Positions 1 through 34,281 of a DNA stretch of 34,281 bases are shown here, in pieces. This DNA is from Candidatus Levybacteria bacterium RIFCSPHIGHO2_01_FULL_38_26 (GTDB lineage: Bacteria; Patescibacteriota; Microgenomatia; Levybacterales; UBA12049). Numbering within the stretch: the stretch's first letter is position 1; each line of letters starts with the position of its first letter. The stretch spans positions 1-34,281 of the forward strand of contig MFNO01000027.1 in the NCBI GenBank assembly GCA_001782075.1, written 5' to 3'. The position numbers and the translations under genes were made by a program. The notes under the pieces are model-generated. The model ran no database searches. It was not told where the DNA came from and was given only the letters and a program-made list of their open reading frames with translations.

Positions 1-248
1 TTGCCGGCTTTGCCCGACACCCATGTCGGCCCGCCTGTGAGCGTACCGTCATTTCCCTGGTCTGTCGAATCTGCCGCGGTAGTGCCAGTGCCTTCTTCAA
101 AATTCCAGTAACCCACCAACCCGCGGGTTGTGGCATCAGAGCTAATGTCGCCCCCTCCGCCAAAGTAGCCATTCAATGCTATGCCACCACCCACCAAGGT
201 AAATAGAGCGATAATGGCTATGGGGATAATGATAATTTTGCGCTTCAT
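1..248 (-). CDS. LamG/concanavalin-like domain surface protein, N-terminal part (truncated by window edge)
   Basis: Manual minus-strand translation from ATG at 248: MKRKIIIIPIAIIALFTLVGGGIALNGYFGGGGDISSDATTRGLVGYWNFEEGTGTTAADSTDQGNDGTLTGGPTWVSGKAG; signal/TM-like N-terminus and GLVGYWNFEEGTGTTAADSTDQGNDGTLTG typical of LamG-type proteins. Open to the window edge. Confidence 0.75.
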   Translation of the reverse strand, partial: MKRKIIIIPIAIIALFTLVGGGIALNGYFGGGGDISSDATTRGLVGYWNFEEGTGTTAADSTDQGNDGTLTGGPTWVSGKAG

Positions 249-260
249 CTTAGCAACTGA

Positions 261-288
261 ATCATGAATTACGAATCATGAATCATGG
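261..288. repeat. Heptanucleotide array: ATCATGA ATTACGA ATCATGA ATCATGG
   Basis: Four consecutive degenerate 7-mers read directly; overlaps the 3' end (stop codon) of the four-helix-bundle gene. Confidence 0.8.
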
Positions 289-658
289 TTCTAGATTTTT
301 TAATAAGTCCATTTAATAGTTTGTTTATCGTGATCGTTTGCTCTGCCAAAGCTCTAAAGTCCTCTTTTGTTATATATCCTAGATCCCTTGCTATAATAAG
401 CTGATTCTGAACTTCTGTTAATGATCCAAGAGCCATAGAGTAAAATTGAGACTTCTCTTTATACGAATTTCTGCTAAATCCTTCCGCTATATTTGATGTT
501 ATAGAAACGACAGCCCTTCTTAATTGATTAATTAAGCCAAACTGTTCTTCTTTTGGGAATCCTTTTGTTACCCTATAAATTAGAAGAACCAAATTATGAG
601 CCTCTTTCCAAGCATTTAAGTCAGTGAAGGATTTTATCTTCTTATATTCTTGATTCAT
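269..658 (-). CDS. Four-helix-bundle protein (23S rRNA intervening-sequence/S23-like family, TIGR02436-type)
   Basis: 129 aa; LNAWKEAHNLVLLIYRVTKGFPKEEQFGLINQLRRAVVSITSNIAEGFSR is the characteristic family signature. Confidence 0.88.
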   Translation of the reverse strand: MNQEYKKIKSFTDLNAWKEAHNLVLLIYRVTKGFPKEEQFGLINQLRRAVVSITSNIAEGFSRNSYKEKSQFYSMALGSLTEVQNQLIIARDLGYITKEDFRALAEQTITINKLLNGLIKKSRTMIHDS

Positions 659-681
659 AATTCATGCTTCTTGATTCATAT
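647..681. repeat. Heptanucleotide array in the opposite orientation: TTCTTGA TTCATAA TTCATGC TTCTTGA TTCATAT
   Basis: Five consecutive 7-mers read directly; overlaps the start codon of the four-helix-bundle gene. Confidence 0.8.
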
Positions 682-756
682 TGGCTCTATCTTTATTTAA
701 CAACAATAAGCTTTGAATTACAAGACCATTCAAGGAGTCAAAAGAAAAAACGGGGG

Positions 757-1251
757 TTATCTAGAGGCTGAGATTGTGGTTCCGCCTTCGGACCCGCAGG
801 CTGTGACAGTTACAATTCCGTTGGAATCAACATCAACTGCATATCCAGTTTCCGCGGCCGAGCCGATGTTTGGGTCAAGAGGAATTGATCGCAAGTATGG
901 AGCCAGATCAGTTGTGAGGTTCTCGCAGTCGTCCTCAGCAACGCCTATGTTACATACGCCAACTGTTCCACTGCATCCTCCTGAAGGCGCAGATCCCAAT
1001 TGCGTTATCAATGTACCTGCTTGTAAATTACCCGGGTAAGTTCCCCCTGTATCAACAATAAACTGATGGATTGCAGTAAGAATCGAGTCAACGTCTGAGG
1101 TTCTTCGCGCGTCTCTCGCGTCAGCCAGTCTCTGAGCCGGATTAATAGCCACAAATATAGCAACTGCCAGGGTCGCGATAATGGTGATAACTATAAGAAG
1201 CTCTATCAGGGTGAATCCTTTTTTGTTAGGGGTGGGCAGAATTTTTCTCAT
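757..1251 (-). CDS. Type IV pilin / pseudopilin (PilA/GspG-like)
   Basis: KKG|FTLIELLIVITIIATLAVAIFVAINPAQRLADARDARR: class III prepilin signal and pilin helix. Confidence 0.88.
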   Translation of the reverse strand: MRKILPTPNKKGFTLIELLIVITIIATLAVAIFVAINPAQRLADARDARRTSDVDSILTAIHQFIVDTGGTYPGNLQAGTLITQLGSAPSGGCSGTVGVCNIGVAEDDCENLTTDLAPYLRSIPLDPNIGSAAETGYAVDVDSNGIVTVTACGSEGGTTISASR

Positions 1252-1300
1252 TTATTTTACTGTAAACAAAATTTCTGGTGGTTGTCAAGAGGAGAAATTA

Positions 1301-2245
1301 TTATTGACTAATTGCGAGTGGTTTAATTATATTTTGATCTGGTGTTTGCTGGAACTGAAAGAACATAAATCCAAGAACAGCCAGAATTATAATAATTATA
1401 AAAGTTATAACGATTATACTTCTCCACCTCGAAGGAGTCCTTCGTCCCCCTTCGGTCCCCCCGCCCAAAAATAAATTCAGCACGTCTTCATCCCTGCCTC
1501 TTAGATCAACTTTTTCTGCCAAGCTAATAATAGGGCTTATATTCTGTATCCCAGCATTAAAACCCAAATTCTTGAATTTACCAATATCAATCGCCGATGT
1601 ATTCCCGCAAAAAACCAAATCCCTAACCTCTATTCCAAAACGGTCTTTTGCAAATTTTATAAATTGAGTTATTTTATCAACACTAATCTCTCTTATGTGT
1701 TCTGTGGATAAAACTGCTCCTTTTTGAACAAGCACAAGCAGCATATCATCCTGATTTATATAAACAAAAACTTTTTCTCTGTCCTCTTTTTGACTAAATC
1801 TTGCCAAAGCAATTGACAATGGCTCTATTGCCTCAACAGCAATTCCTGCTTTGGATAATCCCGAGGCGACAAAACCAAACATGGTCTTGGAAACGGCAAC
1901 AACTTGTAATCTAAATTTTCCCAATCCTTTTAACTGCCTGAAATCCCATAGGGTCTCGTCAAGGTTCTCCGGTATTATCTCCTGGGCAATTTTTTTAACA
2001 TCTTCTCTTGATTTAATCGAAGCATCAGGAGTCAAATTTGCTGTATAAACAAAATCCTCTACCAAAAGTACGCGGGCTGGCTGTTTAATATTTTTTTTAA
2101 ACTTAACTAAAATTTGAGCTAAATTATCAGAGGTCCACTCAATGTCCGCAACTTGCTCTTCTTTGGGTTTTGAGCCAGGACCAACATTGACAATTTTTAT
2201 CTTATTTCTGCTGATAAAAAGGATAGTTTTTTTGCTTCCAAACAT
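1301..2245 (-). CDS. PilM-like (actin-fold) pilus assembly protein with C-terminal transmembrane segment
   Basis: 314 aa in pilus operon; N-terminal region with PilM-like features (IAQEIIPENLDETLWDFRQL, VVAVSKTMFGFVASGLSKAGIAVEAIEPLSIALAR), C-terminal TM IIVITFIIIIILAVLGFMFF. Confidence 0.55.
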   Translation of the reverse strand: MFGSKKTILFISRNKIKIVNVGPGSKPKEEQVADIEWTSDNLAQILVKFKKNIKQPARVLLVEDFVYTANLTPDASIKSREDVKKIAQEIIPENLDETLWDFRQLKGLGKFRLQVVAVSKTMFGFVASGLSKAGIAVEAIEPLSIALARFSQKEDREKVFVYINQDDMLLVLVQKGAVLSTEHIREISVDKITQFIKFAKDRFGIEVRDLVFCGNTSAIDIGKFKNLGFNAGIQNISPIISLAEKVDLRGRDEDVLNLFLGGGTEGGRRTPSRWRSIIVITFIIIIILAVLGFMFFQFQQTPDQNIIKPLAISQ

Positions 2246-2255
2246 ATCTTAACCA

Positions 2256-2624
2256 TTATATCTCTTTCCAACTGTTAATTGTTATGGTATTAGACCTTGT
2301 TGCTTCTATACGAATCTTTTTAAAGTGATTTGAAATTTCTCCATCTACAGTAAATATCCAATCACTGCCAGTCTGAGATTCAAGGGTTACATTACATGAT
2401 CCTAAAGGAGTAACAATGCTTGAAGGCAAACTGTTGTTTTCATTTAAATACAAGAGCGCTTCCTGGCCGCAACCCTCTGAAAGACCCAATGCCCGGTCGC
2501 CCTGGAGGCTTGATAAAGACACCTGAGCCTCGCTGATAGAAGTTAGTGTTACAGTAACTCCGATAAGAGTCACAACTCCCGCGATCACAAGCATACTGGC
2601 AATGGCGATGTATCCTTTAATCAC
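2256..2624 (-). CDS. PilX/GspK-like minor pseudopilin (lacks Glu+5)
   Basis: MIKG|YIAIASMLVIAGVVTLIGVTVT: short leader, hydrophobic helix, no Glu at +5; last of the pseudopilin run; overlaps the upstream gene by 8 nt. Confidence 0.55.
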   Translation of the reverse strand: MIKGYIAIASMLVIAGVVTLIGVTVTLTSISEAQVSLSSLQGDRALGLSEGCGQEALLYLNENNSLPSSIVTPLGSCNVTLESQTGSDWIFTVDGEISNHFKKIRIEATRSNTITINSWKEI

Positions 2625-3129
2625 CCCTCACCTCCCCGCTCCCCTCAATCGTCTGACTCGAGTTAAATTCAGACCTATCGCTCACGGTCTCCGCGCTAAT
2701 GTTAAATTTTATATTTTCTGAAACTCCGCTTGAAAGATCTGTAAAAGTCAAGCTTGTGATAGAAATGCCCTCTGGGCTTAAAAAACATGGAGAACTTATC
2801 GGACATGAACCGGAAGAGCCAAAGCCGATTCTGATTCTTTGAGAATTCAAATCAATAACTGTCGGATTTCTTGAGGGATCGCTGTTAACAAGAGATATGC
2901 TTGAGCTGCTAACTGAATTAATCGATTGCGCGCTTCTGATTTCAAAAGATATTCTTTTGGCGGCAAAACGAAGACTGTGATTTAGATCCTGCTGAATAGA
3001 ACTCTTTGCCCTAGCATATATAACGTCCCAGGCAAAATTAACTGCACCGACAATAAAAATGCTCACAATAGTAATGTATATTATAAGCTCGATGAGAGTG
3101 AAACCTTTACATTTCTGCATATTTTTCAT
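2617..3129 (-). CDS. Minor pseudopilin (PilW/GspJ-like)
   Basis: CKG|FTLIELIIYITIVSIFIVGAVNFAWDVIYARAKSSIQQDLNHSLRFAAKRISFEIRSA. Confidence 0.8.
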   Translation of the reverse strand: MKNMQKCKGFTLIELIIYITIVSIFIVGAVNFAWDVIYARAKSSIQQDLNHSLRFAAKRISFEIRSAQSINSVSSSSISLVNSDPSRNPTVIDLNSQRIRIGFGSSGSCPISSPCFLSPEGISITSLTFTDLSSGVSENIKFNISAETVSDRSEFNSSQTIEGSGEVRGD

Positions 3130-3141
3130 GACGATTTAAAC

Positions 3142-4240
3142 TCATTTAATCTTCAACGAAGTATACTGTCCCACATCTCCCAACGACTGAATAGTAATTC
3201 TGGTCCAGTTCCCCGAACTTGTGCATCCTGTTTCACAACTGATAAACTCAAGATCTTTCGCGCTTTCATTATAATACGACACTCGCGGTCTTCCGCCATC
3301 AAGATGAAGCGAAGAAAACTTACCCCTGCTACCGGGCGGCCCTGTAATATCTCCCGAAGACCAGTTTGAGGAAACAGTGCAATTGGAATTACACTCCGCG
3401 TATTTCAATCTGGTACCGGACTCACGGAAATAGCTTATCCTTGGATTACCGGAGGAATCAATAGCCATAGATGTGTGTAAACCAGTTGTCGCTGGAGCAT
3501 CAACCACCACTTTTGCCCAAGCCGAGCTACCGCTGGTGCAGCTTGTATTGCACTGCGCGTATTTTAGGTCTTTGTTTGATTCTTCATAATAGGAAATTCG
3601 CGGATTGCCTGAAGAAAAAGCAAGCGAAGCATAAGTTCCTGTTTCACCTGACGCGTCTACCACGGTATTTGACCAGTTTGAGGAAACAGTGCAATTGGAA
3701 CTGCACTGCGCGTATTTTAGGTCTTTGTTGGAAAGATTGTAATAAGCTATGCCAACTTTTGTACCATCAGCCCCGATCGATGTAAACTGGCCTGTATCTC
3801 CGCCAGAATCAATAGTAATGGTAGTCCAATTAGTGCTTAACGCACAATCAGCGCTGCATTGTGCGTATCTTAGATCTAAAGAGTCTTTATAATGATAAGA
3901 AATACGCGGGCTTCCGTTTTGAAAAACCAAAGACGTATACTCTCCTACATCGTTTGTTGAGTCAACGGCAACAATATCCCAGTTGGAAGCGTTTGTGCAG
4001 TTCGAACTGCACTGCGCGTATTTTAGGTCTTTGTTTGATTCTTCATAATAAGAAACTCCTACCCTCGAACCGTCAACATCCAAGGATGCATATTTACCAA
4101 CGTCATCCGCCCCGTCAATAGTCACAGTAGTCCAGTTGGAGGCTGTGGTGCAATTTGACGCGCACTCCGCGTACTTGAGGTCTTTGTTTGATTCATCATA
4201 ATAAGCGATGCGCGCCAAAACAGAAGCAGAAATAATGCTT
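3142..4240. repeat. Seven tandem ~140-155 bp coding repeats
   Basis: Recurring block such as actgcgcgtattttaggtctttgtttgattcttcataata near 3551, 3702, 4010 and a variant near 4160. Confidence 0.8.
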
Positions 4241-4719
4241 TTATCCCATTGAGTCAAATAAGTCACAAGATCAACCGAATTAATTCTGGTCGGAGAAAAA
4301 TTCCACGTCACATTTGAGGTGATCTTAAAAAGATCGCTGTCGACTGTACCGCCGCTATCTACAATACTTCCGCTTCCGTCCCGTTGTCCCTGAGCAATAG
4401 TTACTTCGCGCCTATATTTATCATTTGTATCGAACGGTCCTGAAAAATTCCACTGACCGCCACTACTACTCAAGCCAAATGTCCCCTCCGACAAATTGCT
4501 GAAATCCCGATTTTTTATCGACAAGACTCCCTCAATTCCCTCCTGCGCGTATAAATTCGCGAATGCCTCTTCCTTCCCCAGCCGGTTAACATTAAAAGCC
4601 TGAAGCACAGCTGTCACCCCGCCTGTCGCGACAAGCATAAAAATAGCCATAGCTATGATTAGCTCAATCATGCCAAAGCCCCTTTCGGAAGTAAGAAGTT
4701 TTCCTTGTATTCTATTCAT
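3142..4719 (-). CDS. Minor pilin (PilV/GspI position) fused to seven ~50-aa beta-propeller-like repeats
   Basis: N-terminus SERG|FGMIELIIAMAIFMLVATGGVTAVLQAF (prepilin motif, Glu+5); C-terminal seven repeats of the form (R/G)(I/V)(S/A)Y...S.(K)DLKYA(Q/E)CxxxC....NW......D.....G.(Y/F).S(L/I). Confidence 0.85.
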   Translation of the reverse strand: MNRIQGKLLTSERGFGMIELIIAMAIFMLVATGGVTAVLQAFNVNRLGKEEAFANLYAQEGIEGVLSIKNRDFSNLSEGTFGLSSSGGQWNFSGPFDTNDKYRREVTIAQGQRDGSGSIVDSGGTVDSDLFKITSNVTWNFSPTRINSVDLVTYLTQWDKSIISASVLARIAYYDESNKDLKYAECASNCTTASNWTTVTIDGADDVGKYASLDVDGSRVGVSYYEESNKDLKYAQCSSNCTNASNWDIVAVDSTNDVGEYTSLVFQNGSPRISYHYKDSLDLRYAQCSADCALSTNWTTITIDSGGDTGQFTSIGADGTKVGIAYYNLSNKDLKYAQCSSNCTVSSNWSNTVVDASGETGTYASLAFSSGNPRISYYEESNKDLKYAQCNTSCTSGSSAWAKVVVDAPATTGLHTSMAIDSSGNPRISYFRESGTRLKYAECNSNCTVSSNWSSGDITGPPGSRGKFSSLHLDGGRPRVSYYNESAKDLEFISCETGCTSSGNWTRITIQSLGDVGQYTSLKIK

Positions 4720-4728
4720 TATTGAAAA

Positions 4729-5163
4729 TTAATCCACCCCTATCATCCCCGCCCCATTCACGCTCACTGTCCTTATCCCAATATCTGTTGAAATTGTAAT
4801 CGTAAGCGTACCAGAAGGTTCTCCGCGAAGCGTTGAAAAAGTCGTGTCTGACAAACCGGATACCGCTACAGACCCCGGAACGTCAAAGTCTTCTGAAAAA
4901 GCAGGAGTAGCGCAAGAACCCCGGTACAAACGAATTTTATTTCCAGCTGCCAAACATACTCCCCAGAGAGATTGGTTTCTTCCAGACATTGAATAACCTT
5001 GCGCTTTTCTAAGAGAACTTAGAACTTTATCAACCGTTGTCTCGTAGTTGTTGCGCAAAATAAAATTTGACAAAAAAGGAGTTGCAGCCGTCCCCACGAT
5101 GGCAATAAGGGCGATGATTAAAATAAGTTCGATTACTGTAACACCGCGAGATTTGTGATTCAT
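4729..5163 (-). CDS. Minor pseudopilin (FimT/GspH-like)
   Basis: MNHKSRG|VTVIELILIIALIAIVGTAATPFLSNFILRNNYETTVDKVLSSLRKAQGYSMS. Start set to the internal ATG at 5163, because the listed ORF start at 5205 lies in repeat-derived sequence. Confidence 0.8.
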   Translation of the reverse strand: MNHKSRGVTVIELILIIALIAIVGTAATPFLSNFILRNNYETTVDKVLSSLRKAQGYSMSGRNQSLWGVCLAAGNKIRLYRGSCATPAFSEDFDVPGSVAVSGLSDTTFSTLRGEPSGTLTITISTDIGIRTVSVNGAGMIGVD

Positions 5164-5203
5164 AAGTCTATTTTTTATTGTTGATTCATATTGACTTTTA
5201 AGC

Positions 5204-5287
5204 AAGAATAATGAATCAAGAATTATGAATCATGGATTTAATTAGGTAGTTTTCCTTGATTCTTGATTCATGCTTCATGATTCATTT
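5204..5287. repeat. Pair of oppositely oriented heptanucleotide arrays separated by a short spacer
   Basis: Left AAGAATA ATGAATC AAGAATT ATGAATC ATGGATT (5204-5238); right CCTTGA TTCTTGA TTCATGC TTCATGA TTCATTT (to 5287). Confidence 0.8.
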
Positions 5288-5293
5288 TCAATA

Positions 5294-6340
5294 TTATCTT
5301 ATCGACCCTGTCAGCTCGTATATCGGTGAGATAATTGCCAAGGCGACAAATCCCACTACAAGTCCAATCACGACAAGAATTACAGGCTCAAGGACTACCG
5401 AGAGGTTTTTGGCTATATTATCTACCTCCTCATCAAAAAAATCCGAGAGGTACAAAAACGACTCGTCAAGACTTCCGGTTTTCTCCCCAACAGCTATCAT
5501 CTTAACCGCAACTTGGGAAAATTTAGAATAATGACCGGAATTAAGCTCTAAGGCTATTTCTTTACCCTTATCAACAGACTTTTGTATTCGCGCTATATAG
5601 TCTTTGAATACATAATTTCCGCATGCCTCATGTTCGATGCTAAGCGCTTTTGTTATCGGAAGGCCGCTTTTTAACATTACGCCAAGATTTCGGCAAAGCA
5701 GAGCAAGTTCGCGATTTTGAATTAAAGGTCCAAAAATCGGAAAAGACAATACCATTCTGTCCCATTTAGGCCTAACCGCCCTCAGACTTATTAGGACGCG
5801 GAATAGCACTATGGCTCCAATAAAACCACCAGCCACCAGAAATCCGCTATTTTTCATAATGTTTGCGAAAAATAAAAGGATTTGGGTAGTTAATGGAAGA
5901 CTAACATCTAGAGATTCGAAAAGATCAACTAGCTTTGGGAGAACAAACAAACTCATTCCAATTCCCACCAATGTAATAGCTCCAACTACAATTGTGGGAT
6001 ACAACAATGCTCCTTGAATTTTCTTTCTGAGTTCATATTCCTGGGAAAGCTGTTTGACAAGGTAATCGAGGGTTTTATCCAGTGTTCCAGATTCCTCTCC
6101 AATTTCTACAAGGCTGACAAAAAACTGATCGAATATTTTGGGATGCCTTTTTAAGGCTTTTGCTAGAGTTTGACCGTTTCTGATATCTTTCTCAACAATA
6201 TCTAAGACTTTACGCAGTTTTACTGATTTTGTCTGAGAAGCAATCGCTTCGATAGAATCAGCAACTACAATCCCGCTTTTTGTCATTACCAGCAAGTGTT
6301 TGGTAAAGAGTAATTTTTCAACAAAACTGACATTACCCAT
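5294..6340 (-). CDS. pilC: Type IV pilus inner-membrane platform protein PilC/GspF
   Basis: GQTLAKALKRHPKIFDQFFVSLVEIGEESGTLDKTLDYL and KMIAVGEKTGSLDESFLYLSDFFDEEVDNIAKNLSVVLEPVILVVIGLVVGFVALAIISPIYEL. Confidence 0.93.
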   Translation of the reverse strand: MGNVSFVEKLLFTKHLLVMTKSGIVVADSIEAIASQTKSVKLRKVLDIVEKDIRNGQTLAKALKRHPKIFDQFFVSLVEIGEESGTLDKTLDYLVKQLSQEYELRKKIQGALLYPTIVVGAITLVGIGMSLFVLPKLVDLFESLDVSLPLTTQILLFFANIMKNSGFLVAGGFIGAIVLFRVLISLRAVRPKWDRMVLSFPIFGPLIQNRELALLCRNLGVMLKSGLPITKALSIEHEACGNYVFKDYIARIQKSVDKGKEIALELNSGHYSKFSQVAVKMIAVGEKTGSLDESFLYLSDFFDEEVDNIAKNLSVVLEPVILVVIGLVVGFVALAIISPIYELTGSIR

Positions 6341-6342
6341 AA

Positions 6343-8028
6343 TTATTCTTTCGTGACCCTCACCACTTCCTCAATCGTCGTTACTCCCTCCTTAACCTTC
6401 TCAAGCCCATCTTCAATCATGGTTGTCATGCCGTTTTTCACAGCAATTTTTTTGATAAAAGCTGCATCCTTTCTTTGCATGATTGCTTCTCGTACCTCAT
6501 CACCAACTGTCAAAACTTCAAATATCCCAATTCTACCCTCATATCCAATGCCGTGATCAAACTCGCAGCCCTTACCGCGGTATATTCGAACACTCTTCTC
6601 ATTTCCAAAAACTTTCTTAAGAAAGCTCATCTCGACATACTTTGTTAAATCGCCCATTTTTACCTCCTCGCTTACTCTACAACGAGAATGGATTTTTCGA
6701 ACCAATCTTTGAGCAATGATCACATTTACTGTTGAGGCAATAAGAAATGGCTCAACATTCATGTCCAAAAGCCTTGGAATAGCCGTTGCGGCGTCATTTG
6801 TGTGAACAGTTGACAAAACAATATGTCCAGTCATGGCGGAGTTTATAGCGATATCTGCTGTCTCATAATCCCTGATCTCGCCGACCAGAATTATATCCGG
6901 ATCCTGGCGAACAATTGACCTTAAGCCTGCCGCAAAAGTCAAATTAGTTTTTTCATTCACCTGAATTTGATTCACTCCTTCAACATCGTATTCAACTGGA
7001 TCTTCAATGGTCATTATATTAACGTCTCTTTTGTTTAAAAGCTTTAAAACGGCATACACAGTAGTTGTCTTACCAGAACCTGTTGGACCCGTTGCCAAAA
7101 TCATCCCATAAGGCTTACTGTATGCTTTCTTAACTTTGTTAAGATCATTTTGCGAAAGACCCAGATCGATTAAAGAAAACTGCCTTGAGCGCTCAGACAA
7201 AAGCCTCATCACTATCTTCTCCCCACCTGTTATTGGAACAGTCGATACACGAACATCCACCTGTTCATCCTCAACTCCAACTTGCAGTTTTCCGTCCTGC
7301 GCAGAGCTATGCTCATCTGTCCGCAATCCTGAGAGAACTTTTATTCTTATGACAATCGGCTTATGAAGCTCAAGCGGCAATGATAAAATATCATGAAGCA
7401 CGCCGTCTATTCTAAACCGAATCAGGGATTTTCCTTTCTCGGGTTCAATGTGAACATCTGAAGCCTTATTCTGATAGGCAAAATGCAAGATCGCGTCGAC
7501 AATTTTTGTAATCGGCGGGTCTGCCTGTTTACCGGATGCAGAGCTTGCCTGTCTTACATTTTCTTTTATAATCTCATCAAAGGTTGAAGAAAGATCCTTG
7601 TTATATAAATAAAGAGCGTTATTTACATCTCTTTTTGTCGCGTAATAAACAATAACCGGGATTCCGACCTTCTTCTCTATAAAATCTTTTATCTGTAAGT
7701 TGCCTGGATCCGACATCGCGATTGACAAGCCATTTTTGTCTTTTCCAAACGCGATTACTTTCTGTTTTTTAGCCACCACTTCAGGAACAAGATTTAAAAT
7801 CTCGGTCGGTATAGAAATGTCGCTTAGTTTTATAAAAGGAAGAGATAACAACTCGGAGATTGTTTTACCTATATTTTCGTCTGAAATTAAATCTTTTTCA
7901 ACAAGTACATCCTCAAGAGAAACATTTTCCTGCCTGCTTTGCGCTAAAGCACCATCCAGCTGATTTTTCTCAATTACCTCAAGCTCTGATAAAGCATTGT
8001 AAAGTGATTCGTTGTCATAGGAAGACAT
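6343..8028 (-). CDS. pilB: Type IV pilus extension ATPase PilB/GspE
   Basis: Walker A GPTGSGKTTTVYAVL, Asp box MTIEDPVEYDVEGVNQIQVNEKTNLTFAAGLRSIVRQDPDIILVGEIRDYETADIAINSAMTGHIVLSTVHTNDA. Confidence 0.95.
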   Translation of the reverse strand: MSSYDNESLYNALSELEVIEKNQLDGALAQSRQENVSLEDVLVEKDLISDENIGKTISELLSLPFIKLSDISIPTEILNLVPEVVAKKQKVIAFGKDKNGLSIAMSDPGNLQIKDFIEKKVGIPVIVYYATKRDVNNALYLYNKDLSSTFDEIIKENVRQASSASGKQADPPITKIVDAILHFAYQNKASDVHIEPEKGKSLIRFRIDGVLHDILSLPLELHKPIVIRIKVLSGLRTDEHSSAQDGKLQVGVEDEQVDVRVSTVPITGGEKIVMRLLSERSRQFSLIDLGLSQNDLNKVKKAYSKPYGMILATGPTGSGKTTTVYAVLKLLNKRDVNIMTIEDPVEYDVEGVNQIQVNEKTNLTFAAGLRSIVRQDPDIILVGEIRDYETADIAINSAMTGHIVLSTVHTNDAATAIPRLLDMNVEPFLIASTVNVIIAQRLVRKIHSRCRVSEEVKMGDLTKYVEMSFLKKVFGNEKSVRIYRGKGCEFDHGIGYEGRIGIFEVLTVGDEVREAIMQRKDAAFIKKIAVKNGMTTMIEDGLEKVKEGVTTIEEVVRVTKE

Positions 8029-8039
8029 ATTATTTGCAT

Positions 8040-8432
8040 CTATTGAGTATTTGCCGCATTTGGCTGCAACCCTATCATACTGTCAATCTTTTTTACTAAA
8101 TCATTCAAGGTAAAATCAGTTTTTACAAAAAATTCAGAAGCTCCCAATTGCATTCCCTTTTCCCTGTCTTCTTTTTGGCCAAGATTTGACGCAAGTATTA
8201 TTGGGATATTCTTCCATTTCTCATTTGCTTTTATCTCCGAAAGGGTTGCAAAACCGTCTTTTTTTGGCATAACTATATCCAAAAGTATCAGGTCTGGCGT
8301 GAATGTCCGCAATATACTAACTGCCTCAACCCCATCATAAGCATTCTTGACCTCAAATCCAACTTTACTTAGTTTTACTCTGTAAGCATTGGCAAGATAG
8401 GTATCATCTTCAACAACCAGTATTTTTGCCAT
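8040..8432 (-). CDS. Single-domain response regulator (CheY-like receiver)
   Basis: ILVVEDDTYLANAYRVKL, DLILLDIVMPKKDG, conserved K (FFVKTD); no output domain. Confidence 0.92.
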   Translation of the reverse strand: MAKILVVEDDTYLANAYRVKLSKVGFEVKNAYDGVEAVSILRTFTPDLILLDIVMPKKDGFATLSEIKANEKWKNIPIILASNLGQKEDREKGMQLGASEFFVKTDFTLNDLVKKIDSMIGLQPNAANTQ

Positions 8433-8439
8433 AGAATCT

Positions 8440-8832
8440 TTATTCCAATTTTTCCTTAACTTTTTTAATAACTTCGCTTACTGGATGTTCTACTTTTACC
8501 AAATAATCTGTATTTCCAGCCTGAAGAACCTCTGTCATTTTTTGGTCATCATAAAGATTGGTCAAAATTATAATCGGGATATTTTTAGTTTCCTCATTCT
8601 GTTTTAACTCTTTTAATACTGAAATTCCATCAAGCTTTGGCATTATTATATCCAAAAGAATTAGATCAGGCTTGTCTTCTTGAATTTTTTGCAGAGCCTG
8701 CTCTCCATCCTCAACGGCGTCAACCAAAAAACCCTCTGCCTCAAGCTTTGGAGTCAAGACATTCACTACAATCTCTTCGTCATCAACTATAAGGATTTTT
8801 TTAGGATTTTTCATTTCTTTGTTTTTCGACAA
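8440..8832 (-). CDS. Single-domain response regulator (CheY-like receiver)
   Basis: ILIVDDEEIVVNVL, DLILLDIIMPKLDG, YLVKVEH; overlaps the upstream gene. Confidence 0.92.
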   Translation of the reverse strand: MSKNKEMKNPKKILIVDDEEIVVNVLTPKLEAEGFLVDAVEDGEQALQKIQEDKPDLILLDIIMPKLDGISVLKELKQNEETKNIPIIILTNLYDDQKMTEVLQAGNTDYLVKVEHPVSEVIKKVKEKLE

Positions 8833-9205
8833 ATTCTTTAACGAATTTAATAATTTCGTCCAAACGATTTTCAGCTTTAAGATAATACTTTTTTACTCCT
8901 AAAGCAAGCATGTTGTTAACCTTCTCATCGCTTGCCGAATTGCTTACTACTATAGTTGGGATACCAACCAGCTTGTCGTTCTTCCGTATATTATTCATAA
9001 ACTCAAGCCCGTTCATATCGCTGAGGTAATAATCAAGCCATATTACGTCAGGCAATTTTTCAGACTCCGAAAGTATCTTTAGCGCTTCATCTCCCCTTGC
9101 TACTGGAATAACAGATAAACCATTAAACTTAAGTTTCCTGGCAATGGCTTCAAGCAATAGCTGTTCGTCTTCAATTACCAAAACTGTGTAATTTTTTGTA
9201 TCCAT
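8801..9205 (-). CDS. Single-domain response regulator (CheY-like receiver)
   Basis: VLVIEDEQLLLEAIARKL, DVIWLDYYLSDMNG, YYLKAEN. Confidence 0.9.
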   Translation of the reverse strand: MDTKNYTVLVIEDEQLLLEAIARKLKFNGLSVIPVARGDEALKILSESEKLPDVIWLDYYLSDMNGLEFMNNIRKNDKLVGIPTIVVSNSASDEKVNNMLALGVKKYYLKAENRLDEIIKFVKEFVEKQRNEKS

Positions 9206-9255
9206 CTTAGTCTATTTTGCTCTTTCCAAGTATCAACTGTCAAGATACAACTGTG

Positions 9256-10797
9256 TCAACCACTTGCATCAATACTTACCTCTCCACTTTTAGGAGGCGT
9301 ACCTGAAATAGGAAGACTAAACCAAAAAGTCGTCCCTTTTCCCTCCATGCTTTCAAACCATATCTTACCTTTTGACGACTCAAGAATTGCCTTTACCAGA
9401 TAAAGCCCCAGTCCTGTTCCGTCTGTTACAATTTTTGCTACATTTTCAGCCCGATAGAATTTTTCAAAAATCTTACTTTGATCTTTTTGGGGTATGCCGC
9501 AGCCGTTATCGCTAACCTGGGAAACAACCTGATCTCCTTTCTTGGATAAAAACACTGTAATCTCACCCTTCTCCTGCGTGTATTTGATCGCGTTTGAAAG
9601 AAGATTCATGTAAACCTGGCGTATTAACTTTGGATCGATATTTATCTTTGGAAGGTCTCCGTGGATACTCACGACCGGTGATATTTTCTTCTCGTCAATT
9701 TTTGACTGCAGCTCTTTCAACACATCTTTTACCAAAGCTCCAAGATCCGTGGGCTGAGGGTCTATAATTATGCGCCCCGATTCGATTCTTGAAATATTTA
9801 AAATTGTAGCCACAAGGTTTATCATCCGCTCGTTGGACTTGTGAAGGTTTGTCATAAGCTCTGCCTGATCTTGAGTCAAAGGACCAGCATCTCCGTCCAA
9901 AAGCATTTCGGAGAACCACTTAATGGCAGAAAGTGGAGTTCTGAGCTGATGTGATGCAAGCGAAATAAATTCCGTTTTCATTCTATCAATATCTTTCTCT
10001 TTTGTGGTATCTCTAATTATCGTGATTGTTCCTGACACCACGCCTCCGATAATAACAGGGTTTACAGTAACTGCGGCTGGAAATTTTGTCTTATTGCTCC
10101 TCTCGTAATAAAGCGTGTGAAGAACGCTTGTGGTTGCCTTTCTGCCTGAATCCAGAGCAACAAATACGGGATTATCAGCTTTGGGCACTCTTTTTCCATT
10201 TTCATAATAAACCGCAATCAACTCATCCATATTTTTTCCTGCAACTTCCTCCAATTTAAAACCAAACAGCTCTTCTGCCGAACTATTTATCATTCTAAGC
10301 TTGCCTTTCTCATCTGTAACAATCATTCCGTCGCCGATACTTTCAAGTATTGCTTCATCCCGCTTCTTTTCTTGCTCAAGCGTGGTGCCTTCTGATTTTA
10401 GATCCTCCAAAACATTAAGCAATGCCCTTTTGACATCTTCCAATGTCCTGGAACTCTTAAGAAGTTCCATTTCCCTATAGGTAACTTTATCCTGGTAGAG
10501 ATTTTTATATTCAATATTAAGATTTTTCGATATCTCTTTTATGTCTTTTTTTAGCTCTATCATCTTTAACTCTCTATCAATCATTATCTTATTAAATCTT
10601 TCTATATCTTTTATATTCTTTTCAACCAGCTTAAAAACAAGAAGAGAATTCAAAATTAAAACTGAGACAAAAAAAAGACTAATACCAAGGATTGTTTGAG
10701 TTTCTACGCTCAAGGCAAAAAGCAGGAAAAAGGTTATTAGGGTCTGCGCAATTATAGCCGTTGCAAGGATCAACACCGGCCTTCCCGATATCTTCAT
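9256..10797 (-). CDS. Membrane PAS-domain sensor histidine kinase
   Basis: Two N-terminal TMs; PAS ([31 protein letters not shown]); H-box [23 protein letters not shown] boxes [59 protein letters not shown] upstream of ATG. Confidence 0.95.
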
Positions 10798-10886
10798 GCC
10801 GCTTCGCTCCTTTTAAAAGTTAATATTTTATTCATAAACATCCACCCTCCCCTATGCTAAATGATTTTGCAACTTAGCTTCAGGGC

Positions 10887-10950
10887 ATGACCCCTGGTAG
10901 CCTTGCTTGCCGGACGAAGCCTTGGCAAAGTCTGGGCGAATTAGGGTCAT
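10887..10950. repeat. Intergenic inverted-repeat element (ATGACCC ... GGGTCAT enclosing TTGCC ... GGCAA)
   Basis: Outer arms at 10887-10893 and 10944-10950; inner arms TTGCCGGACGAAGCCTTGGCAA. Confidence 0.5.
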
Positions 10951-10988
10951 AAATTTAAAGTATATTGATTTTTTCAGCCAGAGGCTGA

Positions 10989-11004
10989 TCCGCCTTTGGC
11001 GGAG
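10989..11004. repeat. Short hairpin TCCGCC-TTT-GGCGGA
   Basis: Perfect 6-bp arms with 3-nt loop in gaggctgatccgcctttggcggagat. Confidence 0.5.
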
Positions 11005-11093
11005 ATATTTGACCTACCCAAATACAAATGGTAATATTTTTATAATCACATTTATCAAAGATGTTGTCAAGAAAAAGACAGTAGTGAAAAATA

Positions 11094-12140
11094 ATGAACT
11101 TGAGATTTTTATACGCAATTGTGTTTAGCCTCATTGCTTCAATTATTGGCTTTGTTGCTTCCATTTTTTCAATGATTTTTACAATGGGAATATTTTGGCT
11201 TTTGATATTTGGAGACAGTCCCTGGCCAGAGTGGACTAATCTAATCTATAATCTGCTGCCAACTATCGTATTCATTTTGTTTATAGCCTCAGGAACATTT
11301 ATTGGTTTAAAAATTGGAAAAGGTCTTGAAAAAAACTCTGACAAAGAAAAGCCAAAAAAGAAAGCTTATTATCACTTAATGATTGCAATATTTATCTGGT
11401 TAGCTTTTACAGTCCTTGTACTATTGTACTTTTCTACTTACAAAACAAATCAAGCTCAAAATTTAAGAATTGACAGCTCCAAGCCTCTTCCCAACAATAC
11501 TCAAAACTGGCAAACCTACCGCAACGATGAGCTTGGGTTTGAGATGAGGTATCCGGTAGGCTGGACAATGCTGGATAATGCATTCATGCCAGCAAGTTAT
11601 ATAGAACGATGTAGAGGATTTCTTCAGCCAGGCGTTGGAGATAATTGTATGATTCTGGCGGTAGGAGGAGTTGTAGGCGAAACATTTACATTTCTTGGAA
11701 TCGGTTCTGGAATTGAGCATACAAGAAGTATCGCTGAATTAGCCACAGAAACACTTGGGAGCAACAAACCCCACATTTTAGATAACACATTCGAAGGAAT
11801 AGGAACGAAACACTATTTTCTGCAAAAATCTGAAGGAAGCGAGTACGTCAGGATTTATTATAGCCAGCGATACGACCAAGAGAGGGAGGAGAACGCGAAG
11901 ATAGTTGAGCAAATCCTCTCCACGTTTCGGTTTGTGGAAACGTCAGTAATCCAGTGGAATTGGGAGCCTTTGGGGTGTGGGAGCCAAGCCCCGTGTTCTT
12001 ATCGAGTTTCTTCAAGTGAGTGGCCGCGTTCGTATGTTTGTGCTGGAAAGTATAATCCGTTAAGTGGCCAGGGAGAAATAACTCCAACGCCTAGTACAGA
12101 TCCCCGCACAACCACAGACTTTAATTGTCAGAAGGAATAA
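11094..12140 (+). CDS. Membrane-anchored protein with WQTYRNDELGFEMRYP domain
   Basis: 348 aa; N-terminal TMs; WQTYRNDELGFEMRYPVGW...IVEQILSTFRFVE followed by a Cys-containing C-terminal extension. Confidence 0.65.
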   Translation: MNLRFLYAIVFSLIASIIGFVASIFSMIFTMGIFWLLIFGDSPWPEWTNLIYNLLPTIVFILFIASGTFIGLKIGKGLEKNSDKEKPKKKAYYHLMIAIFIWLAFTVLVLLYFSTYKTNQAQNLRIDSSKPLPNNTQNWQTYRNDELGFEMRYPVGWTMLDNAFMPASYIERCRGFLQPGVGDNCMILAVGGVVGETFTFLGIGSGIEHTRSIAELATETLGSNKPHILDNTFEGIGTKHYFLQKSEGSEYVRIYYSQRYDQEREENAKIVEQILSTFRFVETSVIQWNWEPLGCGSQAPCSYRVSSSEWPRSYVCAGKYNPLSGQGEITPTPSTDPRTTTDFNCQKE

Positions 12141-12141
12141 T

Positions 12142-12933
12142 ATGAATTCACTGCGCAAGTTCAAACCCGAAATCAGGATATTACTCCTCGCCGCCGTCAT
12201 TCTCGCCGTCGGTGCGATTTTCTTGCTACGAGATGATGACTGGTTACACCAATATCAAATTGAACAAAACCAAAGAGCAGAGGAAGAATTTTATAGTTGT
12301 AGCGTAGATGCCGAATGTATACTTGTTCAAGATGAATACTGCAAAACTGTTGTTGCAATCAACCAGCATAGCGAGTCTGAATGGCGAGAAGAAAACATAA
12401 AACAAGCTGAAATTCATCGGCAAGAAAGGGTAACTTGCACGCCCACCACACAAGAAGCCATAGATATATTAAACTTTCAGGCTGTATGTCAAGAATCAAG
12501 ATGCCAGAAAGAGCCACGGGGTGGAGATATTTCCGGTTGGCAAACCTACCGCAATGAGGAGTTTGGGTTTGAGGTGAAGTATCCGAATAATTATTCTACT
12601 AAGACGAGTGGGGAGCGAAGGGAGGGCGGACTTATATATGTTCTATCGGCAGTGGATATTTATAGGGAGACAGCAGCATCCTTGGTTACTATTAATGTAA
12701 CTGGTCCGAATTTCGTTTTAGGTACTCGAGATTGGGAAGAGTTTTATCTCGGCGAAATAGAAGGTAGTGTTGCTTATAACTGGGAAGATTGGAATGTGCG
12801 CGAAAAGGTTTCTTCAGCCGAAATTATTTTTATATCAAAAAACAACCAATCTTTCTTTATAACAACTCGAGGCGATCCTTTCGAGGATAAAACAATTAAT
12901 CAAATTCTCTCCACGTTCCGGTTTGTGGAATAA
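12142..12933 (+). CDS. Membrane-anchored paralogue with WQTYRNEEFGFEVKYP domain
   Basis: 263 aa; N-terminal TM; WQTYRNEEFGFEVKYPNNY...INQILSTFRFVE shared with the upstream gene. Confidence 0.65.
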   Translation: MNSLRKFKPEIRILLLAAVILAVGAIFLLRDDDWLHQYQIEQNQRAEEEFYSCSVDAECILVQDEYCKTVVAINQHSESEWREENIKQAEIHRQERVTCTPTTQEAIDILNFQAVCQESRCQKEPRGGDISGWQTYRNEEFGFEVKYPNNYSTKTSGERREGGLIYVLSAVDIYRETAASLVTINVTGPNFVLGTRDWEEFYLGEIEGSVAYNWEDWNVREKVSSAEIIFISKNNQSFFITTRGDPFEDKTINQILSTFRFVE

Positions 12934-12952
12934 AGAGGCATTAGAAATTCGT

Positions 12953-13918
12953 TCACACTCTCCTCTCATACTCCGCTCTGTGTTTTTTTAGAATCTTCTG
13001 CCAATTCGGTCTGCCGAAGTGCTCTTTTATAAAACTCATTGTCTTATCTGGATCCTGAGTGTTTACATATATGCCACTGGTTAGCTCAAATCCCCCCAAA
13101 ACCTTGAGCCTTGGAATAAGACGAAGATACCAATCCCCTCCGGGATAAATATAGAAGTTATAGGGAAATTCATGTCCATGCCGAACATCAAAAATCTGAA
13201 TCAGCCGAGAAAGAGTGTAGGCAAAATCAGAAATCTCAAGGTCTGTTATCTCACCAAATGATCTTCCTCTTTTTTTAGGCGCTACCCATACTTCATCCGG
13301 CCACTGGCTGGTAATCGGACAAAAAAGATAAAAGTGGGGTGTTTGAAAAGTTGACTTATGGGCCAAATGCTTTGAATGCAATCCATTCAGTTCTTTAAAA
13401 TTGGCTGACAAACTAATAGGATGGGGGGCGGAATTGGAATCTGCCATAGGACTAAGCCTGGGGATATCCATCTTTACAGTTCTTGGTATTACCGCTATCT
13501 GGGTATGAGGATGAGGAAGGCTTTCTCCGCCTCCCTCTCCCCTGTTATGAAAGATTATTACTTCTCCCTTTTTTTGATGCGTTAGAAAACGCTGTCTATA
13601 GGTTCTTATGATAAGCTCGTTTTCGCGCAAAGACAGCTGGTCAAAATTTTTATGGTGGTCTGAAGAATGAATAACGATCTCATGTATTGGAGCGAAAGGG
13701 AATTTGTTTGGAATTACCCGAATCAACCATTTGCTGTCCCCAGGTCTTCCTCCTACTCTATAAACCTCTTTCCCTTCTTTTTCTCGGCCCAAGCAAAATG
13801 GACAAACAGGCTCAGCTCCTTTGGCAACATCCGGTCTTTTTGCCCGCCTAGGCGCCAAAATAACCCATTTTTTGGTAATGGGGTTTTGCAGAAATTTAAA
13901 CTCGGCCATATATTCCAT
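12953..13918 (-). CDS. galT: Galactose-1-phosphate uridylyltransferase-like protein
   Basis: NPITKKWVILAPRRAKRPD, CPFC, WLIRVIPNKFPF, HNRGEGGGESLPHPHTQI (HPHxQ), GGFELTSGIYVN. Confidence 0.8.
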   Translation of the reverse strand: MEYMAEFKFLQNPITKKWVILAPRRAKRPDVAKGAEPVCPFCLGREKEGKEVYRVGGRPGDSKWLIRVIPNKFPFAPIHEIVIHSSDHHKNFDQLSLRENELIIRTYRQRFLTHQKKGEVIIFHNRGEGGGESLPHPHTQIAVIPRTVKMDIPRLSPMADSNSAPHPISLSANFKELNGLHSKHLAHKSTFQTPHFYLFCPITSQWPDEVWVAPKKRGRSFGEITDLEISDFAYTLSRLIQIFDVRHGHEFPYNFYIYPGGDWYLRLIPRLKVLGGFELTSGIYVNTQDPDKTMSFIKEHFGRPNWQKILKKHRAEYERRV

Positions 13919-13986
13919 TAAAACTTATTGAGAAGGCAAATGCAACCAGCTTAACAGTTGTGCTAAAATAAAGCCAATTCTATTCG

Positions 13987-15072
13987 ATGAAAATACTTCT
14001 TTTGGTTCCCGTTCACAAAAAGGAAAAAACTGCTCCAGTCTTGTGGCAAACTGGTCTGCCATATTTTCAAGCTCATAATTTTTGGTACAAGGCGCTGACT
14101 GATTTAGGTCACGATGTCAAGCTCTTTATTTACTCAGGAGGATGGGAACGGGCAGAAAATGCTTTTGCCAAATTCAATCTGGAACACAATCCCCTTTCAA
14201 GCATTCTCCAAACAGCCCTTCCCTCAATTCGCAGAAAGCAAAAACAAATCCTTGCCCTTGCACAGCAGTTTAAACCGCAACTTGTGATTCTCTCGGGCAA
14301 TACTAATTCGATCTTTCCTCAAACGCTTTTTAAAATTAAAAAACTCTACAAAAGCAAACTGGTACTCCTAAACGGAGTCGCGCCTGTTGTTTTTGCCACC
14401 TCAACCGAGAGAAAAATGGCGCCTTTTTTTGACTACATTTTTACAAATGACTTGTATCACACATTTGACTGGCAAATGCTTGGCGCAAAAAACGCTCAAA
14501 TGCTTCCTATATCAGCCATTGATCCTGATGTTCACAAAAAATATAAATTAACAGAAACAGAAAAGAAAAATCTCGGCAGCGATGTTTCTTTTGTGGGAAG
14601 ATTTAACCCAAGTCTCTTCTATCAAAACAGAATTGATTATTTAGAAAACCTTACTGATTTTAATCTCAAAATCTGGACTGATGACAAAGACTTAATACTG
14701 TCTCATCCTAGACTCAAAAAATTCTTCGCCGGCTCCGCAAATGGAGAGAAAATGCTAAAGATTTTTTCAGCCTCAAAGATCAATCTTAATATCCATGCAA
14801 ACTTTATGCTATATGGAGGAAATCTAAGAACATTTGAGATTCCCTCAGCTGGAGGTTTTGAGCTGGTTGACAAAGTTGATAAAAATTGGTTTTTGGGGGG
14901 AAAAGAAATTGCTAGCTTTAATTCCGTAAAGGCTCTCAGGGAAAAAATAAAATATTACCTCTCTCACCCATCAGAAAGGCAATCAATTGCCAGCGCCGGA
15001 AATCAAAGAGTCAAAAAAGAACACACCTACAAATATCGCTTTTCTGAATTGATCAATATAATATCCAGATGA
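13987..15072 (+). CDS. CgeB-like glycosyltransferase
   Basis: FVGRFNPSLFYQNRIDYLENL, KINLNIHANFMLYGGNLRTFEIPSAGGFELVDK typical of CgeB/DUF3880-type GTs. Confidence 0.75.
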   Translation: MKILLLVPVHKKEKTAPVLWQTGLPYFQAHNFWYKALTDLGHDVKLFIYSGGWERAENAFAKFNLEHNPLSSILQTALPSIRRKQKQILALAQQFKPQLVILSGNTNSIFPQTLFKIKKLYKSKLVLLNGVAPVVFATSTERKMAPFFDYIFTNDLYHTFDWQMLGAKNAQMLPISAIDPDVHKKYKLTETEKKNLGSDVSFVGRFNPSLFYQNRIDYLENLTDFNLKIWTDDKDLILSHPRLKKFFAGSANGEKMLKIFSASKINLNIHANFMLYGGNLRTFEIPSAGGFELVDKVDKNWFLGGKEIASFNSVKALREKIKYYLSHPSERQSIASAGNQRVKKEHTYKYRFSELINIISR

Positions 15073-15716
15073 TCAAGTCTTTGCAAAAAATAAAACATTA
15101 TTTTTATTGGCTCTCAAAAGGAGAATATAAACCCCAAGAATTCTGGAACAAGTGGGGAAAAACATTTATTGACGATCCCATACAAAGCAATCTTTACCCT
15201 CAGCATAAATGGCTGATTAAGATCATTGGTAAAGAAAAACCAAAAACTCTCCTTGAAGTTGGCTGCGGATTTGGAAGAAACATAAAATATATAGTAGAAA
15301 ACTACAGCCATCCGCTAGAGATAACCGGCACGGACATAAGCAAGCCCATGCTCACAACCGCCAAGAACTACCTTAAAAAAGTCCCTAGAAGCAGATTTTT
15401 GCTGCGCAAGGCAAACGTTCTCGACCTCCCGTTTAAAAACCGCTCTTTTGACATGGTTCTTTGTCATGGAGTGCTTATGCATGTAAAACCAAAAGAAATT
15501 AAAAAAGCCATAAAAGAACTTCTTCGAGTATCAAAAAAGTCCTTAATTGTGGTCGAGCAAAACGATGCTGTAAAACCGTTAAGACAAAAGAATTATCAAA
15601 AAATTAATTATTATACCTACTCCTATCCCTATAAGTATTTATTTCGATCATTAGGTGGAAAAATAGAAGAATATCGAAGAAACAAAGAACTTGATTGGTT
15701 TCTGGTTAAAGTCTAA
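15069..15716 (+). CDS. SAM-dependent class I methyltransferase
   Basis: TLLEVGCGFGRNIKYI...GTDISKPMLTTAKNYL...VLDLPFKNRSFDMVLCHGVLMHV; ATGA overlap with the upstream gene. Confidence 0.88.
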   Translation: MIKSLQKIKHYFYWLSKGEYKPQEFWNKWGKTFIDDPIQSNLYPQHKWLIKIIGKEKPKTLLEVGCGFGRNIKYIVENYSHPLEITGTDISKPMLTTAKNYLKKVPRSRFLLRKANVLDLPFKNRSFDMVLCHGVLMHVKPKEIKKAIKELLRVSKKSLIVVEQNDAVKPLRQKNYQKINYYTYSYPYKYLFRSLGGKIEEYRRNKELDWFLVKV

Positions 15717-15721
15717 ACTAT

Positions 15722-16342
15722 CTAACTTTTTCTTAAAACTAGCGTATAAGCGTCTCTTCTTAAACCATGCAGTCCGTACTGATAAAGAAAACTTGATATA
15801 ATTCGACCTGCTTTGGTAGGCATTGGAACTGGTCTGTAGCGCCAATACAAATCCAACAACTCAAACCTGCCTCCTACTTCTCCCAATGTTTTCTCTTTTC
15901 CCTCTACGCACAAGTATCTTATTAAGCTCTCTGGATTATACGGTTTGATATGAGTAAAATCATTGTAAAACCCATGCCACAGAATAGGAGTTGATAGCAG
16001 GAAAATTCCATTTTTTTTTAATACTCTGGAGACCTCAGAGAGCATCTTATGAGCTTGACTTGGATACATATGCTCTATGACATGGCAGCAGTGAACGCCG
16101 TCAAAAAAGTTATTTGCAAAAGGCAGCTTTGTAGCTTCTCCTAAAACCACATTCAATTTATTTTTCCTGCAAATTTGAATGCTTTTTTTGTTGCTGTCAA
16201 TACCAATAATGTTTTTTGGAGAAAGTCTCATAAACTCTCCCTCACCGCATCCAATATCCAAGATTTTTTTGCAGTCTTTTAAATAAAAAAATTCTCTCTT
16301 TAGGAGATATTCTTGCTGGTAGTTTTTAAAACCTATTCCCAT
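15722..16342 (-). CDS. SAM-dependent class I methyltransferase
   Basis: KILDIGCGEGEFMRLSPKNIIGIDSN...LPFANNFFDGVHCCHVIEHM. Confidence 0.88.
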   Translation of the reverse strand: MGIGFKNYQQEYLLKREFFYLKDCKKILDIGCGEGEFMRLSPKNIIGIDSNKKSIQICRKNKLNVVLGEATKLPFANNFFDGVHCCHVIEHMYPSQAHKMLSEVSRVLKKNGIFLLSTPILWHGFYNDFTHIKPYNPESLIRYLCVEGKEKTLGEVGGRFELLDLYWRYRPVPMPTKAGRIISSFLYQYGLHGLRRDAYTLVLRKS

Positions 16343-16355
16343 TTACTTGAAATCC

Positions 16356-16419
16356 TATCATATCTTATCATATTTAATATGATACAATTATGATAAGTTT
16401 ATACGCACAGGCTATGATA
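16356..16419. promoter_or_regulatory. Divergent promoter/operator with five TATCATA/TATGATA half-sites
   Basis: TATCATA at 16356 and 16366, TATGATA at 16378, 16389 and 16413; central perfect dyad TATCATAT-TTA-ATATGATA. Confidence 0.55.
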
Positions 16420-17331
16420 AATTTTTCGTACAACTTGTCTCCTATTTTAAAAAATAATCTGGGGAGCATTGAACTATTGCGCCAAAAAATTCTTCTAACT
16501 CCCCTTTCTCCAAAAACAGAACTTCATTTACGCTTTGAGGCGACCGCAAGTCGCATCTACTGGGCCTTGATCTTCTCAAAACAAAAATCAATAAATAAAA
16601 GTAAAGTAACAAAACTAATTATTAACCGCCAGGAAAAAGAAAAGCTTAAGAAAGAAGACCAGGAAGTTCTAAAATACAAAAGAGCTCTTGATTATATTGG
16701 ACAAAATTGGCTTGTTGCTAAAAAATTGGTCACGCCAAAAGATGTAATTAACCTTCATAAAATTGCTTCTTTTGGCAGATTTAATTCCTCAGAAAAAAAC
16801 CTAAAACAGCTGTTGGACTATCTTCAAAAAGCATCCGATCATCCGGTTGTCCAAGCCGCGGTTACCTACATTCAAATAATAAATATGGCTCCTTTTACCC
16901 ATGGAAATACTAAAGCAGCATCGCTTCTGGCTCTACTTTTTCTTTATAAAGCAGGTTATGATTTCAGAGGATTTCTGGTTCTGGAGCAGTGCTGGCATCC
17001 TGACCTTATTATCTATAGAGATAATCTAACGCCGCTTCTTGAGGACTTTTCAAAAATCCTGGCAAATAAATTGGAGAAAACTGCAAGTCTTGAACCAGGA
17101 ACATACGAACCTATGGTTGGAGTACCAGAAAATTTCTGGGAGCTTTCTGAGCGTCAAAAAGAAATTTTAACCTACCTGGAGCAACCCAACTCCTCAATTA
17201 CCAATAAAAAAGTTCAGAAGTTTTTCGGAGTCTCCCAGATTACAGCCTCAAGAGATCTAGCTAAACTTGCTAATCTAGGACTCCTCTTTATCCACGGAAA
17301 AGGAAGATCGGTCTTTTATACGAAAGTATAA
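16390..17331 (+). CDS. Fic-like fold protein with degenerate active-site motif and C-terminal winged HTH
   Basis: MAPFTHGNTKAASLLALLFLYKAGYDFRGFLVLEQ aligns by eye to the Fic HPFxDGNGRxxRLL core; C-terminal LSERQKEILTYLEQ...ITNKKVQKFFGVSQITASRDLAKLANLGLLFIHGKGRSVFY. Confidence 0.75.
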   Translation: MISLYAQAMINFSYNLSPILKNNLGSIELLRQKILLTPLSPKTELHLRFEATASRIYWALIFSKQKSINKSKVTKLIINRQEKEKLKKEDQEVLKYKRALDYIGQNWLVAKKLVTPKDVINLHKIASFGRFNSSEKNLKQLLDYLQKASDHPVVQAAVTYIQIINMAPFTHGNTKAASLLALLFLYKAGYDFRGFLVLEQCWHPDLIIYRDNLTPLLEDFSKILANKLEKTASLEPGTYEPMVGVPENFWELSERQKEILTYLEQPNSSITNKKVQKFFGVSQITASRDLAKLANLGLLFIHGKGRSVFYTKV

Positions 17332-17347
17332 TAAATTTAGATTTGGT

Positions 17348-18799
17348 CTAACCTGCGGTAACTGCGCTTCTTACAAACTCCTGTGCCCATTCATAGATAT
17401 TTTTCTCATCCAAAACTTCTGCCATATTTTTTATCCTCTTTATTTTTTCAGCATCGCTCATTTCAAGGCCTTTTTTTATAGCGCCCACAACCTGATCTAT
17501 ATCGTATGGATTTACTATTAGTGCCTGTGTTAAGTCTATCGCGGAACCGGCAAACTGAGAAAGTACAAGCATACCAGGAGTCTTTGCAAAAAAAGAAGCA
17601 ACCACGAATTCTTTTGAAACCAGATTCATACCGTCATCCAAAGGCGTCACGAGACAAATATCTGCTTTGTTATAAAAATTAACTATTTTTTCTCTGGAAA
17701 ATAATTTGTAAATAAGATGAATCGGCTGCCATTTATTTGTCCCGTATTTTTTGTTGATAAGCTTAGCCGAAGCCTCTATTTCTTTTTTAAGAGTTTCGTA
17801 GGCTGGAATTTTCTCCCTTGAGGGAGCAAGAATTCCCGCGTAAACTACTTTGCCTATATATTGGCTGTTCCTTTCAAAAAATCTGTCAATTGCCATCAGT
17901 CTTACTTTTAGCCCTTTTGTATAATCCAGCCTATCAACTCCTAAGATCATCCTATTTCCATCTGTTAAAAATCCATTAATGCCGTTTTCCTTGCTTCCAA
18001 TCTGTTCTTTATCAATCAGTGACTTAATTACATCTGTGTCTATTCCCATAGGAAGATTTTTAACCGTTGTCAAGCTTCCGTTGTAATGAATTGTACTGGT
18101 CTCCTCATCAATTCTTGCTTCAAGCTCCCGTCTCACCGTATCTAGGAAGTTCCTCGCCTGATAACCTCTATGAAATGCTAATAAATCACACTTCAAGATG
18201 CTTTCCAGAATATCTTTTTTCCATGGCAGTATACGGAACACTTCCCATCTGGGCCAGGGAATATGCCAGAACATCGCGATTTTGGTATTTTTTGGCTTAT
18301 CAAGATATTTAGGAACAAGACAAAGCTGATAATCGTTCACCCATACAAAAGTCTTCCCTTTAATCTCTTCTTTTATGCTCTGGGCAAATTTTTGATTTAC
18401 TTTTTTAAATCCTTCATACCATTTTTTGTGGAACGCAGGTCTTTCCCAGGCAACATGACAAAGGGGCCAAAGAGTTTGATTTGAGAAGCCGTAATAATAA
18501 GAATCTATATCTTCTTGGCTAAAAAAAAGTCTCTTGAGGGTGTATTTCCCATCTAGATCATCTACCTCTAATCTGCTATCTTCAAGTTTTTTTTCTACGT
18601 CATTTTTACCACGGGCTATATAAACAGCACCAGAGGCTTTTGCTATTGGGTCCAAGGCAACCGACACTCCGCCTGCCGGGATTTTCTCTATAATCGTATC
18701 TCCTTTTTTCTCTGCAATACGCGTCTCCGCGTCAGCAGCGATTATGGTCTTAACTTTCTGATTTTTGAAAAAATCTTTAAGATCGGGGTACGAAATCAT
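17348..18799 (-). CDS. otsA: Trehalose-6-phosphate synthase-like glycosyltransferase (GT20)
   Basis: FWHIPWP, LLAFHRGYQARNFLDTVRR, LGVDRLDYTKGLKVRLMAIDRF, DDGMNLVSKEFVV, LSQFAGSAIDLTQALIVNPYD. Confidence 0.88.
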   Translation of the reverse strand: MISYPDLKDFFKNQKVKTIIAADAETRIAEKKGDTIIEKIPAGGVSVALDPIAKASGAVYIARGKNDVEKKLEDSRLEVDDLDGKYTLKRLFFSQEDIDSYYYGFSNQTLWPLCHVAWERPAFHKKWYEGFKKVNQKFAQSIKEEIKGKTFVWVNDYQLCLVPKYLDKPKNTKIAMFWHIPWPRWEVFRILPWKKDILESILKCDLLAFHRGYQARNFLDTVRRELEARIDEETSTIHYNGSLTTVKNLPMGIDTDVIKSLIDKEQIGSKENGINGFLTDGNRMILGVDRLDYTKGLKVRLMAIDRFFERNSQYIGKVVYAGILAPSREKIPAYETLKKEIEASAKLINKKYGTNKWQPIHLIYKLFSREKIVNFYNKADICLVTPLDDGMNLVSKEFVVASFFAKTPGMLVLSQFAGSAIDLTQALIVNPYDIDQVVGAIKKGLEMSDAEKIKRIKNMAEVLDEKNIYEWAQEFVRSAVTAG

Positions 18800-18841
18800 T
18801 AAACGCTAGTATAGCATATTGCAAATATTTTTCAAAAGAAG

Positions 18842-19936
18842 TTATTTTGAAGAAGACAAATAGGTGTTAATGTAAGTCTTCCAATTTTTCATGGCGGTGC
18901 TGTAAGCGTCTTCATAACCTTCAACCATCTTTTCTATGCTAAATTTACTCTCCACGTTGTCTCTGCAATCTCTTCTATTAAGTTGATCTACGTACTTCAT
19001 TTTCTCAACCATCTGATCTAGCGTATCTACCAAAAATCCTGTTTTACCATCGACTATAACCTCCGGAGCAGCTCCTCTATTGAATGAAATAACTGGTGTA
19101 CCAGTAGCTTGGGACTCTGCCATAACGAGCCCAAAGGGTTCCTCCCAAAGAATAGGATTAAGAAAAGCTTTTGCACCTGCCAAATATTTTGCCTTCCTAT
19201 CCGTCTCTACCTCTCCAATCCAAATAATATTTTTACCATCTATAAGAGGACTTATTTCCTTCTCATAATATTGAAGAAGGTGCGGTACGCCCCTATCCAC
19301 AACTCCCATGACATAAAGCTTAACTCCTGCCCTTTTTGCGGCCAGGATTGCCTCTTTTGTCCCCTTCAGGGGATTTATTTTTCCAAGCCAGACAAAATAG
19401 TCACTATGAGTTTCGGAGAATGGATAGCTTTTTATATCCAAGGAATTATAGACTGTTTTTATATAGTTGAGCTGGGTCGGCTTTCTTTGTGAATTTGATA
19501 TTGATGTAAAAGGAAGATCTCTGTATTTGTTCAAAACCAAATACCTGTCTTTGTTGTACGTCGGTGTTGGCACTTTAAAATGGAGAGTAAATACGACCGG
19601 GGTTTTTGAGAGAAGAGAAAGAGGAAGAGAAAGGTAGTCCTGGCTTTTGTTAACATGCATGTGGATGACATCAAATTCACCTGCTTTCTCAAAACTCTGA
19701 GCTAGATGAAAAAGAGTGTAGGAAACATTAGTCCACTCAACACTTTGTTCTCTAAGGGGCATTTCAACTGTCGGAAAAACTTTTGCTTTTACTTTTGCGT
19801 TTCTTGCCCCAAAGAAAGTAACATCATGTCCTTTGTCAACCAATCCATTGACTAAATTATAAACAACATATTCTGTCCCGCCGTAACCTTTTGGCGGGAT
19901 CTCCAGCCAAATAGGAGCAATAACGCCTATCTTCAT
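18842..19936 (-). CDS. Glycosyltransferase family 4
   Basis: IPPKGYGGTEYVVYNLVNGLVDKGHDVTFFG; FVWLGKINPLKGTKEAILAAK; ILWEEPFGLVMAESQATGTPVISFNRGAAPEVIVDGKTGFLV. Confidence 0.9.
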   Translation of the reverse strand: MKIGVIAPIWLEIPPKGYGGTEYVVYNLVNGLVDKGHDVTFFGARNAKVKAKVFPTVEMPLREQSVEWTNVSYTLFHLAQSFEKAGEFDVIHMHVNKSQDYLSLPLSLLSKTPVVFTLHFKVPTPTYNKDRYLVLNKYRDLPFTSISNSQRKPTQLNYIKTVYNSLDIKSYPFSETHSDYFVWLGKINPLKGTKEAILAAKRAGVKLYVMGVVDRGVPHLLQYYEKEISPLIDGKNIIWIGEVETDRKAKYLAGAKAFLNPILWEEPFGLVMAESQATGTPVISFNRGAAPEVIVDGKTGFLVDTLDQMVEKMKYVDQLNRRDCRDNVESKFSIEKMVEGYEDAYSTAMKNWKTYINTYLSSSK

Positions 19937-20065
19937 TTGCTCCTCTATTATAGACTAGATTTTTAGAGAATGTAAATAAGTAGTTTTAACCCGTCTAAAG
20001 ATGTGGAAATAAATACTATTTAATATATCGTAATATATTAAAAGGTTAAGCAAGATATCAATTTT

Positions 20066-21748
20066 TCAAGTTCTGCTGGGAAAAACTTCCTCTTCGAGTT
20101 GTCTTTTATCTTGATCAATAGCAACTGTTGGCAACCTCTCTTGACGACCCAAAACTTGATTGCCTCTTTTATACTTGGCATCAACCATTGCCGCCACAGT
20201 CCATGCTTGGATTTCTTGAGGGGGCTGCTCAATTCTATTTCTGCGATTGTTAGTTTCATCCCATAAATCGACAATACGCGTATTTAACATTGGCTCGGGT
20301 TCGTCTCCGCCACGGGCAAACTCTGGAAATTTGTGGAATTTATCAACTACAGACCAGATCCTGCGGTTTAACTCCGCTGATAGTCCATAAAAACCATGTC
20401 TTTCAAGGCCTTGAGAGATATAATACGTATCCCACAGCCATACATTACCATTGTGATATCTACCCGGCCAAAATCTTACTTCATCGGATGCCAAAGTCCT
20501 AATACCGCTTGCAGCAAGCATTTCTTTGGAAAAAAGAGTTTTAATAACTTTATTTCGTTTGTCTAAAATTTCTGGATCATCTCCATCGAGGATTCGAGAA
20601 TTCAGTAAATGCCCCATGTTGGATGTCCGTATCTTAAGTTGCCTCAAGATACCATTGTCGTCTCGGTCAGTACCAAGAACAAAATAACCACCCTTTTCGT
20701 CTTCAACCCAAAACTTCTCCATAACCATTTTCTTTAAATTTTCAGCTCTTTTTTTAAAATCCATAACCTCATCTTTATAGACTTGTCTTTGTCCTCCTGG
20801 AAGAGCTTCCATTAATTTCTCGTATGTTTCTGATGCCCCGAGCATTGCATCGAAGGCTTGAGCTTGTACCTCAATTGAGGCAATACCTTGTTTGTGATTA
20901 GCCATTGTTCCATCTTTGTGATGATAAGAATCCCACGAGTCTTTCCAGACTTGATTTTGGTGACTTCCTTTAAATAATGCTTTGGATTCTATCAATCCTT
21001 CTTCATTTTTTACCTCAACATTTTCCCCATTTTCGTTTTCAATCATCCTATAATCCATGCGATGTTTTATCCAAGAAGTCGCAGTTTTTAATGAATCGCC
21101 AATTGTATGTTCTTGCCCGTCTTTTCCAAGAAATTGCTGGTTTAAGAAATTAATTCCTTCTGAGCTCTTCTTGCAATATTCTGAAATAGCATTAACATAA
21201 GAAACAGTAGCATCAACGGAGGCATAGTACGGCCACTCCCAACCATGTTCTTGAGTAATTCTTTGAGCAATAGAGTCGGTTGCTGGATCACGATATTCAT
21301 GGATTATTCTACCTACTTGCTCCTCACTTTTGATATTTTCCCTTACGCCCTGAAGCTGGGCAAGATTCAAAATTGTTGTTTTAAGAAGTTCGGGATAATG
21401 GTCTGAGACATCAAGGGCTACCCGAAGAGAATCCCTGCCAAACAATACCTCAAATTTCCGCAAAGCTTCTATCCCTTCATTCTCTTTTACGGCGCGTGAG
21501 GCAACGCTTGGCCCATGCAAGCCAATTTCTCGAAAGCTACCACCAACATCAACACCTGCTAATATTTTTAAAGCCTTAAGAGAAGATGGATATTCATTTG
21601 GAGTTTTTATAATTGGTGTTTCAACATTTATTACTCGCTCGCCAGGTTTTAAAAATGGAATAAAATCCGGTACTTCAGCTCTCCTATCCAAAGCAGCTGG
21701 TTTTTCGGAAATTGGTTGCATGGGCTGAATTTCTTGTTTTCCTTCCAT
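20066..21748 (-). CDS. Amylo-alpha-1,6-glucosidase / GDE-like six-hairpin glycosidase
   Basis: FEVLFGRDSLRVAL, ASVDATVSYVNAISEYCK, IASIEVQAQAFDAM, RFWPGRYHNGNVWLWDTYYISQGLERHG, PPQEIQAWTVAAM. Confidence 0.75.
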   Translation of the reverse strand: MEGKQEIQPMQPISEKPAALDRRAEVPDFIPFLKPGERVINVETPIIKTPNEYPSSLKALKILAGVDVGGSFREIGLHGPSVASRAVKENEGIEALRKFEVLFGRDSLRVALDVSDHYPELLKTTILNLAQLQGVRENIKSEEQVGRIIHEYRDPATDSIAQRITQEHGWEWPYYASVDATVSYVNAISEYCKKSSEGINFLNQQFLGKDGQEHTIGDSLKTATSWIKHRMDYRMIENENGENVEVKNEEGLIESKALFKGSHQNQVWKDSWDSYHHKDGTMANHKQGIASIEVQAQAFDAMLGASETYEKLMEALPGGQRQVYKDEVMDFKKRAENLKKMVMEKFWVEDEKGGYFVLGTDRDDNGILRQLKIRTSNMGHLLNSRILDGDDPEILDKRNKVIKTLFSKEMLAASGIRTLASDEVRFWPGRYHNGNVWLWDTYYISQGLERHGFYGLSAELNRRIWSVVDKFHKFPEFARGGDEPEPMLNTRIVDLWDETNNRRNRIEQPPQEIQAWTVAAMVDAKYKRGNQVLGRQERLPTVAIDQDKRQLEEEVFPSRT

Positions 21749-21833
21749 AGTGTTATTTTATCACAACTCCTATTCCTCGAAAGTTCCAGTCTCACGCTTT
21801 TCCTAGCGATCGTTTGTCTATTGATAAGCTAAA

Positions 21834-22547
21834 TTATGGTTTTGAAGAAAACTTTTCCTTCAAAACCAACCAGGCAAATTCCAGAAGCGCCAGTTGGCGT
21901 TTGAGGCGCCACGGCTGAATGATCAAACGGAATAACCATTCAAATCCAATTTTTCTTATAAACAACGGGGCTCTTGGCACAAGGCCGATTATATAATCGA
22001 ATGATCCTCCTACTCCGATAGCGACTCTGACCGGAATCTTCTCTAAATTTTCACTGATCCAAGTTTCCTGCTTTGGCGCACCGAAAGCGACGAACAATAT
22101 GTCGATATTCGATCTTCTACTATCTATTCCCCACTCTTCTCCAACAAAAGCAATTTTAAGTTTGGGGTGTTTTTTTTGTAAGCACTCAGCTGTCTTTTCT
22201 GCTACTCCATCTCTCCCCCCAAGAAATCCCACCGTTATAGGCTTTTTGGCAACATGAAAAATCAGGTCATTCATCAAGTCAACCCCCGTTACTCTCTCTT
22301 CAAAGCTATTTCCTAAGATTCTTCCAGCCAAAATTACTCCAACACCGTCCGGCAAAGCTAAGTCTGCATTGTTTAGTACTTTCCTAAACCCACTATCCTT
22401 ATTCGCAAGAACTAAAAATTCAGGATTTGGGGTAACAACAAACAACTTTTTGTCTTTTTTTTCAAGACTTTTTAAGATATACTCTAGGATTTTTTCTTTG
22501 GTGGAGTTTGTTATGCCAACTCCGAGGATTTTTTTCTTCTCAAGCAT
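21834..22547 (-). CDS. WecG/TagA/CpsF family glycosyltransferase (GT26)
   Basis: VVTPNPEFLVLAN, LPDGVGVILAGRILG, ERVTGVDLMNDL, VAFGAPKQETWI, GVGGSFDYIIGLVPRAP, GFEWLFRLIIQPWRLKRQ. Confidence 0.92.
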   Translation of the reverse strand: MLEKKKILGVGITNSTKEKILEYILKSLEKKDKKLFVVTPNPEFLVLANKDSGFRKVLNNADLALPDGVGVILAGRILGNSFEERVTGVDLMNDLIFHVAKKPITVGFLGGRDGVAEKTAECLQKKHPKLKIAFVGEEWGIDSRRSNIDILFVAFGAPKQETWISENLEKIPVRVAIGVGGSFDYIIGLVPRAPLFIRKIGFEWLFRLIIQPWRLKRQLALLEFAWLVLKEKFSSKP

Positions 22548-22786
22548 GAAAATTTACTATAAGTTAGCAATCAACATCATTGAAAATCATTATTCAAACA
22601 AATTTGAGCATTTAATATACTCAAAATCTCTCCCTGTTGACCATGCGCATAAGGCTGAAAAAATACAAGTTTTGTTTGGAATCTAAATATTATACTATAA
22701 ATCTAGAGTAATGTGAAATCTACCTAATTCTCTTTTTATCATTAAAACCTAGAAAAATAATTTTAATTAATATAGGGTTTATATAA

Positions 22787-23800
22787 TTACTTCTTGCTTA
22801 TACTCCTCTTATAAAGATCTATGTTCTCCAATGCAACCCCAGTTCCCCTAACTACGCAAAACATAGCGTCCTCCGCGACATGACATGGAACGCCCGTAAC
22901 TTTGGTCATAAGCTTGTCAAAGTTCTTAAGCATGCTGGTGCCCCCACTCATGACTATTCCTCTGTCAATTATATCGCTTGCTAGTTCAGGCGGAGTCTCT
23001 TCAAGCACGCCTTTCGCCCCGGCAATTATGTTCATAAGCACAGGTTTAATTGCCTCGTTTACCAATACGTCTGTCAGCTCTATTGTCCTTGGCATTCCTG
23101 TTACCGTGTCTCTCCCTTTAACCTCCATCTTTACCGCCTCTTCAGCCTCATCTATTAATGCGTTTCCTATATTTATTTTTACTTCCTCAGCCGTCCTCTC
23201 GCCTATCAAAAGATTAAATTTCTTTTTTACAAAATTTGCTATAGCCTCATCTATCTTGTTTCCACCCGCTCTTACAGAATTATGAGCAACAACTCCGCCA
23301 AGAGAAATAACAGCACACTCAGTTGATCCTCCTCCCATATCCACAACCATATGTCCTGCTGGTTGTGCGATAGGAATCTTTGCTCCAATCGCTGCCGCAA
23401 GAGGCTCTTCGATAAGATAAGCAACCTTGGCCCCAGCTGCCATTGTGGCATCCAAAACCGCGCGTCTTTCAACCTGGGTAACGCCAGAGGGAATACAAAC
23501 CATGACCTCTGGTTTGAAAAATCGAGATTTGCCGCAAGCCTTGTCTATAAAATATGAAAGCATTGCTTCTGTTATTGTGTAGTCGGCAATAACCCCATCT
23601 CTCAAAGGCCTAAGAGCAACAATATTACTTGGAGTCCTTCCCAGCATTTCCTTTGCTTCATGCCCAACGGCAACTACTCGATTTTCTTCTGCTGTAACTG
23701 CAACAACTGTGGGCTCGTTTAGGACTATTCCCTGGCCTGTTAGATAAACAAGAGTATTGGCGGTACCTAAATCTATACCTACTCTTTTACTTGAAAACAT
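22787..23800 (-). CDS. mreB: Rod shape-determining protein MreB
   Basis: KRVGIDLGTANTLVYLTGQGIVLNEPTVVA; VDMGGGSTECAVISLGGVV; IVMSGGTSMLKNFDKLM. Start set to ATG at 23800; the listed 23815 start is a TTG codon. Confidence 0.97.
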   Translation of the reverse strand: MFSSKRVGIDLGTANTLVYLTGQGIVLNEPTVVAVTAEENRVVAVGHEAKEMLGRTPSNIVALRPLRDGVIADYTITEAMLSYFIDKACGKSRFFKPEVMVCIPSGVTQVERRAVLDATMAAGAKVAYLIEEPLAAAIGAKIPIAQPAGHMVVDMGGGSTECAVISLGGVVAHNSVRAGGNKIDEAIANFVKKKFNLLIGERTAEEVKINIGNALIDEAEEAVKMEVKGRDTVTGMPRTIELTDVLVNEAIKPVLMNIIAGAKGVLEETPPELASDIIDRGIVMSGGTSMLKNFDKLMTKVTGVPCHVAEDAMFCVVRGTGVALENIDLYKRSISKK

Positions 23801-23919
23801 AACTATATCAAACAATATACTTAATCTATCAAAATTGATTTTTAGCTTGTGTCAACCCATTATATTCCCCTCATCTTTCTCTTGCAAGAGTCATTTGTGA
23901 AAATGTATAATATAACTGC

Positions 23920-25152
23920 GTGAAGAAACAGCTTGTAATTTACTTTCTAATCATATTGTTCCTTGGTATAACCACAACTATTGTCGTTTTATATGGAAGA
24001 GGCTATAGATTTATCCAAGATGGAGAAGGAATAGAAGTGGCAGGAACCGGACTTTTGGCGGCAACCAGTATTCCAGAGGGTGCGGGAATTTATGTAAATG
24101 GACATCTTACCAGTGCCACCAATACAACAGTAAATCTAAGACCTGGAGAATATGATGTCCGAATTGTTAAAGAAGGATATTTTCCTTGGGAGAAAAAAAT
24201 AACTATTCAAAAAGAGGTAGTAAGCATTGCCTCAGCTCTTCTCTTCTCAACTACGCCCAAGCTAGAAAACATAACTGACAGCGGAGTTTCAAATCCTGTT
24301 ATTGATCCATCAGGAACCCAAATCGCGTTTACCGTAGCTTCCCAATCCGCAAGAAGAAACGGTGTTTACATACTTGACATGAGTTCAAGGCCTGTCTTGA
24401 CCCTGCAAAGTTCATCAACGCAAATTTCTGACGATACATCAGATATCTTTTCTCAAAGTTTGCTATCCTGGTCTCCGGATGGCAAAGAACTTATCGCAAC
24501 CATTTCTGCCTCTACAAAAGTCGGGCTGCCCGCGACATATATTGTTAGCGCGGAAAGATTTAATCAAATCCCCCAAGACGTTACCCAAACCATTGACGCA
24601 GTTAATTTAACTTGGCAAAAACAAAAAGAGGACAAAGAAAGATCTCAAATGCTTGGGCTCAAAGCAAAACTTAGAAGTTTGATTTCTGAAAACTTCAAAA
24701 TAATCTCCTGGTCACCCAATGAAGCTAAAATCTTGTATCTTGCCTCTGAATCAGCAACTCTTCCTCTTGTGATAGACCCTCCTTTGATTGGCACAAATAC
24801 TACAGCCGAAAATCGTTCTATAGAGAAAGACGGAATATATGTTTATGATATAAAAGAAGACAAGAATTTCCAGATAAATATTAATCCATCCGGAATACAG
24901 CCTAAAGACTTACAAAATCCAAGCCAATCACCGCCTCTGACTTGGTTCCCGGACTCAAAACATCTTATCTTTGTAGAGGACAGAAAAATAAACATTATGG
25001 AGTACGACGGTACCAACAAAACAGTTGTTTACGCGGGACCATTTATGGATAATTATGTGTTTCCCTGGCCTGATGGGTCGAAGCTGGTGATTTTAACCAA
25101 TCTGGGAAATGAGAATATTACTCCCAATCTCTACACGATAGGACTGAAGTAA
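23920..25152 (+). CDS. PEGA-domain protein with WD40/TolB-like repeats, membrane anchored
   Basis: N-terminal TM; TSIPEGAGIYVNGHLTSATNTTVNLRPGEYDVRIVKEGYFPWEKKITI (PEGA); LLSWSPDGKELIAT, IISWSPNEAKILYL, LTWFPDSKHLIFVEDRKINIMEYDG. GTG start. Confidence 0.82.
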   Translation: MKKQLVIYFLIILFLGITTTIVVLYGRGYRFIQDGEGIEVAGTGLLAATSIPEGAGIYVNGHLTSATNTTVNLRPGEYDVRIVKEGYFPWEKKITIQKEVVSIASALLFSTTPKLENITDSGVSNPVIDPSGTQIAFTVASQSARRNGVYILDMSSRPVLTLQSSSTQISDDTSDIFSQSLLSWSPDGKELIATISASTKVGLPATYIVSAERFNQIPQDVTQTIDAVNLTWQKQKEDKERSQMLGLKAKLRSLISENFKIISWSPNEAKILYLASESATLPLVIDPPLIGTNTTAENRSIEKDGIYVYDIKEDKNFQININPSGIQPKDLQNPSQSPPLTWFPDSKHLIFVEDRKINIMEYDGTNKTVVYAGPFMDNYVFPWPDGSKLVILTNLGNENITPNLYTIGLK

Positions 25153-25346
25153 TACTACCAATAAACAAATAAAACAATGAGTGCGAGCCCGATGTTGTTT
25201 CCCTTACTTAGGCTTTGCAAACGTCAATAATCTTTTCCATGTCGTCCCAGGACATGCTTCTGTAGCTAGACTAGATCTAAAATACAATGGACAATGCATT
25301 CCCGTCCTTGATTGACAATAGGATTTAGGTAAATTATAATTTTCCT

Positions 25347-25970
25347 ATGTCTAAAGCTTTACATCCTGGAACAATCCAAAAAATACGATTATTAAGACAA
25401 AAGGGCTGGAGTCTTCCAGAGATCAAAAAAGAAATAAATGTAGGCTATGGCACTATCTTTCGATATGTTAAAAATGTCCCAATCTTACCAGAATATCAAA
25501 AATTTTGGCTCGAGAAAAGGAATAGTAGCAAAAGAAGGAAAAAAATAGCCGAAGAAGAGGCGATAAAGAAAGCAAAACAAACAATTCTCTCATTATCTGA
25601 AAAAGAGAAAATCATTTTTCTAACCGCACTCTACTGGGGCGAAGGTTCTAAGCACGAATTTGGTCTTTCAAATACAGATCCTGATCTCGTCCGAGTATTA
25701 ATCAATGGCCTCAGGCAAACACTAGGCATTTCTTCAGATCGTTTGAGTCTTAGCATTAGGATATATGAAGATTTGGATAGAGAAAAGTGTTTAAAATTTT
25801 GGTCAGGCGTAACAGGAGTTCCAGTTGATAAATTTATCAGCGTGAATGTACTGAAGGGTAAAAAAGCTGGAAAATTAGAATTTGGAATGTGCCGAGTTAG
25901 AATCAAAAAAGGTGGTAATGTGTTAAAATACATGGTGGCGTTAAGAAATGAAATAAAAACATTTTTCTAG
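25347..25970 (+). CDS. HTH protein with C-terminal domain resembling LAGLIDADG-type endonuclease-like proteins
   Basis: N-terminal HTH IQKIRLLRQKGWSLPEIKKEINVGYGTIFRYVKNV; C-terminal ALYWGEGSKHEFGLSNTDPDLVRVLINGLRQTLGISSDRLSLSIRIYEDLDREKCLKFWSGVTGVP. Confidence 0.55.
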   Translation: MSKALHPGTIQKIRLLRQKGWSLPEIKKEINVGYGTIFRYVKNVPILPEYQKFWLEKRNSSKRRKKIAEEEAIKKAKQTILSLSEKEKIIFLTALYWGEGSKHEFGLSNTDPDLVRVLINGLRQTLGISSDRLSLSIRIYEDLDREKCLKFWSGVTGVPVDKFISVNVLKGKKAGKLEFGMCRVRIKKGGNVLKYMVALRNEIKTFF

Positions 25971-25972
25971 AT

Positions 25973-26044
25973 GTCCCTGTAGCTCAATGGATAGAGCAGC
26001 GCAGTCCTAACGCGCAGATGGAGGTTCGATTCCTCTCGGGGATA
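25973..26044 (+). tRNA. tRNA-Arg (anticodon CCT)
   Basis: Acceptor GTCCCTG/CGGGGAT (two G.U), D-arm GCTC...GAGC, anticodon arm GCGCA GTCCTAA CGCGC, T-arm GGAGG TTCGATT CCTCT, discriminator A; CCA not encoded. Confidence 0.9.
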
Positions 26045-26061
26045 CATTCTGCCTTGTAAAA

Positions 26062-26133
26062 CGGAGTGTAGTGAATCGGCATCACGCTGCGTTCGGGACG
26101 CAGAGACAGAGGGTTCAATTCCCTCCACTCCGA
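26062..26133 (+). tRNA. tRNA-Pro (anticodon CGG)
   Basis: Acceptor CGGAGTG/CACTCCG, D-arm GTGA...TCAC, anticodon arm CTGCG TTCGGGA CGCAG, T-arm GAGGG TTCAATT CCCTC, discriminator A; CCA not encoded. Confidence 0.92.
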
Positions 26134-26144
26134 CTAGATTTACC

Positions 26145-26609
26145 TCATCCTAACTCTTCTTTGGTATACACGTGGCTGTGGTCGAGTTTGTCCCAGTCAA
26201 AAATCTCAGAATCGCTAAAGATCAATTTCTCTTCTTTCTTGGCTATCTCCAAGCTTTCGGAAGCGTGAATCAGGTTGTACTGCTGGCTCATAGCAAAATC
26301 TCCCCTGATTGTTCCAGGTTCTGCTTGCCGGGCAAGTGTTATACCAATGATCTTTCGAATTGTCACAACAACATTTTTCCCCTCCCAAAGCATGGCTACA
26401 ACTGGATATGACATCATGTATTCTTTCAGATTCCCAAAAAAAGCTTTGTCTTTGTGATGAATATACCACTCATCGAGAATTGCGTCATCCAAAGAAATCA
26501 TCTTTAACCCAACTAGCTTCATGCCTTTTCTCTCGAAACGATGGATTATCTCGCCAATAAGACCTCTCTGTACTCCATCAGGTTTTACTAATACTATTGT
26601 TCTTTCCAT
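26145..26609 (-). CDS. ndk: Nucleoside diphosphate kinase
   Basis: MERTIVLVKPDGVQRGLIGEIIHRFERKGMKLVGLKM; PGTIRGDFAMSQQYNLIHASESLEIAKKE. Confidence 0.93.
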   Translation of the reverse strand: MERTIVLVKPDGVQRGLIGEIIHRFERKGMKLVGLKMISLDDAILDEWYIHHKDKAFFGNLKEYMMSYPVVAMLWEGKNVVVTIRKIIGITLARQAEPGTIRGDFAMSQQYNLIHASESLEIAKKEEKLIFSDSEIFDWDKLDHSHVYTKEELG

Positions 26610-26611
26610 AT

Positions 26612-27886
26612 CTACAACTTTAGCAACTTTCCAAATTTTTGTCCATTGGGAAAATTGCCTATTGCCGCCAAGTTCAAACTCCCGTTTATTAGATACTTTT
26701 TTGCCACTGACTGCACCTCGTCAATTGTTACTTTACCTATCTTTTCTAATACTTCCTCGGGCGTATCAACCCTTTTTTCCAAAAGTTCCTGACTTGCAAA
26801 AAATCCCGCGACAGATCTGCTGTCCTCAAGCTCCAAAACCAGATGTCCCTTCGTAAACTCTTTAGCCTTTTTAAGCTCAACATCGGAAACCGGCTGTTTT
26901 GAGCTTGAAATTCCCCGATACTGTTCGATAATGACTTCCAGCGCCTCTTCTACTCTTTTTGGATCAACTCCGGCTACAGATGAAAAATTTCCGCAGTCCT
27001 GATAATGCTCAACACTGCTTCTTACATAGTATGCCAATCCCCTTTTCTCCCTGACCTCATGAAAAAGCCTGCTGCTCATTCCGCCTCCCAAAATTGTCGC
27101 TAGAATTGACAGAGGGTAACGGTCCGGATGGTCCGTTGAGACAGCCCTGACTCCAATCGCGATATGCGCCTGCTCAGTGGTTTTTTTCTTGATAAGCAGT
27201 TCTGGCTTTTTTTGACGCTCAACAACTTTTGGATATTTCAATGTGTCAAATTTCTTCATACTGCCAAAGTATTTATCGGCTAAAGACTCTACTTTGGGGG
27301 AATCTATTCCTCCGGCAATAACAACAGCGATTTTATCAGCGCTGTACAAACTCGCCATATAATCCAGAAAATCCTGTCTTTTAATTGCTTTTATGACCTC
27401 TTTGTCTCCTGCTATATCCCAGCCCATAGGAGTATCTTTGTACAGAAGACTTTCGTAAATGTCGCCGATTTTTCGAGAGGGAGTATCTTCATACAAATTT
27501 ATCTCTTCAAGAATAACGCCTTTCTCTTTGTTTATTTCAATCGGGTCAAGAAGAGAATTTCTAAGCATATCGGAAAGAACATCCATGCATAATTCGATAT
27601 GGTTTGCGGATGATTTGATATAGTAACCTGTTGATTCTTTGCTTGTGAAGGCGTTAAACTCTCCCCCTATGCCATCAATAAGACCTGATATTTCAATTGC
27701 CGAAGGTCTCTTTTTAGTACCCTTGAAAGCCATGTGCTCTAAAAAATGAGAAATACCGCTGTTTTTTTTGTTTTCATATCGGCTCCCTGCTCCAACCATC
27801 ACAAGAACTGTTGAGCTTTCAAAGGATGGCATGGGAACAGTGATGACTCGCAGGCCGTTTGACAAAACACTTCTGTGGAAATTCAT
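26612..27886 (-). CDS. M16-family zinc metallopeptidase
   Basis: GISHFLEHMAFKGTKKR (HxxEH), ILEEINLYEDTP, GGGMSSRLFHEVREKRGLAYYV. Start set to ATG at 27886; the listed 27898 start is TTG. Confidence 0.93.
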   Translation of the reverse strand: MNFHRSVLSNGLRVITVPMPSFESSTVLVMVGAGSRYENKKNSGISHFLEHMAFKGTKKRPSAIEISGLIDGIGGEFNAFTSKESTGYYIKSSANHIELCMDVLSDMLRNSLLDPIEINKEKGVILEEINLYEDTPSRKIGDIYESLLYKDTPMGWDIAGDKEVIKAIKRQDFLDYMASLYSADKIAVVIAGGIDSPKVESLADKYFGSMKKFDTLKYPKVVERQKKPELLIKKKTTEQAHIAIGVRAVSTDHPDRYPLSILATILGGGMSSRLFHEVREKRGLAYYVRSSVEHYQDCGNFSSVAGVDPKRVEEALEVIIEQYRGISSSKQPVSDVELKKAKEFTKGHLVLELEDSRSVAGFFASQELLEKRVDTPEEVLEKIGKVTIDEVQSVAKKYLINGSLNLAAIGNFPNGQKFGKLLKL

Positions 27887-27977
27887 AAAGAAAGCCAAGC
27901 TGAGCTTGGCAGCCTTATTCTACCACTTTGAGCCTCCCTTGCCAAGAGTTAGTTGTTGTTATATAATCTCATCCAAA

Positions 27978-28463
27978 ATGACAAAACCAGAACAGGAGCC
28001 CAATACATTCACTCAACCGCCAAAAGAAGGAATTAGAAGAGTAAGTGAGCCTGAATTTAACAGACTAAGATACGGGTTTTTTCAAGACCATGCGCTTTCC
28101 GTCCTGTCTCTTATCAAAATCGAAGGTAATTTGAAACTGCTTGCAAGAAGCCCGAGAAATAACCAGCGCGGCCATCTCACAGGAGGAGTGGCCCTTGATA
28201 CGTTTTTGGGCATTAATCCAAATGACAACAAGCAAACAAAAGACAGAAAAGGGAAAGAATTCAGCAGCAACCAATTTAATCATATTGTAGATAAATTATG
28301 GGATGAAGATGCAAATCAAATAATCGTTGACCCAAAAGACAGACAAATAGGACAAATCTGCCAAGACCTAAAACAAATGGGCAAAGATAAAGAGGAGCTA
28401 AAAGCCATTTTAAGGAAACATTATGGACTAGATATTGCTACGGAAGATAATCCCAATGGCTAA
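27978..28463 (+). CDS. Hypothetical protein
   Basis: 161 aa from MTKPEQEPNTFTQPPKEG; TATAAT 10 nt upstream. The longer listed ORF (27768) runs antisense into the M16 gene and is unlikely. Confidence 0.55.
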   Translation: MTKPEQEPNTFTQPPKEGIRRVSEPEFNRLRYGFFQDHALSVLSLIKIEGNLKLLARSPRNNQRGHLTGGVALDTFLGINPNDNKQTKDRKGKEFSSNQFNHIVDKLWDEDANQIIVDPKDRQIGQICQDLKQMGKDKEELKAILRKHYGLDIATEDNPNG

Positions 28464-28569
28464 TCTTGGGATAAATCTGCATACTCCTAAGTCTTGTAAT
28501 AACTCTTGGACTGGCTTGAATTATTGACTGATTTGTGGTAAAAATCAAGCTGATAATTAACCTACCCAT

Positions 28570-29292
28570 ATGACAAAAGAAAAAAACTATCATGGTTCGG
28601 GCAATATAGACCAAAATATTCTTAGGGTCAAAAAAGAACTAGAAAGAATTGCGGTCTCAAATCCTGATATCGATCCTGGGTATTATAGAACTCTCTTTAC
28701 TCAGCAAGAAACAACATCCGCTATGCTACCCGACTATGAGCGTCAAGCTCCACAAACTGTCTCATCTGCCAAAACTGAATTAACAAGCACCACAGAGAAA
28801 TCCTCAAGACGCAAAAAAAATACTAATCCCAAGAGGACTTTCAGAAACACATTCGTAAGTCAAAGAGAGATTAAAGATTTACCAGACTCTATAGAATTTG
28901 ATCAAAAAGACTTTGGGTTGAAAATTACTTATATGATATTTTCAGTTCCAGCAAAAGTCTTTTCAAATGAAGAAAGACCAAGTAATGAGGCATTACAATT
29001 CCTAAAAAGACATCTTCCTCCGGGAATAACACTTGAATCAATAGGTGTTACATCAAATGAAGAAGCAGGAGATAAGATGATCCTACTGGTCTCCAATACT
29101 TTAGGAAACATTGCAACTGCCCTAAGAGAGAAAAGAGGAATTACAGAAACGCAAAAAAGTATAGTATCAAGGTGGAACACTTCGTTTAACAACAAAGAAC
29201 AATTCAAAAACCGACCTCTTTCAGTTGTACGGGCACGTTTTGGCATTCAGGAACCCGAACCTACATCCTCTCAGGAGCAGAAATCCAAATAA
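28570..29292 (+). CDS. Hypothetical protein
   Basis: 240 aa ORF; TGG-TAAAAA extended -10-like box upstream; no recognised family. Confidence 0.6.
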   Translation: MTKEKNYHGSGNIDQNILRVKKELERIAVSNPDIDPGYYRTLFTQQETTSAMLPDYERQAPQTVSSAKTELTSTTEKSSRRKKNTNPKRTFRNTFVSQREIKDLPDSIEFDQKDFGLKITYMIFSVPAKVFSNEERPSNEALQFLKRHLPPGITLESIGVTSNEEAGDKMILLVSNTLGNIATALREKRGITETQKSIVSRWNTSFNNKEQFKNRPLSVVRARFGIQEPEPTSSQEQKSK

Positions 29293-29367
29293 CAAATTTG
29301 TCGTTTAATAGCAATACTGTCTCCTTTATGGTAAAATTCTAGCTACAATTTATCCCTGATCGAATCT

Positions 29368-30270
29368 ATGAGACGAGAGCTTGAAGAAATAAGAACTAGT
29401 AAGGATCCAAATTCAGAAATCCAGCCTAAAATGGTAACTATTCCCGTGGGCGGAAAAGAAAAAGAAATAGAAAACAAGCTTGACTATGGCTTTTATGATG
29501 TAGCAAGTTTGTGCGAAATGGAATATCAGACTTTTATGGCCAAAGTCGCTAACTTAAGAGGAAGAAATCAAGAATTAGATCAATTTCTGAAAGATTCAAA
29601 AGAAGGAGGTCAATATACTTTTGATCTCAAAGGAGTAAAATATGTATCAAATGCCGTTCTTACAGCTCAAGACAGAAGAAGAACAAAAAACTCCCCATCT
29701 ACAAACTCTTCAGCAAAACCAAATAGCCAAAATCAGGGCCGGAGAAAACTACCTGAAAATCAAACAAACATCCCGGGAACAAATTCAAATGAATCTAACT
29801 CTAGTGAAAACAGCGAGCTTCTTCGTCCATCTGATGCAATAAATTTACTAGTGACAAGAGATATTGCTGTTAAAATGGCAGCACATAAATCCGAAGAAAT
29901 AAATCCTGTGACGAGTATTAACCTGGCTAAATATCTCCAGCCTCAAGGTACACTAGATAAAATATACGGACAGGTAGCATCTAATCCGGAAGCCCTAAAA
30001 AGACATTTTTTTGGCGCGTTCATCAACAACATAGAATCACTTTGGGGCAAAGAAGATAAAGTGCTTGATTCAGAATTACCGCACCAGAACAAAATCAGAA
30101 CTGTTCAAAACCAAATAATAGGAGCTTGCAGGACACTTGAGGAACAAAATCAAACACAATCCACTCTTATAAAAAATGTTTCCCAAATTCTAAATGCCCC
30201 ACTTCCTGAAAGATACAAGCCCACTAAATATACTACATCCTATCAGGCGCGGAGATTCCAAGAAGGTTGA
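29368..30270 (+). CDS. Hypothetical protein
   Basis: 300 aa ORF; TGG-TAAAAT extended -10-like box upstream; Ser/Asn-rich linker; convergent overlap with argS. Confidence 0.6.
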   Translation: MRRELEEIRTSKDPNSEIQPKMVTIPVGGKEKEIENKLDYGFYDVASLCEMEYQTFMAKVANLRGRNQELDQFLKDSKEGGQYTFDLKGVKYVSNAVLTAQDRRRTKNSPSTNSSAKPNSQNQGRRKLPENQTNIPGTNSNESNSSENSELLRPSDAINLLVTRDIAVKMAAHKSEEINPVTSINLAKYLQPQGTLDKIYGQVASNPEALKRHFFGAFINNIESLWGKEDKVLDSELPHQNKIRTVQNQIIGACRTLEEQNQTQSTLIKNVSQILNAPLPERYKPTKYTTSYQARRFQEG

Positions 30271-31978
30271 GGCCGTTTTTGAGAACCTGACCGACACTTT
30301 GACTTAAACCAAGTCTAAAACCCTCTTCCTCGCTCTCCAAAATCTTGTGCTTTTGGTAAAAAAGATTATACTTTTGAGCCAAATCAAAAAGATAATTACA
30401 TAGGACATTCGGCGCAAACTTGTCAGAAGCCTCCTCCACGACCTCGGGGAAAAGATGAATCGCCCTCAGTAGCAATTCCTCTTCTTTTTCAAATTCGTAA
30501 TTCATGATTCGTAATTCATGATTCGTAATTCCGGCCTTAGCCAACACGCTCTGCGTGCGAGCGAAAGTATATTGCAAATACGGCCCGGAATTGCCCTCAA
30601 GACTTATTGATTCATCAAAATTAAATTCTATATCTCTGCCGATACCACTCTTAAGAAATGCATATTTTACAGCTCCAACCGCGACTTTCTCCGCTGTATC
30701 TTCGTCCATTTCAGGATACGCCTTTTGAATACGATCTTTTGCCTCATCAAGAAGCCACTCGCCTGTAATTACCTGCCCTGTTCTACTTGACATTTTTCCT
30801 TTTGGCAAACGCACCATTCCATGAGCTACATGCTTTGTTCTTGCCGCCAAGTCAGGATAGATATGCTTTAATACATTAAGCAATACTTTGAAGTATTCAA
30901 TAATTTCATTGCCTGTAACTATAATTGATTGGTCATATTTAAAATCCATGTATTTTGTAGGAGCAAGCCCAAGCTCTTTTGCCTCATAAGTAGGGAGTCC
31001 TTGGGAGTTTAGAAAAACTCTGTTGTGCAGTCCATGTTTTTCGCCGTTAAATATCACCGCGCCGTCGCTTTTCTCAAAGACATCTCCAGTATGGTCTCTT
31101 ACTATTTTACTGCCTATATCTCCTGCCTCTGATTCAAAATAAAACTTTTTAAACTTTGTCCCCAAACGCTTGTATATCGTATCAAAGTATTCCAGGCTCC
31201 ACTGTCTTCCCTTTTTATATAAATCTTCTATCTCTCTGTCATGATCATAAATTTTTTTATTCAACTCTATTATCTCCTTTTTAGCTTTTTCATCCTCCTC
31301 GTAAGCTCTTGCCCCTAAGGCATAAGCTTTACCTAAAAACTCAATTTTGCTACTCAATTTTTCATCCTCAATCTGCTTCATCATCTTGCTACCTAACAAA
31401 CTAGATACCGAAAATAGTTCGGCATGACACAAACGGAAAATTCCATAAAGAGCTTTTGCAACGTGTAGTCCCACATCTCCCTGATAACAAACTCTCCACG
31501 CGTTTACTCCCTGCGACTCAAGAAGACGAGATAATGACTCTCCGACAATATTACTATACAAATGGCCTATGTGAAATTCTTTAAACGGATTAGGGTCTGT
31601 AAACTCAATCATTATCTTCTTGTCTTCAAGCCTATTTGTTTTTCCAAGCTTATCTTTTTTCTCCAAAATTTCCTGAAGATTATCGGCAAGATACTCTTTC
31701 GAAAGCCAGAGATTTATAAACCCCGGCTTTACAGCCTCAACTTTTTCAAGACTTTTGAATTTTGAATTTTGAATTTTGAATTTCTCGACTATCTCCTCCG
31801 CCAGCTCCATCGGAGTCTTTGCCTTTGATCTTGCAAATATAACCATTGCGATATTTGAAGAATAATCTCCGTGATTATCATCTTTGGATCGTTCTAAATC
31901 AGGTTTGACATCCTGACCAGTAGTCTTTTTGGTAACCTCAGATAGAATTTTTATAATCTCGTGTTTTATATCTTGCAT
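30233..31978 (-). CDS. argS: Arginyl-tRNA synthetase
   Basis: IEFTDPNPFKEFHIGHLYSNIVGESLSRLLESQG (HIGH), VRLPKGKMSSRTGQVITGEWLLDEA, FDESISLEGNSGPYLQYTFARTQSVL. Start set to ATG at 31978 (MQDIKHEI). Confidence 0.96.
   Translation of the reverse strand: MQDIKHEIIKILSEVTKKTTGQDVKPDLERSKDDNHGDYSSNIAMVIFARSKAKTPMELAEEIVEKFKIQNSKFKSLEKVEAVKPGFINLWLSKEYLADNLQEILEKKDKLGKTNRLEDKKIMIEFTDPNPFKEFHIGHLYSNIVGESLSRLLESQGVNAWRVCYQGDVGLHVAKALYGIFRLCHAELFSVSSLLGSKMMKQIEDEKLSSKIEFLGKAYALGARAYEEDEKAKKEIIELNKKIYDHDREIEDLYKKGRQWSLEYFDTIYKRLGTKFKKFYFESEAGDIGSKIVRDHTGDVFEKSDGAVIFNGEKHGLHNRVFLNSQGLPTYEAKELGLAPTKYMDFKYDQSIIVTGNEIIEYFKVLLNVLKHIYPDLAARTKHVAHGMVRLPKGKMSSRTGQVITGEWLLDEAKDRIQKAYPEMDEDTAEKVAVGAVKYAFLKSGIGRDIEFNFDESISLEGNSGPYLQYTFARTQSVLAKAGITNHELRIMNYEFEKEEELLLRAIHLFPEVVEEASDKFAPNVLCNYLFDLAQKYNLFYQKHKILESEEEGFRLGLSQSVGQVLKNGLNLLGISAPDRM
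30494..30528. repeat. Heptanucleotide array inside argS: TTCGTAA TTCATGA TTCGTAA TTCATGA TTCGTAA
   Basis: Five 7-mers alternating two variants, encoding ITNHELRIMNYEF in frame. Confidence 0.9.
31378..31435. repeat. Palindromic-element-like insert inside argS
   Basis: Minus strand TGTCATGCCGAACTATTTTCGGTATCTAG encodes CHAELFSVSSLLGSKMMK; inverted arms ATACCGAA/TTCGGCAT with one mismatch. Confidence 0.5.
31753..31780. repeat. Perfect heptanucleotide tandem repeat inside argS: TTTTGAA x4
   Basis: acttttgaattttgaattttgaattttgaatttc; encodes KFKIQNSKFK in frame. Confidence 0.9.
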
Positions 31979-32150
31979 AAAATTTATTCTAGCACTTATC
32001 AGCCTCAATTCCAACCTGCACTATAACCCATCACCAGGTTATTTTACACCAACAGCATAACATATGGTCAACTAAAACAATCAATTCTTAATTCCGTGTA
32101 TTGACAAGATGCCATGGAGCATGGTAGCTTAGGAATATAATATAGAATAT

Positions 32151-32525
32151 ATGGCAAGAATTCTTCTTATTGATGATGACCAGTCTATAGGCGAATTGTT
32201 CTCTTATTCACTTAAGAAAAATGGTTTTGAGACTGTTCTTGCCGTGGATGGAAAATCAGGAATTGACAAGGCAAAAGTTGAAAATATTGACCTTATACTT
32301 CTTGATGAAGTTCTCCCTGATATTCCCGGAAATGAAATCCTCAAAACCCTCAAGCTTGATTCAAAAACCCAAAATATTCCAATCATAATATTATCAAACT
32401 TCAGCCAGGAAGAACTCGTCAAAGAAGCGATCAACGCCGGGGCTCTGGATTATATATTCAAGTATCAAATAGAGCCTGATGATCTGGTCACGCGAGTCAA
32501 ATCCGCCCTGTCAACCCCCAAGTAA
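32151..32525 (+). CDS. Orphan single-domain response regulator
   Basis: ILLIDDDQSIGELFSYSLKKNGF, DLILLDEVLPDIPG, YIFKYQIEP; no adjacent kinase. Confidence 0.92.
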   Translation: MARILLIDDDQSIGELFSYSLKKNGFETVLAVDGKSGIDKAKVENIDLILLDEVLPDIPGNEILKTLKLDSKTQNIPIIILSNFSQEELVKEAINAGALDYIFKYQIEPDDLVTRVKSALSTPK

Positions 32526-32531
32526 GCATTT

Positions 32532-33395
32532 CTATTCCACTATCCAATTTATCCCATCCGTCATGATCTCGATCTCTCCATTCTGATCCATCCTTAATGT
32601 CTTAATTTCTTGATTTCTTAATATCTCAATTATTTCTTTTGCCGGATGACTGTATTTGTTATTCTTCCCCACCGATATAACTGCAAGCTCTGGCTTCAAG
32701 TAGCTTAAAATTTCAGAATCCAAACCGGTTTTGGAGCCGTGATGCGGAACCTGAAGAACATCAATGTCCTGAAGAAAACCACTCAGTATAGCATCCTTAA
32801 TCCCCTCTTTCTGACTATCCCCTGTCAGGAAAAGCGAAAAATCTTTGTAGTTAAAAAGGGTTAAGATATTGGCAAATTCGCTGCTTTCGCCAATCATGCC
32901 TGTTGGGCTTGTTTCTCCAATAAACTCTCTGCTTGGACCGACAATTTCAAGAATTAATCCGTCCTTAAAAGAAAATCTATCCCCCGTATGCAGATACTGT
33001 ATTTTTATATTCTGTTTCTTGATCTCATCTATCAGAACCCGAAATGAGGCTGTATTATTTTTCAAATTCTCTGTTGCAAAAGACTTTATTTTATATCTTT
33101 TGGCAACTTCTATTAGACCATTTAGATGGTCCGCGTGGGGATGAGACAGAATAACCAGTTCTAAATCCCGATCCCAAAACGGCATATGCCCCAAGAGACA
33201 GGACAAGACCGAATTATTTGGTCCACCATCAATTAGAATATCCGACCCTTTTGGCGTTCGAAGAAAAATCGCGTCTCCCTGTCCGACATCACAAAATACT
33301 ACATGAAGTTTTCTATCATTGAATTTAGAATAATGATATACAAAAATCGCTCCCAGTGAAAAAATAACAATAAAAACTATAATTATTTTTCGCAT
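32532..33395 (-). CDS. ComEC C-terminal-type metallo-beta-lactamase-fold hydrolase
   Basis: HVVFCDVGQGDAIFLRTPKGSDILIDGGPNNSV...LVILSHPHADHLNGLIEV...LQVPHHGSKTGLDSEILSYLKPELAVISVG. Confidence 0.92.
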   Translation of the reverse strand: MRKIIIVFIVIFSLGAIFVYHYSKFNDRKLHVVFCDVGQGDAIFLRTPKGSDILIDGGPNNSVLSCLLGHMPFWDRDLELVILSHPHADHLNGLIEVAKRYKIKSFATENLKNNTASFRVLIDEIKKQNIKIQYLHTGDRFSFKDGLILEIVGPSREFIGETSPTGMIGESSEFANILTLFNYKDFSLFLTGDSQKEGIKDAILSGFLQDIDVLQVPHHGSKTGLDSEILSYLKPELAVISVGKNNKYSHPAKEIIEILRNQEIKTLRMDQNGEIEIMTDGINWIVE

Positions 33396-33398
33396 TCT

Positions 33399-34281
33399 CT
33401 ACCTCTTTCTGCTAAAGAAAATTATAAAGGCAAAAAGAACACAATAATAAGCTATTATGAATTGCCAGGGGATATTTTCAATATCCAAAACCCCGCTAAG
33501 ATTGCCAAAAAACATAATGATTTTTTCAAAATACACCAAAATCGGCAGAGAAAAGTACAAAATAAAACTGCCCAACCCGGGAATTAAAATTCCAACCAAA
33601 GCGCCTATCCCTCCTATTATCATTAGAACAGGGATTGTCCAAAGAACCAAGCCGTTAGCCACAACCGACCAGATAGAATAAATGCCGAAATTCGACAAAA
33701 GAATAGGCAAAGCTGCCGTCTGAGCCGAAACTGTGGTAACTACTCCCTCCCCAAGGACTGAATTGTTTATTAGTTTTTTGAAATTCTTGCCTCCCTCCAA
33801 AATCGGCTGGATATACAAAAGTCCAAGGGTTGCGAGGAAAGAAAGCTGAAACCCAATATCAAATATCAGACTCGGCGACCACATAAGCATAGAGAAAGCA
33901 GCCAAAAATAATCCGTAAGTTGCCAAAGTTTGCCTTCCCAAAATCCTGGCTGTGAATACCAAAATTCCCATAATTGACGCCCTAACAATAGGCGGATCCA
34001 ATCCTGCCAAAACAGCATACAAACATATCCCTAAAATACTTAACAAAACCGCAACCTGTCTTTTTAAAAACCATCCAAATAAAGAACTTAAAAATCCTCC
34101 CACAAATGTCACATTCATTCCAGATGCAGCCACAACATGAAAGACACCCGAAACTCTCAGGCTTTCTGAAAAATCAGAAGCCAGAGATTCTTTTACACCA
34201 AAAACAATACCCAAAAGAAGTGCCGATGAATTGGGAGGAAGAGTTTTCTCCAACAATGAAATAGCTCTGCTTCTAATAAAA
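33399..34281 (-). CDS. comEC: ComEC/Rec2 competence (channel) domain protein, partial at window edge
   Basis: LLLGIVFGVKESLASDFSESLRVSGVFHVVAASGMNVTFVGGF...GLDPPIVRASIMGILVFTARILGRQ. Frame stays open upstream (FIRSRAISLLEKTLPPNSSALLLG), so the TTG start at 34256 is an artefact. Confidence 0.92.
   Translation of the reverse strand, partial: FIRSRAISLLEKTLPPNSSALLLGIVFGVKESLASDFSESLRVSGVFHVVAASGMNVTFVGGFLSSLFGWFLKRQVAVLLSILGICLYAVLAGLDPPIVRASIMGILVFTARILGRQTLATYGLFLAAFSMLMWSPSLIFDIGFQLSFLATLGLLYIQPILEGGKNFKKLINNSVLGEGVVTTVSAQTAALPILLSNFGIYSIWSVVANGLVLWTIPVLMIIGGIGALVGILIPGLGSFILYFSLPILVYFEKIIMFFGNLSGVLDIENIPWQFIIAYYCVLFAFIIFFSRKR

What the first reader, a model, noticed from the sequence alone, without database searches (positions are those of the whole stretch)
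3142..4719. Minor pilin fused to a seven-repeat beta-propeller-like domain: candidate one-polypeptide pilus-tip adhesin
Sequence: an N-terminal prepilin signal (SERGFGMIELIIAMAIF) is followed by exactly seven ~50-aa repeats ending in DLKYA-CxxxC-NW...SL. The gene sits in the PilV/GspI position of a FimT-PilV-PilW-PilX-like run (4729, 3142, 2617, 2256). Knowledge: in Pseudomonas and Neisseria the minor-pilin complex carries a separate beta-propeller protein (PilY1/PilC) at the pilus tip, encoded with the minor pilins. Inference: this genome may have merged minor pilin and tip propeller into one covalent protein, suitable for host/prey attachment in a cell lacking an outer membrane. No separate PilY1-like gene is visible here.
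Basis: partly seen in the sequence, partly recalled or inferred. Interest (0 to 1): 0.78.

Follow-up and report, generated by a model that had tools for sequence, protein, structure and literature searches.

The report
Pilin carrying a seven-bladed propeller head
This small, apparently host-dependent bacterium makes a minor pilus subunit with a seven-bladed, ring-shaped binding domain fused to it, one of a large family of pilins with exchangeable heads that probably let such cells grip other microbes; the idea is already published for a related group, but this head and the extent of the family appear not to be.

Summary
ORF 3142-4719(-) is a 525-aa prepilin (SERG|FGMIE, Pfam N_methyl over cut-off) with seven 51-53-aa repeats and seven CxxxC pairs. 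AlphaFold2, with only one homologue row, gives a confident seven-bladed, 28-strand propeller for residues 165-525 (pLDDT 86.8, pTM 0.89). The array starts and ends with complementary half-repeats and is a half-blade permutation of secreted seven-repeat relatives. Both point to a closed ring.

The reading needs correcting. This is not a merger of PilV with PilY1, and not unique as a type. It is a modular minor pilin on a PilV/GspI-like carrier found throughout this class (probably Patescibacteria). At least 111 of 373 genomes encode such a PilV in a frame of 400 aa or more; most carry an LVIVD propeller. The same genome has a second pilin-propeller (LVIVD) in a parallel PilT-less pilus locus. 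The window protein lies in a clade where the head is exchanged; its DLKYA head on a pilin was seen only here.

The idea is published: TM7x PilX2, a propeller minor pilin, is needed for normal host binding, and modular pilins are an established kind. Tip display and binding remain inferred. New variant of a known kind.

The parts
3142..4719 (-). PilV/GspI-like modular minor prepilin, 525 aa (finding)
   Evidence: ORF; N_methyl over cut-off; weak TIGR01707 gspI, 20.6 bits against cut-off 44.35
4678..4719 (-). Prepilin leader, residues 1-14 (MNRIQGKLLTSERG), predicted PilD cleavage before F15, Glu at +5
   Evidence: sequence; N_methyl match residues 11-33
4234..4677 (-). Pilin module: N-terminal helix plus globular part, residues 15-162
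   Evidence: 44-48% identical to the pilin part of the nearest relatives; profile A1 matches genome-wide
3145..4227 (-). Seven-bladed beta-propeller head, residues 165-525; seven CxxxC pairs; the seventh blade is formed by both ends
   Evidence: AF2 pLDDT 86.8, pTM 0.89, 28 strands; unit HMM; Foldseek to propellers; half-blade permutation
4729..5205 (-). FimT/GspH-like minor pilin
   Evidence: N_methyl motif; synteny
2617..3129 (-). PilW/GspJ-like minor pilin
   Evidence: N_methyl over cut-off; synteny
2256..2624 (-). PilX/GspK-position small protein, no Glu5-type motif, no family match
1301..2245 (-). Conserved membrane-anchored pilus-operon protein (only a weak DUF3822 match)
757..1251 (-). 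Major-pilin-like PilA
   Evidence: N_methyl over cut-off, GspG-like
5294..6340 (-). PilC platform protein (T2SSF)
   Evidence: Pfam T2SSF 8e-55
6343..8028 (-). PilB extension ATPase
   Evidence: T2SSE 425 bits
8040..9205 (-). Three stand-alone receiver proteins in tandem (8040-8432, 8440-8832, 8801-9205)
   Evidence: translations; conserved beside pilB in relatives
9256..10797 (-). PAS-histidine kinase heading the cluster
   Evidence: Pfam HisKA/HATPase_c/PAS; synteny

Best explanation
The protein is a modular minor pilin. Its N-terminus is a PilV/GspI-type ('I' subunit) prepilin, to be cut by PilD after Gly14. Its C-terminus (residues 165-525) is a seven-bladed beta-propeller, probably cross-braced by one CxxxC disulfide per blade. 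The pilin part would join the FimT-PilV-PilW-PilX complex that starts and caps the filament, so the propeller would be displayed at the tip of a second, PilT-less type IV pilus and serve as its ligand-binding head, most likely on the surface of another microbe. Shown here: the fusion, the repeat architecture, the operon context and the family with exchanged heads. Predicted: the closed propeller fold. Inferred from other systems: cleavage, disulfides, tip position and binding.
For: Prepilin motif over cut-off. Seven repeats beyond chance. Confident 7x4-strand propeller model with one homologue row, matching propeller enzymes and the CV39L lectin in the PDB. Units counted with a model built from this protein also number seven in several unrelated secreted relatives. 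The ends are complementary halves, and the array is a half-blade permutation of those relatives, which a closed ring tolerates. Conserved operon order with different heads at the same position. Wide class distribution of PilV with large C-terminal modules, and a tree showing a head-exchanging clade that holds the window protein. No secretin. Published parallels: TM7x PilX2, a propeller minor pilin whose deletion halves host binding (PMC12206443); S. sanguinis modular pilins in a tip complex with an I-like subunit (PMC9934059; PMC8179133).
Against: No experiment places this protein in a filament or at its tip. The full-length model without homologues was useless (pLDDT 34.5), so the pilin-propeller geometry is unknown. 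GspI assignment is weak (20.6 bits, cut-off 44.35). In S. sanguinis the I-like subunit carries no module, so a head on subunit I is not the studied arrangement. No ligand or binding site was tested. The organism and its lifestyle are inferred.
Confidence: 0.68

Rival explanations
1. The propeller pilin belongs to a secretion-type pseudopilus (T2SS-like) and handles a secreted substrate rather than binding outside surfaces.
For: The best, though weak, family hits are T2SS pseudopilins (GspI); this locus has PilB/PilC but no PilT, and no secretin is found anywhere in the genome, so a short pseudopilus is possible.
Against: A PilA-like major pilin is in the operon; no secreted-substrate cluster was seen; in TM7x the PilT-less second system makes real thin pili whose propeller pilin serves host binding (PMC12206443).
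Confidence: 0.13
2. The head is structural: a bulky cap that primes or stabilises filament assembly, like the assembly role of PilY1, with binding secondary.
For: In one of the two clades the LVIVD-cluster head is kept in all 98 rows, as expected for a structural part; TM7x pilX2 deletion changed filament number and length (PMC12206443).
Against: In the window's own clade the head is replaced by unrelated folds or nearly lost (L018, L015) with the operon intact, unlike a required structural part.
Confidence: 0.13
3. True pilin-PilY1 merger: the propeller descends from a PilY1 C-terminal domain.
For: Both are seven-bladed propellers associated with minor pilins (for this one; PMC12206443 for PilY1).
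Against: No PF05567 match at E <= 1; sequence relatives are secreted DLKYA-repeat proteins, not PilY1; PilY1 not found in 280 class and 380 phylum genomes, although no positive control rang.
Confidence: 0.03
4. The repeats form an open beta-solenoid or beads rather than a closed ring.
For: The motif alone does not name a fold; no Pfam propeller family matched.
Against: Confident 28-strand model, propeller hits by Foldseek, seven units also in several relatives, complementary end halves.
Confidence: 0.03

Closest known systems
PilX2 of Nanosynbacter lyticus TM7x (PMC12206443)
   Same: Minor pilin with a C-terminal seven-bladed propeller in a Patescibacteria genome with more than one pilus system; belongs to the system without PilT; deletion reduced host binding from about 10.6% to 4.6% of host cells.
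   Different: RCC1-type repeats, not DLKYA; no predicted PilD signal there, a clear one here; homology of the two pilin parts was not tested.
Modular pilins PilB (vWA) and PilC (lectin) of Streptococcus sanguinis (PMC8179133, PMC9934059)
   Same: Pilin module plus grafted binding domain, monoderm cell, proposed tip complex in place of PilY1.
   Different: Other folds; there the I-like subunit (PilA) has no module, here the I-like subunit carries it.
PilY1/PilC tip adhesin (PF05567)
   Same: Seven-bladed propeller associated with the minor pilins.
   Different: Separate non-pilin protein; no sequence match to the window propeller.
LVIVD-propeller PilV proteins of the same class (L011, L022, L031, L036 and cluster 1), including G000 contig C17
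   Same: Same pilin family, same operon position, repeat head expected to be a propeller.
   Different: Unrelated head with PF08309 LVIVD repeats and a further C-terminal domain. LVIVD (IPR013211) pilins appear in the modular-pilin survey PMC8179133 as 'motif of unknown function'.
CV39L / PLL-type seven-bladed lectins (PDB 6gxs)
   Same: Fold similarity to the model, TM about 0.6, E about 5e-9.
   Different: 10-12% identity, no sequence match in the PDB search; sugar sites not tested.

Membership tests
Modular type IV (minor) pilin | Class III prepilin signal peptide with Gly-1 and Glu+5 | tested here: met
   SERG|FGMIE; PF07963 over cut-off
Modular type IV (minor) pilin | Extra C-terminal domain not specific to pilus biology | tested here: met
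   Seven-repeat propeller whose relatives are secreted non-pilin proteins
Modular type IV (minor) pilin | Pilin-like globular module between helix and extra domain | tested here: met
   Residues 15-162 match a pilin profile found across the class
Modular type IV (minor) pilin | Assembly into a filament and a direct function of the extra domain | not testable with these tools
   needs microscopy and binding assays
GspI / PilV (subunit I of the HIJK complex) | Curated GspI score (TIGR01707, cut-off 44.35) | tested here: not met
   20.6 bits; the assignment rests on gene order and weak similarity, so 'I-like', not a GspI member
GspI / PilV (subunit I of the HIJK complex) | Gene order FimT(H)-PilV(I)-PilW(J)-PilX(K) | tested here: met
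   window and four relatives (G019, G032, G042, G048)
PilY1/PilC | PF05567 C-terminal domain | tested here: not met
   no match at E <= 1
PilY1/PilC | Non-pilin protein separate from the minor pilins | tested here: not met
   prepilin signal and fusion in one ORF
TM7x PilX2-type RCC1 propeller pilin | RCC1 repeats | tested here: not met
   no RCC1 match at E <= 1
Seven-bladed beta-propeller | Seven four-stranded blades, closed by joining the ends | tested here: met
   prediction only: 28 strands, pLDDT 86.8; complementary end halves
PLL-type lectin | Sequence family and sugar-binding residues | tested here: inconclusive
   fold match only, no sequence match

The most novel reading that the evidence does not exclude
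In this class the PilV/GspI-like subunit is a dedicated head carrier, and one clade of it exchanges unrelated recognition heads (several beta-repeat types, the DLKYA propeller, C1q-like and Ig-like sandwiches) on a constant pilin in a constant operon, much as phages exchange tail-fibre tips, so that the head sets which microbe the epibiont can grip.
Probability: 0.3. Interest if true: 0.7.

Novelty: new variant of a known kind. Interest (0 to 1): 0.46.

Why it matters
How ultrasmall, probably epibiotic bacteria recognise their hosts is an open question. A conserved pilin that presents different predicted binding heads gives a list of candidate recognition proteins that can be expressed and tested without cultivation, and it extends the single studied case (TM7x PilX2) to a family found across the class. 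The DLKYA propeller adds a new head type and a clear example of a permuted, self-closing propeller shared between secreted proteins and a pilus subunit.

Tried and rejected
Full-length AF2 without homologues: pLDDT 34.5, unusable. Viral collection with three propeller queries, and plasmids: no relatives. Genome collection: one relative, a secreted Elusimicrobia protein. PilY1 search in own genome, class, phylum and the Elusimicrobia genome: nothing over threshold, but no positive control rang over its cut-off, so absence is not proven. PADLOC: no hit. Search of PDB sequences: only a chance collagen match, E 0.12. Considered and rejected: PilY1 merger, open solenoid, chance repeat. The careful tree did not finish; the quick tree is quoted.

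Full report
OBSERVATION. The ORF at 3142-4719(-) exists and encodes 525 aa. The N-terminus MNRIQGKLLTSERG|FGMIELIIAMAIF is a class III prepilin leader with Gly at -1 and Glu at +5. Pfam N_methyl scores 23 bits (cut-off 21.2). Residues 186-525 hold seven CxxxC pairs with spacings 51, 51, 51, 51, 53, 52, and these pairs contain all 14 cysteines of the protein. The best 40-residue self-match scores 163 BLOSUM units, against at most 43 in 100 shuffles. At DNA level the first four units are 48-64% identical, but patches of 47 and 69 nt reach 94% and 88%, which looks like local exchange between blades.

FOLD. The array is not seven simple copies. A model of the single unit finds six full units, a leading half (163-185) and a trailing half (495-525), which together make the seventh. 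The same model finds seven units in several relatives from other families of the phylum (L066, L067, L070, L079, L086), and the Elusimicrobia relative L034 shows seven LKY motifs. These relatives carry no pilin part, and several start with an ordinary signal-peptide-like stretch; their arrays begin half a blade earlier. The window array is thus a half-blade circular permutation of theirs; L069 and L071 have the same permuted start. Fixed number, complementary ends and permutation are what a closed ring predicts. AlphaFold2 on residues 165-525 with a single homologue row (L034) gives mean pLDDT 86.8, pTM 0.89 and 28 strands, that is seven blades of four. Foldseek finds many propellers: BT3686 and BACCELL_00856 glycoside hydrolases, the CV39L lectin and 6-phosphogluconolactonase, with TM-scores of about 0.56-0.64 and 9-18% identity. 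The full-length protein folded alone gave nothing useful (pLDDT 34.5), so the joint geometry of pilin and propeller is unknown.

CONTEXT. The window is contig C27 of a 1.13-Mb genome, 98.5% complete. The operon runs histidine kinase, three receivers, PilB, PilC, FimT, PilV, PilW, PilX, a membrane-anchored protein, PilA. Essentially the same order is found in relatives G019, G032 and G042, and in G048 with the kinase and a receiver displaced. The genome has three PilB and one PilT-like ATPase. PilT sits with PilB and PilC on contig C16, the contig that also holds PilMNO-like proteins, PilD and a short PilV (166 aa) without a head. The two further systems, the window and contig C17, have no PilT beside them, and in both the PilV carries a large head. 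The C17 protein (554-aa frame, cut by the contig end) has LVIVD repeats (PF08309, 1.9e-11). Contig C36 ends with PilW-PilX-PilA genes and may be the missing half of the C17 locus (inference). This parallels TM7x, where the second, PilT-less system carries the propeller pilin PilX2 (PMC12206443).

FAMILY. A profile of the pilin part (A1) matched 318 of 373 class genomes at E <= 1e-6. Of the 150 matches printed in that listing, 124 lie in frames of 400 aa or more, in 111 of 131 genomes. These are lower bounds because the listing was cut, and the profile was built mostly from fusions, which biases towards them. Across the phylum, 116 of 381 genomes match at E <= 1e-15, with frames up to 1733 aa. 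Among 131 fetched proteins, single-linkage clustering of the C-terminal parts gives 102 in one cluster (LVIVD in the four members tested), 21 in a second beta-repeat cluster, and small groups, with the window alone in its own. In a quick tree of the pilin parts the window lies in a 32-row set (support 98) that holds seven head groups, while the other 98 rows all carry the LVIVD-cluster head. The head is therefore exchanged in one clade and kept in the other. The DLKYA head is found in 14 of 380 phylum genomes, but on a pilin only in the window, among the fetched proteins.

MECHANISM. Published work places the H-I-J-K minor pilins at the filament tip, with subunit I starting assembly, and notes that monoderms lack PilC/PilY1 and that S. 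sanguinis uses modular pilins as tip effectors (PMC9934059). A head on the I-like subunit would be displayed at the tip. In TM7x, deletion of the propeller pilin lowered host binding from about 10.6% to 4.6% (PMC12206443). The best reading is that this protein is the binding head of a second, non-retracting or differently retracting pilus. Cleavage, disulfides, tip position and ligand are not shown. That PilT does not also serve this system is likewise not shown.

There is no sign that PilY1 was merged into a pilin: no PF05567 match in the protein, and the propeller's sequence relatives are secreted repeat proteins. PilY1 was not found in the genome, class or phylum, but no positive control rang, so I do not claim its absence. 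The one-polypeptide principle is known (modular pilins, PMC8179133; PilX2, PMC12206443). [quoted passage not shown] IPR013211 = LVIVD).

NOVELTY. New variant of a known kind: a new propeller type on a pilin, on the I-like subunit, with a class-wide family and a head-exchanging clade that I did not find described (paper searches; only open-licence papers were searched).

Noticed in passing
G000 contig C17:34691-36314 (L011, L012, L044): Second pilin-propeller fusion in the same genome, LVIVD type, in a parallel receiver-PilB-PilC-FimT-PilV locus cut by the contig end; C36 (L014) may hold the rest (PilW, PilX, PilA).
   Followed up: partly
Class survey: PilV proteins with LVIVD propeller heads are very common and kept in one large clade; the second cluster of 21 beta-repeat heads has no Pfam head match in the three members tested.
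   Followed up: partly
window 3142-4215: Short DNA patches between blades are 88-94% identical while whole units are about 48-64%, suggesting exchange between blades.
   Followed up: partly
window 8040-10797: Three tandem stand-alone receiver proteins and a PAS-histidine kinase head the pilus operon, and related genes stay there in relatives.
   Followed up: partly
window 269-658: Small protein resembling the four-helix-bundle (S23-like) family beside pilA; by eye only.
   Followed up: no
L197:2593-3369 (contig C16): YD/Rhs-repeat-like ORF downstream of the PilB-PilT-PilC genes of the main pilus locus.
   Followed up: no
L079, L086, L090 (G497): One genome of the phylum encodes several secreted DLKYA propellers, two of them close together on contig C103.
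   Followed up: no
window 17348-21748: Glycosyltransferase family 20, a group-1 glycosyltransferase and a GDE_C-like glucosidase side by side.
   Followed up: no
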